Shown here piece by piece: positions 1 through 64,000 of a DNA stretch of 64,000 nucleotides; within the stretch, counting starts at the first letter, position 1; every line of letters starts with the position of its first letter. Made by a program: the position numbers and the translations under genes. The DNA lies in assembly GCF_000969415.1 (NCBI RefSeq), contig NZ_JZEX01000119.1, positions 62,001-126,000 of the forward strand, written 5' to 3'. The DNA comes from Devosia geojensis (lineage in GTDB: Bacteria > Pseudomonadota > Alphaproteobacteria > Rhizobiales > Devosiaceae). A model generated the notes under the pieces. The model ran no database searches and was not told the origin of the DNA. It saw only the letters and a program-made list of their open reading frames with translations.

Positions 1-51
1 AGAGTGGAAGAACGCAACTTCGCCTCTCAAGAGCGGAAAACGGACGAAAAC

Positions 52-663
52 ATGACTGAACAACTGACCCAGCCAAAGCCCGCTACCCCCCCGCGCAAGG
101 CTTCACCGACGAGACTGAAGATCCTGCAGGTGGCAGCAAGTCTATTTGCCGACCGGGGGTTTTCCGGGGTGGGCGTTAACGAGATCGGTGAGGCTACCGG
201 CCTCGGGCGCGGTGCACTCTACTATCACATCTCAAGCAAGGAAGACCTGCTCTACGATATCACGACAGCCTACATGTCCGACCTGATTGCGGACGGAAAG
301 GCCATTCTTGATAGCGAGGTGGATCCCATCATCCGCACACAGAAGCTGAGTCGGGCGCTGATGATGACCATCTCCGAGCATCTGTCGGAAATGACGGTCT
401 GCTTCCGCGAGATTCACGCGCTGACGGCAGAACGTCGCCGGGCGGTGCTGAGCCTTCATAGCGACTACCAGGCAATCTGGAGCCAATCTCTCTCCGATGG
501 GCTCGCTAAGGGTCAGTTCCGACCCATACCGAGCACGGTGCTCAAGGGTCTTCTCGGAATGTACTTCTACAGCTTCCTCTGGCTCGACCCGCGCGGTCCA
601 CAGAATGCCGCCGATATCGGCGATGCCTTTGCGGAGGTCGTGCTCCGCGCTGTCAGGGTGTGA
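52..663 (+). CDS. TetR/AcrR family transcriptional regulator
   Basis: A 203-residue one-domain repressor type. The N-terminal helix-turn-helix is clear around residues 20-65 (ILQVAASLFADRGF, then VNEIGEATGLGRGALYYHI and SSKEDLLYDI), which is the standard TetR_N pattern; the C-terminal ligand domain is not assignable. I start at the ATG at 52; a GTG at 4 in the same frame would add 16 polar residues without homology to the family. It lies 114 bases upstream of a MalK-type ATPase on the same strand, and the gap holds a near-perfect TetR-type palindrome (703-718), so it probably controls that gene. The ligand cannot be inferred. Confidence 0.9.
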   Translation: MTEQLTQPKPATPPRKASPTRLKILQVAASLFADRGFSGVGVNEIGEATGLGRGALYYHISSKEDLLYDITTAYMSDLIADGKAILDSEVDPIIRTQKLSRALMMTISEHLSEMTVCFREIHALTAERRRAVLSLHSDYQAIWSQSLSDGLAKGQFRPIPSTVLKGLLGMYFYSFLWLDPRGPQNAADIGDAFAEVVLRAVRV

Positions 664-702
664 ACTCGTTCGATTGACTCTGCCTGACAAGATCGCTACC
701 GA

Positions 703-718
703 TACCGACCGATCGGTA
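703..718. promoter_or_regulatory. TetR-type operator candidate
   Basis: TACCGACCGATCGGTA is a 16-base palindrome with two mismatched positions (14/16 symmetrical). It closely resembles ACCGACCGGTCGGT-like sites known for TetR-family repressors. It sits between the TetR gene and the ATPase gene, 59 bases before the ATPase start, so repression of the ATPase by the adjacent TetR protein is the simplest reading. Binding is inferred. Confidence 0.6.
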
Positions 719-777
719 CAATAGTCGACCGCCGCGGGAGGGATGCGAGCGAGTCGCACGAGGGGAGCAAGACGTCG

Positions 778-1818
778 ATGGCTAGCGTTTCCATCAACAA
801 CGCCGAAAAATACTACGGCGCCTTTCATGCGCTAAAGGGCGTGTCCGTCGACATTGCCGATGGCGAGTTCGTTATACTGGTCGGTCCTTCCGGTTGCGGC
901 AAGTCGACGTTGCTGCGCATGATCGCCGGATTGGAGGACATCACCGAGGGCGAGATAGAGATCGGCGACCGCGTGGTCAACGACCTCGCGCCCAAGCAGC
1001 GCGACATCGCCATGGTGTTTCAGAATTACGCCCTCTATCCGCATATGTCGGTTGCGCAGAACATGGCGTTCTCGCTGCGTCTCAAGGGCGTGCCCAAGGA
1101 GGAGATTACAGCTAAGGTCAAGCGTGCCGCTGATATTCTCGGCCTGGAAAACCTGCTGGACAGGCAGCCACGCCAACTCTCGGGCGGGCAGCGTCAGCGT
1201 GTCGCGATGGGTCGCGCGATCGTGCGCGATCCGGCCGTCTTCCTCTTCGATGAGCCGCTTTCCAACCTCGACGCCAAACTGCGCGTGCAGATGCGCGCCG
1301 AGATCAAGGAATTACATCAGCGCCTTCGCACCACGACCATCTACGTGACCCATGACCAGATCGAGGCGATGACGATGGCGGACAAGATCGTCGTCATGCA
1401 CGACGGGGTTATCGAGCAGATCGGCTCGCCGCTCGAACTCTACGACCGACCAACCAATATCTTCGTGGCCAGCTTCATTGGCAGTCCTTCAATGAATCTT
1501 CTCAAAGGCGAGGTGACCGGCCAGGGATTCCGCTTGGCGGACGGCACGATTTTACCAGTCGCCTGCCCTCACTCCGACGCGGTGACTTATGGCATTCGGC
1601 CCGAGCATCTGCAACTGGACGACAACGGTCTCCCGCTCGAAATCTCGGTAATCGAGCCGACGGGTTCGGAAACCCAAGTGCTGGGGCGCATCGGCGGGCA
1701 GGTGGTTAACTGCGTATTCCGCGAGCGGATTACCGAAAGGGCCGGCGCTGCTATTAAGATCAGCCCGAACACGTCGATGGTTCATCTGTTCGACAGCTCA
1801 GGCGCGCGGATCAACTAA
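778..1818 (+). CDS. Orphan ABC transporter ATP-binding protein, MalK/UgpC type
   Basis: A 346-residue cytoplasmic ATPase of the CUT1 carbohydrate-importer class. Visible motifs: Walker A GPSGCGKST (36-44), Q-loop FQNYALYP (81-88), signature LSGGQRQ (134-140), Walker B VFLFDEP (154-160), switch His192, and a C-terminal TOBE-like regulatory region (GIRPEHL). Start is supported by a GGGGAG Shine-Dalgarno. No permease or binding-protein gene is adjacent. The sugar-type system at 25953-28999 has no ATPase of its own, so this protein could energise it or several systems, as MsmX and MsiK do in Gram-positives. That sharing is inference. Confidence 0.92.
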   Translation: MASVSINNAEKYYGAFHALKGVSVDIADGEFVILVGPSGCGKSTLLRMIAGLEDITEGEIEIGDRVVNDLAPKQRDIAMVFQNYALYPHMSVAQNMAFSLRLKGVPKEEITAKVKRAADILGLENLLDRQPRQLSGGQRQRVAMGRAIVRDPAVFLFDEPLSNLDAKLRVQMRAEIKELHQRLRTTTIYVTHDQIEAMTMADKIVVMHDGVIEQIGSPLELYDRPTNIFVASFIGSPSMNLLKGEVTGQGFRLADGTILPVACPHSDAVTYGIRPEHLQLDDNGLPLEISVIEPTGSETQVLGRIGGQVVNCVFRERITERAGAAIKISPNTSMVHLFDSSGARIN

Positions 1819-1872
1819 GTTTCGGGCACGGCCAGAGCTCGGGTACACGCCTATCTTGATGCCTGCACCACA

Positions 1873-2784
1873 TCAGGGGTGACCGCTCGTCCTCAGGTCG
1901 AGATCTCTGCCGATGCCCGGCACCTGCTCTGTCAGCCATGCTCTGAATTTCTGCAGCGGCGGACGGGTATAGCGGTTGCGCGAGTAGGCGATGTGGAAGT
2001 GATGGCCTGAGGGGGCGACTACGTCGGAGATCTGCTGCAGGCGGCCTTGTTCAAGGTCCTCTGCGATAAATTCGAGCTCGGCCATGACGATCCCCAGACC
2101 GTGAAGCGCAGCGCTGTAGGACATGCTCGAGCTTTCGAAGGACCAGCCCCTATCGCGCGAGACCACGGGCACACCGGCGGCCATGCACCAGGTTTGCCAG
2201 TCATCGTGCCGGCGCAGGGTGTGGATGATCGGATAATCGTTCAGCCTCGACAGGTCGATCGGGCCGAGCGCGGGAGATGCGACCGGACAGAGCGTCGTGG
2301 TGAACATCGGCTCGATGATGAAGTCGGACTGCTCGTCCTGCCGCCGCGTGGAGGCGATATAGGCGTCTCCGTTGTTGCCCGTAGGATTGTCGCCAGGATT
2401 GAGGAACATGCCCGTTACCGAGATGTCGGGGTGATGGCGGGCAAAGTCGGCGAGACGCGGCGCCAGCCACTGAGATCCGAACGATCGTGACAGGTGCAGC
2501 ACGATGGAGCTGCGCCCTGTCATGGCGCGAAGCGCGGTATGCCCCTCCTCAAGCGCGGCGATGGGTCCGCTAACCAGTTTCAGATAGATCCGACCAAAAT
2601 CCGTGAGGGCGATCCGGCGCCCTTCGCGCTGAAAGAGATCAGTTCCAACCTCTTGCTCAAGCTGGCGAATTTGTTGGCTGACGGCAGACTGCGTGACGTT
2701 CAGCGCCATGGCTGCACGCGAGAAACTGCCCAGGCGGGCAGCCTCCGAGAAAGCCCTCAACAAGTGCAGCGGCGGCACACGCAT
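1873..2784 (-). CDS. LysR-family regulator, GcvA-like
   Basis: 303 residues. The N-terminal winged HTH (residues about 4-63; SFSRAAMALNVTQSAVSQQI, then GTDLFQREGRRIALT) is typical of the GcvA branch, including the opening PPLHLLRAF. The rest is a periplasmic-binding-protein-like effector domain. It is transcribed away from the cysteine-hydrolase and dipeptide-transporter genes at 2970 onward; the 185-base divergent region holds two palindromes sharing TTAGCA/TGCTAA. It probably autoregulates and activates that run. Effector unknown. Confidence 0.92.
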   Translation of the reverse strand: MRVPPLHLLRAFSEAARLGSFSRAAMALNVTQSAVSQQIRQLEQEVGTDLFQREGRRIALTDFGRIYLKLVSGPIAALEEGHTALRAMTGRSSIVLHLSRSFGSQWLAPRLADFARHHPDISVTGMFLNPGDNPTGNNGDAYIASTRRQDEQSDFIIEPMFTTTLCPVASPALGPIDLSRLNDYPIIHTLRRHDDWQTWCMAAGVPVVSRDRGWSFESSSMSYSAALHGLGIVMAELEFIAEDLEQGRLQQISDVVAPSGHHFHIAYSRNRYTRPPLQKFRAWLTEQVPGIGRDLDLRTSGHP

Positions 2785-2786
2785 GG

Positions 2787-2807
2787 TGCATTAGTATTGC
2801 TAATGCA
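2787..2807. promoter_or_regulatory. Perfect inverted repeat next to the LysR start
   Basis: Two perfect 8-base arms, TGCATTAG (2787-2794) and CTAATGCA (2800-2807), are separated by 5 bases. The site ends only three bases from the LysR start codon, the place expected for an autoregulatory site. It shares the TGCTAA core with the second palindrome at 2850-2875. Confidence 0.55.
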
Positions 2808-2849
2808 AAGTGCTGAAAAGTGTAATTTGACTCTTCGTTGCCGAAATTC

Positions 2850-2875
2850 TTAGCATCCAAACAGTTTGATGCTAA
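2850..2875. promoter_or_regulatory. Second inverted repeat in LysR/hydrolase divergent region
   Basis: Perfect arms TTAGCATC (2850-2857) and GATGCTAA (2868-2875) with a 10-base centre that itself has partial symmetry (AA/TT). Located 94 bases before the hydrolase start at 2970, it fits a LysR activation site. Together with 2787-2807 it forms a two-site arrangement typical of LysR-regulated divergent promoters. Binding is inferred. Confidence 0.55.
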
Positions 2876-2969
2876 ATTAGGCAGCAAGCAGAGCGACCTT
2901 CGTTCCCCTGTTGCCTGATCCGGTATCGAGCCTACGCCAGGACCAAACCGCAACACGGGAGTTTGACGA

Positions 2970-3674
2970 ATGGAATATGGTTGGGAACCCTATCTGTCGG
3001 AGCGCGACAAGAAGCACAGCGAATTGTGGGGCAAGAGGGAGCTGAACGGCTTCGGCGACAAGCCCGCCCTCGTGCTCATCGACATCTACTATTCCGTTCT
3101 TGGCCTTGAACGTGAGGACATCTTCGAATCCATGAAGACCTGGCGCGGCTCGACGGGCCTGGAAGGCTGGCAAGCCGTGGACAAGACCGCCGAACTGCTG
3201 GCCGTCGCGCGCCAGTCCGGCATTCCGGTGATCCACGTCAAGGGCCTGCATACCGGCGTCCAGTCCTGGGGCCGGCGCAACCGCCCCAAGCCGACCATGT
3301 CCCAGGAGATGATCGAAAAGGGCCAGCAGATCGTCGACGAGGTAAAGCCGATCGCCGGCGAACTAGTGATCGAGAAGGCGGCCCCCTCCGGCTTCCAGGG
3401 CACGCCACTGGCCTTCCAGCTTCAGGCCCTCGGCGTCGATACCGTCATCGTCTGCGGCGAGACCACATCGGGCTGCGTGCGCGCCACCGTGGTCGATGGC
3501 GCCACGCATCGCTTCCGCATGGGCGTCGTCAAGGAATGCGTCTTCGACCGCACCGAAGCCTCGCATTACATCAACCTCTACGACATGCACCACAAGTATG
3601 CCGACGTGGTCTCGCTCGACATGGCCAAGTCCTATTTCGAGAGCCTTGCCGAGCCGATGCGCAAGGCCGGCTGA
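2970..3674 (+). CDS. Cysteine hydrolase, isochorismatase superfamily (N-carbamoylsarcosine-amidase-like), paralogue 1
   Basis: 234 residues, a single alpha/beta cysteine-hydrolase domain. The catalytic Asp-Lys-Cys triad is visible: Asp38 in ALVLIDIYYS, Lys136 in ELVIEKAAPSGF, Cys169 in CGETTSGCVRATVVDG. The C-terminal NLYDMHHKYADV block and overall layout match N-carbamoylsarcosine amidohydrolase better than isochorismatase proper. Predicted cytoplasmic amide or carbamoyl hydrolysis releasing ammonia; the substrate is unknown. Start chosen by GGGAG Shine-Dalgarno. First gene of the LysR-linked run, 101 bases before the transporter SBP. Two further paralogues follow at 10468 and 11332. Confidence 0.88.
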   Translation: MEYGWEPYLSERDKKHSELWGKRELNGFGDKPALVLIDIYYSVLGLEREDIFESMKTWRGSTGLEGWQAVDKTAELLAVARQSGIPVIHVKGLHTGVQSWGRRNRPKPTMSQEMIEKGQQIVDEVKPIAGELVIEKAAPSGFQGTPLAFQLQALGVDTVIVCGETTSGCVRATVVDGATHRFRMGVVKECVFDRTEASHYINLYDMHHKYADVVSLDMAKSYFESLAEPMRKAG

Positions 3675-3775
3675 AGCTGCGCGCCTGCGCGGCCTGTCGC
3701 GCAGGCCCCCCCGTTCTCCACCCAAGACGCGGCTCTCCTCCCCCGAAACGGGCCGCGCAACAGGGAGCTACAAGA

Positions 3776-5317
3776 ATGAAAATGACCCGCAGGTCCTGGG
3801 TGACAAGCCTTGTCGCCGGCACGATGCTGCTTGGGACCAGCCTGCTCGCCCCGGCTACGGCCCTTGCCCAGGAAAAGGCCCTGATCGTCCGTTTCTATGA
3901 CGATCCTGCCGGCTTCGATCCGGCCAACATCTTCCGTATCGAAAATGAAAACATCGCTTTCAACATCTTCAGCGGACTGACGACCTATGATGGCGTCACC
4001 GGCGAGCTCATTCCCGACCTCGCGGAGTCCTGGGAGACGGACGACAACATCACCTGGACCTTCCACCTGCGCAAAGGCGTACAGTGGCAGCAAGGCTACG
4101 GCGAGTTCACCGCCGAAGACGTCATCTACAGCTTCAACCGCATCCTCGATCCGGCGACCGCCTCGCCCTATGCCTCGGAACTGTCGGGCATCGAGAGCAT
4201 GGAAGCGCCCGATCCCCATACCCTCGTGATCACGCTCAGTGCCGCCAACGGCAATTTCCTGCATACGGTCGCCAATTACCACCAGGGCCAGATCGTCAAG
4301 CGGGAAGCCATCGAGGCGGCGGGCGACCAGGTGCGCTGGAAGCCCGTGGGCACCGGCCCCTATTATCTCGAGTCCATCGACGTGAATTCGCAGATCGTGC
4401 TGAAGCGGCACGAGGATTACTACAAGGGCCCTGCCCCCATAGAGACGCTGGACTTCCAGATCATCAAGGACGATGCCACCGCCGCCATCGCGCTGCGTAA
4501 CGGCGAGATCGACCTGCTGATGCGCCAGGGCCGCGAAGAGCAGCTGCAGACGCTGGAGGCCGAAGGCTTCAAGATGAACACGGTCGGCAATTATGCCGTA
4601 TCGCTCAAGGTGCTCAACCTGGAAGACCCTATCCTCCAGGACGTACGGGTACGCCAGGCCATCGCCCATGCCATCGACTACCCGTCGATCACGGCCGCCA
4701 TCGCGCCATCGCTCCAGGCGCCCGCCTATTCGATCCTGCTGCCTTGGATGGACGTCTTTTCCGAAGCGGCTCCAAGATATGAATACGATCCGGAGAAGGC
4801 CAGGGCCCTGCTGGCCGAAGCGGGCTACGCGGACGGCTTCACCCTCAAGGTGCTGGGAACCTCAGCCCAAGGGGTGAGCGAGCAGCAGCAGTTCGAGATC
4901 GACTATCTCAGCCAGGTCGGCATCAACATGGAACTCGAGCTGGTCGATACGCCCACCTACAACCAGCGCCGCAATGCCGGGGATTTCATGATGGCCGGAC
5001 GCCTGCTGCCGGCGGTCAATCCGGACATGATCCTGTTCAGCTACCTGCACCCGGACAACCTGGCGCCCGGCGGCCTCAACGGGGCGCGCTACGATAACCC
5101 CGAGCTCACCAGCACGCTGGAGGCGGCACAAGCCGACGCGGATCCGCAAACCCGCATGGAGCTCTATGCCAAGGTGCAGGAGATCGCGATGACCGACCTG
5201 CCCTACATACCGGCCACCGCCAGCAATGTCTTCTGGCCCGGCAAGCAAAGCGTCACCGGCGTCAACATCAATTACCTGGCGCAGGTGAATTTCTGGGACG
5301 TGGACATAGAAGACTAG
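3776..5317 (+). CDS. ABC transporter substrate-binding protein, family 5 (dipeptide/oligopeptide type)
   Basis: 513 residues, periplasmic. N-terminal signal (residues 1-31) begins KMTRRSWVTSL and ends in ALAQ, a possible Tat or Sec leader. The SBP_bac_5 landmarks are present: NIFSGLTTYDG, PDLAESWE, WTFHLRKGVQW, EDVIYSFNRI, GTGPYYLES, DVRVRQAIAHAIDY. The reading frame stays open further upstream, but the ATG at 3776 has a GGGAG Shine-Dalgarno and begins the leader. Followed after 20 bases by its permease gene. The adjacent amidases suggest an amide- or peptide-like ligand rather than a true peptide; this is inference. Confidence 0.92.
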   Translation: MKMTRRSWVTSLVAGTMLLGTSLLAPATALAQEKALIVRFYDDPAGFDPANIFRIENENIAFNIFSGLTTYDGVTGELIPDLAESWETDDNITWTFHLRKGVQWQQGYGEFTAEDVIYSFNRILDPATASPYASELSGIESMEAPDPHTLVITLSAANGNFLHTVANYHQGQIVKREAIEAAGDQVRWKPVGTGPYYLESIDVNSQIVLKRHEDYYKGPAPIETLDFQIIKDDATAAIALRNGEIDLLMRQGREEQLQTLEAEGFKMNTVGNYAVSLKVLNLEDPILQDVRVRQAIAHAIDYPSITAAIAPSLQAPAYSILLPWMDVFSEAAPRYEYDPEKARALLAEAGYADGFTLKVLGTSAQGVSEQQQFEIDYLSQVGINMELELVDTPTYNQRRNAGDFMMAGRLLPAVNPDMILFSYLHPDNLAPGGLNGARYDNPELTSTLEAAQADADPQTRMELYAKVQEIAMTDLPYIPATASNVFWPGKQSVTGVNINYLAQVNFWDVDIED

Positions 5318-5337
5318 CCTGAAAGCGAGCGCCGGCC

Positions 5338-6285
5338 ATGCTGACCTACAGCCTCAAACGCCTTGCCCAGCTTTTCGTGACCGTTCTGGGCGTCGTCACC
5401 CTCGTGTTCTTCACTATGAGGATGATCCCGGGGGATCCAATCTCGGCCATGGCCGGCGACAATCTGTCGGGTGCGGCGCTCGACCAGATGCGCACCCAGA
5501 TGGGGCTCAACGAGTCCCTCCTGATGCAGTACCTGACTTATCTGGGCAGCCTGGCGGTGCTGGACTTCGGCAACACCGTCACCACCAAGCTGCCCATCAT
5601 CCAGCTCATCCTCGACGCCCTGCCCGTGACGGTCTCGATCGCTGTCGGCACCATCATCCTCACGGTGCTGATCTCCATCCCTCTCGGCACACTGGCCGCC
5701 TACATGGCCCACAAGGGTCACAAGACGCTGGACAACGCCATCACGGGCGTCGCCATGGTGCTGGACCTGATGCCCTCGTTCTGGACATCGCTGGTGTGCC
5801 TGCTGATCTTCTCGCTGGCACTCGGCTGGTTTCCCGCGAGCGGCACGGTGACCATCGATGACCCGGTCCAGTTGATGCGCCGCATCGCCTTGCCCGTGCT
5901 GGTCCTGTCGATGGCCCAGATCGCCACCATGGCCCGTATCACGCGCACCTCCGTCCTCGAAGTGCTGAGCGAGGACTACGTGCGCACCGCACGGTCCATG
6001 GGGTGGTCGGAGCTGCGCGTCCTCTTCCGACACGCATTGAAGAACGCCGCGCTGCCCATCGTCACCGTCGTCGGCCTCAGCTTCGGAAACCTGCTGAACG
6101 GCACGGTCATCGTCGAGTTCATCTTCACCCTTCCGGGCATCGGGAACCTCCTGGTCGGAGGCATCAACAGCCGCGACTACCAGATGGTCCAGACACTCAT
6201 CCTCTTCTACGCGCTGATCTTCGTAATCATCAATTTCGCGACGGACCTCGTCTATCGCGTCTTCGATCCGCGCGTGCAGTTCTAA
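5338..6285 (+). CDS. ABC transporter permease, DppB type
   Basis: 315 residues, inner-membrane protein with about six hydrophobic segments. N-terminal TM (YSLKRLAQLFVTVLGVVTLVFF) followed by MIPGDPI, the DppB hallmark; the EAA coupling loop is SEDYVRTARSMGWSELRVLF with following HALKNAALP. Ends with the typical VYRVFDPRVQ. Partner of the DppC-type permease that starts 15 bases after it. Confidence 0.95.
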   Translation: MLTYSLKRLAQLFVTVLGVVTLVFFTMRMIPGDPISAMAGDNLSGAALDQMRTQMGLNESLLMQYLTYLGSLAVLDFGNTVTTKLPIIQLILDALPVTVSIAVGTIILTVLISIPLGTLAAYMAHKGHKTLDNAITGVAMVLDLMPSFWTSLVCLLIFSLALGWFPASGTVTIDDPVQLMRRIALPVLVLSMAQIATMARITRTSVLEVLSEDYVRTARSMGWSELRVLFRHALKNAALPIVTVVGLSFGNLLNGTVIVEFIFTLPGIGNLLVGGINSRDYQMVQTLILFYALIFVIINFATDLVYRVFDPRVQF

Positions 6286-6300
6286 GCCGAGGCTCCTGAC

Positions 6301-7188
6301 ATGACACAGGAAATGATCACCCTACCTGCCCGTCGTTGGTCGGATTTGGGTACGCTGCGCCAGAGCGGTCTCTGGCGCCTGCTGGGCAACAGCCGCATCC
6401 AGCTCGCGATCGCCATTCTCGGACCCATCCTGTTCCTCACCATATTCCGCTCGATGCTGCCGCTCCCGGGACCGCTGCAAACCAACCTGCAGGCGATGAC
6501 CCAGCCGCCCTCCCTTGGACACCTGTTCGGCACGGATCGCATGGGGCGAGATATCCTCAGCCGCACGCTGGCGGGCGTGCAGATTTCGATGTTCGTCGGC
6601 TTCGCCGTGGCACTGCTGGCGCTGGTCGTCGGATTGGTGATGGGCACGCTGTCGGGCTTTTTCGGCGGCGTCATAGATCGTATCATGATGGCGATCACGG
6701 ACATCTTCCTGGCCTTCCCGTCGCTGTTGCTGGCCATCGGGCTGGTCTCGGTCCTCGGCACCGGCATGATACCCGTGGTGTTGGCCATCTCGCTCTCGGA
6801 CGTGCCGCGGTTCATCCGTCTGCAACGATCCATGGTGCTGAGCCTGCGCAACCGCGCCTATATCGATGCGGCGCGTACGGTCAAAGCCAGCCAGGTGTGG
6901 CTGATGACCCGCCACATCATTCCCAACACCATCGCGCCGCTGCTGGTGGCCGCCTCGATCGCCGCCGCCAACGCCATTCTGGTGGAGGCCGGTCTCAGCT
7001 TTCTGGGCCTCGGCATCATGCCGCCCGAGCCTTCGCTTGGAAACCTGATCCGCGACGGCCAATCCTATCTCGAGCAGGCCTGGTGGATTTCCACCCTTCC
7101 GGGCGTCGTGATCCTGATGATCGCCATCGGCCTGCACTTCCTGTCGGACGGCATCCGCCAGGTCCTCGATCCCCGTTCCCGCAAGTGA
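6301..7188 (+). CDS. ABC transporter permease, DppC type
   Basis: 295 residues. Short cytoplasmic N-terminus, first TM about residues 30-50, then the family signature HLFGTDRMGRDILSRTLAG and the EAA loop YIDAARTVKASQVWLMTRH, followed by SFLGLGIMPPEPSLGNLI and C-terminal FLSDGIRQVLDPR. Forms the heterodimeric channel with the preceding permease. Followed after 25 bases by the fused ATPase. Confidence 0.95.
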   Translation: MTQEMITLPARRWSDLGTLRQSGLWRLLGNSRIQLAIAILGPILFLTIFRSMLPLPGPLQTNLQAMTQPPSLGHLFGTDRMGRDILSRTLAGVQISMFVGFAVALLALVVGLVMGTLSGFFGGVIDRIMMAITDIFLAFPSLLLAIGLVSVLGTGMIPVVLAISLSDVPRFIRLQRSMVLSLRNRAYIDAARTVKASQVWLMTRHIIPNTIAPLLVAASIAAANAILVEAGLSFLGLGIMPPEPSLGNLIRDGQSYLEQAWWISTLPGVVILMIAIGLHFLSDGIRQVLDPRSRK

Positions 7189-7213
7189 CCGCCAGGAAAC
7201 CGGAGCAGAAGCC

Positions 7214-9200
<1,987 letters not shown>

Positions 9201-9211
<11 letters not shown>

Positions 9212-10466
9212 TTCGTTCGCGCGTTTCGGAATTGCCGGCGGTGGCTTCTTCTTTGCCATCACCGGCATGGCGAACCCCTTCTTTACTCTCTATGCCGCCG
9301 AGATGGGCGCCTCGACGCTCGACATCGGCTTCATCGTGACCTTGCGGGCGCTGCTGCCCATCGTCATCGCCATGCCGGCCGGCCAGCTCATCGACAGCCT
9401 AGGTCCCATGAAGATGCTGCAATGGGGCTCGGTGCTGCTGCTGATCTCGCTGCTGAACACCGTCTTTGCGACGAGCGTGCCCATGCTGGGCGTTTCCCAG
9501 CTCTTCATGGGCGGGGCCATCATCATCATGGCCTCCTCGCTGCAGGTGCTGGTGTCGAACGGCGACCGGGAAACCCGCAACAAGGCCATCACCACCTACT
9601 CCATGTGGATGTCCGGCGGGGCCATGATCGGACCGCTGATCGGCGGGGTGATTTCCTCGTTCTTTTCCATACCCGCCGAAGGCTACCGGGCGACGTTCAT
9701 CGCCTCGGCCATCGCCACGACCCTCTTCATGCTGGTGCTGGCATGGTTCAGCCGTCGCTACCCGCACCCGACACCTGAAAAGGGCGAAATCCGCTCCACC
9801 CTTTCGCTGAAGGGCTATGCCGCAAGCTACCGGCGCGGCATCGATCTCACGATCCATCGGCCGGTGCAGTTCGGCTTGGTCGGCACTTTCGTCATCATGT
9901 ATATTCAGGCGCTCTACATGGGCTTCCTGCCGCTGTTTCTCGACCAGTACGGCTACTCCGCCTTCCAGATTGCCACGATCCTTTCCTGGCAGGGACTTGC
10001 CGGCATGATGAGCCGGCTGATCGTCAATGCCCTGATGCGGCGCTTCTCGCTGGAGCATATCCTGGCCGGCGCCGGGTTCCTCGCCTCGATCTGCGTGGTG
10101 CTGACCCCGGTCGTCGCGCCCAACATCTTTCTCACCTACGCCCTCATCTTCGTCCTCGGCGCCGCGACGGGCGTCAACCTGCCCGTCAGCATTATGATCA
10201 TGGTGGATGCGGTGGGCGAGGATCAGCGCGGCAAGCTCATGGGGCTGCGTCTCCTGATCAACCGCTTTTCGCAGACGGTCAGCCCCGCCATCTTCGGCAT
10301 TCTCGGCAGCTTCATAGGCCTCACAGCCGCTTTCTTTGCCGGCGGAGCCGTGCTGGTCGCCACCATGTTCGGCTTTTCGGCCTATGCCAGGCACATGGCG
10401 CGCGCCGGCACCACCACCCACTCTTCCACCTCGACCCCGCAACCCACCCCCTCACAGGAGGACTGA
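9201..10466 (+). CDS. MFS transporter
   Basis: 421 residues with about 12 hydrophobic segments in two halves, and an MFS-type loop after the second helix ([17 protein letters not shown]). Start at the ATG at 9201, inside the end of the ATPase gene (11-base overlap), giving [14 protein letters not shown] directly before TM1; upstream in-frame codons belong to the overlapping frame. The tail is Ser/Thr/Pro-rich. It sits between the importer and the second cysteine hydrolase, so translational coupling and export of a product, or a second uptake route, are both possible. Confidence 0.85.
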
Positions 10467-10467
10467 C

Positions 10468-11229
10468 GTGACCGAACGCATCTGGGACAAATTCCTGACC
10501 GAACGCGATAAGACCGTACTGAGTGCGGGTGGCTTCGGTGCTCTGGCCGACTGGGGCAATCGCCCCGCCCTCATCGTCATCGACGTCAACTACGCCTTCT
10601 GCGACGAGGAGCCCAAGCCGATCCTCGAGAGCATCAAGAAGTGGCGCACCTCCTGCGGAGAGGATGCCTGGCAGGCCATGCCGGTGCTGCAGAAGCTCAT
10701 CGGCATCTGCCGCGACAAGGGCATTCCGGTCATCTACACGACCGGCACGCGCCGTGCGGACAACTGGGACTCGGGCTCGTGGAGCTGGAAGTCCAAGCGG
10801 AGCAGCGAGGCGCCGGTACTCAAGTCCGATGGACGCGACGGCAACGAGATCGTCGACGAGATCGCGCCCGGCCCCCGCGACTTAGTGGTGCTAAAGCAAA
10901 AGCCCTCGGGCTTTGCCGGCACGCCGCTGGCGTCCTACCTGCAGTTGCTCGGTTGCGACAGCCTGATCGTTACCGGCACGACGACATCGGGGTGCGTGCG
11001 CGCCACCGTGCTCGATGCTTTCTCGCTCAATTTCCGCTGCACCGTGGTCGAGGACGGATGCTTTGACCGCACACAGGCCAGCCACGCCATCAACCTGTTC
11101 GACATGCACGCCAAATACGCCAATGTGCGGCCGAGCGATGAAGTCATCGACCATCTGAACATCCTGCCCCAGGGGATGTTCGACCTGCCATCCGGCCAGG
11201 GCATGAGCACTCGGGTCGCCGCCGAATAG
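10468..11229 (+). CDS. Cysteine hydrolase, isochorismatase superfamily, paralogue 2
   Basis: 253 residues. GTG start at 10468, one base after the MFS stop codon, with AGGAGGA at 10457-10463. Triad: Asp39 (ALIVIDVNYAF), Lys143 (VVLKQKPSGFAGTPL), Cys176 (GTTTSGCVRATVLDA). C-terminal FDRTQASHAINLFDMHAKYANV matches paralogues 1 and 3. It is nearest to paralogue 1, which also has a similar N-terminal ERDK segment (LSERDKKHSE versus LTERDKTVLS), so a local duplication is likely. Cytoplasmic amide hydrolysis predicted; substrate unknown. Confidence 0.87.
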   Translation: MTERIWDKFLTERDKTVLSAGGFGALADWGNRPALIVIDVNYAFCDEEPKPILESIKKWRTSCGEDAWQAMPVLQKLIGICRDKGIPVIYTTGTRRADNWDSGSWSWKSKRSSEAPVLKSDGRDGNEIVDEIAPGPRDLVVLKQKPSGFAGTPLASYLQLLGCDSLIVTGTTTSGCVRATVLDAFSLNFRCTVVEDGCFDRTQASHAINLFDMHAKYANVRPSDEVIDHLNILPQGMFDLPSGQGMSTRVAAE

Positions 11230-11331
11230 GCGCCCCGGCCTCGCTGCCCTGGCGGGCCCTTTTATTGCCAAGAGAGCACTGGCGCAGCCGACAGGACTGC
11301 GCACGGGACGCTCGTATCAAAGGAGAATATC

Positions 11332-12054
11332 ATGACCCCCGATCGCTTCGAGGACCATGTCTGGGCCGACGTAGTCCCCAAGGACCTCATCCAGATCTAT
11401 GCCCCCTATCAGCGCGAGACTTTCGTCGGGCCCAAACCGGCGCTGATCCTCATCGACCTCTACAATCTCGCCTATCGCGGCGGGCCGGTGCCGCCCGTGA
11501 CATTGCAGGACCAATTTCCCAGTTCCTGCGGCATTCATGCCCACAATGCCATCGAGCCGACCCAGCGGCTGATCGCCTCGGCCCGCGCCGCCGGTATCCC
11601 GGTCATTTACTGTACCTCGGATCAGCGCCCTTTTGCCGCTCCCAGGGGTGTCGGCGCAACCCGCCGCAAGAAGCCGAGCGCGGCGCAGCGCTTCCCGGAC
11701 GATTTCGAGATCTGGGCGGACTTCGCGCCGCATGACGGTGACGTCGTCATCCGCAAGCAACGGGCCAGCATCTTCCAGGGCACGCCGCTGATCTCGCACC
11801 TCAACCTCCTGGGCGTGCAGAGCCTCATCGTCTGCGGCGAGAGCACCAGCGGCTGCGTGCGGGCGAGCTGCGTCGACGGCTATTCGAACGGGCTGCATGT
11901 CAGCCTCGTCGAGGAATGTACCTTCGACCGGCACGAACTGGTCCACAAGATGAACCTCTTCGACCTGCACCACAAATATGCCGACGTCATGCATATCGAC
12001 GAAGTTGTTGCGCACCTCGATAGTGCGAGTGCCGAAAAGGTTGCGGCCGAATAG
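11332..12054 (+). CDS. Cysteine hydrolase, isochorismatase superfamily, paralogue 3
   Basis: 240 residues with Asp42 (ALILIDLYNLAY), Lys142 (DVVIRKQRASIFQGTPL) and Cys175 (CGESTSGCVRASCVDG). The Lys-x-x-Ala-Ser segment is closer to classical N-carbamoylsarcosine amidohydrolase (KNRASAFPGT) than in paralogues 1 and 2, and the N-terminus differs, so it may act on another intermediate of the same pathway. AAGGAG Shine-Dalgarno precedes the ATG. Followed after 57 bases by a second MFS transporter. Confidence 0.86.
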   Translation: MTPDRFEDHVWADVVPKDLIQIYAPYQRETFVGPKPALILIDLYNLAYRGGPVPPVTLQDQFPSSCGIHAHNAIEPTQRLIASARAAGIPVIYCTSDQRPFAAPRGVGATRRKKPSAAQRFPDDFEIWADFAPHDGDVVIRKQRASIFQGTPLISHLNLLGVQSLIVCGESTSGCVRASCVDGYSNGLHVSLVEECTFDRHELVHKMNLFDLHHKYADVMHIDEVVAHLDSASAEKVAAE

Positions 12055-12111
12055 GCCGCCTCTATCCCTCCAGCAAGCGCCGCCACGTCCACGGCTACCG
12101 ATCCGCGACAG

Positions 12112-13371
12112 ATGACAGTCTCCGCCACCGACAAGACCGCGCCGGCCGCCGAACCCGAATTCAAGCCCGGCACGTTCGCCGCCCTCGGCTATCGCAACTA
12201 CCGCCTGTTCTGGGCTGGCAATGCCATCTCCTTCGTCGGCGACTGGCTGGACCAGGTGGCGCTCAACTGGCTGGTGATTTCCACCACCAACGACCCGGTG
12301 ATGCTGGGCCTCGTCAATCTCGGGCGCGGCCTGCCGATCATGCTCTTTGCCATGTTCGGCGGGGTCATCGCCGATCGGGTCGACCGACGCACGATGCTGA
12401 TCTGCACGCAGTTCCTGGCGATGATGGTGGCGATTGGGCTTGCGATCACCGTCGCCTTCTTTAACGCCTCGATCTGGATGATCCTGATCCTCGCGACCTG
12501 CCGCGGCCTGATCGTCGCCTTCAATCTGCCGGCGCGGCATTCGCTCGTCTATCACCTGGTGCCACGCGAAGCGATGGCGAGCGCGGTGTCGCTCAATTCC
12601 ATCACGCTCAACACTGCCAAGATCATCGGGCCGCTCGCCTCGGCGGCGATCATCTCGAGCCTCGGCATCACGGCCTGTTTCATCGCCAATGCGCTGAGCT
12701 TCACGGCCGTCATGATCATGCTCCTGCTGCTCGACCTTCCACGGCAGAAGGTCGAGCGCAAGGAGGAATCGTTCCTCGCGAGCCTTGTTGGTGGCTTTGC
12801 CTACATGCGGCGCGAACCGGTCCTGCTGATGCTGGTGCTGGTGGCGTTGGTGCCGACCTTCTTCTGCCAGCCTTACATCCAGTTTCTGGCGGTCTTTGCG
12901 GCGCAAGTCTTCGACACCGGCGCGACAGGACTGGGCTTCATGACGGCGCTGGCGGCGTTGGGCTCCATCTGCGGGGGACTTCTTGCCAGCCGCATGCAGC
13001 GCGACGCGCGGCGCGGCTCGACCATGCTGGCCTTTATGGCGGGCTTTGGCTTGTCGCTGATCCTCTTCTCAGCCGCTCCCAACATCTACTGGGCCATCCC
13101 GGTGCTGTTCGCGGCCGGTGCGATGCACATCGCGTACAACTCCTCCAACAACACCATCCTGCAACTGACCGTAGACGATGCCTATCGCGGGCGTGTCCTC
13201 TCCTGCTTGTTCATGACCCGTGGCATCATGCCTCTTGGTACGGCGAGCATGGCTCTCATCTCCGCCGCTGTCGGCCCACGCTTGGCCATGGGCATGATGA
13301 GCTCGGTCGTGGTGATCTTCGCAATCGTCCTGTGGCTCTGGATGCCGCGGCTGCGGATGCTCAAGGTCTAG
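12112..13371 (+). CDS. MFS transporter, EntS-like exporter family
   Basis: 419 residues, about 12 TM segments. The N-terminal block FAALGYRNYRLFWAGNAISFVGDWLDQVALNWLV and the loop GGVIADRVDRRTMLI are typical of the MFS_3/EntS-type efflux group. No strong Shine-Dalgarno precedes the ATG, so the exact start is less certain. It ends the LysR-linked run and probably exports a metabolite or toxic intermediate; substrate unknown. Confidence 0.85.
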   Translation: MTVSATDKTAPAAEPEFKPGTFAALGYRNYRLFWAGNAISFVGDWLDQVALNWLVISTTNDPVMLGLVNLGRGLPIMLFAMFGGVIADRVDRRTMLICTQFLAMMVAIGLAITVAFFNASIWMILILATCRGLIVAFNLPARHSLVYHLVPREAMASAVSLNSITLNTAKIIGPLASAAIISSLGITACFIANALSFTAVMIMLLLLDLPRQKVERKEESFLASLVGGFAYMRREPVLLMLVLVALVPTFFCQPYIQFLAVFAAQVFDTGATGLGFMTALAALGSICGGLLASRMQRDARRGSTMLAFMAGFGLSLILFSAAPNIYWAIPVLFAAGAMHIAYNSSNNTILQLTVDDAYRGRVLSCLFMTRGIMPLGTASMALISAAVGPRLAMGMMSSVVVIFAIVLWLWMPRLRMLKV

Positions 13372-13482
13372 AACCATAGATCGCGGCCGTCTTGCTTGGC
13401 GACGAGCCGCCGTCATGGGCCACTTGGGAAGAGCAGGCACCCCAGGAAGAGTCGCGAGTATAGGCGGCTGCGATCCTCAGCC

Positions 13483-13962
13483 TTAACTCTTGCGGTCTGG
13501 CTCTGACTCTCTGCTCTTTGCCTTATCCGACTGCTCGGTTTCCCCTTTTGCTCTTCCTTTGTCAAAACTAACCAGCAGCGGCTTAATGACCTCATCGGCC
13601 ACATTGAGAAGAGCCATACGATCTTCCTTGCGCCAGCGAACACGCTTTACGAAGCCAATGAGTTCGGCAAGAAAACCGAGTGATCCGTTTTCACCTCCAG
13701 AGTGGCGGAAAGTCAAAGAGGCAATAGGCGCTTTGCTTTCCTTAAGGCAAATGCGGCACGTTTCGAGCAGGATCGGATCGTTTGCGGCGATCGAGACAGA
13801 TGCCCATTCTTCGATTCGATCGCCGCCCCAATGCCGAAGCTCCAGGAATTCCCGTAGCTGCAGACACGTCCGCAGGGGTGGCCCCGACCCAAAAGGAACG
13901 AATGCCTCTATTGCCACCAAATCGCCTGTTTTTTTGGCCGCCTGAACGCGAAACCCATCCAT
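13483..13962 (-). CDS. Conserved-looking hypothetical protein
   Basis: 159 residues, not recognised. ATG at 13962 shares one base with the stop codon of the propeller gene upstream (TGATG), so it is translationally coupled; a TTG three bases earlier is possible. Mixed alpha/beta composition: the middle is hydrophobic (SVSIAANDPILLETCRICL, LGFLAELIGFVKRV), and the last 35 residues are charged and Lys/Glu/Ser-rich, probably disordered. No signal peptide, no TM helix. Last gene of the GH4/ABC operon, so a role in that pathway is likely but unknown. The opposite-strand frame is Ser/Arg-rich and looks like a shadow. Confidence 0.6.
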   Translation of the reverse strand: MDGFRVQAAKKTGDLVAIEAFVPFGSGPPLRTCLQLREFLELRHWGGDRIEEWASVSIAANDPILLETCRICLKESKAPIASLTFRHSGGENGSLGFLAELIGFVKRVRWRKEDRMALLNVADEVIKPLLVSFDKGRAKGETEQSDKAKSRESEPDRKS

Positions 13963-15140
13963 CAATGTCGCTCGCCGACGATATCACTTACGTCTACTAT
14001 ATAGACCTGCCGTTCGCCTGTATGGGCAGAATCGATACTGACCTTCTTGCCGTCACGGCTCCATCGCGGATGAAGATCACAGCGAATTTCATTCTTGAGC
14101 GTTGGGGGCGAGAAAAACTTACCGATATCGATACGCCGGCCCGTCGCCATTTCGTAGAGAATCAGGATGCGGTTGCTGTCCCTGTCCGGATAGGTGTCGG
14201 TCAACATCCATTTGCGATCGGGTGAGAAAGAACAATGGCCATCCGATGAGAACACGTCATTCCCAAAAGGCGTGACCTTGTCCTCGTAGAGATCATAGAG
14301 AGCATATTCGTCCGACTGCGCACCCGGCGTGCGGGCGTAGGCGACGATGGTGCGCTCGTCGAGATAGCCGAAATGAGAGAAGTACGTGTTGTCGTGGACG
14401 AGTCTGATATCCGTGCCGTCGGGCGAGGACCTGTAGAACCTGTCGTTGAAGCGGACTTTGGGATCGAACTGGCAGCGGTTCAAAAAAACGAAATTGGTGC
14501 CTTCCGGGGAGATCGTCAGATGGTTGACCCAGTGCGGCCCCAGATGCATGCGCGGGATGGTGTGGGTCTCGAACAGCCGCTGCAGCGAAATAATGAGCTC
14601 GCTCTCGCCCGTCTTGAGATCGATGCGGTAGACGCCATCATCGTCGGGGTGCTCGGCCGGTAGCGTATTCTCCATGCCGTCGGGGTAGCCGTATCCGGGC
14701 CTTGTGTGATGCAGCCGGGCATAGTTCAGGCCCACGGCATAATCCGTCCCGACGGCGTAGAAGCTGCGAGACAGCTGCCGCTTTTCTCCGGTCGCGATAT
14801 TGTGGATGACCGCGTAAAAACGGTCGTTCGCACGGACATTGTAGATGATCGTGCTTTCAGGCTCGGAGGGCAGCCATTGAAGCATCGTTCCCTGCTGCCA
14901 GCTCCAGGCCGTGGTTTCGGCAAGGGGTATCCAGCGGTTATCGTCCGCCATGTCGACCATGCCGATCACGGCGACGTCGTCGCGCGTAGGCTGTCGGTCT
15001 ATGAATCCCGTCTCAAGCGCGAGATGATAGCGCCCTGACTTGTTGAAGGGGAACTTGTCATAGTAGCCGAAGAAGTGATGCCGGTCGGAGGTGATCGGCT
15101 TGGCCTCGAGCGGATGCTGCTCGATCTTGTCGAAGGTCAT
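13962..15140 (-). CDS. Oligogalacturonate-lyase-like beta-propeller protein
   Basis: 392 residues, no signal peptide. Repeating propeller blades are visible (NHLTISPEGTNFVFLNRC, HCSFSPDRKWMLTD, DLHPRWSRDGKKVSIDS, each followed by a short strand such as IYIVDV). His-containing blades HCSFSPD and DLHPRWSRDG resemble the SHLMSN and THPHPSF blades that carry metal ligands in oligogalacturonate lyase (PL22). Such an enzyme would cleave short unsaturated uronate oligomers in the cytoplasm, which fits the GH4 gene and ABC importer of the same operon. A non-lyase TolB-like propeller is the alternative. Start overlaps the 122-residue gene upstream by 4 bases (ATGA). Confidence 0.55.
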   Translation of the reverse strand: MTFDKIEQHPLEAKPITSDRHHFFGYYDKFPFNKSGRYHLALETGFIDRQPTRDDVAVIGMVDMADDNRWIPLAETTAWSWQQGTMLQWLPSEPESTIIYNVRANDRFYAVIHNIATGEKRQLSRSFYAVGTDYAVGLNYARLHHTRPGYGYPDGMENTLPAEHPDDDGVYRIDLKTGESELIISLQRLFETHTIPRMHLGPHWVNHLTISPEGTNFVFLNRCQFDPKVRFNDRFYRSSPDGTDIRLVHDNTYFSHFGYLDERTIVAYARTPGAQSDEYALYDLYEDKVTPFGNDVFSSDGHCSFSPDRKWMLTDTYPDRDSNRILILYEMATGRRIDIGKFFSPPTLKNEIRCDLHPRWSRDGKKVSIDSAHTGERQVYIVDVSDIVGERH

Positions 15141-15505
15141 GGTGCGGGCCTGATATCGCTTTGACGGGTCGGAGCGGTGGCGATGGATATTGGAATGCGG
15201 TGCTCGATCCGGCTTGTGGAGTAGTATTCGGCCAGGGGCGGCGTGACGATGACGTCATAGTCGCCTTCGGGTAGGTTACGGGTGGGCGAGAGCGGGATCC
15301 TGTCCGTTTCGGGTGACAACATCACCTCGCGCTGGGCATAGGTCCGGCCGTTCGCATGGGTGAGCCGCAGAGTCACCTCGCATAGCTCATCTATCGGCGG
15401 ATCGATAATGACCGTGATGGGTCCGCCCGGTTCCGCCGGCGCGAGGTCGAGCCGCGGCAGAATGCGTCGGAACTTTTCCAGTCTTTGGAGGGCTGCCTCT
15501 TTCAT
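15137..15505 (-). CDS. Hypothetical beta-rich protein
   Basis: 122 residues, not recognised. After an amphipathic N-terminal helix (ALQRLEKFRRILPRL) the sequence is strand-rich with Pro turns (PITVIIDPPIDELCEVTLRL, then LPEGDYDVIVTPPLAEYY), suggesting an Ig- or fibronectin-like domain. No signal peptide or TM segment. Four-base overlaps link it to the ATPase gene upstream (15502-15505) and the propeller gene downstream, so it is a genuine operon member. It may be an accessory partner of the propeller protein; this is inference. Confidence 0.65.
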   Translation of the reverse strand: MKEAALQRLEKFRRILPRLDLAPAEPGGPITVIIDPPIDELCEVTLRLTHANGRTYAQREVMLSPETDRIPLSPTRNLPEGDYDVIVTPPLAEYYSTSRIEHRIPISIATAPTRQSDIRPAP

Positions 15506-16554
15506 GCGCTCACCCGTTCGAGCGGCGCCGCCACGCCGGAAAGGCCGAGCGTCTCGGCATAATGGCAGCGCGCCTGGTGATCGGGGCCTACCTCGCGCAG
15601 GGCCGGCAATTCGGAGACGCAGCGCTGTCCGTCATTGAAGCGGCAGCGGGTGTGAAAAGGACATCCAGAAGGCCGCGCGAAAGGATCGGGTACGGTGCCG
15701 CGGATTGGTTCGAGCCGCTGTCCGGCGCTGCGCTGTCCCAGCCGTGGGATCGAATGCAGCAGGGCATGCGTATAGGGGTGCCTAGGCGCAAAGAAGATGT
15801 CATCGACAGGAGCCGACTCGACCACCTGCCCCATATACATCACCACCACATATTCGGTCATCTGCGCGACAACCCCCAGGTCGTGGGTGACGAACAGGAT
15901 GGCCATGCCGAACTCGGCCTGCAGCCGGCGCATCAGCGCCAGGATCTGCGCCTGCGTGGTCACGTCGAGCGCCGTCGTCGGCTCGTCGGCGATCAAAAGA
16001 CGTGGCTCGCAGGACAGGGCCATAGCGATCATTGCACGCTGGCGCATGCCGCCGGAGATCTCGTGCGGATATTGATCGATTATCTGGTCGGGCCGAGGCA
16101 TGGCGACCTTGGCGAGAATTTCGATCGTCATTTCCCGTGCCTTTGCCGCCGGCACGCGCTTGTGTAGCTGGATCGCCTCCACGATCTGGTCGCCGATCGT
16201 ATGGACCGGCGAGAGCGAACTCATGGGTTCTTGGAAGATCATGGCAATCTCCCCGCCGCGAATGTCGCGAATGGCCCGACCGTTGCTATCCATGGCCGTG
16301 AGGTCGGCCATCTCGCCATTCTTGCGGCGGAACCGGATGGTCCCCGCCGCAATCTTCCCGGGCTGGGGCACGATGCGCAGGATGGAGCGCAGCATCACCG
16401 ACTTGCCGCAGCCGCTTTCCCCCACGACGCCAACGGCCTGGCCCTCGCGAATCTTGAGACTTGCCCCCTCCACCGCTTTCACCACCCCTTGCGGCGTGTG
16501 GTAATGGGTCTTGAGCTCGTCGATCTCGAGCAGGATGTGCCGGTCGTGGTTCAC
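15502..16554 (-). CDS. ABC transporter ATP-binding protein, DppD type
   Basis: 350 residues from the GTG at 16554, which overlaps the upstream ATPase stop by 4 bases (GTGA); the frame is open further upstream but only as a shadow of the neighbour. Walker [10 protein letters not shown]-loop [10 protein letters not shown], signature [10 protein letters not shown], Walker [13 protein letters not shown], and the C-terminal oligopeptide Cys block ([16 protein letters not shown]). Cytoplasmic, pairs with the DppF-type ATPase to drive the permeases at 17607-19723. Confidence 0.94.
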
Positions 16555-17597
16555 AGATCCGCCTCCGCCAGTTCTGCGACGCCGTCCAGTTTCAATTCCC
16601 CGGCGCGGTGGCAGCGCACGAAACGGCCGGGCGAATATTCGCGCAATTCCGGCTCCTCGGTGCGGCAGCGTTCGACGCAATAGCCGCAGCGTGGGTGGAA
16701 ATGGCACCCGGGCGGCAGATTGGCCGCGTTGGCGAGATCGCCTTCGAGCAGGCGCGGCGCGCGGGCGGCCCGGGGATTGGCCGGCGGAACCGCCGACATG
16801 AGGGCCTCGGTATAAGGGTGGAGCGGCCGGGCGAAGAGATCGCTCGTTTCGGCCAGCTCCACCACCTGCCCGACATACATCACCGCCACCCGGTCGCAGA
16901 GATATTCGACCACGCCCAGGTCATGGGCGATGAACAGGTAAGTCAGGTTCTTTTCCGCTTGCAGGTCTTGCAGCAGGTTAAGGATCTGCGCCTGAACCGA
17001 AACGTCCAGCGCCGAAACCGGCTCGTCGCAGACGATGACGCGGGGATTGAGGGCCAGGGCCCTGGCGATGCCGATGCGCTGGCGCTGCCCGCCTGAGAAG
17101 GCATGCGGATAGCGTACCATATACTCGGCTCGGAGGCCGACCCGCTCGAGCAGATCACCCACCCGATGCTTGACCTCCTCGCCCCTGGCCAGCCCGTTGA
17201 CCACCATCGGCTCGCCGATGATGTCGAGTAGGGTCATACGCGGGTTGAGCGAGGAAATCGGGTCCTGGAAGATCATCTGAACGTCCTGCCGATACGGCCG
17301 CAGGTCGCGCGGCTTGAGGCTGGCCAAGTCGACCGCGCCACCTTCCTTGGGCGCATAGACGACTTCGCCGCCCGTGGGGTCGAGGGCGCGGGCGATGCAG
17401 CGGCCCAGCGTGGTCTTACCGCAGCCGCTCTCACCGACGAGGCCAAACGTTTCGCCTTCATAGATGGTGAAGGTGACCCCATCGACGGCGCGTATGGTTT
17501 TGCTCACCGCTCCGGACCAGGTCTTCTTGCCGCCGAAATGCTTCTTGAGATCGCGGACGGAGAGGATGGGTTCGGCCTGGACGCTTATGGAACTCAT
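16551..17597 (-). CDS. ABC transporter ATP-binding protein, DppF type
   Basis: 348 residues. Starts with a HFGGKKTW segment typical of DppF/OppF. Walker [11 protein letters not shown]-loop [12 protein letters not shown], signature [11 protein letters not shown], Walker [17 protein letters not shown], and the Cys block [15 protein letters not shown] near the end. Nine bases downstream of the DppC-type permease gene. Second ATPase of the GH4-linked importer. Confidence 0.95.
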
Positions 17598-17606
17598 TAC
17601 GGCCTC

Positions 17607-18749
17607 CTAGCGGGAGAAGGGGTCGGCGGCGTCGCGTGCACCGTCACCCACGAAGTTGAAAGCCAACACGACCGAGACAACGCATACGGCCGGCCCGATC
17701 CAGAGCCAGGGATAGAACTGGATGATCTGCACCTTCTGCGACTCCTGCAGCAGCACGCCCCAGCTGACCGTCGGCGCCTTTAGTCCGACGCCGAGAAAAC
17801 TCAGCGCTGTCTCACCGATGATGATGCCGGGTATGGCCAAGGTCAGCGTCACGATGACGTAACTCATCAGATTCGGCACCAGATGCTTAGCGATGATACG
17901 TGTCCGGCTGGCGCCATAGACGCGCGCCGCGGTGACGAAGTCCTGCTCTCGCAAAGCCAGGAACCGGCCGCGCGCCACACGCGCCGTGCTGGTCCAGGAG
18001 ATCAGCGACAGTACCACGAGGATGGCGAAATACTGGTAGAGAGGCGGCCAGTCGCGGGGTACGGCAGCGGCAAGACCGAGCCAGAGCGGAATAGTCGGGA
18101 TGGCGATGATCGCCTCGATGACGCGCTGGATGAAATTGTCGATCCAACCGCCATAGAGGCCGGAAATACCGCCTATGACCAGACCAAGCACCAGGCTCAC
18201 CAACACCGAGATGATCCCGACCGACAGCGAAATCTGCGCGCCATAGACGAGGCGGGTGAACATGTCGCGACCGAAGTGATCTGTGCCGGCCAGGTGGAAA
18301 TAACCACCTTCCGCCACCCCAAAGAGGCGTACATCCGCGTCGATCACCCCGAAAAGCTTGTAGGGCTCGCCTCTGACGAAAAGTCCGACCGGAAACTTCT
18401 CCTCTGGATTGACGGTATAGACCGGACTCAGCGTCTCCAGGTCACGCGTCATCTTCCAGCCGTAGACGAAGGGCTGGAGGTGGAACTGCCCGATCTCGTC
18501 GAAGAAATGGATGCCCTGTGGCGGCGCATAGAGATTGCGCGACCGCGTGGCGGGATCGTAAGGCGCGACGAACCCGGCAAAGATCGTAGCGAGATAGGCC
18601 AGGATCAGGAAAATGGCGGACGCCACGGCGAGCTTGTGCTTTCGGAACTTCCACCACATCAGGCGACGTGGCGAGATGATCCGGGCGGTAACACCATCGG
18701 CGACGGCTGATGGTGCCGTTGCGGTCGTGGGGGCAGCTTCGACGGTCAT
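17607..18749 (-). CDS. ABC transporter permease, DppC type with long periplasmic insert
   Basis: 380 residues against about 300 for ordinary DppC. The extra length is a periplasmic segment of about 90 residues between TM1 and the HLAGTDHFGRDMFTRLVYG signature, a variant seen in plant-oligosaccharide importers of rhizobia. EAA loop: DFVTAARVYGASRTRIIAKH. Ends with FVGDGARDAADPFSR. Overlaps the DppB-type gene by 4 bases (ATGA). The insert and the GH4 context point to an oligosaccharide rather than a peptide ligand. Confidence 0.93.
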   Translation of the reverse strand: MTVEAAPTTATAPSAVADGVTARIISPRRLMWWKFRKHKLAVASAIFLILAYLATIFAGFVAPYDPATRSRNLYAPPQGIHFFDEIGQFHLQPFVYGWKMTRDLETLSPVYTVNPEEKFPVGLFVRGEPYKLFGVIDADVRLFGVAEGGYFHLAGTDHFGRDMFTRLVYGAQISLSVGIISVLVSLVLGLVIGGISGLYGGWIDNFIQRVIEAIIAIPTIPLWLGLAAAVPRDWPPLYQYFAILVVLSLISWTSTARVARGRFLALREQDFVTAARVYGASRTRIIAKHLVPNLMSYVIVTLTLAIPGIIIGETALSFLGVGLKAPTVSWGVLLQESQKVQIIQFYPWLWIGPAVCVVSVVLAFNFVGDGARDAADPFSR

Positions 18750-19723
18750 AGCTTGATCCTCGGGTCGGCCCAGACCAGCAGCAGATCGGAAATGAACGTC
18801 CCAATTACTGTCAGAATGCTCAGCACGAAGATGATCGATGCGGCCAGGAACATGTCCTGCGAGCGGACGGCATTGAGCAACAGAGGCCCTGTCGTGGGGA
18901 TATTGAGAACGGTAGCGGTAATCTCAGTGCCCGAGATCAGCGCCGGCAGCACGAAGCCGATGGTAGAGAGCACCGGCGAGACGGCGACGCGCACCGGATA
19001 TTTCATGATCAGCCGCCATTCGCCGAGGCCCTTGGCCCGGGCGGTCTCGACATAGGCCTGGCTCAGTTCGTCGAGCAGCATGCCGCGCATGACGCGCATG
19101 GTCGCCGCAACCCCGGATGTGCCGATGATCAGTATGGCCAGCGACATGTTCTGCATCATGTTGAGCACCTTGCCGATCGACCAGGGTGCCAGCTCATATT
19201 CCGGAGAGAACAATCCTCCGACGCCGCCCCCGAAATAGCGATAGCCGATATAGATGGCGATGATGGCGATGAGGAAGTTGGGTACGGCCAGGAAAATGAA
19301 ACCGGCAAAGGACAGCAGGTAATCCACCAGCGAATATTGGCGAACGGCGGAATAGATGCCGATGGGGATGGCGACCATGTAGACAAAGATCGCCGTGGGA
19401 ATGGTGATGGCCAGAGTCAGGGGCAGCCGCTCGGCCAAAAGATCGAGCACCGTTCGCTGGTACTGGAAGGAGATGCCCATATTGCCCTGGAGCAGATTGG
19501 TCAGCCAGCGCCAGTATTGAACCACGAGGTTTTCATCGAGCCCGAACTGGGCGCGCAGCGCCACGATGGCGTCCTGGGTGACGATATTGCCCCCCGAAAG
19601 CGTCGCCAGATAGGAATTGACGAAGTCGCCCGGCGGCAACTGGATCACGACGAACGCGATCACGCTGATGACGAACACGGTGACCAGCATCTGGCCCGAG
19701 CGGCGGATGGCATAGTTCATCAT
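18746..19723 (-). CDS. ABC transporter permease, DppB type
   Basis: 325 residues, about six TM segments. N-terminal YAIRRSGQMLVTVFVISVIAF followed by QLPPGDFVNSYL, the PPGDF variant found in the carbohydrate-linked branch of this family. EAA loop AYVETARAKGLGEWRLIMKY. C-terminal DLLLVWADPRIKL. Either of two adjacent ATG codons (19723 or 19720) may be used; GAGGTG lies upstream. Preceded by a stem-loop that follows the SBP gene. Confidence 0.94.
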   Translation of the reverse strand: MMNYAIRRSGQMLVTVFVISVIAFVVIQLPPGDFVNSYLATLSGGNIVTQDAIVALRAQFGLDENLVVQYWRWLTNLLQGNMGISFQYQRTVLDLLAERLPLTLAITIPTAIFVYMVAIPIGIYSAVRQYSLVDYLLSFAGFIFLAVPNFLIAIIAIYIGYRYFGGGVGGLFSPEYELAPWSIGKVLNMMQNMSLAILIIGTSGVAATMRVMRGMLLDELSQAYVETARAKGLGEWRLIMKYPVRVAVSPVLSTIGFVLPALISGTEITATVLNIPTTGPLLLNAVRSQDMFLAASIIFVLSILTVIGTFISDLLLVWADPRIKL

Positions 19724-19748
19724 CGGGACACCTCACCAAATAGGTTCA

Positions 19749-19780
19749 GGCGAGGACGGCGGGAGGGAGCAGTCCTCGCC
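19749..19780 (-). terminator. Intercistronic stem-loop after SBP gene
   Basis: Nine-base perfect inverted repeat GGCGAGGAC (19749-19757) / GTCCTCGCC (19772-19780) with a 14-base loop, in the gap between the SBP stop and the DppB-type start. No long T-run follows on the minus strand, so partial termination or 3'-end protection of the SBP message is more likely than a full stop. Confidence 0.55.
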
Positions 19781-19793
19781 CTTGCGAGCCTCA

Positions 19794-21770
19794 TCAACTG
19801 CGTTCGCCCGACCAGGCGCCGCCTTCGAAATAGGTCTGCTCGATCTGGTAGTTGTAGTTGCCCAGCCAGGAGAAGCCCGTGAACCCTTCTTCGGGATAGT
19901 TGCGCAAGTTCGAGCCTAGGATCACTGGGATTGGCACCTGCCCGACATCCCCGATATTCCAGAGATTCTCCGCGTTGATCCGCAGGATCTCGTTGCCGAT
20001 CTCGAGCCGCCTTGCCTCATCGACGGTGATCTGCATCTCGTCGAACAGTTCCTGCACCAGCTTGGCATCACCTTGGGGCTCTTCGCCCTGCTGACCGCCG
20101 GAGGCATAGAACTGTGCCCAGGCCATGCCCCAAACATTCCAGCCGGTCGCTAGATAGGGAACGTGCCATTCGGGCGAATGCGGGAACATGGCGTCCGAAC
20201 ACTTGTCGCCGATCCAAATGCCCACTTCCGTGTCGTTGTTGTCGATCAGCGCACGCACTTGCTCGCGGGCAATGGAGCGGACGTTGAAGGTGATGCCCAC
20301 CTCACGCATGAACTCTATGATGAGTTCGGCCACCGCCAGACTTCCCGGATCGTCCACGGGAATGTCCATGTTGAGTACCAGCGGCCGCCCGTCCGAGCGC
20401 TGGCGAATGCCTTGCCCGTCTCGGTTCGTCAGCCCGATTTCATCCAGCAGGGCATTGGCCCCATCGGGATCGTATTCGGTGTCTTTAGTGGCCCACTCCT
20501 CATTGCGCCACTTCGAGCCCGGAATCATCTGCAATTGCGAAGGCACCGCGAAACCGAGATAGACCGTGTCGGCGATCTGCTGGCGGTCGAGGGCCAGCGA
20601 GAAGGCGCGCTTGAACCGGACGTCGTTATAGAGCTCGCGCAGCACCGGATCCTTGACGGTGTGATTGAACATGATCGTGTGCTCGGCCGCACGGTCGGTT
20701 TGCCACAGCTTGACGCTGTAATTGCCCCGTTCCTGGCCTTCACGATAAAGTGGCAGATTGGTGAAGGTAGTGTCTGTATTGACCCAGTTCATCTCGCCCG
20801 CGGCGATCGCGGCGTCGCGCACTTCCCCGCTTTCGTAGTTGGTGAGCACTATGTCATCGACGTAGGGCAATTGCTGCCCCTCTGGATCGACCTTCCAGTA
20901 ATAGGGGTTGCGGTCGGCCACCAGCACGTTGAGCTGCATCGGCCGGCTGAGCTTGAACGGCAGGAGCGTGGGCATGGCCGGATTGTCGAATGGCATGAGC
21001 CATTGAACATTTGACCGGTTATTGAAAAGCTCGGCCCAGGTCGAGAAGCCCGCTTCTGCCACCCGGCCGTTCAGCGCCGCCTCGTCGGCGAAATCGGCAT
21101 GGAACTGTTCGAGGTAGTGTCGCGGCAGGTAGCGCGGAATGCTGCCACCCGGACCATGCGCCAAAAGCGCCGGCAGGTTGGCGTGAGGTGCAACGAAGGT
21201 CCACTGCACGGTATGATCGTCCACCATCTCGAAGGTGGGGACTTCGCCCTGGACCATGAACTGCGCCATCGGAGCCGGACTTAGCTCCGCATTGAGGTTC
21301 ACATGGTTCCACCAGAAATCGAACCCGGACGCATCGAAGGAAGCCCCGTCCGACCATTTGATGCCGCGGCGCAAATGCAGCACGAAGGTCTTGCCGTCAT
21401 TGGTGTATTCCCAGCTTTCCGCCAGGTTCGGCTCGACCGACTGGCCGTCGCGGCTGATGCGCAGGATCGGTTCCGGCCCCCAGGCCGACCGCGCCTGGAA
21501 GCCCCGGTTCTGGATGATCCCCGTACGCAGATGCCCGCCATAGGTCCCGACCGATTCCAGCGGCTCGACCACGACCGGCGCTTCGGGCAGCCGCTCATCG
21601 ACCGACGGCAGCGTGCCGGATGCCACCATTTCCGCCAGTTGCGGCGCTTCCTTGTACTGCGAGCCCTGCGCGAAGGCGCGACCGCCAAGGCCGCCGAGGG
21701 CGATGGACGAGGCGGCCAAGCCTCCAAGTTTGAGAAATTGGCGCCGTGTGGGCGCAAAAGTCCTGATCAT
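19794..21770 (-). CDS. ABC transporter substrate-binding protein, family 5, large oligosaccharide type
   Basis: 658 residues, about 130 longer than peptide-binding members, like SBPs of oligosaccharide systems. Start at the ATG at 21770 with a perfect GGAGGAATT upstream. Tat-type leader: TRRQFLKLGGLAASSIALGG to AFAQ. Family landmarks: PNLAESWEYTNDGKTFVLHLRRGIKW, VRFKRAFSLALDRQQIAD. Periplasmic. Part of the GH4 operon, so the likely cargo is an acidic or plant-derived oligosaccharide. A Tat leader implies folding before export. Confidence 0.93.
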   Translation of the reverse strand: MIRTFAPTRRQFLKLGGLAASSIALGGLGGRAFAQGSQYKEAPQLAEMVASGTLPSVDERLPEAPVVVEPLESVGTYGGHLRTGIIQNRGFQARSAWGPEPILRISRDGQSVEPNLAESWEYTNDGKTFVLHLRRGIKWSDGASFDASGFDFWWNHVNLNAELSPAPMAQFMVQGEVPTFEMVDDHTVQWTFVAPHANLPALLAHGPGGSIPRYLPRHYLEQFHADFADEAALNGRVAEAGFSTWAELFNNRSNVQWLMPFDNPAMPTLLPFKLSRPMQLNVLVADRNPYYWKVDPEGQQLPYVDDIVLTNYESGEVRDAAIAAGEMNWVNTDTTFTNLPLYREGQERGNYSVKLWQTDRAAEHTIMFNHTVKDPVLRELYNDVRFKRAFSLALDRQQIADTVYLGFAVPSQLQMIPGSKWRNEEWATKDTEYDPDGANALLDEIGLTNRDGQGIRQRSDGRPLVLNMDIPVDDPGSLAVAELIIEFMREVGITFNVRSIAREQVRALIDNNDTEVGIWIGDKCSDAMFPHSPEWHVPYLATGWNVWGMAWAQFYASGGQQGEEPQGDAKLVQELFDEMQITVDEARRLEIGNEILRINAENLWNIGDVGQVPIPVILGSNLRNYPEEGFTGFSWLGNYNYQIEQTYFEGGAWSGERS

Positions 21771-21882
21771 GAATTCCTCCCGTTTGGGCGCCTGCATTTC
21801 CCAATCTGCAGGCCCCACTCACTCCTCTGCGGCTGATGTCCTCTCTTTGCACGGGACATTCATCCAAGATTAACCTAGCTCC

Positions 21883-21916
21883 CCGGCCAGTCTGCGTCGT
21901 TCGACATTCTGGCCGG
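21883..21916 (-). other. Nested stem-loop between GH4 and SBP genes
   Basis: Outer arms CCGGCCAG (21883-21890) and CTGGCCGG (21909-21916) are perfect; inside them GTCG (21896-21899) and CGAC (21902-21905) form a second stem with a 2-base loop. It lies in the 185-base gap between the GH4 stop and the SBP start. No T-run follows, so an RNA-processing or stabilising element is more likely than a terminator. Confidence 0.45.
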
Positions 21917-21955
21917 AGAATTTTATACAGACCGTCAGCCGGGCCCGGAGCCGAG

Positions 21956-23362
21956 CTATCCCGCGGCACGGAGCGAGCCTTCGCCGCCGTACCAATGCTG
22001 GGGAATAATGTCGCGTTCTGCATCGAGCAGATCTTCGATCAGCGCTTCGGTGTCGCCGATGGAATTGGTCAGTGGATCGACGAGGAGCGCCCGGCGCAGC
22101 AGAGCGCGGTCGCCCTTGGCCACCGCTTCCGCGGTCAGTTCGTGGGTATCCAGCACAATTTCCTGCATGGCCCTGAGGCCCCGCGGCATCTCCCCGACCG
22201 GGCGCGGGCGCGGACCGTTCATGTCCACGTCGCAGAGCAGCTCGAGATAGGCGTCGTCGGCCATGTTGCTCACTGCCCCGTCATTGCGGGTATTGATATA
22301 GAAGGGTTTCCCCAGTCCGCCGACCATGTTCTCGATGATATCGGTGGCGTGATCCGGGCCGAAGGTCTTCATGTAGTCGCCTATCGGCGTCTCGCCGGAG
22401 AGGAAACGGTCGATCTGTTCCCACATCTCACGGTGTCGGGCATAGCGAGCCTCGGTCTCCCACAGCGACAGCTCGGGTATGGCTTCCTCTGTGACGCCGT
22501 GCCCTTGCCAGAACCGCACATATTCCTTGGTGTGGGCGACACAGGCGGGCACCTTCTCGAACATCTGATAGAGTTGGTAGCCGATGGCGTCGTTGTGGAC
22601 CGCCTTGGCGCCCTTGTCGCCCCCGTCAGTCTCGGTGGCCGCGCGCCGCCCGATGGCTTCGCCGATAGCGTCCATCATGTCCTGCCCGTCATATTCGGCC
22701 TTGAGCACCCAAGTGAAGTGATTGACCCCGGCAATGCGCAGATCAAACCTGGCATCTTGCTCCGCCGTCAGTTTTTCGCCCGGCCCGACAACGCCGGCCC
22801 GCTCCGCATATAGCCGCTTCACATGCGGCATATGCAGGCTGTCGCAGAGCCCGAAGCTCTTGATCTGTGGGGCGAAGCGCTTGAGCGCCATGCCGTTGAC
22901 GGCCGAAGGATTGATGTAGTTGATGACCCAGGCATCGGGACACAATTCCTCGACATCCCGCGCGCAGTCCAGGATATGGGGCAGCTCGCGCATGGCGCGG
23001 AACACCCCGCCCGGCCCGATCGTGTCGCCCGAGCACATGCGGATGCCGTATTTTTCCGAGATCACCGTGTCGAGGCCCCGATAGCGCACCGTGTCCTTGG
23101 CAAAGCTCAGAACCACGAAGTCCGAACCGGGAAGTACGGCACGTCGGTCGGTGCTGGCCTCGATGCGAAGCGGCACGCCTTCATGCCCCACCACTTTGTT
23201 AGCCAGCCGCTCCAGCTTGTCGAGCCGGGCGAGGTCGGTATCGACCAACGCCAGCGTACCGCCATTCAGGTGCGGTGAATGCACCATCTGCCAGATGGCC
23301 TGGCGCCCGAAAAACAGGCTGCCTGCACCAATGACGGTTACCTTGGGGCCATTCGCGGCCAT
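21956..23362 (-). CDS. Glycoside hydrolase family 4 (alpha-galacturonidase/alpha-galactosidase-like)
   Basis: 468 residues from the ATG at 23362 (GAGGAGG upstream). N-terminal Rossmann fold VTVIGAGSLFFGR binds NAD. GH4 landmarks: NYINPSAV (around 149-155), Cys173 in FGLCDSLH and His215 in AGVNHFTWVL, matching the metal-binding Cys and His of the family. GH4 enzymes cleave glycosides by a redox-elimination mechanism needing NAD and Mn, in the cytoplasm. The GLC-x-S form is seen in MelA and LplD-like enzymes; with a lyase-like propeller in the operon an alpha-galacturonidase activity is attractive but unproven. First gene of the operon, divergent from AraC. Confidence 0.9.
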   Translation of the reverse strand: MAANGPKVTVIGAGSLFFGRQAIWQMVHSPHLNGGTLALVDTDLARLDKLERLANKVVGHEGVPLRIEASTDRRAVLPGSDFVVLSFAKDTVRYRGLDTVISEKYGIRMCSGDTIGPGGVFRAMRELPHILDCARDVEELCPDAWVINYINPSAVNGMALKRFAPQIKSFGLCDSLHMPHVKRLYAERAGVVGPGEKLTAEQDARFDLRIAGVNHFTWVLKAEYDGQDMMDAIGEAIGRRAATETDGGDKGAKAVHNDAIGYQLYQMFEKVPACVAHTKEYVRFWQGHGVTEEAIPELSLWETEARYARHREMWEQIDRFLSGETPIGDYMKTFGPDHATDIIENMVGGLGKPFYINTRNDGAVSNMADDAYLELLCDVDMNGPRPRPVGEMPRGLRAMQEIVLDTHELTAEAVAKGDRALLRRALLVDPLTNSIGDTEALIEDLLDAERDIIPQHWYGGEGSLRAAG

Positions 23363-23480
23363 GTCGTCCTCCTCGGTCAGTTTCCGTGCCGCCGCCTCTC
23401 TGCGTTGACAACGGCGCCGTTTGTTCAATGACTAGACGGCATCCGTCGGTCCTGTCTTTCGATTTTGGAGCCTGAGAAAA

Positions 23481-24344
23481 TTGAACAGTGAAACGTTCGA
23501 GATGTATCGGAGACCCACTTCGCTGGTTTTGCCCGAGCTGGTGAGCCTAGGCATGTTCATTACCTCGGAATCGCGGCTGGGGGGCGAGCGGCGGGATGGG
23601 ACGACCGGGCTCGAAATCGGCTTCCTCGAGCACGGAATCGTCGAATGGTGGAACGGAGAGGAGTTGGAGGAGGCCGAGCCTCCCTCGGTCCTGATTGATC
23701 CGCCCGGCGATTGGCAGGGCGGGGCCAGTGCCATCGTCCACCCTTGCACCCGCTACTGGCTCCGCTTCGAATTTCCCGACCAAGGGGAATTGCCGGGAGT
23801 CTCGCGCTCCACCACTCTGGCGTTGCGCCACTCGTTCGATTCGATCGACCGGCACTTCTTTCCCGGCGATCCATCATTGGCAAAGCTGTTCGTCCAGCTC
23901 CTGGATCAGCAGCGTCAGCCTGGCATTTTTGCCGAGGAACTGAGCCGAGCTCTGTTCCATCAGATTCTGGTGATGGTACTGCGCAACTTCGAAATGGTCG
24001 CCAACGAGGTGAGCTCGCCGCAAATCGCCGCGGCCAAGGCCTATCTTGCCGACAATTATCGGATGAAGGTACATATCCAGGATGTAGCAGCGCTCGCCGG
24101 CTACAGCGTTGGCCACTTCCACGAAGTGTTCCTGCGTGAAGTGGGGCTTTCTCCTCTGCAGTTCCAGTTGAAGCAGCGCATTTCCCAGGCGAAGCGGGCA
24201 CTGATCTCGACCGACAGTCACATCACCGACATTGCCCTCGATCTTGGCTTTTCCTCCAGCCAGTACTTCTCGACCGCGTTCCGCAAAGTGGTGGGCCTCA
24301 CCCCAGCTGCCTACCGTCAGATCCGCACTACGCGGAGAGCTTAG
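23481..24344 (+). CDS. AraC-family transcriptional regulator
   Basis: 287 residues. N-terminal cupin-like sensor domain (residues about 15-130), C-terminal double HTH (about 190-285; VHIQDVAALAGYSVGHFHEVF and DIALDLGFSSSQYFSTAFRKVVG-LTPAAYR). TTG at 23481 has GGAG ten bases upstream; the ATG at 23502 lacks a clear ribosome site, so the TTG is preferred with moderate confidence. Divergent from the GH4 operon across 118 bases and probably its activator, sensing the imported sugar. Confidence 0.9.
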   Translation: MNSETFEMYRRPTSLVLPELVSLGMFITSESRLGGERRDGTTGLEIGFLEHGIVEWWNGEELEEAEPPSVLIDPPGDWQGGASAIVHPCTRYWLRFEFPDQGELPGVSRSTTLALRHSFDSIDRHFFPGDPSLAKLFVQLLDQQRQPGIFAEELSRALFHQILVMVLRNFEMVANEVSSPQIAAAKAYLADNYRMKVHIQDVAALAGYSVGHFHEVFLREVGLSPLQFQLKQRISQAKRALISTDSHITDIALDLGFSSSQYFSTAFRKVVGLTPAAYRQIRTTRRA

Positions 24345-24499
24345 GGCCTGTGAACTTGCTTGAGGACCGCTTCTTGTCGATACACCCTAGCACCTGGGTG
24401 CTAACGCCAGCGATCGGTACGCTAAGCCGTGCCGGCGCATCGGCAAAAGCCCTCAAACGGATGCACTCTGGCACTGGCGCCGAGAATAAGATCTTTGCG

Positions 24500-25900
24500 T
24501 CAATCTGGGGGTCCGAGCTTCCGATCGGCCTCTCTAAACTGATCCTGAAGCCAAGGATTGGCGACTAGTGTATCGCCAAATGTAACCAGTTCTTCATAAA
24601 GCGAGCTGCGCATCTGAGCGAGGCGCGTTCGGTTTTCCGGAGCTCCAGAGACATTGTGCAGCTCAGCCGGGTCAATCTCCAGATCATAGAGTTCGTCCAC
24701 ATCGGTGGCGTTCCAGACATACTTCCACCGCCGGTCGCGTAGCATGCGTTGGCTGTAAAGCCCAAATTGCTGCCCGTTGTAGGTCGAAACGACATGGGGG
24801 CGAGTCTCGAAGCCCTTGCATCCATAGACCACCTGGGTGAGATCGATGCCGTGTAGACCCGGGGGTGGCTGGAGGCCGGCCATCGACATGATGGTAGGTG
24901 CCAAGTCGAGCATGTTGTAGACAAAGGCATCTGTGGACACCCTTTCAACCTGACCGGGCAAGCGTATTGCCAGGGGTACGCGAACTACGTCGTCATAGAG
25001 GACGTAGTGCTTGTCCAGCATGCGATGGGCGCCGCACATGTCGCCGTGATCGGAAGTGAAGATGACGACCGTCTCATCGGCGGCGCCTATGCTATCGAGC
25101 GCACGCAGGAGCCGCCCGAACGCATCGTCAACTTGGGCAATGATGTTGTAGTAACGGGCAACGATGGGCGCCCAGTCGTCCCAGTCGTAGTCTTCCAGCC
25201 TCCAGTTGAGCAACTGCTGGCGCTGGATATAGGGCTTGTTCCGGAAGGTTTCGCCGAATGAGTCCCATCGGGGAACGTCGCGAGGACCGTAGAGGCTGGC
25301 AAAAGGCTCCGCGGGCCGGCATGGCAGGTGAGGCTCGGGAAGATCGAGGCGAAGGAGCCACGGGGCACCGCCCCTGCTCAAAGCCGCCATCCGATCGATC
25401 GCGCGCTCGGTCAGCCAATGCGTTCGGGCATCTTCGAGCGGGAGCGGATCGTCCTCGCCCAGATAGTCTGGCCGATAGTGGACGTCTGGATGTTTTCTGA
25501 TGCGGAAGGCTTCATAGTCATCCACCGATATATAAGTGTCGAAACCGAAGTCCTGCGGTCCGTGGCGGTCGCTGACGTGCCATTTGCCGACATATCCGGT
25601 TGAATAACCGGACTCGGAAAGGGCTCGACTCCATGTCCAATGATCTGGTCCGAGCGACGGGATTCTTGGTCCCAGATCGTAGTTCCAGAGCGTTCCCAAA
25701 GCCTCGGCGCGCTTTCCTGTCAAAAAGGACTGGCGCGCGGGGCAGCAGGTCGGGATCGGCGTGTAGCTTTGCGAAAACCACACGCTCTGAGCCGCAAACC
25801 TGTCGAGATTCGGCGTGCTTACGGGATAGCGGTTGGAAAAGCCGATGCAGTCGTATCGGAGCTGGTCAACGACAACCAGCAGCACATTTGGTCGGGCCAT
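24500..25900 (-). CDS. Cys-type S1 sulfatase, cytoplasmic, no. 1
   Basis: 466 residues from ATG 25900; upstream frame extension is not supported. No signal peptide: the protein begins at the first catalytic strand PNVLLVVVDQLR (Asp12, metal ligand). Formylglycine motif C52-C-P-A-R56 (PTCCPARQSFLTGK), and SDHGDMCGAHRML carries further metal/active-site residues. Hydrolyses a sulfate ester after conversion of Cys52 by the FGE encoded at 30392-31321. It follows SBP, MalG and MalF genes in one minus-strand operon, so the substrate is probably imported by that system. The substrate class cannot be read from sequence. Confidence 0.92.
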   Translation of the reverse strand: MARPNVLLVVVDQLRYDCIGFSNRYPVSTPNLDRFAAQSVWFSQSYTPIPTCCPARQSFLTGKRAEALGTLWNYDLGPRIPSLGPDHWTWSRALSESGYSTGYVGKWHVSDRHGPQDFGFDTYISVDDYEAFRIRKHPDVHYRPDYLGEDDPLPLEDARTHWLTERAIDRMAALSRGGAPWLLRLDLPEPHLPCRPAEPFASLYGPRDVPRWDSFGETFRNKPYIQRQQLLNWRLEDYDWDDWAPIVARYYNIIAQVDDAFGRLLRALDSIGAADETVVIFTSDHGDMCGAHRMLDKHYVLYDDVVRVPLAIRLPGQVERVSTDAFVYNMLDLAPTIMSMAGLQPPPGLHGIDLTQVVYGCKGFETRPHVVSTYNGQQFGLYSQRMLRDRRWKYVWNATDVDELYDLEIDPAELHNVSGAPENRTRLAQMRSSLYEELVTFGDTLVANPWLQDQFREADRKLGPPD

Positions 25901-25923
25901 GGATCTTCCGGAAAATGGGAAGT

Positions 25924-25945
25924 GGGCGGCTGGCTGCAGCCACCC
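25924..25945 (-). terminator. Stem-loop between SBP and sulfatase genes
   Basis: Arms GGGCGGCTG (25924-25932) and CAGCCACCC (25937-25945) pair over 9 positions with one mismatch around a 4-base loop. On the minus strand it lies directly after the SBP stop, and a CATTTTCC stretch follows 6 bases later. Likely attenuates transcription into the sulfatase gene. Confidence 0.5.
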
Positions 25946-25952
25946 TTCTCCG

Positions 25953-27224
25953 TCAGTCGCGCAGGCGGTCAACTGCGCGGCTGACATTGGCGATCTCTGC
26001 TTCAATGTCCCCACCGCGGACGACCGACTGAATGGCGAGCGCGAATGCCTCGAGCATGGCAGTGGCTTGCAAATCCCGGATCGGCAGCGGATTCGCGTTC
26101 GCCAGCGTCTCGGCGAATGCCTGTATATAGGGGTCCTCCCCCATGCTCCCGGCCGACAGCAGATCCCCCCTGGGGGTGGTGAGCTGATCGGAGGTTTCGT
26201 AGAAGAATTCGACGGCTTCCGGGTCGCTGACGATGAACTCCATGAACGCGGCCGCGGCAGGGTTGTCGGCGCTCGCCTTGGTCAGCACCAGCATGTTGGA
26301 GTTGTCGAGGTTTCTTGGTGACGAGCCATCGGCCGAGGGCATATTTGCAACCCACACGTCGGCATCGGCTCCCATAGTAAGGGCTCCGCCAGACACGTTC
26401 TCGACAATGCCGCCGACCCATGGACCTTCGAAGATGAACCCCGCTCGGCCCTGGGCGAACACGTTGCGCGATTGCTGGATATCGAAGAATTCCGGCGCAC
26501 AACCCCTGTTGATAATATCGCGATACCATTCAAGCAGTGCTCTGGTCTCGGCCGTGTCGAAATTGATGTCGCCGTCGGCAGCGATGACGTCTCCGCCCTG
26601 CGCCCAGATGAGCGGCAGTGCCCATAGGCCAGTCACCGGCTGCTGCGCCGAGCGCAGGGCGACACCGTAAACCTGCCCGCCATTGCGTTCACCCAGCCCG
26701 CAAATGGCATCGACCGCTTGCGTAAATTCGTCCCACGTCCGAGGCGGCTGATCGGGATCGAGCCCAGCCTCCTGAAGCAACGTGCGATTGTAGACCATGA
26801 CGATCGGGCCCGGAATCCAAGGCAGCCCGACCAGATCGCCGTTGAATGTCATGGCGTCGAGATAGCTCTGTGGAATGTTCGACAACGTTTCCTCGGAGAT
26901 CTTGCCGCCAAGGCCGGTCAGAGCGCCCATGCCGTTGAGCTGGGAAACCCAGCCCGGATTCACCTGGATGATATCGGGTGCATTGCCGCCGTTGATGGCC
27001 ACGACGGCCTGGCTGAGGGTCTGTTCATTGGGGGTACCGATATAATTGATCGTCATTCCGGGATTTTGTTCCTCGAAGGAGGCGACGATGTTCTCCCATC
27101 CTTCCTGCTGGAACTCGAACAGTCCAACCCACCCCATGAAATCGACTTCCTGGGCCGCGGCACCTCCTCCCGATAGCGCCAGCGCACAGGTCGCGACGAA
27201 TGATATAGTCTTCGGTGTATGCAT
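25953..27224 (-). CDS. ABC sugar transporter substrate-binding protein, family 1
   Basis: 423 residues from ATG 27224, preceded by GGAGGAG; an in-frame ATG 12 bases upstream is less well placed. Sec signal residues 1-24 (SFVATCALALSGGGAAAQ). SBP_bac_1 features: FEEQNPGMTINYI, GNAPDIIQVNPGWVSQL, GLPWIPGPIVMVYNRTLLQEAG. Periplasmic receptor for the MalF/MalG permeases upstream. No ATPase is encoded in the operon. Followed by the sulfatase, so a sulfated sugar is a plausible ligand (inference). Confidence 0.93.
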   Translation of the reverse strand: MHTPKTISFVATCALALSGGGAAAQEVDFMGWVGLFEFQQEGWENIVASFEEQNPGMTINYIGTPNEQTLSQAVVAINGGNAPDIIQVNPGWVSQLNGMGALTGLGGKISEETLSNIPQSYLDAMTFNGDLVGLPWIPGPIVMVYNRTLLQEAGLDPDQPPRTWDEFTQAVDAICGLGERNGGQVYGVALRSAQQPVTGLWALPLIWAQGGDVIAADGDINFDTAETRALLEWYRDIINRGCAPEFFDIQQSRNVFAQGRAGFIFEGPWVGGIVENVSGGALTMGADADVWVANMPSADGSSPRNLDNSNMLVLTKASADNPAAAAFMEFIVSDPEAVEFFYETSDQLTTPRGDLLSAGSMGEDPYIQAFAETLANANPLPIRDLQATAMLEAFALAIQSVVRGGDIEAEIANVSRAVDRLRD

Positions 27225-27245
27225 GCTCTCCTCCATTAGGCATGG

Positions 27246-28106
27246 CTAACCCTTGACGGCGCCGACAGTGACGCCTTCGACGAAATGCTTCTGAAATGCC
27301 AGGAACAGGACCAGAATGGGCACGGTGGCCGTGGTTGCGACGGCCATCATCTGTGGCCATTGGTACTGGAATTCCTGCAGGAACAACAATGCGATACCGG
27401 CAGGTAAAGGTCGCATCGAACTCGAGGTGGTGAAGGTCAGCCCGAAGATGAACTCGTTCCAGGACGTCACGAAGACATATATGGCCGCGGCCGTGAAACC
27501 GGGCCGCATGATCGGAATGACAATCGACCAGATGATCCGGAAAAGGCTCGCGCCCTCGACATAAGCCGCCTCCTCCACCTCCACCGGCAGACTATCGACG
27601 AAACCCTTCAGCAGCCAGATAACCACAGGCAGAGTAAGGACGACATGACCGATGATGACGGCGAAATAGGTGTCGATGAGACCCAGGCGAGACAGCGTGA
27701 GATAGAGCGTGATCATCAAGAGGGGCAACGGGAACGCCAGAGAACAGAGAAAGAACACCATCAGCATGTTTGAGGACCAATGACGCAGCCTTGCGACGAC
27801 ATAGGCTGTGCAGGCTCCGATCAGGGTGGACGTGAATGCCGTGGCAGCCGCGATCACCACGCTGTTGAAGAAAAACCGCAGCATGATTGGCGAAAATGCG
27901 TAGGCGAACGGCTCAAGGGTCGGTTCTCGCGGAATCCAGGTGGGCGGAACCGAAAAGACCTCCCCCCTGCTCTTGAAGGCCGTCGCAAGGAGCCATGCCA
28001 GGGGAAACTGCAGCACGATCAGGCTGCCCGCCATGACGACATAACCCGCGACCTGAGCCGAACGGCGGCGCAGATCGAACATTTCGACACTTGGAGCAAT
28101 GGTCAT
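27246..28106 (-). CDS. ABC sugar transporter permease, MalG type
   Basis: 286 residues from ATG 28106 with GGGAG upstream; the longer open frame overlaps the preceding gene. About six TM helices, first near residues 18-40. EAA loop EAAYVEGASLFRIIWSIVIP and C-terminal FQKHFVEGVTVGAVKG are diagnostic for CUT1 MalG proteins. Pairs with the MalF-type protein encoded 14 bases upstream. Confidence 0.94.
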   Translation of the reverse strand: MTIAPSVEMFDLRRRSAQVAGYVVMAGSLIVLQFPLAWLLATAFKSRGEVFSVPPTWIPREPTLEPFAYAFSPIMLRFFFNSVVIAAATAFTSTLIGACTAYVVARLRHWSSNMLMVFFLCSLAFPLPLLMITLYLTLSRLGLIDTYFAVIIGHVVLTLPVVIWLLKGFVDSLPVEVEEAAYVEGASLFRIIWSIVIPIMRPGFTAAAIYVFVTSWNEFIFGLTFTTSSSMRPLPAGIALLFLQEFQYQWPQMMAVATTATVPILVLFLAFQKHFVEGVTVGAVKG

Positions 28107-28120
28107 CGTCGAGCTCCCAT

Positions 28121-28999
28121 CTAAAAGCTGCGCCGGGTGAACTGCATGGCGATGAGGCCGACCAGCCCGAGAAGCACGAGCCAGACGGTGCCGGCAGCTG
28201 CGGCAAGACCATAGTCCCATTGCTGAAAAGCAAGCTTGTAGGTGTAAAGGCTCAAGGTGCTTGTGGCGTTCATCGGTCCTCCCTGGGTCAGAATCCAAGG
28301 CAGCGTGATCTCCTGGAACAGTTTGACCAGCTGGAGGAGAGCAAGCGTAACGAGCATGGGCCGCAGCAGCGGCAAGGTAATCCTCATGAACCTTTGAACC
28401 GGCGTGGCCCCATCCACGGATGCGGCTTCGAGCACTTCGCTGGGAATACTTTGCAGAGCTGCGAGCGAAACGACCATCATGAACGGAATCATTCGCCAGG
28501 CGAAACCGAGAACGATCACGATCCTTGCGGTCGTGCTACCCGAGAACCAGCCAATAGGTTCGTCGATGATCCCGATACCCATTAGCATGTAGTTCACGAT
28601 GCCGTAGTCGGCGTTGAATATCCAACCCCATAGGATAGCCACCGAGATCCATGGAACGATCCAGATCTGGAAGACGCCGGCGCGGAACAGTGCGACGCCC
28701 GGCAATCTCCGGTTGACGAGCAAAGCCAGCCCAAGCCCCGCGACCATCGACAGGAGGATCGCTCCTCCCACCAGCACCACGCTGTTGAACAGAACGATGT
28801 AGAATTCCGGCGTCGCGAGCAGATATTCGTAGTTACCGAGCCCGATGAACCGCGACGTCGGCCGCAGCGCGGAGGCGTTGGTGAAGCTTAAGTAGACGCC
28901 GTTTGCCAGAGGATAGACGAGAAAAACGCCCGCAAACAGGAGCGCCGGCAATAGAAGCACGAGCGCAGCACCGACATGCCGACGGAAAACATGATTCAT
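28121..28999 (-). CDS. ABC sugar transporter permease, MalF type
   Basis: 292 residues from ATG 28999 (AGAGGT upstream). Six TM segments; TM1 ALVLLLPALLFAGVFLVYPL. EAA loop EVLEAASVDGATPVQRFMRI. First gene of the minus-strand operon MalF-MalG-SBP-sulfatase, divergent from a LacI gene with an operator-like palindrome in the 106-base gap. Confidence 0.94.
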   Translation of the reverse strand: MNHVFRRHVGAALVLLLPALLFAGVFLVYPLANGVYLSFTNASALRPTSRFIGLGNYEYLLATPEFYIVLFNSVVLVGGAILLSMVAGLGLALLVNRRLPGVALFRAGVFQIWIVPWISVAILWGWIFNADYGIVNYMLMGIGIIDEPIGWFSGSTTARIVIVLGFAWRMIPFMMVVSLAALQSIPSEVLEAASVDGATPVQRFMRITLPLLRPMLVTLALLQLVKLFQEITLPWILTQGGPMNATSTLSLYTYKLAFQQWDYGLAAAAGTVWLVLLGLVGLIAMQFTRRSF

Positions 29000-29085
29000 G
29001 CTGTCTGTACCTCTTGTTGCTTCCTCGTTGGAAGCAACAGGAGGGTCCCACCCCTGGACCACGCCATATCCTTCTCTCCCAAAAA

Positions 29086-29101
29086 GTTATAACGTTGTTA
29101 C
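29086..29101. promoter_or_regulatory. LacI-type operator candidate
   Basis: GTTATAACGTTGTTAC is a 16-base imperfect palindrome (12 of 16 positions symmetrical) centred on AACGTT with a central CG, as LacI/GalR operators have. It sits in the gap between the MalF-type gene and the divergent LacI gene, so it can serve both. A perfect palindrome with the same AACGTT centre precedes the next LacI gene (31509-31524). Confidence 0.6.
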
Positions 29102-29105
29102 TTTT

Positions 29106-30170
29106 ATGGAGGATCAAGATGATCTCGTCAATGGTAACCCGGCGGGTCGCGCGATGAAGGAGGACCGGCCGACGATCAGGGACGTGGCGACGCGGGCGGG
29201 AATGTCGACGCTCACAGTCTCGCGCGTCATCAACGACCACCCTTCCATCAAGCAATCGACTCGCGAACGCGTGGAGCGCGCCATCCGCGAACTCAACTAT
29301 GAGCCCAACGCGGCCGCCCAGCATGTTCGGCGCGGGTCCTCCCGGACCATTGGGTTCCTCATGCCCGATTTTGCTCATGGCGTTAGCGCGCTCGTCGCGC
29401 AGAACGTCGAACGGGTGCTCAGCAAAAGGGGATACACTGTGATGCTGGCGTGCTCCCATTTCGATCCAGCGACCGAAGAAGCGGCATTGCGCGTATTCGC
29501 GCGCAATCGCATCGAAGCGGTTCTCCTCAAGACCTGCGATGAAAGCGCGCCTGAGATTATTGCCCGCGTCGAGGCGATGCATTGCCCTGTGGTGCTCGTC
29601 GACCGCGACCTGCCCCTTGATGTCGACGCCATCGTCAGCAACCACGCCGAAGCAATGCGCCAGGCCGTGAGATACCTGGTGACATTGGGTCACCGGGACA
29701 TCGCGCTTGTCGCTCCGAGTCCAAAAATGCGGCCGGGGCGCGAGCGCATCAGGGGTTTCAAGGAAGGCCTGAAGGAGGCGGCGCTGGAGGCCAACGATCC
29801 GCGCATATTTGATGGCGGTCAGTCGGACGAATCTGCCAGACAAGTGGTACTGGACCTTCTCCGATCCCCCAATCGTCCGACGGCGTTGATAGCCGGCGGA
29901 AATCAGATACTCTATGGTGCTCTCGAAGCGATTAAGGCCTGCGGGTTACGCTATCCCGAAGATATTTCCCTGCTGGGTGCCGACCATCCCAAGCTCGCGA
30001 GCGTATCCTCCCCTACGATCACCATGATAGATCGCCAACCTGCCCTCCTCGCGGAAGGTGCAGCTAACCGCTTGTTGGAGCTTTTGGAAGGACAAAGCCC
30101 TCAATTTGCCCAACGCAAGGAGTTGCCCTCAATATTCATTGAGGGTGAATCATGCATGCCACGTCCCTAG
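29106..30170 (+). CDS. LacI-family transcriptional regulator no. 1
   Basis: 354 residues from ATG 29106; ATG 29154 gives 338 residues, begins KEDRPTIRDVATRAGMS and is also plausible, since neither has a strong ribosome site. HTH with hinge: TIRDVATRAGMSTLTVSRVINDHPSIK to YEPNAAAQHVRRGSSRTIGFL. Sugar-binding domain follows, with the C-terminal region around SLLGADHPKLASV and TITMIDRQP typical of the family. Divergent from the MalF-MalG-SBP-sulfatase operon and probably its repressor. Confidence 0.9.
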   Translation: MEDQDDLVNGNPAGRAMKEDRPTIRDVATRAGMSTLTVSRVINDHPSIKQSTRERVERAIRELNYEPNAAAQHVRRGSSRTIGFLMPDFAHGVSALVAQNVERVLSKRGYTVMLACSHFDPATEEAALRVFARNRIEAVLLKTCDESAPEIIARVEAMHCPVVLVDRDLPLDVDAIVSNHAEAMRQAVRYLVTLGHRDIALVAPSPKMRPGRERIRGFKEGLKEAALEANDPRIFDGGQSDESARQVVLDLLRSPNRPTALIAGGNQILYGALEAIKACGLRYPEDISLLGADHPKLASVSSPTITMIDRQPALLAEGAANRLLELLEGQSPQFAQRKELPSIFIEGESCMPRP

Positions 30171-30391
30171 CGAAAAGCCAGATAGCAGCCAGCGACGCAC
30201 CTTTATTCGGGAAGTGGGGCTAGTCCAATCATGACTGTCAGACCTCGCAGTTTGAACGTTGCAAACAGCTGTTCGCGAACGGCGACCGCGTCGCACCTGG
30301 CAAGTGGGATTCACAGGTCTGCCACCAAGCGATCACCCCCAGCGCCGACCGCCCCGTGCTTCATGCGCCCCCGAACCGACATCCGGACCAC

Positions 30392-31321
30392 CTATGAATC
30401 GTAGGCGATCCGGAAACCGACGTTGCTGGCTGCCGACTCGGCGGTGAGTGCGGAGCGGGCGGCGATGCGGTAGCGGTAGCAGTAGCTGATGTGGCAGAGG
30501 AAGGAACCGCCCTTGGTGACCTTCTCGTTGGTGCAGGCGGCATTGTCGTTGCGCGCCTTGGCCTCGCGTGAGAGCGAACGGACGCGGAAGGCGTCCGCCG
30601 TCCATTCCCAGACATTGCCGGCCATGCCGTGGAGCCCTGCCCCGTTCGGCGCAAAGGCCGTGACGGGACTGGTGCCGAGATAGCCGTCCGCCAGGGTATT
30701 GGCGTGGGGGAACTGGCCCTGCCAGATATTGGCGAAGATTGCTTGGCCGTCGTCGGGCTCCTCATCGCCCCACGGGAAGCGGGGATCGGCAAGGCCGCCG
30801 CGGGCGGCGTGTTCCCATTCGGCTTCGATCGGCAGCCGCCCGCCGCACCAGGCGGCGAACGCCTGGGCGTCGGCCCACGAGACCTGCACCACCGGGTGGT
30901 CCATGCGGTTGCCTATCGAGGATCCTGGTCCTTCGGGCGCCGCCCAGTGGGCACCGTCGACCTTGATCCACCAGGGCACGCGGGTGCCAGACGGGGGCGG
31001 CGCGTCCTCGCCCATCAGGGCGCGGAACACCGGCGACCAGCCGAAGCGCTCGGCTTCGGTCACATAGCCGGTTTCCCGCACGAATGCGGCGAAGCGGGCG
31101 TTGGTCACCGTCGTCGCCTCGAGGCAGAATGCGGCGAGCCGCACCGGCCGGCGCGGCCCTTCGCCGTCCTGCGCGATCACGGGACGATCGGTGCCGACGA
31201 AGGTGCGCGCAGCGGGAAAGAAGATCCTTTCCGGCTGATCCACGGGACCTGCCTCGACCACCACGGCCGATGCCGGCGCCTCGGCGGTTTCAGCTTGCCG
31301 CGATGGACTGCAGCAGGACAT
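30392..31321 (-). CDS. Formylglycine-generating enzyme (sulfatase-modifying factor)
   Basis: 309 residues. ATG 31321 with GAGGAGG upstream fixes the N-terminus. The FGE domain is complete: FCLEATTVTNARFAAFVRETGY, HPVVQVSWADAQAFAAWCGGRLP, EAEWEHAARGG, GNVWEWTAD, and the active-site block KGGSFLCHISYCYRYR with the redox/copper cysteines Cys276 and Cys281, spaced as Cys272/Cys277 of the Streptomyces enzyme. It oxidises the Cys of CxPxR in sulfatases to formylglycine using O2; three such sulfatases lie in this window. Odd: its own N-terminus MSCCSPSR contains C4-S-P-S-R8, a match to the substrate motif. No signal peptide. Monocistronic. Confidence 0.95.
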   Translation of the reverse strand: MSCCSPSRQAETAEAPASAVVVEAGPVDQPERIFFPAARTFVGTDRPVIAQDGEGPRRPVRLAAFCLEATTVTNARFAAFVRETGYVTEAERFGWSPVFRALMGEDAPPPSGTRVPWWIKVDGAHWAAPEGPGSSIGNRMDHPVVQVSWADAQAFAAWCGGRLPIEAEWEHAARGGLADPRFPWGDEEPDDGQAIFANIWQGQFPHANTLADGYLGTSPVTAFAPNGAGLHGMAGNVWEWTADAFRVRSLSREAKARNDNAACTNEKVTKGGSFLCHISYCYRYRIAARSALTAESAASNVGFRIAYDS

Positions 31322-31508
31322 TCGTCCTCCTCGATTGCGCGATGCCGAAGAGCACCGCGACGCTGTCGCGTTCCGGCAGGCCGCCTATCCCAGCCATCCG
31401 GCGTCGAGCTTGCCTAGCATGGCGGCGAGATTCCGGCATAGGGCGAACCATTGGCGTTCCCGAATTGCCGCCCGGCTTGACTCGCGGAGCGGACGCTCAT
31501 AGCGTCAT

Positions 31509-31524
31509 GCTTAAACGTTTAAGC
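31509..31524. promoter_or_regulatory. Perfect LacI-type operator palindrome
   Basis: GCTTAAACGTTTAAGC is a perfect 16-base palindrome with central CG, the standard form of LacI/GalR operators. It ends 6 bases before the ATG at 31531 and would lie inside the coding region if the in-frame ATG at 31507 were used, so it argues for the later start and for autoregulation. It may also govern the downstream SBP and sulfatase genes. Confidence 0.7.
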
Positions 31525-31530
31525 AGGCTT

Positions 31531-32538
31531 ATGACAGTCCCTTTCCGACCAACGATCGCCGATGTGGCCAAACGTGCGAACGTTTCGGTGGCGACGGTTT
31601 CCTACGTGCTGAGCGGCAAGGAAGAACTGGTGCGCCGCATCAGCGGGGAGACGCGCGAGCGGGTCACAAAGGCCATCGCCGAACTCGGCTATGTGCAGAA
31701 CCAGGTGGCTCGGCAGCTTCGGCTGCGGCGGACGCGGCGCATCTGCGTGCTGCTGCCGCAGATCGGCATTCCCTTTGCCGACAACATCGCTCGGGACGTG
31801 GAGACGACCGTGCGCCAGCGCGGCTATTCGTCCGTCGTCGTGGTCGGACGCACAATCGAGATGTGCCGCCAGCTGGTGCTGGACGTGGAGGCGGGGCTCG
31901 CCGATGGGATCGTCGCCGAAGTCGAGCAGTTCAGCCGGACGGAAATCGACGCGCTCTTCGAGCCGGTTTCGCGTGCCGGCAAGGCCGCGCTGCTGCTGCA
32001 TCCGACACTCGAGCCCGACCCGTTTTCGACGGTGCGGCAGGGGCGATTGCCTGCGTTCAAGGCTGCGCTCGAACATCTCCATGGCACGGGCCGGCGGCAT
32101 TTCGCCTATATCCGCCATGGAGATTCGGATGACGCCCACCGGTCCGAAACGCTACGGACCTTTCTTGCCGGGAAGGGCCTCGAGGCGCCGCTGATCGTCA
32201 CGGGGGCCGAGAACCGCGACGATGCGGTTGCCGCCGCGCTCGCGATGGTCGACGGGACGCGGCCGCCGGACGCCCTGCTGATCCAGTCGGATCTCAGCGC
32301 CGTCGCGGTCATCCAGGCCATGCTGCGCAGGGGCGTGCGGGTACCCGAGGACATCGCGATCGTCGGCTCCGGCAACGCCGAGGACGGCCGGCACTGCTTT
32401 CCGCAGCTCACCACCATCGGCCCCGAGCGTTCGCTGCTCGGAACTTCCGTCGACCACCTGATCGACGAGATCGAGGGCAAGGCAGAGCCCCGAACATTCG
32501 AGATTGCCTGGTCGATGATCGGCCGGGAGAGCGCCTGA
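31531..32538 (+). CDS. LacI-family transcriptional regulator no. 2
   Basis: 335 residues from ATG 31531 (see operator entry for the start choice). HTH: TIADVAKRANVSVATVSYVLSGKEELVRRISGETRERV. Domain of the periplasmic-binding fold after RRTRRICVLLPQIG. C-terminal AIVGSGNAEDGRHCFPQLTTI. On the same strand as the SBP gene 43 bases later and the sulfatase after that, so the three probably form one unit that the protein controls by itself. Confidence 0.93.
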   Translation: MTVPFRPTIADVAKRANVSVATVSYVLSGKEELVRRISGETRERVTKAIAELGYVQNQVARQLRLRRTRRICVLLPQIGIPFADNIARDVETTVRQRGYSSVVVVGRTIEMCRQLVLDVEAGLADGIVAEVEQFSRTEIDALFEPVSRAGKAALLLHPTLEPDPFSTVRQGRLPAFKAALEHLHGTGRRHFAYIRHGDSDDAHRSETLRTFLAGKGLEAPLIVTGAENRDDAVAAALAMVDGTRPPDALLIQSDLSAVAVIQAMLRRGVRVPEDIAIVGSGNAEDGRHCFPQLTTIGPERSLLGTSVDHLIDEIEGKAEPRTFEIAWSMIGRESA

Positions 32539-32581
32539 CACCGGCAAGCAGCCGGGAGCGCAAGACATGGGAGGACAAACA

Positions 32582-33868
32582 ATGACGCATAGTTTCAATC
32601 GCAGAACGGTGCTGGCGGGTCTCGGCGGCCTGGCGGCCGTGCCGCTGGCCACGCGCCTTGCGCATGGACAGGAAACGCGCCTGCGCTTCTTCTGGTGGGG
32701 CAACCAGGATCGCGCGGACCGCACGCAGCGGGTCATCGACCTCTACGAGGCGGCCAATCCCGGAACGGTGGTCGAAGGTGAGACGGCCCCGTTCGCGGAC
32801 TTCTGGACGCGGCTTGCGACCCAGGTCGTCGGCGGCAATCCGCCCGACATCATCCAGATGGACTTCCGCTACATCGCCGAATACGCCGACCGGAATGCGC
32901 TGCTGCCGCTCGACGACTATCTTGGCAACCTCCTCGACCTCAGCGAGATCCCGACGGATCAGGTGGACGCAAACCGCGTCAACGGCAGGCTCTACGGCAT
33001 CAGCTTCGGCGTCAATTGCGCCGCGCTGCAGGTCAACACGGACGCCTGGGCCGAGGCCGGCATCGAGCCGCCGACGCTCGGCATGACCTACGAGGCCTTC
33101 GCCGAAGCGTGCGCGCGGCTGAGGGAGGCGACGCCTCGCGACAATTTCTACGGAACATCGGACGCGAGCGGCGTCGAGGTGCCGTTCGAGAACTTCCTGC
33201 GCCAGCGCGGGCGCGCGCTCTATACCGCCGAGGGGGAGATCGCGTTCGATGAAACCGATGCGGCGGACTGGTACGCGCTCTGGGACGGGATGCGCCAATC
33301 CGGAGCATGCGTGACCGCCGACATGCAGGCGAGCGACCAGAACACCATCGAGACCAGCATGCTGATCCAGGGCCGGGCCGCCTGCAATTTCGGCCTTGCC
33401 AACGCGATCGGCCCGATCCGCAACCTCACGGCCGAAACGATCGCGCTCGCCCCCTACCCGTTGATCGGGGCGGACGCGCAGCCGGGCCATTACCTGCGGC
33501 CGGCGACCCGCGTCAGCATCGCGGCGGCGACGCCCAATCCGGAAGAAGCGGTGAAATTCCTCGCCTATTTCACCCAGGATCTGGAAGCGGCAAAAATCCT
33601 CGGGGCGGAACGGGGCATTCCCGTGGCGCCGACGATTCAGCAGGCCATCGCGTCCTCGATCAGTCCGGCCGAGCGATCGTCGGTCGAATACATCGCGGCC
33701 ATCGGCGATGTCGTCGGGCCGCTGCCGCCGCAGTCGCCGCCGGGCGCCGGCGAGGTCACGGACCTGCTGATGCAGGTGAGCCAGGAGGTGGCCTTTGGGG
33801 TGCGCTCGCCGCAGGACGGCGGCGCGGCGCTCGTCGCGGGCGCTGCCGACATCCTGGCGCGTGCTTAA
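32582..33868 (+). CDS. Lone ABC sugar substrate-binding protein, family 1
   Basis: 428 residues from ATG 32582, with GGGAGGA six bases upstream; an ATG at 32567 overlaps this ribosome site and is rejected. Tat-like leader NRRTVLAGLGGLAAVPLATRLAHG. SBP_bac_1 body: QDRADRTQRVIDLYEAANPGT, GGNPPDIIQMDFRYIAEYA. No permease or ATPase is adjacent, and the nearest sugar-type permeases (37990-39815) have their own SBP, so its membrane partner is unclear. Directly upstream of a sulfatase gene, suggesting a sulfated ligand (inference). Confidence 0.92.
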   Translation: MTHSFNRRTVLAGLGGLAAVPLATRLAHGQETRLRFFWWGNQDRADRTQRVIDLYEAANPGTVVEGETAPFADFWTRLATQVVGGNPPDIIQMDFRYIAEYADRNALLPLDDYLGNLLDLSEIPTDQVDANRVNGRLYGISFGVNCAALQVNTDAWAEAGIEPPTLGMTYEAFAEACARLREATPRDNFYGTSDASGVEVPFENFLRQRGRALYTAEGEIAFDETDAADWYALWDGMRQSGACVTADMQASDQNTIETSMLIQGRAACNFGLANAIGPIRNLTAETIALAPYPLIGADAQPGHYLRPATRVSIAAATPNPEEAVKFLAYFTQDLEAAKILGAERGIPVAPTIQQAIASSISPAERSSVEYIAAIGDVVGPLPPQSPPGAGEVTDLLMQVSQEVAFGVRSPQDGGAALVAGAADILARA

Positions 33869-33887
33869 CACGTAGAGGCGAGGCACC

Positions 33888-35372
33888 GTGACACAGTCCG
33901 CAAAGAACGTCCTTCTCGTGACCGTCGACGAGTGGCCCGCCCGCCTCATGGGCGCGGCGGGCCATCCCGTCATCGAGACTCCAACGCTCGACGCGCTGGC
34001 GCGGGCCGGCACGCGCTTCACCAACGCCTATTCGGAGACGCCGGTCTGCGTGCCGGCTAGGCGGAGCCTCATGACCGGCACGGACCCGCGGACCCATGGC
34101 GACCGCATCGCGCAGGGCACGCTGCGCATGCCCGACCTGCCGACGCTCGCCGGCACGTTCCGCGATGCGGGCTACCAGGCGGCCGCCATCGGCAAGCTGC
34201 ACGTCTATCCGCAGCGCGACCGCATCGGCTTCGACGACGTAATCCTTGCCGAGGAGGGGCGGCAGCTCAACGGGTGCGTCGACGATTACGAGGCGTTCCT
34301 CGCCGAACGCGGCCATCCGGGCCAGCATTTCCTGCATGGCATGGGCAACAATGAATATGGCTGGCGCCCCTGGCACCTGCCCGAGGAGCTGCACCCGACC
34401 AACTGGATCGCGATGCAAGCGGCACGCACCATCAAGCGGCGCGATCCGACGCGGCCGGGCTTCTGGTACGTCTCGTTCACGGCGCCGCATCCGCCGCTGG
34501 TGCCGCTCGCAAGCTATTTCGAGCGCTATGCGCGCCGCGACGTCGACGAACCGGCGACGGCGGACTGGTCGGCGGCGATGGACAATCTGCCGCCGGCGCT
34601 GCAAAGCATGCGCCATTACTGGCCCGCGCTGCCGCCCGAGCAACTGGCCGACATGCGGCGGGCCTATTATGCCCTCTGCACCCATATCGACCACCAGCTG
34701 CGCATCATCATCGGCACGCTGCGCGAGGAGGGCATTCTCGACGACACCGTTGTCCTCTTCACCAGCGACCATGGCGACATGCTGGGGGACCACGGGCTTT
34801 ATGCCAAGCGGCTGATGTACGAGGCATCGGCCAATATCCCGATGATCCTGATGGGAGCGGCCTCGGATGGAGACCGCGTCGCCCCGGGCACGGTCGACGA
34901 CCGGCTCTGCGGACTGCAGGACGTGATGGCCACCCTGCTCGACCTCTGTGGCATCGAAGTGCCGTCGACCTGCACGGGCCTGTCGATGGTCGGGGCGGAG
35001 CGCCGCGACACATTCTACGGCGAATGCTCGGAGGGGCTGGAGGCGACGCGCATGGTGCATGACGGGCGCTTCAAGCTCATCTGGTATCCTGTGGGCAACC
35101 GGTTCCAGCTCTTCGATCTCGACGCCGACCCGGGGGAGACCCGGGACCTCGCGGCCTCGCGCGACCACCAGGATCGGCTGGCGGTGCTCAGGCAGGTCCT
35201 GCGCGACAATCTCTACGGGTCCGACCTGGCGTATGTCGTGGACGGGGAGATCGTCGGAACGCCAGCGGTCGAGGTCCGAGCGCGGCCCAATCGCGGGCTC
35301 TCCGGCCAGCGCGGGCTGCAGTATCCGCCGCTTCCCTACCGCGACCCGAAACTGGCGACCCGTACGTTGTAA
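33888..35372 (+). CDS. Cys-type S1 sulfatase, cytoplasmic, no. 2
   Basis: 494 residues, GTG start at 33888 (AGGCGAGG upstream). No signal peptide. Metal ligand Asp14 in VLLVTVDEWPARL, formylglycine motif C54-V-P-A-R58 (TPVCVPARRSLMTG), and TSDHGDMLGDHGLYAK for the second metal cluster. Requires FGE. Encoded 19 bases after the lone SBP. Overall layout resembles choline-sulfatase/N-sulfoglucosamine-type S1 enzymes, but the substrate is not assigned. Confidence 0.93.
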   Translation: MTQSAKNVLLVTVDEWPARLMGAAGHPVIETPTLDALARAGTRFTNAYSETPVCVPARRSLMTGTDPRTHGDRIAQGTLRMPDLPTLAGTFRDAGYQAAAIGKLHVYPQRDRIGFDDVILAEEGRQLNGCVDDYEAFLAERGHPGQHFLHGMGNNEYGWRPWHLPEELHPTNWIAMQAARTIKRRDPTRPGFWYVSFTAPHPPLVPLASYFERYARRDVDEPATADWSAAMDNLPPALQSMRHYWPALPPEQLADMRRAYYALCTHIDHQLRIIIGTLREEGILDDTVVLFTSDHGDMLGDHGLYAKRLMYEASANIPMILMGAASDGDRVAPGTVDDRLCGLQDVMATLLDLCGIEVPSTCTGLSMVGAERRDTFYGECSEGLEATRMVHDGRFKLIWYPVGNRFQLFDLDADPGETRDLAASRDHQDRLAVLRQVLRDNLYGSDLAYVVDGEIVGTPAVEVRARPNRGLSGQRGLQYPPLPYRDPKLATRTL

Positions 35373-35392
35373 GGCCGCGGGTAGACCGACGG

Positions 35393-36424
35393 TCAGGCGG
35401 AGCCAGGCCGGTAGGAGCTCTCGCGCACGATGAGTTCGGGATCGATGAGGGTCACCCGCGGATCGGGCAGGCTGCCGTCGGTGGTGACGAGCTCGAGGAG
35501 GCGAGAGACCGCGAGATCCGTGACGAGCTGCGTCTCGTAGTTGACGCTCGTCAGCGGGGTGGCGGCGTGCTCGGCGAATTCGATGTTGTCGAAGCCGGCG
35601 ATCGCCACGTCCTCGGGCACTCTGAGGCCGTTCTTCTGCGTCCAGCGCAGGGCGCCGATGGCGAGGGAGTCGTTGGCGGCGAACACGGCCGTCGGCCGCC
35701 CCGGCGCGCTCATCAGGCGGTCCATGGCCCAGTAGCCGCGGATAACCGAATGGCCGTGTGGATCGACGACGAGGGCGGGCGTGAACGGCAGGCCGGCCTC
35801 CTCGAGGGCCATGACGTAACCCTCGCGCTTCTCGAGGTTGCCGAGCCGCTGGCCACCGTCGATGATGCCGATGCGCTTGTGGCCGGTGTCGATGAGATGC
35901 CGGACCGCTCGATAGGCGCCGCGCCGCTCATCGATGCAGACCGCGTCGACGCCCGCATCCGGATCGGCCACCAGCAGCACCACGGGGTGGTTGGCCCGCC
36001 GCAGCTCGCGGATGTGGTCGAGATCGCGGTGACTGCGCGGATAGATCAGCATGCCGTCGACCTGCCGGGAGCGGAAGACGGCGATGGCCCGCTTCTCCTC
36101 CTCGAGGTCGTTGTTGGAGGTGGCAAAGAGGGTCGAATAGCCCCTCTCGGCCAGCGCCATCTCGATGGCTTGCGCCACTTTGGTCAGGGTCGGGTTGGTG
36201 ATGTCGGTGAGGACGAGCCCGATGGTCTTGGTCTCCCGGCTGACCAGGGACTTGGCCACCTGGTTGGGCAGGTAGTTCAGCGAGCGGGCGGCTTCCCGGA
36301 TGACATTGGCGGTCTCTTCGGGAATGCGCGGGTTGCCGCGCAAGGCAAGGCTCACCGTATTCACCGAGAAGCCGGTCTTGTCCGCGATATCCTTGAGCCG
36401 AACGACAGGCCTGCCCAAACTCAC
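35393..36424 (-). CDS. LacI-family transcriptional regulator no. 3
   Basis: 343 residues from a GTG at 36424. HTH LKDIADKTGFSVNTVSLALRGNPRIPEETANVIREAA, hinge YLPNQVAKSLVSRETKTIGLVL, effector domain to the end (AIAGFDNIEFAEHAATPLTSV). Third gene in a minus-strand set with an aldo/keto reductase and a VOC protein, facing the complete ABC operon at 37990. Probably controls both. Confidence 0.92.
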   Translation of the reverse strand: MSLGRPVVRLKDIADKTGFSVNTVSLALRGNPRIPEETANVIREAARSLNYLPNQVAKSLVSRETKTIGLVLTDITNPTLTKVAQAIEMALAERGYSTLFATSNNDLEEEKRAIAVFRSRQVDGMLIYPRSHRDLDHIRELRRANHPVVLLVADPDAGVDAVCIDERRGAYRAVRHLIDTGHKRIGIIDGGQRLGNLEKREGYVMALEEAGLPFTPALVVDPHGHSVIRGYWAMDRLMSAPGRPTAVFAANDSLAIGALRWTQKNGLRVPEDVAIAGFDNIEFAEHAATPLTSVNYETQLVTDLAVSRLLELVTTDGSLPDPRVTLIDPELIVRESSYRPGSA

Positions 36425-36451
36425 CCCTACCTTTCCAAACCGGCTGCGGGC

Positions 36452-36892
36452 CTACCGGCTTTCGGCCCTGAGGCGGCGGATGGCCTGGTATTGCAGGCAG
36501 TCCGGCGCCATCTCCATCAACTCGATGCGGTTTCCGTCCGGGTCCTCTATCCAAGCCTGGCGATTGCCGTCCAGCCCCTGCTTGATTTCCGACGTCAGGG
36601 CGATGCCGGCGGCCTTGATGCGGGCGGTGGTCGCGTCGAGGTCGTCGATGGTGAAGCACATGTGGTTGACGCCATTGGCGTTCCAGCCGGGCGCCCGGTC
36701 GTTCTCGGCTCCAGGGAAGATTTCGAGGTAGTGATCGTCGGTGATCCGAAGGTAAACCAGCCAGGTCGAGCCGTCGTCGTTGTTGAGGCGCAGCATCTCG
36801 GGAAAGCCGAGGCGGTCGCGGTAGAAATCGAGCGATCGGGCGAGGTCGGTGACCTTGATGGCGACGTGCCCGTAGCCGGTTATTCTGAGCAT
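36452..36892 (-). CDS. VOC-family metalloenzyme (glyoxalase-like)
   Basis: 146 residues from ATG 36892 (GGGAGGA upstream). Paired beta-alpha-beta-beta-beta modules with the metal ligands expected for lactoylglutathione-lyase-like proteins: His9 (YGHVAIKV), Glu57 (YLEIFPG), His77 (VNHMCFTID), Glu124 (RIELMEM). Could be an isomerase/dioxygenase acting on a sugar-derived intermediate; substrate unknown. Lies between the LacI and AKR genes. Confidence 0.85.
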   Translation of the reverse strand: MLRITGYGHVAIKVTDLARSLDFYRDRLGFPEMLRLNNDDGSTWLVYLRITDDHYLEIFPGAENDRAPGWNANGVNHMCFTIDDLDATTARIKAAGIALTSEIKQGLDGNRQAWIEDPDGNRIELMEMAPDCLQYQAIRRLRAESR

Positions 36893-37021
36893 AACAAATC
36901 CTCCCGGTCCCTCGCGGGCCGCTTTTGCAGGTTCGCGGGTCAGCATTGCTGACCTTGTAGGAACGTTAATACTGGACGTTCTTCGCACCCTCCCGTACGA
37001 AGTGTCAACTGGCGATTTGCG

Positions 37022-37834
37022 TCAGTCCCATTCCGGCCCCCATGCCGGATCGATGGCGCGCCGGTTCTTGTCGATTGTCTCGATACGGGCGATCTCTCCC
37101 TCCGAGAGGGAGAGCCGGAGCGCCTCGAAATTGGAGCGGATGCGCTCGTGCCGGCTGGACGTCGGGATCGCCGCATAGCCCTTGGCCAGCTCGAAGGCGA
37201 GAGCGACCTGCTCGACGCTGGCATCGTGCCGACGAGCGATATCGCGGAGCACGGAATCATCCGCCAGACGCCCGTGCGCGATCGGCTGGTAGCAGGTGAC
37301 CGAAATTCCTTTGGAGAGGCAATAGCTTGCCAACTTCTTGTTCTGGATGTGCGGATTGAGCTCGACCTGGTTGTTGGCGATCCGCCCTGTCCCGGCCAGG
37401 CGCTCGGCCTCTTCGAGGAGCGCGATGGTGAAGTTGGAGACGCCGATGAAGCGGGTGAGCCCCATGTCCTGCGCCTCGGCCAGCGGCAGCAGGTAGGAGG
37501 CGAGCGGCTGGTGGCCGTTCGGCGACGGCCAGTGCAGCAGCGTCAGGTCCACCTGCTCGACGCCCATGGTCTCGAGGCTGCGGCGCAGGGACGCGATCAC
37601 CTGCCCTTCGCCATAGTTCTCGGTCGAGATCTTGGTGGTGAGGAACACCGCGTCTCGGCCGAGACCCGAGCGCCGCACGGCTTCGCCGACCTCGGCCTCG
37701 GTATTGTAGGACTGAGCCGTGTCGAGGTGCCGGTAACCTGTTTCCAAGGCAAACAGCATGGCCTCGATACCGGCCTCACCCTGCCGACCATAGGTGCCGA
37801 AGCCCATCTTCGGCATAACATCCTGAACATTCAT
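37022..37834 (-). CDS. Aldo/keto reductase
   Basis: 270 residues, TIM-barrel NADPH-dependent carbonyl reductase. Catalytic tetrad visible: Asp38, Tyr43 (LDTAQSYNTEAEVGEAV), Lys68 (VFLTTKIS), His101 (LTLLHWPSP). The cofactor site IPTSSRHERIRSNFEAL is present near the C-terminus. GGAG precedes the ATG. Probably reduces a keto-sugar or aldehyde derived from the substrate of the neighbouring transporter. First gene of the minus-strand set with VOC and LacI. Confidence 0.92.
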   Translation of the reverse strand: MNVQDVMPKMGFGTYGRQGEAGIEAMLFALETGYRHLDTAQSYNTEAEVGEAVRRSGLGRDAVFLTTKISTENYGEGQVIASLRRSLETMGVEQVDLTLLHWPSPNGHQPLASYLLPLAEAQDMGLTRFIGVSNFTIALLEEAERLAGTGRIANNQVELNPHIQNKKLASYCLSKGISVTCYQPIAHGRLADDSVLRDIARRHDASVEQVALAFELAKGYAAIPTSSRHERIRSNFEALRLSLSEGEIARIETIDKNRRAIDPAWGPEWD

Positions 37835-37880
37835 GCCTATTTTTCTCCTCCCATCGAATCCGAAGTCCTGTCGTCGTTTG

Positions 37881-37922
37881 AGGACATATCATAGCCAGTT
37901 GACGCGCCTGCGTTTATGTCCT
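37881..37922. promoter_or_regulatory. Long inverted repeat in AKR/ABC divergent promoter
   Basis: Perfect 8-base arms AGGACATA (37881-37888) and TATGTCCT (37915-37922) separated by 26 bases, in the 155-base gap between the AKR gene (minus) and the MalF-type gene (plus). A CG-centred weak palindrome (TTAACGATAA, 37927-37936) follows. Either could bind LacI no. 3; binding is inferred. Confidence 0.4.
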
Positions 37923-37989
37923 TAGTTTAACGATAATACAAGGCAGCACAGACCCTGAATGCAGGGCTTGCCTTGCCGAGGGAGGACAC

Positions 37990-38886
37990 ATGGCCTTGCG
38001 CTGGAGCCGCATCGCACCGCAGCTGGCACTGACCCCCGCGCTCGCCGTCACGGCGGTGGCGTTCGTCGGATCCATCGGCTGGACGATCTACCTGTCGTTC
38101 ACCCGCAGCCGCAGGCTGCCGGAATACACCATCGACTGGTCGGAATGGGGCCGGCAGTACCAGCGCCTCTTCAACGATGCGGCCTGGGGGATCTCGCTGC
38201 GCAACCTCATCGTCCTGGGCCTCGGCAGCGCGCTCGCCATCGTCTTCGGCTTCATCCTCGCAGCCATGATCGAACGCGAGAAACGCGGCGAAAGCTTCTT
38301 CCGCACGGTCTTCCTCTATCCGCTGGCCGTCTCGCTCATCGTCACCGGCGCGGCCTGGCGCTGGATGTTCAATCCCGAGCTCGGCATCGAGAACGTGCTG
38401 CACCAGATGGGGCTGACCTTCGTCAATTTCTCCTGGCTCGCCAGCGCCGAGACGGCCATGTGGGGCATCATCCTCGCCTCGGTCTGGCAGAGCTCGGGCT
38501 TCTACATGGCCCTGATGCTGGCGGGCCTCAAATCGATCAATTCCGAGATCTGGAGCGCGGCCAAGCTCGACGGCGTACCGATCTGGCGGCTTTATGTCGA
38601 GATCATCATCCCGATGATGAAGTTCACGTTCATCACCTGCGCGATCCTCCTCTCGCTCGGCGTCATCAAGGCTTACGACGTCATCGTCGCCATGACGCTC
38701 GGCGGGCCGGGCCAGTCCACCTACGTGCCGGCCTATTTCACCATCCAGGCGCTCTCGGCGAGCGGCAATCTCGGCTACGCGTCGGCCGCCGCCGTGATGA
38801 TGCTGGTGATCACCGCAATCGTCTTCCTGCCGCTCGTGCTGCTCACCGCCTGGCAGCAGCGGCGCCGTGCGGAGGCCGTCCGATGA
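37990..38886 (+). CDS. ABC sugar transporter permease, MalF type
   Basis: 298 residues, GGGAGGA upstream of the ATG. Six TM segments (TM1 LALTPALAVTAVAFVGSIGW). EAA loop EIWSAAKLDGVPIWRLYVEI. Overlaps the MalG-type gene by 4 bases (ATGA). First gene of a complete CUT1 importer operon in the unusual order permease-permease-ATPase-SBP. Confidence 0.95.
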   Translation: MALRWSRIAPQLALTPALAVTAVAFVGSIGWTIYLSFTRSRRLPEYTIDWSEWGRQYQRLFNDAAWGISLRNLIVLGLGSALAIVFGFILAAMIEREKRGESFFRTVFLYPLAVSLIVTGAAWRWMFNPELGIENVLHQMGLTFVNFSWLASAETAMWGIILASVWQSSGFYMALMLAGLKSINSEIWSAAKLDGVPIWRLYVEIIIPMMKFTFITCAILLSLGVIKAYDVIVAMTLGGPGQSTYVPAYFTIQALSASGNLGYASAAAVMMLVITAIVFLPLVLLTAWQQRRRAEAVR

Positions 38887-39815
38887 GCGACCTGACCATT
38901 GCCCAGAAGGCCGTCGGCGGGGAGATCGCCGTGCGCAGCGCGCCCTATTTCCCGCGCCGGCGCAAGCGCATCACCGGGCGCTCGATCGCCATCCTCGTCT
39001 TCCTCACCATCTGTGCGCTGTTCTTTGCCATCCCGCTCTACGTGGTCGTCGTCACCTCGTTCAAGTCGATGGCCCAGATCCGCGAAGGGGCGATGTTCGC
39101 CCTGCCCGGCCCGTGGACGATCGAGGCCTGGGACTATGCCTGGAACCGGGCATGCTCGGGCATCAACTGCAACGGCCTCAAGGTCGGTTTCTGGAACTCG
39201 GTCGCGATCCTCATCCCCTCGCTCATCCTTTCCATCTCGCTCTCGATGGTCACGGGCTATGCGCTGGCGCTGTGGAACGTGCGCTGGGCGGGCACATTCC
39301 TCTTCCTCCTCTTCATCTGCGCGTTCGTGCCGTTCCAGATCATCATGTTCCCGCTCATTTCAATGACCTCGACGCTCAAGGTCTACGGGTCCGTCTGGGG
39401 GGTCGCGATCGTCCACGCGGTGCTGGCGATGCCGGTGCTCGTCCTCATCTTCCGCAATTACTACAAGGATATACCGCAGGAGATCATGAGCGCGGCCATC
39501 ATGGACTCGGGCTCGTTCTGGCGGATCTTCGTCGAGATCATCCTGCCGATGTCGGGCAACATCCTCATCGTGATCCTCATCCTCCAGATCACCTCGATCT
39601 GGAACGACTATCTCATCGGCGTGACCTTCGGCGGCTTCAACGGCCAGCCTATGACCGTCAACCTCGCCAACCTCATCACCATCTCGACGGGCACCGTCGC
39701 CTACAACCAGAACATGGCGGCGGCACTGCTGACCGCCATTCCGCCGCTCGTCATCTACTTCCTCGTCGGCAAGCTCTTCGTGCAGGGCATCACCGCCGGC
39801 GCCATCAAGGGTTGA
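38883..39815 (+). CDS. ABC sugar transporter permease, MalG type
   Basis: 310 residues from ATG 38883, coupled to the MalF-type gene; another frame is open through this whole region but is a Pro/Arg/His-rich shadow. Basic N-terminus (FPRRRKRITGRS) before TM1 at about 30-55. EAA loop EIMSAAIMDSGSFWRIFVEI. C-terminal GKLFVQGITAGAIKG is diagnostic. Confidence 0.95.
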   Translation: MSDLTIAQKAVGGEIAVRSAPYFPRRRKRITGRSIAILVFLTICALFFAIPLYVVVVTSFKSMAQIREGAMFALPGPWTIEAWDYAWNRACSGINCNGLKVGFWNSVAILIPSLILSISLSMVTGYALALWNVRWAGTFLFLLFICAFVPFQIIMFPLISMTSTLKVYGSVWGVAIVHAVLAMPVLVLIFRNYYKDIPQEIMSAAIMDSGSFWRIFVEIILPMSGNILIVILILQITSIWNDYLIGVTFGGFNGQPMTVNLANLITISTGTVAYNQNMAAALLTAIPPLVIYFLVGKLFVQGITAGAIKG

Positions 39816-39822
39816 GCCCGGC

Positions 39823-40920
39823 ATGCCTCGCGTCAGCTTCGAACACATCACCAAGACCTACGGACACCTCACGGTGCTGAACGATCTCAACCTCGCCATC
39901 GACGACGGGGATTTCCTGGTACTGCTCGGTCCCTCCGGCTGCGGCAAGACCACCCTCCTGAACCTCCTCGCGGGCCTTCTCGACGTCACCGACGGGCGCA
40001 TCACGATCGGCGAGCGGGACGTGACCGACCTCGATCCCAAGGATCGCGGGTTGGCCATGGTCTTCCAGTCCTATGCGCTCTATCCGACCAAGACCGTGCG
40101 CGGAAACCTGCGCTTCGGGCTCGTCTCCTCAGGGCTGCCGCGCGAGGAGATCGACAAGCGCGTCGACTGGGCGGCAAAGCTCCTGCAGATCGAGCCGCTG
40201 CTCGACAGGAAGCCCGCGCAGCTTTCCGGCGGCCAGCGCCAGCGCGTCGCCATCGGCCGGGCGCTCGTCAAGAACGTCGGCGTCTTCCTCTTCGACGAGC
40301 CGCTCTCCAATCTCGACGCAAAGCTGCGCACCGAGATGCGGCTCGAGATCAAGAACCTGCACACGAGCCTCAAGCACACCATCGTCTACGTCACCCACGA
40401 CCAGATCGAGGCCATGACCATGGCCACCAGGATCGCGGTGATGAACGGCGGCGTCATCCAGCAGTTCGGCACGCCCGACGAGATCTACGAGACGCCCGCC
40501 AACCTCTTCGTTGCCGGCTTCATCGGCTCGCCGGCGATGAACCTCAAGCGCGGCACGCTCGCGGTTTCGGGCGACAGGCGGGCCGTGATCATCGGCCAGA
40601 CCCGGCTCGATGTCTCCGACTACCGCTTCGAGCAGCCGCCGCAGGACGGCGCCGAGGTCATCGTCGGGCTGCGCCCCGAGCACTTCCTGCCGCCGGGGAC
40701 CACGCCAGCCGATGCGGCAGGCCAGTTCACCGTGCCGGTGCGCTATGCCGAGCGCACGGGTCCGGATGCCAGCGCCTTCTTCGAGTTCGACGGCGCGCTG
40801 CTGGCGCTGCGCGTCGAGCCGTCCCTCGCTGCGCGCCTCAAGGCCGGCGAGACCGTCACCGTCGCCTTCCCACGCGGGCGGGCAAACCTCTTCGACGCCC
40901 GGACCGGGCAGCGAATGTAA
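39823..40920 (+). CDS. ABC sugar transporter ATP-binding protein, MalK/UgpC type
   Basis: 365 residues. Walker A GPSGCGKTT (36-44), Q-loop FQSYALYP, signature LSGGQRQ (134-140), Walker B VFLFDEPLSNLD, switch His in YVTHDQIEAMTM, TOBE region GLRPEHFLPPG. Seven bases after the MalG-type gene. Energises this operon's importer and, like the orphan at 778, could also serve the MalK-less system at 25953-28999. Confidence 0.95.
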   Translation: MPRVSFEHITKTYGHLTVLNDLNLAIDDGDFLVLLGPSGCGKTTLLNLLAGLLDVTDGRITIGERDVTDLDPKDRGLAMVFQSYALYPTKTVRGNLRFGLVSSGLPREEIDKRVDWAAKLLQIEPLLDRKPAQLSGGQRQRVAIGRALVKNVGVFLFDEPLSNLDAKLRTEMRLEIKNLHTSLKHTIVYVTHDQIEAMTMATRIAVMNGGVIQQFGTPDEIYETPANLFVAGFIGSPAMNLKRGTLAVSGDRRAVIIGQTRLDVSDYRFEQPPQDGAEVIVGLRPEHFLPPGTTPADAAGQFTVPVRYAERTGPDASAFFEFDGALLALRVEPSLAARLKAGETVTVAFPRGRANLFDARTGQRM

Positions 40921-40943
40921 CCAGACATCTTGAAGGGAGAGAG

Positions 40944-42191
40944 ATGATGAGAACGAGAATTGCCCTGCTTGCCGCAGGGCTGCTGTCGGGCACCTGCGTG
41001 CCCGGCGCCCTGGCCGTCGACCTCGTGGTCTATCACAGCTGGTCCGCAGCCCCGGAAGTCGCCGCGCTCAACGTGCTGCGCGCCGGCCTCGAAGAGAAGG
41101 GCCACACCTGGACCGACATCGCCATCCCGCACAACACCGGCTCCAACGTCAACCTGATGAGCCTCGTCACCGGCGGGCAGCCGCCCAACGTCTTCATGGA
41201 ATCCAATCCCGGCGTCTACCGCGACCTCGCCGGCATGGGGTTCGGCGCAACGCTCACCGACTGGTACGAGGAGAACGGCATCCTCGAGCACCTGCCGGCG
41301 TCCGTGGCCGCCTCGATCCGGGTCGACGACGAGATCGTCAAGGTGCCGACCGCGCTCCATATCGACGGCATGCTCTACTACAACATGGAAGTGGCGGAAG
41401 CCGCCGGGGTCGATCCCGCCGCCTGGACCTCGCTCGAGGAGATGTTCGCCGATTTCGACGCCATCCGCGAGGCCGGCTACGATCCCCTCGCCGTCGGAAG
41501 CCAGCCGTTCCAGGTCGGCTACCTGATGCATGCACTGACCGCCGCGATCGCCGGGCCCGACGTCTATACGCGCATCTACGGGGCCGAGGTCGATCCGGCT
41601 GCGCTCGACGATCCGGGCTTCCGCCAGACGCTCGAAACCCTGCGGCTCTTTGCCAACGAGGCCGGTCCCGAGGCGCAGAACCGCCCGTGGAACGAGACCA
41701 CCAACGAGGTCATCACCGGCAACGCGCTGATGCAGATCCACGGCGACTGGATGAAGGGCGAATGGCTGGCGGCCGGCAAGACGCCGGGCACCGATTTCGG
41801 TTGCATCGAGATCCCCGGGGCGCAGGCCGTGGTCGTCACGGTCGACGCCTGGGGCATGCTCGGCGGCGTGCCGGACGACGTCATGCAGGCCGAGCTCGAT
41901 TTTGCCTCGGTGGTGCTCGACCCCGAGATCCAGGGCGCGTTCTCGGCCGAGAAGGGCTCGACGCCGGTGCGCCTCGATGCGCCCGAGGGGAGCCTCGATG
42001 CCTGCTCGCAGAACGTCCTGCAGATCCTTTCGGACGAAGCCCGGCAGGTACAGAACCCGCACAACACCGCCGATGCCGACTGGCAGAACTCGATCTGGGA
42101 CGTGGTCTTCAACTTCTGGAGCGAGCCCAACATGACGGTCGACGAAGCCATCGAGCAGATGAAGTCGAACTACGACACCATCCTCGGCTGA
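40944..42191 (+). CDS. ABC sugar transporter substrate-binding protein, family 1
   Basis: 415 residues; Sec signal RIALLAAGLLSGTCVPGALA (about 5-24). Two adjacent ATG codons (40944, 40947) are possible behind GGGAGAG. SBP_bac_1 features: NTGSNVNLMSLVTGGQPPNVFMES, WMKGEWLAAGKTPGTDFGCI. Periplasmic. Closest in layout to glucose/mannose-type CUT1 receptors. Followed by two consecutive hairpins and then a VOC gene. Confidence 0.93.
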   Translation: MMRTRIALLAAGLLSGTCVPGALAVDLVVYHSWSAAPEVAALNVLRAGLEEKGHTWTDIAIPHNTGSNVNLMSLVTGGQPPNVFMESNPGVYRDLAGMGFGATLTDWYEENGILEHLPASVAASIRVDDEIVKVPTALHIDGMLYYNMEVAEAAGVDPAAWTSLEEMFADFDAIREAGYDPLAVGSQPFQVGYLMHALTAAIAGPDVYTRIYGAEVDPAALDDPGFRQTLETLRLFANEAGPEAQNRPWNETTNEVITGNALMQIHGDWMKGEWLAAGKTPGTDFGCIEIPGAQAVVVTVDAWGMLGGVPDDVMQAELDFASVVLDPEIQGAFSAEKGSTPVRLDAPEGSLDACSQNVLQILSDEARQVQNPHNTADADWQNSIWDVVFNFWSEPNMTVDEAIEQMKSNYDTILG

Positions 42192-42201
42192 TCCCTTTCC
42201 T

Positions 42202-42241
42202 CCCGCGACGACAGCGGGCGACCCGGCGCATCCGCGCCGGG
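42202..42241 (+). terminator. Tandem stem-loops after SBP gene
   Basis: First hairpin CCCGC (42202-42206)/GCGGG (42214-42218); second, stronger, CCCGGCGC (42222-42229)/GCGCCGGG (42234-42241) with loop ATCC. They begin 11 bases after the SBP stop. No T-run follows, so partial attenuation or mRNA stabilisation between SBP and the VOC gene is more likely than full termination. Confidence 0.55.
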
Positions 42242-42275
42242 CCGCCTGCCCCCAACCCTAGAATGGACGACCGAC

Positions 42276-42755
42276 ATGGACAAGCGCCTGCTTGATGAAG
42301 ACGAAGTGATGCAGATCTGCTTCGTCACCGACGACGTGGTGAAATCGGCCCAATGGTTCTCGGACCTGACGGGCAAGCCGATGCCCAAGGAGGGCAAGGC
42401 GGCCGATCCCGAGGAGGCCAAGGCCACCTACAACGGCATGCCGGCGGCCGTCGGCTGCCGCATCATGATGTTCAAGTTCGGCAATATCGACGTCGAGTTC
42501 CTCGAGCCCGGCCCGGAGAAGAGCGCCTGGCGCGACCTTCTCGAGGAAAAGGGCCCCGGTTGCCACCACATCGCCTTCCGCACCCGGAACCTGACCAAGC
42601 GGCACGAATACCTCGAATCCAGGGGCCACAAACTGCTGCAGCGCGGCGAGTTCGACGGCAGCCACGGGCGGTATGCCTATTACGACACGGTCAAGGACCT
42701 GGGCGTGATGATCGAGCTCCTCGAGTTCGACAAGGACAAGGAGCCACAGCCTTGA
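42276..42755 (+). CDS. VOC-family metalloprotein
   Basis: 159 residues. Putative metal ligands Gln13 (VMQICFVTD), Glu74 (IDVEFLEPG), His98 (GCHHIAFRT), Glu147 (GVMIELLEF), a Gln/Glu/His/Glu set as in some glyoxalase- and methylmalonyl-CoA-epimerase-like proteins. No close assignment can be made. Same strand and downstream of the importer, with a TIM-barrel epimerase gene after it, so a sugar-isomerisation role is plausible. Confidence 0.85.
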   Translation: MDKRLLDEDEVMQICFVTDDVVKSAQWFSDLTGKPMPKEGKAADPEEAKATYNGMPAAVGCRIMMFKFGNIDVEFLEPGPEKSAWRDLLEEKGPGCHHIAFRTRNLTKRHEYLESRGHKLLQRGEFDGSHGRYAYYDTVKDLGVMIELLEFDKDKEPQP

Positions 42756-42767
42756 GAGCTCCAGCGG

Positions 42768-42890
42768 CTCTCCCGATTTCCTCACTGACGCCGGGGGAGA
42801 GGGTTGGAGTGGGGGACCCTCCTCCGGTAGCAGGCATATGAAGGCCCCCTCACCCGGCGCTGCGCGCCGACCTCTCCCCCAAGGGAGAGG
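42768..42890. repeat. Dispersed palindromic intergenic repeat
   Basis: The VOC-TIM barrel gap contains three palindromic units: CTCTCCC (42768-42774)/GGGAGAG (42795-42801); GGCGC/GCGCC (42856-42868); CCTCTCCC (42871-42878)/GGGAGAGG (42883-42890). The CACCCGGCGCTGCGCGCCGA plus CCTCTCCC...GGGAGAGG arrangement is a repeat type I associate with intergenic spaces of many proteobacterial genomes. Only this copy is seen in the window. Confidence 0.7.
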
Positions 42891-42923
42891 TGATGCTGCC
42901 CTCCTCCGAGCCACGGTTCGACC

Positions 42924-43682
42924 ATGACCTACCGCAAAGCCTACCAGCTCTATTCCTCGCGCAACTTCCCGCCGCTTGCTGCCCAGCTCCCCACCCTCAA
43001 GTCGTTCGGCTATGACGCCATCGAACCATGGCTGCCGGCCTATGAGGCGGACCCGAAGCTCTTCCGCCGCCAGCTCGACGATGCGGGCCTTGCCTGCTAC
43101 GGCTTCCACATGCCGCTTGTAGGCCTCGTCGACGAGCCGCAGCGCTTCATCGATATCGCGCTGACGCTCGGCGCCAGCCTGATGATCCCGCCCTATGTGA
43201 CGCCGCAGGAGCGCGAGGATACGCCCGGCTACTGGCGCGGGCTCGGCGAGAAGCTGTCGCGCGGCGGCGAGCTTGCCGCGCCGCACGGGCTCAAGGTCGC
43301 CTGGCACAACCACGATTTCGAGTATCGGCCCCTGCCCGACGGCAGCCGCCCGATCGACCACATCTTCGCCACCGGCGGCGACAAGGTCTGGTTCGAGATC
43401 GACTGCGGATGGATCGTGCGCGCGGGCGCCGACCCGGCGGCCGAACTTACCCGCTATGCGGACCGAATCGTCGCCATCCAGCTCAAGGACACCGCTCCCC
43501 TCGGCACGAGCGAGGACGACGGCTGGACCGCGACCGGAGACGGCATCATCAACTGGGCCTCGCTCGTGCCGCTCTTTGCCAGGACGGCCGCCGACCATGT
43601 CGTTGCCGAGCACGACAATCCCGGCGACTGGCAATACTTCGCGCGCCGATCGATCGAAACGATGAAGGCACTGGGGCTTTAG
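42924..43682 (+). CDS. Sugar phosphate isomerase/epimerase, TIM barrel
   Basis: 252 residues of the xylose-isomerase-like TIM-barrel superfamily (AP endonuclease 2 fold). Landmarks: AYQLYSSRNFPPLAAQL, GFHMPLVGL, KVAWHNHDFEYRPLPDG (metal/substrate His), WFEIDCGWIVRAG, HVVAEHDNPGDW. Likely isomerises or epimerises the sugar brought in by the upstream importer. Its 3' end overlaps the convergent ATPase gene by 4 bases. Confidence 0.88.
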   Translation: MTYRKAYQLYSSRNFPPLAAQLPTLKSFGYDAIEPWLPAYEADPKLFRRQLDDAGLACYGFHMPLVGLVDEPQRFIDIALTLGASLMIPPYVTPQEREDTPGYWRGLGEKLSRGGELAAPHGLKVAWHNHDFEYRPLPDGSRPIDHIFATGGDKVWFEIDCGWIVRAGADPAAELTRYADRIVAIQLKDTAPLGTSEDDGWTATGDGIINWASLVPLFARTAADHVVAEHDNPGDWQYFARRSIETMKALGL

Positions 43683-44653
43683 GCCGTATCGATATCGTCG
43701 CGGATGCACGCCTTGAAGTGACCGGGCGCCATTTCGCGAAGCGCCGGTACACCCGCCGCGCAAGGTTCGACGGCGAAGGGGCAGCGGGTGCGGAAGACGC
43801 AGCCGCTGGGAGGGTTGGCCGGGCTCGGGATGTCGCCCTTGAGGAGCTGGCGGGCGGCGCGCCGGGTGGGGTCGGGGGACGGCACCGCGGAAAGGAGCGC
43901 GCGCGTGTAGGGATGGCGGGGGGCGGCGTAGAGCTGCCGGCTCGGCGCCACTTCCATGACCCGGCCGAGATAGAGCACGATCACCGTATCGGCGAGGTAC
44001 TCGACCACCGCCAGGTCGTGGGCGATGAAGAGCATGGTGAGGCCGAGGCGGACCTGCAGGTCGCGCAGGAGGTTGACGATCTGGGCCTGGATCGAGACGT
44101 CGAGCGCCGACACCGGCTCGTCGGCGACAATCAGCTCCGGAGCGAGCGCCAGCGCCCGCGCGATGCCGATGCGCTGGCGCTGGCCGCCGGAGAATTCGTG
44201 GGCGTAGCGCGCCATGGCGTCCGGCGGCAGGTCGACGGAGGTCAGCGCCGCGACGGCGCGCTCCTGCCGCTCCGCCCTGGTGCCTACCCGCTGGATGTCG
44301 AGGCCTTCGGTGAGGATCTCGCCGATGGTCATGCGCGGCGAGAGGCTGGCGAACGGATCCTGGAAGATGTACTGCACGCGCGCATGCATGCGGCGCAGCT
44401 CGCGGCGCGAGAGTTTCGTCGTCTCGACGCCATCGAAGCGGACGCTGCCGGCGGTCGGCTCGATGAGATGCGCGACCATGCGCCCGACGGTGGTCTTGCC
44501 GCTGCCGGACTCGCCGACGAGGCTGACCACCTGCCCGCGCGGAATGGCAAAGGACACGTCCTCGACGGCCCGGACGACCGGACCGCGCGAGAATGCGACC
44601 GGCGGGAAATGCTTGGTGAGGCCGTTGACCTCGAGCAGGATATCGGACGCCAT
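43679..44653 (-). CDS. ABC transporter ATP-binding protein, DppF/OppF type
   Basis: 324 residues; AGGAGGT just upstream of the ATG. Walker [11 protein letters not shown]-loop [12 protein letters not shown], signature [11 protein letters not shown], Walker [14 protein letters not shown]-terminal Cys block ([15 protein letters not shown]). Last gene of the GntR-linked minus-strand operon and partner of the DppD-type ATPase encoded 3 bases upstream. Confidence 0.95.
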
Positions 44654-44656
44654 AGT

Positions 44657-45667
44657 CTAGACCTCCTGCCAGCGGATGCAGCGGCTGAGCTGGCCTTCGC
44701 CGGTATCGGCGAGCGGCGGATAGGCGCTCACGCACGCATCGATCCTGTAAGGACAGCGAGGCGCGAAGGGGCAGCCGGGCGGCAGGTTGACGAGGCTCGG
44801 GACCGAGCCGCTGATCGTCGGCAGGGGCGTGCCCGCTTCCTTCAAGGCCGTCGCCTCGCCGAGGCGCGGGACCGAGCGCATCAGGCCTTTGGTATAGGGA
44901 TGGCGCGGATGGGCGAAGACGCGCGTCACGCTGCCAGTCTCGACGATGGAGCCGGCATACATCACCGCCACCCTGTCGGCGATCTCGGCGACGACGCCGA
45001 GGTTGTGGGTGACGAAGAGCATGCCCATGCCTCGCTCCTGCTGCAGGCGGGCGAGAAGGTCGAGGATCTGCGCCTGGATGGTGACGTCGAGCGCTGTCGT
45101 CGGCTCGTCGGCGATGAGGAGCGCCGGATCGCAGGCGAGCGCCATGGCGATGGTGGCGCGCTGGCGCATGCCGCCCGAGAGCTCGTGCGGGTATTGGCCG
45201 GCGCGGCGGGCCGGGTCCGGGATGCCGACGTCTTCCAGAAGCCGGACAGCCTGCGCCCAGGCCTCTCGGCGGGACCTGCCGAGGTGGATGCGGATCGGCT
45301 CGGCGATCTGCTCGCCCACTGTATAGACCGGGTTGAGGCTGGTCAGCGGCTCCTGGAACACCATGCCGATATCGTTGCCGCGCACGCGGCGCAGCGCCTC
45401 GCCACCGATCGCCTGCAGCTCGACCATCTCGCCGCTCTTGCGGCGTAGCCGCAGGGTGCCGGCGGCAATGCGCCCGATACCGCGCGGCAAGAGGCCCATG
45501 ACGGAAAGGCCCGTCACGGATTTGCCCGAGCCCGATTCCCCGACGAGCGCGACCGTCTCGCCGGCGGCGACGGTCAGGTCGAGGTCGCGCACGGCCACCA
45601 CGTCCCCGCCGGCGATATGGAACACCGTGCGCAGGCCGGAAACAGCGAGGATCGGCTCGGGCTGCAT
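44657..45667 (-). CDS. ABC transporter ATP-binding protein, DppD type
   Basis: 336 residues. Walker [10 protein letters not shown]-loop [12 protein letters not shown], signature [11 protein letters not shown], Walker [17 protein letters not shown], Cys block [15 protein letters not shown]. One base separates it from the DapA-family gene upstream, showing tight operon packing of transport and metabolic genes. Confidence 0.95.
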
Positions 45668-45668
45668 G

Positions 45669-46586
45669 TCAACTCAGCAACTGCGTCTGGCGCAGGATGC
45701 CCTCGATGACGGAAGCTTCCTCGTCGTTGAGCGGGCGCTGCGGGCGGGCCATGATGTTGGTGTCGATGACTCCCAGGCGGCGCATGGCCGTCTTGAAGGC
45801 GCCGACCCCGGCCGACCCGGGACTGGTGCGCGGCAGGCTGACGCGGACCATCTCGAAGAGCCGACAGAGCCGTTCCTGCTCCTTGCGGGCGGCGGCAAAG
45901 TCACCGGCCTGACAGAGATTCCAGAGGCGCACATAGCCGTGGGGATCGACGTTGCCGAGGCCCGGCACCACGCCGTGGGCGCCCATGGCAAGGACGCTGT
46001 CGACGACGATCTCCGAGCCGGTCATGGCGAAGAAATCGGCGAGCCCGGCCGTGTCGGCCATCACGTAGCGCAGATTGCCGTCATCGCCGCTCGAATCCTT
46101 CAATCCGGCGATCGTGCCCTCGCGGGCGAGCGTGACGGTGGTGTTGCGCTCCAGCTTCGTGCCGACGCAGACGGGGATGTCATAGGCGACCACGGGAACG
46201 TCGAGGGCCTCGCGGATATAGCGGAAGTGATCGACGATCTCGGGCTGGCTGGTGCGGGTATAGAACGGAGCGGTGACGACAACCGCATCGGCGCCGGCAG
46301 CCTGCGCGGCCTTCGCGTGGCCGATCACCCGGTCGGTGGTCGGATCGATGACGCCGACGAAGACCGGCACCCGCCCGTTCACCTGGCTGATCGCGTGCTC
46401 GACAATGCGGCGGCGCGCGGCTTGGTCATGGAAAACGACCTCGCTCGTCGAGCCGAGGACGAAAAGCCCATGCACGCCCCCATCGAGCAGGTGGTCGATG
46501 ACGCGGGTGAAGGAAGGATAGTCGACCTCGAAGGACGCGGTCAGCGGGGTGACCACCGGGGGGACGACACCGGTAAACAGCGGCAT
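45669..46586 (-). CDS. DapA/NanA-family lyase or dehydratase no. 1
   Basis: 305 residues, (beta/alpha)8 class I aldolase fold. Schiff-base Lys163 in [14 protein letters not shown], Tyr135 in [11 protein letters not shown], entry motif [11 protein letters not shown] in place of the DapA GTTGE. The family contains dihydrodipicolinate synthase, N-acetylneuraminate lyase, 2-keto-3-deoxy-sugar-acid aldolases and 5-keto-4-deoxyglucarate dehydratase (KdgD). Location inside a transporter operon excludes lysine synthesis as its main job; a keto-deoxy sugar acid is the likely substrate (inference). Confidence 0.9.
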
Positions 46587-46596
46587 TTGGCACCTT

Positions 46597-47484
46597 TCAG
46601 TTGAGTTCTGCGCGTGGATCGAAGGCGTCGCGAAGCCCGTCGCCCACGAAGTTGATGGCGAGCACCGTCAGGATCAGTGCCGCGCCGGGAAACATCCATT
46701 GCCAGGGGTAGTTCTCGAGCACGAGCGTCGAGCGCGCGCTGTTGAGCATGTTGCCCCAGCTGGCTTCTGGCGGGGTAACGCCGAGGCCGAGGAAGGACAG
46801 ACCCGCCTCGAGCAGGATGCCGTTGGCGACCTGGAGCGTGGCGAAGACGACGAGGATATCGATGGTGTTGGGCAGGCCGTGGCGAAAGAGCAGATGCCAG
46901 AGCCCTGCCCCCATGCCGCGCGAGGCGACGACGAAATCGCGCTCGCGCAGTTCGAGGAGGCGGGCGCGCACCATGCGCGACAACACCGGCCAGGAGAGCA
47001 GCGATATGACGAAGATCGTCGGCAGCACGCCGGTGCCGGCGATCGAGGCGAGGACCAGCAGGAAGATGACCGGCGGCAGGGTCATGGCGAGATCGACGAA
47101 GCGCATGGCGACGCCGTCGACGAGGCGGCCGGTGAAGCCGGCGATCGCGCCGACGAAGAAGCCGATGGCCGTCGAGATCACCATCGAGACGGTGGCGACG
47201 AGGAGCGAGGTGCGCCCGCCCTGTAGGAGGCGCGCCATGACGTCGCGGCCGACGCCGTCGCTGCCGAGCCAATGAGTCGGCGACGGGCCCTTGTTCATGG
47301 CCAGGAGGTCGATGTCGTTGGGCTTGTAGGGCCACCAGAAGTCGTAGGTGACGGTCGCGATGAGGATCGGGACGAGAATGGCGAGGCCGGCGACGGCGGC
47401 GCGATTGCCCATGAACCGGGAGATGGCGCGGCGGATGGGGCCAGCCGAGCGGGCGCGGGCGATGGGCTGAGACACGGCCGTCAT
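46597..47484 (-). CDS. ABC transporter permease, DppC type
   Basis: 295 residues. Family signature [23 protein letters not shown] loop [20 protein letters not shown], then [18 protein letters not shown] and C-terminal [13 protein letters not shown]. Starts one base after the DppB-type stop. With the next permease forms the channel of the GntR-linked importer. Confidence 0.95.
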
Positions 47485-47485
47485 C

Positions 47486-48445
47486 TCAGGCCACCTTGAT
47501 GCGCGGATCGACAGCGGCGTAGGCGATGTCGGTCAGCAGGTTGACGATGATGACGCAGGCGCCGGTGAGGAGCGTTGCGCACATGATGACGGGATAGTCG
47601 CGCCGCAGCACCGCGTTGACCATCAGCAGGCCCATGCCGGGCCAGTCGAAGATGCTCTCGATGAAGATGGCGCCGCCGATGGCGATGCCGATGGTCGAGC
47701 CGATGAGGGTGATGACCGGCAGGAGGGCGTTGCGTACGGCGTGCTTGACGATGACCCAGAACTCGGTAACGCCCTTGGCGCGGGCGGTACGCACATAATC
47801 CTGCGAGAGCACCTCGAGGAGCGACGAGCGCATGTAGCGCATGATGAGCGCGCCGTGGCCGATGGCGAGAAGGCTCGCCGGAAGGATGAGGTGCGCGAGC
47901 AGATCGGTGAGCGAGAACGGCGCGCCGGGGGTGAGCATGCCGCCGGCCGGCGCCCAGCGCAGCATCACGGCAAAGATATAGAGGCCGAGGAGCGCGGTGA
48001 GGAAGGCGGGGCTCGATATGCCGACGAAGGCGAGAACGGAGAGCCCGACATCGGTCGGCTGGTTGCGCCGCACGGCGCTGATGATCCCCGCCGCGATGCC
48101 GGCCACGGTGGCAATGAGCAACCCCGAAAACATCAGGAGTATCGTCGGCCCGATGCGGCCGAGGACGAGCGGCAGCACCGGCTCGCCGCCGCGCTGGATG
48201 GAATAGCCGAAATCGCCGGTCACCGCGGCACCGAGCCAGGCGAAATACTGGACCGGCAGCGGCTGGTCGAGGCCGAGGCGGACGCGTAGGGCACCGAGGT
48301 CGGATGCGGACATCGGCACGGACGGGTTGATGTAGGCATCGATCGGATCGCCCGGCGCCAGCCGCAGCATGCCGAAGATGAGGACTGTCAGGGCCAGCAG
48401 CATCAGGAGGCCGACTGCCGAACGGCGAAGAATGTAGTGCAGCAT
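47486..48445 (-). CDS. ABC transporter permease, DppB type
   Basis: 319 residues from ATG 48445; the frame remains open upstream across the SBP gene but only as an Arg-rich shadow. N-terminal [20 protein letters not shown], then [14 protein letters not shown] loop [21 protein letters not shown]-terminal [14 protein letters not shown]. Separated from the SBP gene by a terminator-like hairpin. Confidence 0.94.
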
Positions 48446-48474
48446 GGTCCAGCCAGCTCGAGCCTCATGGAAAA

Positions 48475-48501
48475 GGCGCGACCGGATACGCCGGCCGCGC
48501 C
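48475..48501 (-). terminator. Terminator-like hairpin after SBP gene
   Basis: Eleven-base stem with one mismatch (48475-48485 against 48491-48501; GGCGCG...CGCGCC ends) and a 5-base loop. On the minus strand it is followed immediately by TTTT (48474-48471). It lies 18 bases after the SBP stop and before the permeases, so it probably attenuates the operon to give more SBP than membrane protein. Confidence 0.65.
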
Positions 48502-48519
48502 CCACTCTCTTGGATCGCG

Positions 48520-50106
48520 CTACTGCGCGATATCCCAATCCTCCGGATGGGCAGCGAACGGCCCGCCACCGGGAGCGGGCGTCCAGACGAAGTCGACGAG
48601 GTCGCTGGAGACGACGCCATAGCGGCTGGCGACCCACATCGGTCCCCAGGGCAGCTCGGCGTTCATCACCCGGCAGACCTCCTGCCACTTGGCTTCGGCG
48701 GCGACCGGATCGGTCTCGGCCATGGCCCCATCGAGGGCGGCGGTGAGGTCCGGCATCTCGACGCGCATGATGTTGTTGCCGGCCGGCGGCAACTGGGCGG
48801 CGTTGAGGCCGACGTTGAGGGATGCGGGGTTTGGCCCGTTCTGCAGACCGGCATAAACCAACGGGAAATCCTGCCAGTTCTCGCCGCGCACGATGCCGTT
48901 GTAGCCGGGCGTATCGAGGGCGCGCGGCACGACGTTGATCCCAACCTGCGCGAGCATCGCCTGGATCGCCGCCATGACATTGGCGACCTGCGGCGTGTTG
49001 TAATAGGTCAACCAGGAGATGGGGGCATCGCCATTGATTTCGGCCCAGCCGGCTTCCTCGAGCAGGGTCCGCGCCTTTTCCGGATCGTAGGCGTATGGCT
49101 CGATGCCTTCCGGTACGAACTGCGGGACCACGTAGCCGCAATTGGCGAGCTTGGCGGCGCCGCCGAAAAGGCTGGCGACGATGCCTTCGCGATCGATGGC
49201 GTGCATCACCGCCTGGCGCACGCGCACGTCGTCCCATAGGCCCGAGCGGTGGTTGAAGCCGATATAGTTGACGACGAAGGAGTCCCCCTCGATCACGCGG
49301 AACGCGTCGTTCCCCTCAAAGGTCTTGGCATCGTCCGGCTCGGCGAAGGTGAACTGGATCTCTCCGGCCTTCAGCGCGGCGACGGCCGCCGCCGGGTTGG
49401 CGAAGTAGCGGTTGATCAGGCGGTCGACCTTGGGGCGGCCCTCGCGGTAGTCCTCGAAGGCGGCGAGCTCGACATACTGGTCGCTCACGTACTGCACGAA
49501 GCGGAACGGCCCGGTGCCCACAGGCTCGGTTGACCACCAGTCGTTCTGGGCGATCTCGGCGACGTGGATGTCGGCAAGGGCGTGCTCGGGCAGCATCATC
49601 ACCTGGGCGAGGACCGACAGGAATGCCGAGTTGGGCTGGCTGAGTGTAACCACGACTGTCCGCTCATCGGGCGTCTCGATGCTGGCGATATCGGCAAGGC
49701 GCGCAGCAAAAAGGCTGCCGCTATCGGCGTTCTTGGCGAGCTCGAGCGTGAACTTGACGTCGGCGGAAGTGAAGGGCTCGCCGTCGTGCCAGGTCGCCTC
49801 GACGAGGTTGAATGTATAGGTGAGGCTATCCTCGCTGATCGTATGTTCGGAGGCCAGCGCGCCCTCGATCTGCGAGAGATCGGCCGAATAGATGACGAGC
49901 GGCTCGTAATAGGTGCTGAGCCAGGTAAAGCCCGCCGTCGCGGTCAGCGGGTTGAAGTTGCCCGGAAAGCCGCCGGGGCCGACATCGAAGCCGCCGGTGA
50001 TGGTCTTTGCGTCCTGCGCAATGGCCGGCGCCGGCGTCATTGCCGTGGCGGCTGCCAATGCAAAACCCATGGCCGCCAGAAGGCGCCCGAAATTCCGTCT
50101 ATGCAT
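48520..50106 (-). CDS. ABC transporter substrate-binding protein, family 5
   Basis: 528 residues, AGGGAGGGG before the ATG. Signal peptide residues 1-30 ([23 protein letters not shown]). Landmarks: [71 protein letters not shown]. Periplasmic receptor of the GntR-linked importer. Metabolic neighbours of sugar-acid type suggest a non-peptide ligand. Confidence 0.94.
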
Positions 50107-50145
50107 GTTTCCCCTCCCTTTGGGTGACTCTCTGCTTTGTCGCGG

Positions 50146-50859
50146 TCAGGTTTCTCCCGACCGGTTTGCGGCGATGACTTTCTGGATGCCCGAATAATGA
50201 TCGCCGAGGCGCCGGCGGGCCGCCTCGACGTCCTTGGCGGCGACGGCCTCGACGATCTCGTGGTGGTCGCGCCAGGTATCGAGCGGCGTCGGATTGGTGA
50301 GGTTGGCAAAGCCCGAGGCCTTGTAGAAAGCCGTCCAGAAGATATCGATGAGGGCGCTCAGCATCTTGTTGTTCTGGCAGCGGAACAGGAGCTGGTGGAA
50401 CTGCTGGTCGTCCTCGGCGAAGCTCTCTCCGCGTTCGGCCTTCCGGCGCATGCGCTCGGTGACCTGCCGCAATTCGGCAAGGTCGTCCTCTCCGATCATC
50501 TCGATCGTTCGGTCGATGAGGCCGGTCTCGAGCACCCGCCGGATTTCGCGCAGTTCCTCGACGTCGCGCAGCGATGCCTGCAGCCCGTAGGCGAGGTTGT
50601 CGAGCAGCGGGGCGAAGGAGAATTCCTTGACGAAGACCCCTACCCCGCGGCGCGTCTCGAGGATGCCGAGCGACTCCAGCGCCTTTATCGCCTCACGCAC
50701 GGAATTGCGCCCGACGCCCAGCTGCTGGGCAAGGAACGTCTCGGGAGGCAGCGGCGCGCCGGCGGCGAGGTCGTTCTCCTCGATGTAATTGCGCAGGCTT
50801 TCCTGCACGCTGACGTGCAGAAGTGGCGGACGCTCAAGGGGTTTGATCGGCTTGTTCAA
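50146..50859 (-). CDS. GntR-family regulator, FadR subfamily
   Basis: 237 residues from a TTG at 50859 with AGGA upstream. N-terminal winged HTH (residues about 13-77; LRNYIEENDLAAGAPLPPETFLAQQLGVGRNSVREAIKALESLGIL) and C-terminal all-helical FCD domain with DQQFHQLLF and HHEIVEAVAAKD His-containing motifs that usually bind a metal and a carboxylate. First in the minus-strand operon, divergent from a DapA-family gene. Typical ligand: a sugar acid. Confidence 0.92.
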   Translation of the reverse strand: MNKPIKPLERPPLLHVSVQESLRNYIEENDLAAGAPLPPETFLAQQLGVGRNSVREAIKALESLGILETRRGVGVFVKEFSFAPLLDNLAYGLQASLRDVEELREIRRVLETGLIDRTIEMIGEDDLAELRQVTERMRRKAERGESFAEDDQQFHQLLFRCQNNKMLSALIDIFWTAFYKASGFANLTNPTPLDTWRDHHEIVEAVAAKDVEAARRRLGDHYSGIQKVIAANRSGET

Positions 50860-50904
50860 GAAAATTCCTCGACCGGGAGCGATCGTATGCGTTGAGGTAT
50901 ATCG

Positions 50905-50926
50905 ACTTGTAGGATATGTTGCAAGT
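50905..50926. promoter_or_regulatory. Inverted repeat in GntR divergent region
   Basis: Arms ACTTG (50905-50909) and CAAGT (50922-50926) with 12 bases between, within the A+T-rich part of the 116-base gap between the GntR gene and the divergent DapA-family gene. Position suits a GntR operator, but the sequence does not fit the FadR consensus well. Confidence 0.35.
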
Positions 50927-50975
50927 TATCTCGTGAAGGCGGCTGAAGCGGCCTCGATGCAATGGGAGGAAGAAG

Positions 50976-51929
50976 GTGGAAGCAGCCAAGTTCGAACGGC
51001 GCGACGGGCGTTGGGGAGCGGTGCGCGGCAACTGGGCGACGCTGCTGCTGCCGATAGCGGAAGACGATTCGATCGACTTCTCCCGCCTCGCCGACGAGAT
51101 GGACACGCTCGTTGCGGCGGGTGTGGACGGCGTCTATTCCAACGGCACGGCGGGGGAGTTCCACAACCAGACCGAGGCCGAGTTCGACGCCATCCAGCAG
51201 ATGCTGGCCGATCGCTGCGGCGCGGCTTCAGTCCCGTTCGTGATCGGCGCCTGCCAGCCGGATCCGCGCGTTTCGCTCGAGCGGGTGCGCCGGGCTGCCG
51301 CGCTGCGGCCTGAAGCCATCCAGGTGATCCTGCCCGACTGGTGGCCGGTGACGATGCCCGAGGCGCAAGACTTCCTCGATCTCGCGGCGCAGGCGGCCGG
51401 TACCGTTCCGCTGATCCTCTACCACCCGCCGCACGCCAAGCGGGTCTTCGCGCCCGAGCAACTGGCGGAAATTCTCGCCCCCTTCCCCAACGTCGTCGGG
51501 ATCAAGATGGGCGACGGGGACGCCGACTGGTATGCGCAAGCGCGCCGGCATCTCGGCGATATCGGCATCTATGTTCCAGGTCACCATCTGGCGACCGGCG
51601 TCAGCGAAGGGGTGGCGGCGGGGGCGTTCTCGAACGTCGCGTGCCTCAGCCCGTCCGGCGCGCAGCGGTGGACGCAGCTGATGGCAACGGACCTTGAGGC
51701 CGCGCTCGGCATCGAACGGAAGCTGCGCTCGTTCTTCGACACCCACATCGTTCCTTTCGGCAGGGTGCACGGGTATTCCAACGCGGCGCTCGACAAACTG
51801 CTGGCCGCAATCGGCGGCTGGGCGGATGTGGGCACCCGTTTGCGGCGCCCCTATCGCTGGATCGATCCGCAGGTCGTTCCGGCCCTGCGCCGGGAAGCGC
51901 GGGCGGCCTTACCCGAGATCATGGGGTGA
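50976..51929 (+). CDS. DapA/NanA-family lyase or dehydratase no. 2
   Basis: 317 residues; GTG start at 50976 with GGGAGGA five bases upstream. Schiff-base Lys177 (VVGIKMGDGDADW), Tyr149 (PLILYHPPHAKRV), entry motif GVYSNGTAGEFHNQ. It differs from the paralogue at 45669 around the Lys (KMGDG versus KDSSG), so the two probably act on different keto-acids. Coupled to the following sulfatase gene, whose ATG lies 5 bases after its stop. Confidence 0.9.
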   Translation: MEAAKFERRDGRWGAVRGNWATLLLPIAEDDSIDFSRLADEMDTLVAAGVDGVYSNGTAGEFHNQTEAEFDAIQQMLADRCGAASVPFVIGACQPDPRVSLERVRRAAALRPEAIQVILPDWWPVTMPEAQDFLDLAAQAAGTVPLILYHPPHAKRVFAPEQLAEILAPFPNVVGIKMGDGDADWYAQARRHLGDIGIYVPGHHLATGVSEGVAAGAFSNVACLSPSGAQRWTQLMATDLEAALGIERKLRSFFDTHIVPFGRVHGYSNAALDKLLAAIGGWADVGTRLRRPYRWIDPQVVPALRREARAALPEIMG

Positions 51930-51934
51930 ACGCC

Positions 51935-53398
51935 ATGGCCAAGCCCAACATCCTGATGATCATGACGGACCAGCAGCGGCGCGACACGCTCGGTGCCTAT
52001 GGCTGCGACTGGATCCCGACGCCCAATCTCGACCGCCTCGCCTCGGAGGGCGTGGTGTTCGAGAACTGCACGGTCGACAACCCGATCTGCACCCCGTCGC
52101 GCGCCAGCATCTTTACCGGCAAGCCCGTACCGGACCATGGTGTCCTACGCGTCCATGACAACCTGCCGCCGGACGAACGCCTGTTTCCGGAACGGCTGCG
52201 GGACGAAGCCGGCTACCGCACGGCGCTTTTCGGCAAGCTGCACGTCAGCAGCCGCGTGCAGGAGCAGGAGAGCCGGCATCCGCACGACGGCTTCGACATC
52301 TACGAGTGGTGCCTGGACCCGACGGTCGCGCTCGACAGCCCGTTCAACGGCTATGCCGCCTGGATTGAAAAGACCGCGCCCGATTTCCTCGCCGCGTTGC
52401 GGCGGAACGGCCGGGGAGAGCTGCACCACCCGGAGGCCGTGCATTCGAGCAAATGGGCGGCGGACAGGACCATCGCATTCATCGAGTCGGCCAACGCAGA
52501 CCCGCGGCCGTTCTTCTGCCTGATGAGCCTCTTCGATCCGCACGACCCCTACGCGGACCACCCGCTCGCCGCGCGCGACCGGATCGATCCGGCGAGGATT
52601 CCTGTACCGATCCCGCCGTGGAGCGATCAGCCCGGATGCGTGCAGCGGGAACAGGAGGAATCTTACCTCGGGCGGTTCGGCGATTTCTCGGCGAACGAGA
52701 TCGCGGAAATCCGCTTCGGCTACGGCGCCTCCATCGCCTTTCTCGACGAGCAGATCGGCCGTGTTCTCGCGGCGCTCGAGGCCGCGGGGCTGACGGAGGA
52801 CACGCTGGTCATCTTCGTGTCCGACCATGGCGACCAGCTCGGCGACCATGGCCTCTTCGTCAAAGGGGTAGCCCTCTACGAGCCGACCGTCGGCGTGCCC
52901 CTTCTGCTGCGCTGGCCCGGCCGCATTGCCGCCGGTGAGCGCAGCACGGCCCTGGCGCAAGGACGCGACATCGCCGCAACCTGCCTGGCGGCGGCAGGGC
53001 TGGACACCGCGTCGTGTCCGCTGAGCGAGGACCTGGTGACCATGGCGTCACGCAACAAGGCCGAACGGACGGCGGCCATCTGCGCCTACCGCAACTCCGG
53101 AATCAACGCCGGCGGGCGTTTCTGGGGTCCTCCAATGCGCTCCACCATGGCACGCAACGGGCGTTTCAAGTTGACGGTCTACACCAGCGCGGACAGCAGC
53201 GAACGCGAGCTTTTCGACCTTGAGCTCGATCCGCAGGAGACCCGCAACCTCGCCGGCGATCCGGACCATGCGAGGACGGAACTCGCTTTGCTCGGCGAGA
53301 TAGCCGCGTTCGTCGACCATGAGGCGGCCATAGCCCTGCCCCGTGCGACCTCGTCCATTCCCAATGCCGCCCAGCGCCTGAGGAACAGCATCAAATAG
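51935..53398 (+). CDS. Cys-type S1 sulfatase, cytoplasmic, no. 3
   Basis: 487 residues from ATG 51935; a GTG at 51926 would add three residues and overlap the upstream stop. No signal peptide. Asp12 metal ligand (ILMIMTDQQRRD), formylglycine motif C52-T-P-S-R56 (NPICTPSRASIFTGK), SDHGDQLGDHGLFVKG. The CTPSR core equals the classical FGE recognition hexapeptide core. Choline-sulfatase-like architecture; substrate not assigned. In one unit with DapA-family gene no. 2. Confidence 0.93.
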   Translation: MAKPNILMIMTDQQRRDTLGAYGCDWIPTPNLDRLASEGVVFENCTVDNPICTPSRASIFTGKPVPDHGVLRVHDNLPPDERLFPERLRDEAGYRTALFGKLHVSSRVQEQESRHPHDGFDIYEWCLDPTVALDSPFNGYAAWIEKTAPDFLAALRRNGRGELHHPEAVHSSKWAADRTIAFIESANADPRPFFCLMSLFDPHDPYADHPLAARDRIDPARIPVPIPPWSDQPGCVQREQEESYLGRFGDFSANEIAEIRFGYGASIAFLDEQIGRVLAALEAAGLTEDTLVIFVSDHGDQLGDHGLFVKGVALYEPTVGVPLLLRWPGRIAAGERSTALAQGRDIAATCLAAAGLDTASCPLSEDLVTMASRNKAERTAAICAYRNSGINAGGRFWGPPMRSTMARNGRFKLTVYTSADSSERELFDLELDPQETRNLAGDPDHARTELALLGEIAAFVDHEAAIALPRATSSIPNAAQRLRNSIK

Positions 53399-53410
53399 CA
53401 AAGCGGCTCC

Positions 53411-54136
53411 TCAACGGCGGGCGCGGCGCCAGGCTTCGAACGCCTCAAGGTTGCGTGGGTCGGTCGCCGGGTAGAGCCCGGTGATCGACGCGCCGTCCTG
53501 GACGCGCTCCAGGACAAAGTCCTCGTAGGCCGTCATCTCCACCGCCTCTTCGGCAACCTCGTCCGCCAGATGCAAAGGGATCACGGCGACGCCCTCGCCG
53601 TCGCCCACGATCACATCGCCCGGCCAGACCGCCACGTCCCCGCAGCCGATCGGGATGTCCATTTCCAGCGCCTGGTGCAGCGTCAGGTTGGTCGGCGCGG
53701 AGGGGCGGTTGTGATAGGCGGGGAAGCCGAGGGCGGCGATCTCGGGGCTGTCGCGGAAACCGCCATCGGTCACCACGCCCTCGACGCCCCGGCGCATCAG
53801 GCGCGTGACGAGGATCGAGCCGGCCGAGGCCGCGCGCGGGTCCTTGCGGCTATCCATGACGAAAACGCAGCCGGGCGGGCAGGTTTCGACGGCCTTGCGC
53901 TGCGGATGCTCGGGATTGCGGAACACTTCGAGCCCGTTGAGATCCTCGCGGGCCGGAATGTAGCGCAGCGTGAACGCCTGGCCGACCATGGTGCGCTCTA
54001 CCGGCCCGACCGGGCGCACGTCCTGCAGGAACTGGTTGCGCAGGCCCCGCTTGAACAGCGCGGTGCAGAGCGTCGCCGTGCTTACTTCGCGCAGCTTGTC
54101 ACGTGTGGCCTCGCTCAGCCGGTTGTGCCAGGTCAT
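53411..54136 (-). CDS. RraA-family aldolase/decarboxylase-like protein
   Basis: 241 residues, GAGGAGG upstream. RraA/HMG-aldolase fold: GPVERTMVGQAFTLRYIP, VEGVVTDGGFRDSPEI with the conserved Arg and Asp of metal-dependent 4-hydroxy-2-oxoacid aldolases, and GDVIVGDGEGVAVIP. In catabolic clusters such proteins cleave 4-hydroxy-2-oxo acids or decarboxylate oxaloacetate rather than regulate RNase E. Last gene of the minus-strand run that begins with the alginate importer. Confidence 0.88.
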   Translation of the reverse strand: MTWHNRLSEATRDKLREVSTATLCTALFKRGLRNQFLQDVRPVGPVERTMVGQAFTLRYIPAREDLNGLEVFRNPEHPQRKAVETCPPGCVFVMDSRKDPRAASAGSILVTRLMRRGVEGVVTDGGFRDSPEIAALGFPAYHNRPSAPTNLTLHQALEMDIPIGCGDVAVWPGDVIVGDGEGVAVIPLHLADEVAEEAVEMTAYEDFVLERVQDGASITGLYPATDPRNLEAFEAWRRARR

Positions 54137-54161
54137 CGCATCGCCTCCTCTTTCGATCTTA

Positions 54162-55409
54162 TCACCAGCGCGGCACGCGGCGCTCGTAGCCGGGATCGAA
54201 CTGCTTCATGTAGGCTGTATCGTCGCGCTCGCTGACGCCGCAGGTATCGTAGAGCGCGGCGAATTCGGCAAGCCTTGCCCTGTCGAGGCCAACGCCGAGA
54301 CCAGGGCCGGGCGGCGGCGCCAGCGTCCCCCGATCGAAGGCGAGCGGTCCGCCTTCGATGATGTCGACGCCCGTCCATGGATAGTGGGTGTCGCAGGCGT
54401 AGGAGAGGTTCGGGGTCGCGGCCGCGACATGCGTCATGGCCGCAAGCGTGATACCGAGGTGCGAGTTGGAGTGCATCGACACCCCGAGCCCCAAGGTCTC
54501 GCAGACCTTGGCAAGGTGCGTCGAGGCGCGCAGCCCGCCCCAGTAATGGTGGTCGGAGAGCACGATCCTGACCGCGCCCTTCCGCACCGCCTCGGCGATC
54601 TGGTCGAACTGCAGGACGATCATGTTGGTTGCGAGCGGCAAGCTGGTCGCCGCGGCGACCTCGGCCATCGCATCCATGCCGATGACCGGATCCTCGAGAT
54701 ATTCGAGCACGCCCTCGAGGCTGCGCGCGATGTGGATCGCGGTCTCGACAGTCCAGCCGCCATTGGGGTCGATGCGCAGCGGATGGCTCGGGAAGGCCTC
54801 GCGCAGCCTGCGCATGGTCTCGATCTCGAGAGCGGGCTCCAGCACTCCGCCCTTCAGCTTCAACGAGCCGAAGCCGTAGAGACCGACGAAGCGGCGCGCC
54901 TCTTCGACCATCGCTTGCGGGGTCATCACCTCGCCCCACTCGTCCGGCGCCTCGCCGATATGGCCGGCGAATTTGTAGAAGAGATAGGCCGCGAACGGCA
55001 CCCGGTCGCGCACCTTGCCGCCCAGCAGATCGTAGAGCGGCCGGCCGAGGAGCTTGCCCTGGATGTCCATCAGCGGCACCTCGAAGGCGCTCGTCACCAC
55101 ATCGGTCAACCGGTGGTCGGCGACCGCCGACTTCGCGTTGATGCCTCCGCCCTCGGGCAGGGCGGCAAGGACCCGCGCGTGCAGCTCGTGCAGGTGGAAA
55201 GGATCGAGGCCCACCAGGGCGGGCGCGGCCTTGCGCAGGCCGGCGAGCGCCTTGCTCGACCCGTAACTTTCGCCGAGGCCTAGCGTACCGTCATCGCAGA
55301 CGACCTCGATGATCGTGCGCAGCGCATAGGGCTGATGCACGCCCTTGCAGTTGAGGAGCGGCTTGTCGGGGATGGCGACGGGTGTAAGCCGGATCTCGGC
55401 GATGCGCAT
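54162..55409 (-). CDS. Enolase-superfamily sugar-acid dehydratase, glucarate-dehydratase-like
   Basis: 415 residues from ATG 55409; upstream frame extension lies in the neighbouring gene. Catalytic set of the glucarate dehydratase subgroup: Lys184-x-Lys186 (GSLKLKGG), Asp214 (RIDPNGGW), Glu239 (EYLEDP), Asn262 (LATNMIV), and the Asp286/His313 dyad (LSDHHYWGG, SMHSNSH). Dehydrates an aldarate or aldonate to a keto-deoxy acid in the cytoplasm. With RraA- and DapA-family enzymes nearby, a complete sugar-acid route can be drawn, but the exact substrate is unknown. Confidence 0.9.
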   Translation of the reverse strand: MRIAEIRLTPVAIPDKPLLNCKGVHQPYALRTIIEVVCDDGTLGLGESYGSSKALAGLRKAAPALVGLDPFHLHELHARVLAALPEGGGINAKSAVADHRLTDVVTSAFEVPLMDIQGKLLGRPLYDLLGGKVRDRVPFAAYLFYKFAGHIGEAPDEWGEVMTPQAMVEEARRFVGLYGFGSLKLKGGVLEPALEIETMRRLREAFPSHPLRIDPNGGWTVETAIHIARSLEGVLEYLEDPVIGMDAMAEVAAATSLPLATNMIVLQFDQIAEAVRKGAVRIVLSDHHYWGGLRASTHLAKVCETLGLGVSMHSNSHLGITLAAMTHVAAATPNLSYACDTHYPWTGVDIIEGGPLAFDRGTLAPPPGPGLGVGLDRARLAEFAALYDTCGVSERDDTAYMKQFDPGYERRVPRW

Positions 55410-55417
55410 GGGTCGCC

Positions 55418-56206
55418 TCACCACCAATCGGAGGCCGCTGCTGCGGCAAGCGCTTCGTCGAGGGACGGCAGCTGGGGATGCCACAAGCGCTCCCATTCGA
55501 GGCTGACGGGGAAAGCGACACCCTCCTCCTCAAGGCGGCGCCTGAGTGCAGCCATCGGGAAATCGCCAGCTCCAGGCAGCACATAAGCGCGTCCTTCGGG
55601 CGCAGGCGCGCTGTCCTTGACGTGCATGTGGACGACGCGGGCCGCGATTTCGCCCCAGGTCACGAGCGGGTCCGTGTCGCCCTTCGCCCAGGTGTGGTGC
55701 GCGTCCCAGAGGATGCGCGCTTGCGGCACCTCGCGGCAGAAGCGCGCGAGCGGCTCGTGATGCACCAGGGCGTCGTGGGTCTCGATCATCACGTCGACCG
55801 TCCATCCGCGCTTCTCGCGAAGGTCCGTCCAGAGGTCGAGGCGCTGGCGGGCCGCGGCGATGTCGGTATCCGTCAGCACCGTCCCGCCGTCGAAAACACG
55901 CAGGTTCCGTGCACCAACCGCCTCCGCCCAAGGGACGAACCGTTCCACTTCGGCGAGATCGAAAGCCTCGCCGAAGAGGCGCGCCGACGTGCCCATGGCG
56001 ACGATCGCCACGGACTGCAACGCGAGCCAGTCCGCCAGCGCCTCGGGGGATCCGAACTCGGCGGTGAGCCGGGCCGGGACATCCACCGATCCTGACAGCG
56101 CCCGAAGCTCGATCGCGCCGATGCCGTGGTGGACGGCGAGGTCCACGACCTGCCGCAAGGAAAGGTCGGGGCAGCCGAGGGTCGAGAAGCAATGGGTGAG
56201 GCTCAT
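55418..56206 (-). CDS. Sugar phosphate isomerase/epimerase-like TIM barrel
   Basis: 262 residues, xylose-isomerase-like fold. Metal/substrate residues are likely in VDVMIETHDALVHHEPL, RILWDAHHTWAKGD and ARVVHMHVKDS. Overlaps the dehydrogenase gene upstream by 4 bases (ATGA), and the dehydratase gene starts 8 bases after its stop. Isomerises a sugar or sugar acid; specificity unknown. Confidence 0.85.
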   Translation of the reverse strand: MSLTHCFSTLGCPDLSLRQVVDLAVHHGIGAIELRALSGSVDVPARLTAEFGSPEALADWLALQSVAIVAMGTSARLFGEAFDLAEVERFVPWAEAVGARNLRVFDGGTVLTDTDIAAARQRLDLWTDLREKRGWTVDVMIETHDALVHHEPLARFCREVPQARILWDAHHTWAKGDTDPLVTWGEIAARVVHMHVKDSAPAPEGRAYVLPGAGDFPMAALRRRLEEEGVAFPVSLEWERLWHPQLPSLDEALAAAAASDWW

Positions 56207-57276
56207 GCGATGCGGTCCAGTTCTGCGGCAGTGACGGGATGGAGCGGCGGGAGGCCGGCGACGTAACGCTCGATCTCGGTGATGGCGAGATCGGAAAGAC
56301 GCCGCAGCTCGTTGCCCTGCGCCCCGGCGATATGCGGGGTCAGGACGACGTTGGGCAGGTCGTAGAGCGTGCTTTCGGGCGGCAGGGGCTCGGGATCGGG
56401 CGTATCGATGAGGGCCGAAAGGCGGCCGGAAACGAGTTCGCGCTCAAGGGCGGCGTGATCGACGAGCCAGCCGCGCGCGGTGTTGATCAGTATGGCGTTG
56501 TCGGGCATCCGCGCCAGCTCGGCCGCGCCGATCATGTGCCGGGTCTCCGGCAGGATCGGCGCATGGAGAGATACGGTGTCGGACGAGGCGAGGAGATCAT
56601 CGAGCTCCATCTTCTCCGCGCCCAGCGCCTGGGCCTCGGCTGCATCAATGAAAGGATCATAGACGCAAACCTGGAAACCGGCATGCACGAGCAGGTCGAT
56701 GACCAGCCGGCCCGTCCGCGACGCTCCGACGATGCCGACGCGGCGGCGATAGTTGCCGAGATGGGGCGCATCGAGGCCGATACGCGTGCCGAAGCCGCCC
56801 TGCCCCCGCGCCCGGCGATGAGCATCGCGCAACCGGAATACGTCCTTGCCACACATGATGATGGCCGCGAAGGTGAATTCGGCGACCGGCACCGCCATCG
56901 CCGAAACCGCCGACGTGATCAGGATGCCGCGCTCCCAGAACGCGGGAGTGGTCACGGCGCGGATCGAGGCGGCGGTGTAGGCCACCATGCGCAGGTTCGG
57001 CGCTCGCGCGAGGCGCTCGGCGGTCAGCGCCGGAGCGCCCCAGGCGGCGAGGAGGATTTCGGCTTCCGCAAGCGCCGCCGCGCCGTCGGGAGACTCGAAG
57101 TCGGCGAACGCTTCTCGCGAGGCGATGCCGGCGACCGCATCGAGCCGCTCCCATTCGGCGGGGCCGAGGAAACCGCGCGGTAGTTCCGCGCGCATGGCAA
57201 GCGCCAGCTTCGGCTTTGCCTGCGACGCCCGTTTCCCGTTTGTCCCTGCGGGTGGCTGCTCGACCGCTTCGTGCAT
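56203..57276 (-). CDS. D-isomer-specific 2-hydroxyacid dehydrogenase
   Basis: 357 residues from ATG 57276 (GAGG upstream). NAD-binding Rossmann segment RVGIVGASRTGRLVIDLL, catalytic Arg in ILINTARGWLVDHAALERE, catalytic His in VVLTPHIAGAQGNEL. Interconverts a 2-hydroxy and a 2-oxo acid. Between the SDR and the TIM-barrel gene with spacings of 7 and -4 bases, so part of the same transcript. Confidence 0.9.
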   Translation of the reverse strand: MHEAVEQPPAGTNGKRASQAKPKLALAMRAELPRGFLGPAEWERLDAVAGIASREAFADFESPDGAAALAEAEILLAAWGAPALTAERLARAPNLRMVAYTAASIRAVTTPAFWERGILITSAVSAMAVPVAEFTFAAIIMCGKDVFRLRDAHRRARGQGGFGTRIGLDAPHLGNYRRRVGIVGASRTGRLVIDLLVHAGFQVCVYDPFIDAAEAQALGAEKMELDDLLASSDTVSLHAPILPETRHMIGAAELARMPDNAILINTARGWLVDHAALERELVSGRLSALIDTPDPEPLPPESTLYDLPNVVLTPHIAGAQGNELRRLSDLAITEIERYVAGLPPLHPVTAAELDRIA

Positions 57277-57283
57277 CGTCGCC

Positions 57284-58033
57284 TCAGGAATAGAGCACAC
57301 CGCCGTTGATGTCGTAACAGGCACCGGTGATGTAGGCGGCGTCCGACGAGGCGAGAAATGCCACCAGCGCCGCCACGTCCTCGGACGCGCCCTCGCGCTT
57401 GAGAGGCGCGGAACCGGCGACGCGCTCGCGCACCTCGGGCCTGGTGAAGGTGTCGTGGAAGGTCGTCGCGATCATGCCGGGACAGACCGCGTTGACGCGG
57501 GCGCGGGTGCCGAGCTCCTTGGCGAGGCCGCGCGTGAAGGTCATGACGGCGCCCTTGGAGGTGGCGTACGCGACCGCCCCCGGCCCACCGCCGTCACGAC
57601 CGGCCTGGGAGGAGAAGGTGACGATCGCGCCGCCGTCCCGCAGGTGCGGCAGCACCGCCCTGGCGGTGAGGAAGAGCGAGGTGACGTTGAGGTCCATCAC
57701 CTCGTGCCAGAAGGCCTCGTCCATCTCCGGCATGGTCTTGCGTGCAACGAGCCCGCCGGTGACGTGCACCAGGGCGTCGATGCCGCCGAAGTCCTTCACA
57801 ACCGTGCTGACCGCCGCCTCGACCTCGGGGGACCTGGTGAGGTCCGCCTTGTATGCCGCGGCGCGTCCGCCGGCGGTCTCGATCTCGACGACGACGGCAC
57901 GGGCGCCGGTTTCGGCTCCGTTGTAGGTCAAAGCGACCGCCGCGCCCTCGGCGGCGAACCGCAGGGCGCAAGCGCGGCCGATGTCGCGTCCGCCGCCCGT
58001 CACCAGAACCGTCTGCCCGTTGAACCGCTGCAT
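57284..58033 (-). CDS. SDR oxidoreductase, probable DEH (4-deoxy-5-hexoseulose uronate) reductase
   Basis: 249 residues from ATG 58033. Classical SDR: cofactor motif TGGGRDIG (12-19), catalytic Ser141/Ser142 (VTFSSQAGR), Tyr156-x-x-x-Lys160 (AYATSKGAV), C-terminal [11 protein letters not shown]. Starts 2 bases after the PL15 lyase stop. In Agrobacterium the gene next to the PL15 lyase Atu3025 encodes an SDR that reduces DEH to 2-keto-3-deoxygluconate; the same role is inferred here from position, not from specificity residues. Confidence 0.85.
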
Positions 58034-58035
58034 TC

Positions 58036-60363
58036 TCAAAAATCCTTGGCAAGTGTCAGCTTGAAACGCCGATCGTCGACGTCGGTGAAATAGATGTCGG
58101 TGGTAAAGCCTTGGTCGTCGATGAAGCTGAAGATGCGACGCGGCGCATCCAGCGCATAGGGGGCAAGGAGCGTGACAAGCACATGCTTGCGGGCGGCCGG
58201 CAGGCTGGCGCGCAGGTGATGATGGAGCGCGAGCCCTTCGAAATCGGCCGGATCGATGCCGGGAAAGCCCTCGACGGCCGAGAGCGCAGGCGCGCCGGCC
58301 GAGGAGAAGACGAACTGGCCGGAAAACCCGGCCCGCTCGCCGCGATAGCGAAAGCTCGATTTTCCCGCATCGACCGGCCCGACCGTATGGCAGAGCCAAT
58401 CGAGCGTCTGCGGCTGCGCAGTCTCCGCCCGGTCGACAAAGACGAAGTAACTGTCGGCAACGAAATGCACGTCGCGCTCGACGCGCAGGACAAGGTCGTT
58501 GGCAACGCGGTAAGCCGGGGTCGCATCGGCACGGATCAGCACATGGCCGGGTTCCTCGACGACGTCGAGGATCGTGCCCGCGGCCTTTCGGGCCAGCGCC
58601 TTATCCTTTTCGGCATACTGCCCCTGCCCGCCGATCAGGACGGCGTTCTTGGAACGCGTCTGGCGCCGCCACTCGCGATGCATGCTCGAGCCGAACGCGA
58701 CGTAGTAGCCCGACTGGATGGCAAGATCCTCGCCGTAGGCGTGGAGCAGGAACGCGTTCTGATCGCCATGGCTGTGGCTGAGGGAGCCGTAGGAGCTGGA
58801 CTTGAACAGGAACTGGATGTGCCTCGAAGGATCGCCCATGTGCTTCTGGATCGCGACCCAGCCGATATCCTTGAACCAGCGCACCGGCGGCAGATTCTCG
58901 GGTTCAACGGCGGCGACCGGCGCGTGGTCGTGGTTGTAGGTCAGATCGTCGAAATTGAGGTCCCACCAGCCGTAGTTGTAGAAGGCCATCTCGGTGCCGG
59001 CGGCGTCGGCCTTGAGGCGCTCGAAATACCACTGATAATGCCCGTTGCCGGTGACACCGGCGAACTGGCGCACATTGTAGCCGACCTTGAGGCCCGGCAA
59101 GTCGCCGAGAGTCGAGTCGTCGCCGAAGCATGCCCGGCGCGTGCCCGGCGCCTTGGTGTAGAGCGGGAATGCGCCGGTGTTCTGCAGGAAGGGACGCTTG
59201 TAGAGATCGAGCCCCAGATATTTGACGATGAGGTTGGCCGCCTCGATGAAGTAGGCGATGCCGGTCATCCAGTAGTGCGGCCCCTCCGCCCAGCCACCGT
59301 CCGTGCCGGCCCAGGGCGAATAGAGGGTCGCGAGGAAATCGACGGTATAGTCGAGCCAGCCCGTCGCTTCCTCGCTTTCGCCGTCGAGGGCGATGCAGGT
59401 GGGGGTCAGGACCGCCGAGAGCGAACGTACCGCGTGGCTGTCATAGGGGAAGACGTGAATGCGGGCGTGGGCGATGACGTGGTCAGCCACCTCGCGGGTG
59501 CGCTCCAGCAGAACGGCGCGCACCGTCTCGCGCTCCTCGGCCGACAGGTGATCGTAGAGCCAGTCATAACCCCAGGCGAGCGCCACGACGACGCGGAAGG
59601 CCGCCTCGTCGTTATAGGCGCGCGAGGTCGGTCCCCTGGTGTCCCAGTCGGCCACCGCCAATAGCCAGTCGCGGGCCTTGTCGAGGAGACGCGTGTCGTC
59701 CAGCACCCGGCCGGCGATGGCGAGGTGCCGGATGGCATAGATCGTCTCCTGGCAGTCGATGTACATCTGCCGCCAGAGCGTCGCGACCCGCACGTTGTTC
59801 GGATAGGGCTTGGGCTCCTCGATGATCGGGCGCTCGATCCAGGGTTCGACAGAACCGGCATAGAAGCCGTCCCAGCCGTAGGCGGCCGGATCCTCGGCGA
59901 CGCGGGCGCGCAAGGCATCGAGCTCGGCGCCATCGAGCCAGAGGCGAGGATGCGCGGCCTTGACGCGCATGCGCCGCTCGGCGGGTGCTGGCACCGGCGT
60001 TTCGGGTAGTCCTTCGGAGAGGTCGAATTGGCGGACGGCGCTCCATTGCGAGCGCGGCGCCTCCCCGGCTTCGTCCCAGAGCGCATAGCGCCAGTACCAG
60101 GTGCCGGGGGCAAAAGTTTCGGGCGGCGTGAAGAAGTTCCAGGCGAGATCGGCATATCGGTAGGTTCCGGGACCGAAACTGGCATCCTGCGCCAGTTCGA
60201 CCACGTAGCGCGACGCATCGTCGATGTCGGGCAGCCAGGAAAAGCGCGGCGGGTTCTCCGTCGGCGGGCGATCCGCGTCCGGAGCATATCCGATGGTGAG
60301 CGAACCCGGACGGGGTTCATCCAGCGCGGTTTTGCGCAAGCTTTCCGGGGCGGACGATCGCAT
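58036..60363 (-). CDS. PL15 exolytic alginate lyase (Atu3025-like)
   Basis: 775 residues from ATG 60363 (AGGAG upstream); a TTG at 60390 is less likely. N-terminal beta-sandwich ([22 protein letters not shown]), central alpha/alpha barrel, C-terminal heparinase II/III beta-sandwich. His310 ([10 protein letters not shown]), Tyr364 (EGPHYW) and His530 ([15 protein letters not shown]) fall one residue before the catalytic His311, Tyr365 and His531 I recall for Atu3025, which has 776 residues. It would release unsaturated monouronate (DEH) from alginate oligomers. No signal peptide, so it acts in the cytoplasm on imported oligomers, consistent with the AlgQ-type receptor gene directly upstream. 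Confidence 0.9.
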
Positions 60364-60398
60364 CGACTGCCGGACTCCTGTTCTTTCCAAAATCGATC

Positions 60399-60424
60399 GG
60401 GCGGCGGCAGGGAGGCCGCCGCCC
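60399..60424 (-). terminator. Strong hairpin between AlgQ-type and lyase genes
   Basis: Perfect 10-base stem GGGCGGCGGC (60399-60408)/GCCGCCGCCC (60415-60424) with a 6-base loop, 14 bases after the SBP stop. On the minus strand TTTT follows 6 bases beyond the stem. Probably a leaky terminator that keeps lyase expression below that of the binding protein. Confidence 0.6.
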
Positions 60425-60438
60425 AGGAGGACGAGGCC

Positions 60439-62004
60439 CTATTGGGCCCCGTATTGCCGATCGTAGGCGGCCTGCATGACCGCGATGACCCTGTCGTAGC
60501 CCATGCTGTTGAGCCGCTCGACGTAAGCGTCCCAGCCGGTGTCGACATCCTCGGCGCCCAGCACCCAGGTCTGCTGCATCTCGGTCATGTAGGTAAGGAT
60601 GCTCGGCCAGTAGCGGTCGTAGATCTCCTTCTCCTCGGCGTTGAGGGCGACACCCAGGAATTCCTCCCTCAGGCAATCGCACTCCTCGTACATCTCGATG
60701 CCTTCGAGGGCGATCTCGTTGGTCCATTGCCGCTCGTATTCGTAGTCCTGCCAGAAGCCGCGCGGCACCTGGGCACCGACCTCCCAGAGCTGGGCATTGA
60801 CCGGAGTGTCGCTGGTCAGCACCTCCTCGGTGAACTGCGGCTTGCCGTCGACCATCTCGTAGGTCAGGCCCTCGACGCCGAAGTTGGAGAGAATGCGCCC
60901 CTCCGGAGAGAACCAGAAGTCGAAGTACTTGATGGTCTCGACCGGGTGCTCGTTGGTCACCGAGATCGCCCAACCGGCCGGCTGCACCTGCTGGCGGCGC
61001 GCGTCCTCGAAGCGGTCGCCCGAGACGGTCCTGGGCGGCAGCATGGGCCGCAGGCTGAATCCTTCGATCTCGTCGGCAAGCGCGGTGTTGTAGGTGGCGG
61101 TGCTGGCGAACCAGTCATGAATCATGCCGCCGAGATTGTTGCCGAGTAGGTATTCGCGCGAGCGCGAGCCGCGGGTGAAGACTTCCTTGTCGATCAGCCC
61201 TTCCGCATACCAGTCGGCCACATGCCCGATGCCGACCTTGTAGTTCTCCTCGGCCCAGGGGTGGCGGACCTTGCCGTCATAGATGGCGAAATCCCCGTAA
61301 CGCTCGGAACCCGAGACGCGCGCGTCCCAGAGGTTGATGAGACGCACGGCGTCCACCTCGTCGCGGGCAAAGTAAGGCACTTCATCCTTGATGCCGTTGC
61401 CGTTCGGGTCCTGGTCGCGGAAGGCAACGAGGACGTCGTAGACCTCCTCGGGCGTCTCGGGCACTTCGAGCCCCAGCTTTTCCAGCCAGTCGTAGCGGAT
61501 GAACCACCCGCGCGAGAACTTGCCATCCGGCACGTAGGGGATGAAGTAGATATGCCCGTCCGGACCCGAAATGGCCTGACGGACCTCCGGTCGGCTGTCG
61601 AAGAACGCCTTGAGGTTGGGCGCATGCTCTTCGATCAGGTCGTCGAGCGGGATGAACGCGCCTTCGAGCCCATAACGGATGAAGTCGTCCTTCAGGGTCG
61701 GGCCGGCGTCGCCGCCGACGATGTCGGGCAGATTGCCCGAGGCTATGAGCAGGTTGAAGGCATCGCGGCTCGACGTGGTGGCGAGCGAGGCGGTGTTGCG
61801 GATGTGGATGCCGGTCTTTTCGGCAACCACCTGCTCGACCGGCCAGTCCTGCGTGTAGACGTACTTGTCGCGGAAATGGAAGTGCATGGTCAGTTCGAGC
61901 GGCTCGTCGACGATGCGTGTCGTCTCCTGGGCCGATACCGCCAGCGGCGCGACCAGCGCCGCCGTCAGTGCGAGCGCCGAGACGCCTTTTAATATCGCTT
62001 TCAC
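60439..62004 (-). CDS. algQ: Alginate oligosaccharide-binding protein, AlgQ type
   Basis: 521 residues, GTG start at 62004 behind GGGAGGG. Signal peptide to about residue 25 (VAPLAVSAQ). The whole sequence tracks Sphingomonas AlgQ1/AlgQ2 as I remember them: HFHFRDKYVY (HMHFRDKWVW), FIRYGLEGAFIPL, LKAFFDSRPEV, IYFIPYVPDG, GFWQDYEYERQWTN, and AYDRQYG at the C-terminus. The EF-hand-like calcium site D199-P-N201-G-N203-G-I-K-D207-E208 is intact. Periplasmic receptor delivering alginate oligomers to AlgM1M2SS. Confidence 0.93.
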   Translation of the reverse strand: MKAILKGVSALALTAALVAPLAVSAQETTRIVDEPLELTMHFHFRDKYVYTQDWPVEQVVAEKTGIHIRNTASLATTSSRDAFNLLIASGNLPDIVGGDAGPTLKDDFIRYGLEGAFIPLDDLIEEHAPNLKAFFDSRPEVRQAISGPDGHIYFIPYVPDGKFSRGWFIRYDWLEKLGLEVPETPEEVYDVLVAFRDQDPNGNGIKDEVPYFARDEVDAVRLINLWDARVSGSERYGDFAIYDGKVRHPWAEENYKVGIGHVADWYAEGLIDKEVFTRGSRSREYLLGNNLGGMIHDWFASTATYNTALADEIEGFSLRPMLPPRTVSGDRFEDARRQQVQPAGWAISVTNEHPVETIKYFDFWFSPEGRILSNFGVEGLTYEMVDGKPQFTEEVLTSDTPVNAQLWEVGAQVPRGFWQDYEYERQWTNEIALEGIEMYEECDCLREEFLGVALNAEEKEIYDRYWPSILTYMTEMQQTWVLGAEDVDTGWDAYVERLNSMGYDRVIAVMQAAYDRQYGAQ

Positions 62005-62026
62005 AGGTTTCCCTCCCTTTGTGAAA

Positions 62027-62908
62027 TTACTCTTTTACCCCGCCCAGCAGGATGCCCTTCGAGAAGTACTTCTGGGCGTATGGGTAGATGATCAGGACGG
62101 GGATGATGGATGCGACCATGATCGCCGCCGTGATGGTCTCGAAGGAATATTGCGCCGTCAGCAGGCTGGAGGCGAACTCGTCGTTGGAATTGAGGTCGAC
62201 GATGATGCGCTTCAAATAGACCTGCAGCGGGATCTTCTCTTCACCGCGCAACAGCACCATCGACCAGAAATAGCCGTTCCAGCGCGAAACGATGCAGAAG
62301 AGCGCGACGGTGACGATGGCGGGCTTGGAAAGCGGAATGAACACCTTCCAGAGGAGCTGCAGCTCGCTCGCTCCATCCATCTTGGCCGCTTCCTCGAAGG
62401 ATTTGGGCACTGCCTCGAAGAAGTTGCGCAGGAGGATGACGTTGAAGGCGTTGCAGGCGAACCCGATGATGATGCCGAAGCGGCTGTCGAGCAGGCCGAG
62501 ATCGCGCATGTTGAGGAAGAACGGGATCATGCCGGCGTTGAACCAGAGCGTGAACGCGATCATCAGGTTGAAGAAGGTGCGCCCGCGCAGCCGCTTCCTC
62601 GAGAGCGCATAGGCGCCCGGCACCATGATGAGAAGGCTCATGGCCGTGCCGCCGAAAGTGTAGATGAAGGTATTGCCGTACGAGATCCAGAACATCCGGT
62701 CCGACAGCACCCGCTCGTAGGCGGCCAGCGTCAGGTCGACGGGCCAGAGCACCACGCGACCGGAAGTGACCGCGGCGCCCGACGAGACCGAGGCGGAAAG
62801 GATGTAGATGAAGGGATAGAGCGTCGACAGGACGAAGAGCCCGAGGAGGAACGCGTTGGCGTAGCCGAAGATCTTGTCGCCGCGGGTGTAGAGGTTGGAT
62901 GTGCTCAT
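62027..62908 (-). CDS. algM2: Alginate ABC transporter permease, AlgM2 type
   Basis: 293 residues from ATG 62908 (GAGGAGG upstream). Six TM segments; TM1 AFLLGLFVLSTLYPFIYILS. EAA loop SFEEAAKMDGASELQLLWKV, C-terminal YPYAQKYFSKGILLGGVKE, typical of the LplC/AlgM2 branch. Gene order AlgS-AlgM1-AlgM2-AlgQ is the same as in Sphingomonas A1. Confidence 0.92.
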   Translation of the reverse strand: MSTSNLYTRGDKIFGYANAFLLGLFVLSTLYPFIYILSASVSSGAAVTSGRVVLWPVDLTLAAYERVLSDRMFWISYGNTFIYTFGGTAMSLLIMVPGAYALSRKRLRGRTFFNLMIAFTLWFNAGMIPFFLNMRDLGLLDSRFGIIIGFACNAFNVILLRNFFEAVPKSFEEAAKMDGASELQLLWKVFIPLSKPAIVTVALFCIVSRWNGYFWSMVLLRGEEKIPLQVYLKRIIVDLNSNDEFASSLLTAQYSFETITAAIMVASIIPVLIIYPYAQKYFSKGILLGGVKE

Positions 62909-62918
62909 CGTTTCCTCC

Positions 62919-63851
62919 TCACCACAGCGACGTCGAAGAGACCTTCCGGCTGATCCGGTTGGCCGTGTAGACGAGAACGAAGGCGATGACCGCGTTGAAG
63001 AGCCCGGCGGCCGTGGCGAGGTCGTACTGGGTGCCCTGCAGGCCGGTGCGGTAGATGAAGGTCGAGACGACATCGGCCGTCTGGTAGGTCGAGGGCCGGT
63101 AGAGAAGGATGATGTATTCGAACCCGACCTCGACCAGGTTGCCGATGCGGATGATCAGCATGATGATGATCGTGGGCAGAATGCAGGGCAGCGTGATGCG
63201 CCAGACCATCTGCCAGCGCGAGGCGCCGTCGACCCGGGCGGACTCGTAGAGCGTCGGGCTCACCCCAGCGATGGCGGCGAGATAGACGATCGACTCGAAG
63301 CCGGCTTCCTTCCAGATGCTCGAGCCGATGAACACCGGCCGGAACCACTCCGGCTGGGTGAGGAAGTAGATCGGCGCGATGCCGAACCAGCCGAGCGCCG
63401 TGTTGACGATGCCCGTCGAGGGCGAGAGGAAGTTGATGACGATGCCGGCGACGATCACCACGGAGATGAAGTGCGGCAGGTAAACGATAGTCTGCGCCCA
63501 GCGCCTGGCGAGCGCGTTCTGCACCTCGTTGAACATCAGCGCCAGGATGATGGGTACCGGGAAGGCGAAGACCAGCCCCAGGAAGCTGATGGTGATGGTG
63601 TTCCAGAACGAGCGGATGAAGAGCTCGTTGGCGAAGAGCTCCTGGAAGTGGGCGAGGCCGACCCAGGGACTCGCCTCGATGCCGCGGAAGATCGAGAAAT
63701 CCTTGAAGGCGATCTGCAGCCCGTGCATGGGCTTGTAAAGGAAGACGAGGAACCAGATGATCATCGGAGCAACGAGCAGATAGAGCTGCCAATCGCGCCG
63801 CAGATCCTCCCCGAGGGTGCGCATATAATGTGAGAGCCTGACCTGCATCAT
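62919..63851 (-). CDS. algM1: Alginate ABC transporter permease, AlgM1 type
   Basis: 310 residues; adjacent ATG codons at 63851 and 63848 lie behind GAGGGGG. LplB/AlgM1 branch: cytoplasmic N-terminus RTLGEDLRRDWQLYLLVAP, long TM1 with FLYKPMHGLQIAFKDFSI, EAA loop TLYESARVDGASRWQMVWRI, C-terminal NAVIAFVLVYTANRISRK. The long N-terminal segment before TM1 is a known AlgM1 feature. Confidence 0.92.
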   Translation of the reverse strand: MMQVRLSHYMRTLGEDLRRDWQLYLLVAPMIIWFLVFLYKPMHGLQIAFKDFSIFRGIEASPWVGLAHFQELFANELFIRSFWNTITISFLGLVFAFPVPIILALMFNEVQNALARRWAQTIVYLPHFISVVIVAGIVINFLSPSTGIVNTALGWFGIAPIYFLTQPEWFRPVFIGSSIWKEAGFESIVYLAAIAGVSPTLYESARVDGASRWQMVWRITLPCILPTIIIMLIIRIGNLVEVGFEYIILLYRPSTYQTADVVSTFIYRTGLQGTQYDLATAAGLFNAVIAFVLVYTANRISRKVSSTSLW

Positions 63852-63858
63852 CGCCCCC

Positions 63859-64000
63859 TCAGCCGCGAGTCTTGAGGGTCTTGCCCGTTTCGGCATCGAA
63901 GACGTGCATGCGCGCGACATCGATGCCGAGCCGTTCGACGGACCACAACTCGGCGGTATCGAGAGGCGTCTCCGCCTTGGCGATGAAGGCCTGTCCGTTG
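63859..64000 (-). CDS. algS: ABC transporter ATP-binding protein C-terminus, AlgS type (partial)
   Basis: Only the last 46 codons are in the window; the gene continues past 64000. The readable end (LWSVERLGIDVARMHVFDAE followed by TGKTLKTRG) matches the C-terminal regulatory domain of MalK/UgpC-type ATPases, with the usual MHVFDAETG ending. Stop codon lies 7 bases before the AlgM1 start. Assigned as the AlgS-type subunit from position. Confidence 0.8.
   Translation of the reverse strand, partial: NGQAFIAKAETPLDTAELWSVERLGIDVARMHVFDAETGKTLKTRG

What the first reader, a model, noticed from the sequence alone, without database searches (positions are those of the whole stretch)
57284..64000. 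Complete alginate-oligomer import and cytoplasmic depolymerisation locus
AlgQ with an intact EF-hand-like calcium site (D199...E208), AlgM1, AlgM2, the AlgS end, a 775-residue PL15 lyase and an adjacent SDR appear in one tight strand. His310, Tyr364 and His530 of the lyase fall exactly one residue before the catalytic His311, Tyr365 and His531 recalled for Atu3025. This joins the Sphingomonas A1 import strategy with the Agrobacterium lyase/reductase pair.
Basis: partly seen in the sequence, partly recalled or inferred. Interest (0 to 1): 0.72.

Follow-up and report, generated by a model that had tools for sequence, protein, structure and literature searches.

The report
Alginate oligomer import and degradation operon
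This bacterium carries a standard gene set for importing short pieces of alginate and cutting them up inside the cell, and the same gene run holds extra sugar-acid genes that may recover the end sugar which each piece leaves behind.

Summary
The alginate reading is well supported (1316 bits to Atu3025, 113 to the PL15_2 heparinase), although the three catalytic residues alone do not separate these subfamilies.

The claimed novelty fails. Importer, lyase and SDR sit together in 58 of 80 named lyase loci, Agrobacterium included. The SDR as DEH reductase rests on context.

The operon is longer than reported, from a GntR gene outside the window to an RraA-family gene at 53411, and includes a glucarate-dehydratase-like enzyme (GlucD). 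Close GlucD copies track the lyase: the same 3 of 397 Rhizobiales genomes have both. Fifteen other lyase loci carry a D-mannonate-dehydratase relative instead; none of 80 carries both. I propose that these enzymes salvage the saturated uronate left from each oligomer's reducing end (probability 0.35). No reaction was measured, 40 of 80 loci show neither dehydratase within reach, and the mutual exclusion is not significant once relatedness is allowed for.

The parts
63859..64000 (-). 3' end of an AlgS/UgpC-type ATPase gene; whole gene is 63859-64968 in window coordinates, preceded by a GntR-family gene at 64996-65787, both read from the contig
   Evidence: ORFs in L004; ATPase passes the UgpC cut-off, 487.7 against 432 bits
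62919..63776 (-). AlgM1-like permease (start approximate)
   Evidence: BPD_transp_1 49.1 bits; homologue in 75 of 80 lyase loci at >=50% identity
62027..62911 (-). AlgM2-like permease
   Evidence: BPD_transp_1 53.2 bits; homologue in 76 of 80 loci
60439..62004 (-). AlgQ-type receptor with calcium motif DPNGNGIKDE at residues 199-208
   Evidence: 654 bits to AlgQ1, 636 to AlgQ2; motif positions except 205 and 206 invariant in 78 of 78
58036..60390 (-). PL15_1-type exolytic oligoalginate lyase (775 aa from Met10)
   Evidence: 1316 bits to Atu3025 over its whole length; His310, Tyr364, His530 invariant in 81 of 81
57284..58033 (-). SDR, probable DEH reductase by context only
   Evidence: adh_short_C2; in 64 of 80 loci at >=50% identity; not specifically close to known DEH reductases
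56203..57276 (-). D-2-hydroxyacid dehydrogenase family protein; start chosen by eye
   Evidence: 2-Hacid_dh_C 150.6 bits; start candidates; in 19 of 80 loci at >=60% identity
55418..56206 (-). Xylose-isomerase-like TIM-barrel protein, role unknown
   Evidence: AP_endonuc_2 64.8 bits; model pLDDT 93.9, fold search not decisive; in 19 of 80 loci
54162..55409 (-). Glucarate-dehydratase-like enolase-superfamily enzyme (GlucD); start chosen by eye
   Evidence: MR_MLE_C 185.3 bits; 15 of 18 recalled GudD active-site positions kept; linkage to lyase
53411..54136 (-). RraA-family protein, last gene of the run; possible 2-keto-3-deoxy-hexarate dehydratase/decarboxylase
   Evidence: RraA-like 107.9 bits; passes NF006093 (PRK08245), 346.7 against 208 bits; same place in Devosia neptuniae

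Best explanation
An alginate-oligosaccharide utilisation operon in a Devosia-like bacterium, running from a GntR gene outside the window to the RraA gene at 53411. The AlgQ-type receptor captures oligomers in the periplasm and the AlgS/AlgM-type transporter imports them. The PL15_1 lyase releases 4,5-unsaturated monouronates one at a time; these become DEH, which the SDR probably reduces to KDG, and enzymes encoded elsewhere finish the pathway. Each oligomer also leaves one saturated mannuronate or guluronate. I propose (about 0.35 for this part) that uronate dehydrogenase encoded elsewhere oxidises it to D-mannarate or L-gularate (= D-glucarate), the GlucD-like enzyme dehydrates this to a 2-keto-3-deoxy-hexarate, and the RraA-family enzyme or KdgD makes alpha-ketoglutaric semialdehyde. 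Shown: gene content, homology, residues, conserved order, GlucD-lyase linkage. Inferred: operon status, substrate, and every catalytic step in this organism.
For: Core: full-length match to Atu3025, 1316 bits against 113 for PL15_2; receptor 654/636 bits to AlgQ1/AlgQ2 against 376/372 for the next group; conserved order with importer in 70 of 80 loci and SDR in 58 of 80; D. neptuniae has the whole run. Branch: of 18 GlucD hits in 47 lyase genomes, 15 lie at the lyase locus (positions compared by eye); in 397 Rhizobiales genomes the lyase and GlucD at >=60% identity occur in the same 3; all 7 plasmid records with GlucD at >=76.6% also carry the lyase, none of the 21 with weaker copies does; GudD active-site positions kept; a Bosea relative follows a uronate dehydrogenase gene; uronate dehydrogenase homologue and two KdgD over cut-off in this genome; RraA protein FlDet acts on KDGR in alginate catabolism (PMC8563752 abstract and passages).
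Against: No activity was tested. D. nitrariae, the nearest lyase relative, has no GlucD at E<=1e-80 anywhere, and 40 of 80 loci show neither dehydratase within reach, some being cut short. 13 of 20 lyase plasmids have no GlucD at that limit; in N. galegae the two genes are about 0.9 Mb apart. GlucD is far below the glucarate dehydratase cut-off, 251.8 against 828.7 bits. RraA is widespread without the lyase (360 plasmid records) and only weakly tied to GlucD (7 of 25 GlucD loci, 8 of 55 others). The SDR is not specifically a DEH reductase by sequence. The uronate dehydrogenase homologue's best NCBIfam model is a glucose-6-phosphate dehydrogenase, below cut-off. The hydroxyacid dehydrogenase and TIM barrel have no place in the scheme.
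Confidence: 0.85

Rival explanations
1. The downstream genes (hydroxyacid dehydrogenase, TIM barrel, GlucD, RraA) form a sugar-acid module for another compound met together with alginate, under the same regulator, and do not handle alginate products.
For: GlucD relatives at 49-57% sit in unrelated sugar loci in Bosea, Paraburkholderia, Burkholderia and Cupriavidus; RraA is common without the lyase; D. nitrariae does without GlucD.
Against: Close GlucD copies are confined to lyase genomes in the 397-genome sample and in plasmids, and occur at the lyase locus in several families, in different positions relative to the lyase.
Confidence: 0.4
2. RraA serves only the oxidative route of DEH itself (DEH to KDGR by the SDR, KDGR to alpha-ketoglutaric semialdehyde), as described for Flavobacterium UMI-01; GlucD does something separate.
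For: FlDet is an RraA-family enzyme that accepted KDGR alone among the keto acids tested, and FlRed both reduces and oxidises DEHU (PMC8563752 passages). RraA occurs near the lyase in 8 loci without GlucD.
Against: RraA directly follows GlucD here and in D. neptuniae and a sugar-acid dehydratase gene in Rhizobium etli. I could compare only 16 published FlDet residues by eye.
Confidence: 0.25
3. The natural substrate is a heparinoid or another uronate polymer rather than alginate (PL15_2-like reading).
For: The PL15_2 enzyme has an equivalent His/Tyr/His set; a sulfatase gene lies beyond the RraA gene at 51926-53398; a GH88-type gene cluster member occurs in 9 of 80 lyase loci.
Against: 1316 against 113 bits; AlgQ-type receptor. 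The sulfatase is convergent and has no homologue at >=50% identity in any of the 80 loci; no GH88-type gene was seen in this operon.
Confidence: 0.04

Closest known systems
Agrobacterium Atu3025-type locus (GntR, ATPase, two permeases, receptor, PL15 lyase, SDR and downstream genes)
   Same: Same order of genes; in Agrobacterium pusense and A. salinitolerans plasmids the order continues through hydroxyacid dehydrogenase, TIM barrel and GlucD
   Different: Those plasmids have an SGNH hydrolase after the SDR, absent here, and no RraA listed directly after GlucD
Devosia neptuniae plasmid copy (NZ_CP104964.1)
   Same: All eleven genes in the same order, RraA included
   Different: One extra gene, an SGNH hydrolase, after the SDR; carried on a 533 kb plasmid
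Sphingomonas sp. A1 AlgQ1/AlgQ2-AlgM1M2SS importer with A1-IV lyase
   Same: Receptor at 654/636 bits to AlgQ1/AlgQ2; same kind of importer (system described in PMC8286568 passages)
   Different: I did not test for the A1 pit or an endolyase of strain A1 here; no PL7 or PL5/PL17 lyase was found in this genome. AlgM/AlgS and A1-IV were not compared directly
Flavobacterium sp. UMI-01 oxidative DEHU route (FlRed, FlDet, FlDeg)
   Same: An RraA-family gene tied to alginate catabolism (PMC8563752 passages)
   Different: No aldarate dehydratase step in the passages read; full FlDet sequence not compared
Glucarate dehydratase GudD (E. coli) and the uronate dehydrogenase route
   Same: 15 of 18 recalled active-site positions kept; a Bosea relative lies beside uronate dehydrogenase
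   Different: 35% identity to GudD, 251.8 bits against a cut-off of 828.7

Membership tests
PL15_1 oligoalginate lyase | Full-length similarity to Atu3025, above PL15_2 | tested here: met
   1316 bits to 3a0o against 113 bits to 6lja
PL15_1 oligoalginate lyase | Catalytic His311 and Tyr365 of Atu3025 | tested here: met
   His310 and Tyr364 present, invariant in 81 of 81; shared with PL15_2, so not discriminating
PL15_1 oligoalginate lyase | Place in a tree with PL15_2 and PL15_3 | not tested
   The tree built holds only the window and its 80 nearest kept loci
PL15_1 oligoalginate lyase | Exolytic release of unsaturated monouronate from alginate oligomers | not testable with these tools
   Needs enzyme assay
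AlgQ1/AlgQ2 receptor | Closest similarity to AlgQ1/AlgQ2 and calcium motif | tested here: met
   654/636 bits against 376 for the next group; motif intact
AlgQ1/AlgQ2 receptor | Binding of oligoalginate | not testable with these tools
   Needs binding assay; ligand-contact residues were not checked
AlgM1/AlgM2/AlgS transporter | Direct similarity to the strain A1 proteins | not tested
   Only the BPD_transp_1 domain, UgpC model and gene order
DEH reductase (SDR type) | Closer to A1-R/A1-R' than to other SDRs | tested here: not met
   4w7i 145.5 and 4tkl 143.4 bits against a FabG at 146.4 and 3edm at 394; the function is kept as a context inference only
Glucarate dehydratase (TIGR03247) | Score over the curated cut-off | tested here: not met
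   251.8 against 828.7 bits
Glucarate dehydratase-like active site | Catalytic and substrate-binding residues of GudD (positions recalled) | tested here: met
   15 of 18 positions identical; positions 103 and 104 differ and 266 falls in a gap
FlDet-type KDGR dehydratase/decarboxylase | RraA-family sequence close to FlDet | tested here: inconclusive
   RraA family met; FlDet residues 4-19 from the paper compared by eye, 9 of 16 identical

The most novel reading that the evidence does not exclude
PL15 alginate loci carry a second, undescribed branch that salvages the saturated uronate left from the reducing end of every imported oligomer. In Devosia, Agrobacterium and scattered other lineages it is oxidative: uronate dehydrogenase, a specialised D-mannarate/L-gularate dehydratase (the GlucD-like enzyme), then an RraA-family or KdgD dehydratase/decarboxylase. 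In other proteobacteria it is reductive, with D-mannonate dehydratase leading to KDG. The two enzymes replace one another from locus to locus, and each lands on one of the two known fates of DEH, KDGR or KDG.
Probability: 0.35. Interest if true: 0.6.

Novelty: new variant of a known kind. Interest (0 to 1): 0.4.

Why it matters
The core adds one more alginate-oligomer scavenger to a known kind and shows that the importer-lyase-SDR block is common in the nearest relatives. The linked dehydratase matters more: by arithmetic, a disaccharide leaves half and a trisaccharide a third of its residues as saturated uronate, yet the pathway passages I read in three papers describe only the route of DEH. 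If the branch is real it names candidate genes for that carbon, and the claim can be tested with a few purified enzymes.

Tried and rejected
Rejected: heparinoid specificity; the importer-lyase combination as new; the sulfatase, DapA-like gene, second GntR gene and peptide-type receptor on the far side as parts of the module (0 of 80 loci carry any of the four at >=50% identity). A route through an RraA aldolase, a hydroxypyruvate isomerase (TIM barrel) and a hydroxypyruvate reductase (hydroxyacid dehydrogenase) was considered and put second once FlDet was found to be an RraA-family dehydratase/decarboxylase. The TIM-barrel fold search gave many barrels of different function (best AsbF, 16% identity; 50 of 82 matches at E<=0.001 seen), and a sequence search of solved structures gave 0 hits.

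Weak or against: the exclusion of GlucD and D-mannonate dehydratase is 25 and 15 of 80 loci with 0 shared (p 0.004), but 8 and 15 of 61 outside the Rhizobiaceae/Devosia block (p 0.18). Over 48 genomes it is 16 and 17 with 0 shared (Fisher p 0.0002), but independent pairs give 7 pairs and median p 0.125. These genome counts depend on cut-offs set after seeing the hits: GlucD >=57% and D-mannonate dehydratase >=76%. With weaker hits counted, 5 GlucD genomes (G398, G399, G403, G404, G406) also hold a D-mannonate-dehydratase relative at 50-52%, and G419 holds GlucD at 56% with the other at 81%. Of the 17 close D-mannonate-dehydratase genes 9 lie at the lyase locus (one at its very edge) and 8 elsewhere (compared by eye). 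Only two of the 15 were scanned with the curated model. The GlucD search in 397 genomes scored at most four candidates per genome.

Literature: searches for alginate together with glucarate or mannonate dehydratase, uronate dehydrogenase or saturated uronates showed no account of this branch in the listings or the passages read. In one search only 10 of 101 papers were listed. Supplements were not searched and most subscription papers are not held; the Atu3025 structure paper was not held. No listed paper (20 of 29) names Atu3026.
Full report
What is there. The window is bases 62001-126000 of contig C30 of a 4.47 Mb genome in 207 contigs. The nearest named lyase is from Devosia nitrariae, 84%, and D. 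neptuniae has the same gene run, so I call the host Devosia-like. On the minus strand the run starts outside the window with a GntR-family gene and an AlgS/UgpC-type ATPase, continues with two permeases, an AlgQ-type receptor, the PL15 lyase and the SDR, and ends with a D-2-hydroxyacid dehydrogenase, a TIM-barrel protein, a glucarate-dehydratase-like enzyme (here GlucD) and an RraA-family protein. The likely starts of the hydroxyacid dehydrogenase (57276) and GlucD (55409), chosen by eye, lie 7 and 8 bases after the preceding stop codons. I read these eleven genes as one operon; no transcript data exist.

Core function. The lyase aligns with Atu3025 from end to end at 1316 bits, against 113 bits for 6lja, the PL15_2 heparinase. 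His310, Tyr364 and His530 are as stated and invariant in 81 of 81 aligned lyases. The PL15_2 enzyme has His337, Tyr390 and His555 (PMC11921355 passages), which fall opposite in the alignment, so the three residues do not decide between alginate and heparin; overall similarity does. The receptor scores 654 and 636 bits to AlgQ1 and AlgQ2, against 376 and 372 for 5xs8 and 5gub. Its calcium motif is invariant at eight of ten positions in 78 of 78 receptors. The SDR is best matched by 3edm (394 bits, named only a short chain dehydrogenase) and is as far from the solved DEH reductases (145 and 143 bits) as from a FabG (146 bits). Its role rests on its place beside the lyase in 64 of 80 loci.

Not a new combination. 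The genome collection gave 287 confirmed relatives of the lyase, of which the best 80 were kept, so all counts below concern the closest relatives. Of these 80, 70 carry the ATPase, both permeases and the receptor at >=50% identity, and 58 also the SDR; some loci are cut by contig ends. Agrobacterium and Rhizobium loci have the same order. The lyase is rare in the order: 3 of 397 sampled Rhizobiales genomes, this one included, at E<=1e-150.

Not complete. Two KDPG-aldolase-family genes lie on other contigs, and the best KDG kinase candidate scores 265 bits against a cut-off of 400. No PL7 or PL5/PL17 lyase was found in this genome; the first PL7 search rang in no control genome, but the same searches rang in 6 (PL7) and 5 (PL5/PL17) of 26 genomes, 25 of them reached through lyase loci. 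The organism may depend on oligomers made by others; PL6 and other families were not searched.

The linked dehydratase. Fifty of the 80 loci were sent for a whole-genome GlucD search and 47 genomes were held. There were 18 hits at E<=1e-80 in 16 genomes. Comparing positions by eye, 15 of the 18 lie at the lyase locus (57-81% identity; for L007 the hit begins at a contig edge where the locus is cut, so that one is inferred) and 3 lie elsewhere (54-56%). In 397 Rhizobiales genomes 19 had a hit; the three at 60% or more are the three lyase genomes, the other 16 are at 41-47%. In one of the three (G134) the genes are on different contigs, and another (G361) has the same coordinates as the Neorhizobium huautlense hit and may be the same genome. 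On plasmids, all 7 records with GlucD at >=76.6% identity also carry the lyase, 6 of them within 4 kb and one (Neorhizobium galegae) about 0.9 Mb away; none of the 21 records with weaker GlucD (56.3% or less) is among the 20 lyase records, and 13 of those 20 have no GlucD at this limit. D. nitrariae, the nearest relative, has none.

A second dehydratase at other loci. Fifteen of 80 loci carry a D-mannonate-dehydratase relative; the two scanned passed the curated cut-off (649 and 645 against 550 bits). GlucD is in 25 of 80, both in 0 of 80, neither in 40 of 80. On a quick tree of the lyases the GlucD label needs at least 10 changes (shuffled mean 22.3) and the D-mannonate-dehydratase label at least 10 (shuffled mean 14.0), with 9 each forced by starred branches. 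So both labels are clustered yet gained, lost or swapped repeatedly; truncated loci inflate this a little (9 changes for GlucD when only loci of 18 kb or more are used). Whole-genome exclusion is 16 against 17 of 48 with no overlap at the cut-offs chosen (Fisher p 0.0002), but not significant with independent pairs (median p 0.125).

What GlucD may do. It is 35% identical to E. coli GudD and keeps 15 of 18 positions that I recall from the GudD active site, including H32 and R422, recalled as contacts of the far end of the substrate. It is far below the curated cut-off for glucarate dehydratase, so I do not file it as one. A relative in Bosea (57.5% identity) directly follows a gene whose product scores 220 bits to uronate dehydrogenase structures. 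This genome encodes a homologue at 187 bits to the same structures, although its best NCBIfam model is a glucose-6-phosphate dehydrogenase below cut-off, and two KdgD over cut-off. PMC6695620 (passages) reports oxidation of L-guluronate to D-glucarate and of D-mannuronate to D-mannarate. By my own stereochemical reasoning, dehydrating D-mannarate, or L-gularate at C4/C5, gives the same 4-deoxy-5-keto-hexarate as oxidising DEH, the KDGR of Flavobacterium UMI-01. Classical glucarate dehydratase acts at the other end of D-glucarate (recalled), so the guluronate case needs a changed regiochemistry. In UMI-01 the RraA-family enzyme FlDet turns KDGR into alpha-ketoglutaric semialdehyde (PMC8563752 abstract and passages). 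In Rhizobium etli an RraA gene of 78% identity directly follows an arabinonate dehydratase gene, again a dehydratase-RraA pair. Exolytic alginate lyases are said to give saturated M and G units besides unsaturated ones (PMC5809466, start of abstract in the listing). Against a tight GlucD-RraA tie, RraA lies near the lyase in 7 of 25 GlucD loci and 8 of 55 others and in 360 plasmid records at large. The hydroxyacid dehydrogenase and TIM barrel (19 of 80 loci each) have no role in this scheme.

Verdict. The finding reads a known kind of operon correctly but overstates its novelty and completeness. The interesting part lies just downstream: a lyase-linked sugar-acid dehydratase for which I found no account in the searches listed.

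Noticed in passing
L010-L029 and L007, about 13.1-14.3 kb; L099:11025-12191; L100:11010-12179: An SGNH/GDSL hydrolase gene follows the SDR in 21 of 80 lyase loci (two members scanned) and in D. neptuniae and Agrobacterium plasmids, but not in this window. It might remove acetyl groups from bacterial alginate.
   Followed up: partly
window 51926-53398 (+), 50976-51929 (+): A sulfatase with a CTPSR motif and a DapA-like gene lie convergent to the operon; neither has a homologue at >=50% identity in the 80 lyase loci.
   Followed up: partly
L035:13575-14819 and eight other loci: A GH88-like gene lies near the lyase in 9 of 80 loci (one member scanned, 42 bits), which hints at substrates other than plain alginate in those lineages.
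   Followed up: no
L039:1600-3039 and 19 other loci: A MatE-family transporter gene lies near the lyase in 20 of 80 loci (one member scanned).
   Followed up: no
L105 (Agrobacterium salinitolerans pDG3-1c): The lyase operon sits beside trb conjugation genes on a 142 kb plasmid typed as conjugative, in keeping with its patchy distribution.
   Followed up: no
L108:581-2292 (own genome, contig C15): A second uronate-dehydrogenase-like gene overlaps a gene related to 4-sulfomuconolactone hydrolase (82.6 bits, below cut-off).
   Followed up: no
L118:6550-11497 (own genome, contig C164): KdgD over cut-off lies beside two genes that look by eye like enolase-superfamily enzymes and near a weak uronate-dehydrogenase-like hit, perhaps a general aldarate cluster.
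   Followed up: no
L121:5356-7239 (own genome, contig C152): A second heparinase II/III-type protein (627 aa, 25 bits) lies among genes that look by eye like a LacI regulator and a peptide-type ABC transporter.
   Followed up: no
L008 GlucD region (G399:C3:416888-418132): The search lists one TGA inside the aligned GlucD frame of this Rhizobium copy; I did not examine it.
   Followed up: no
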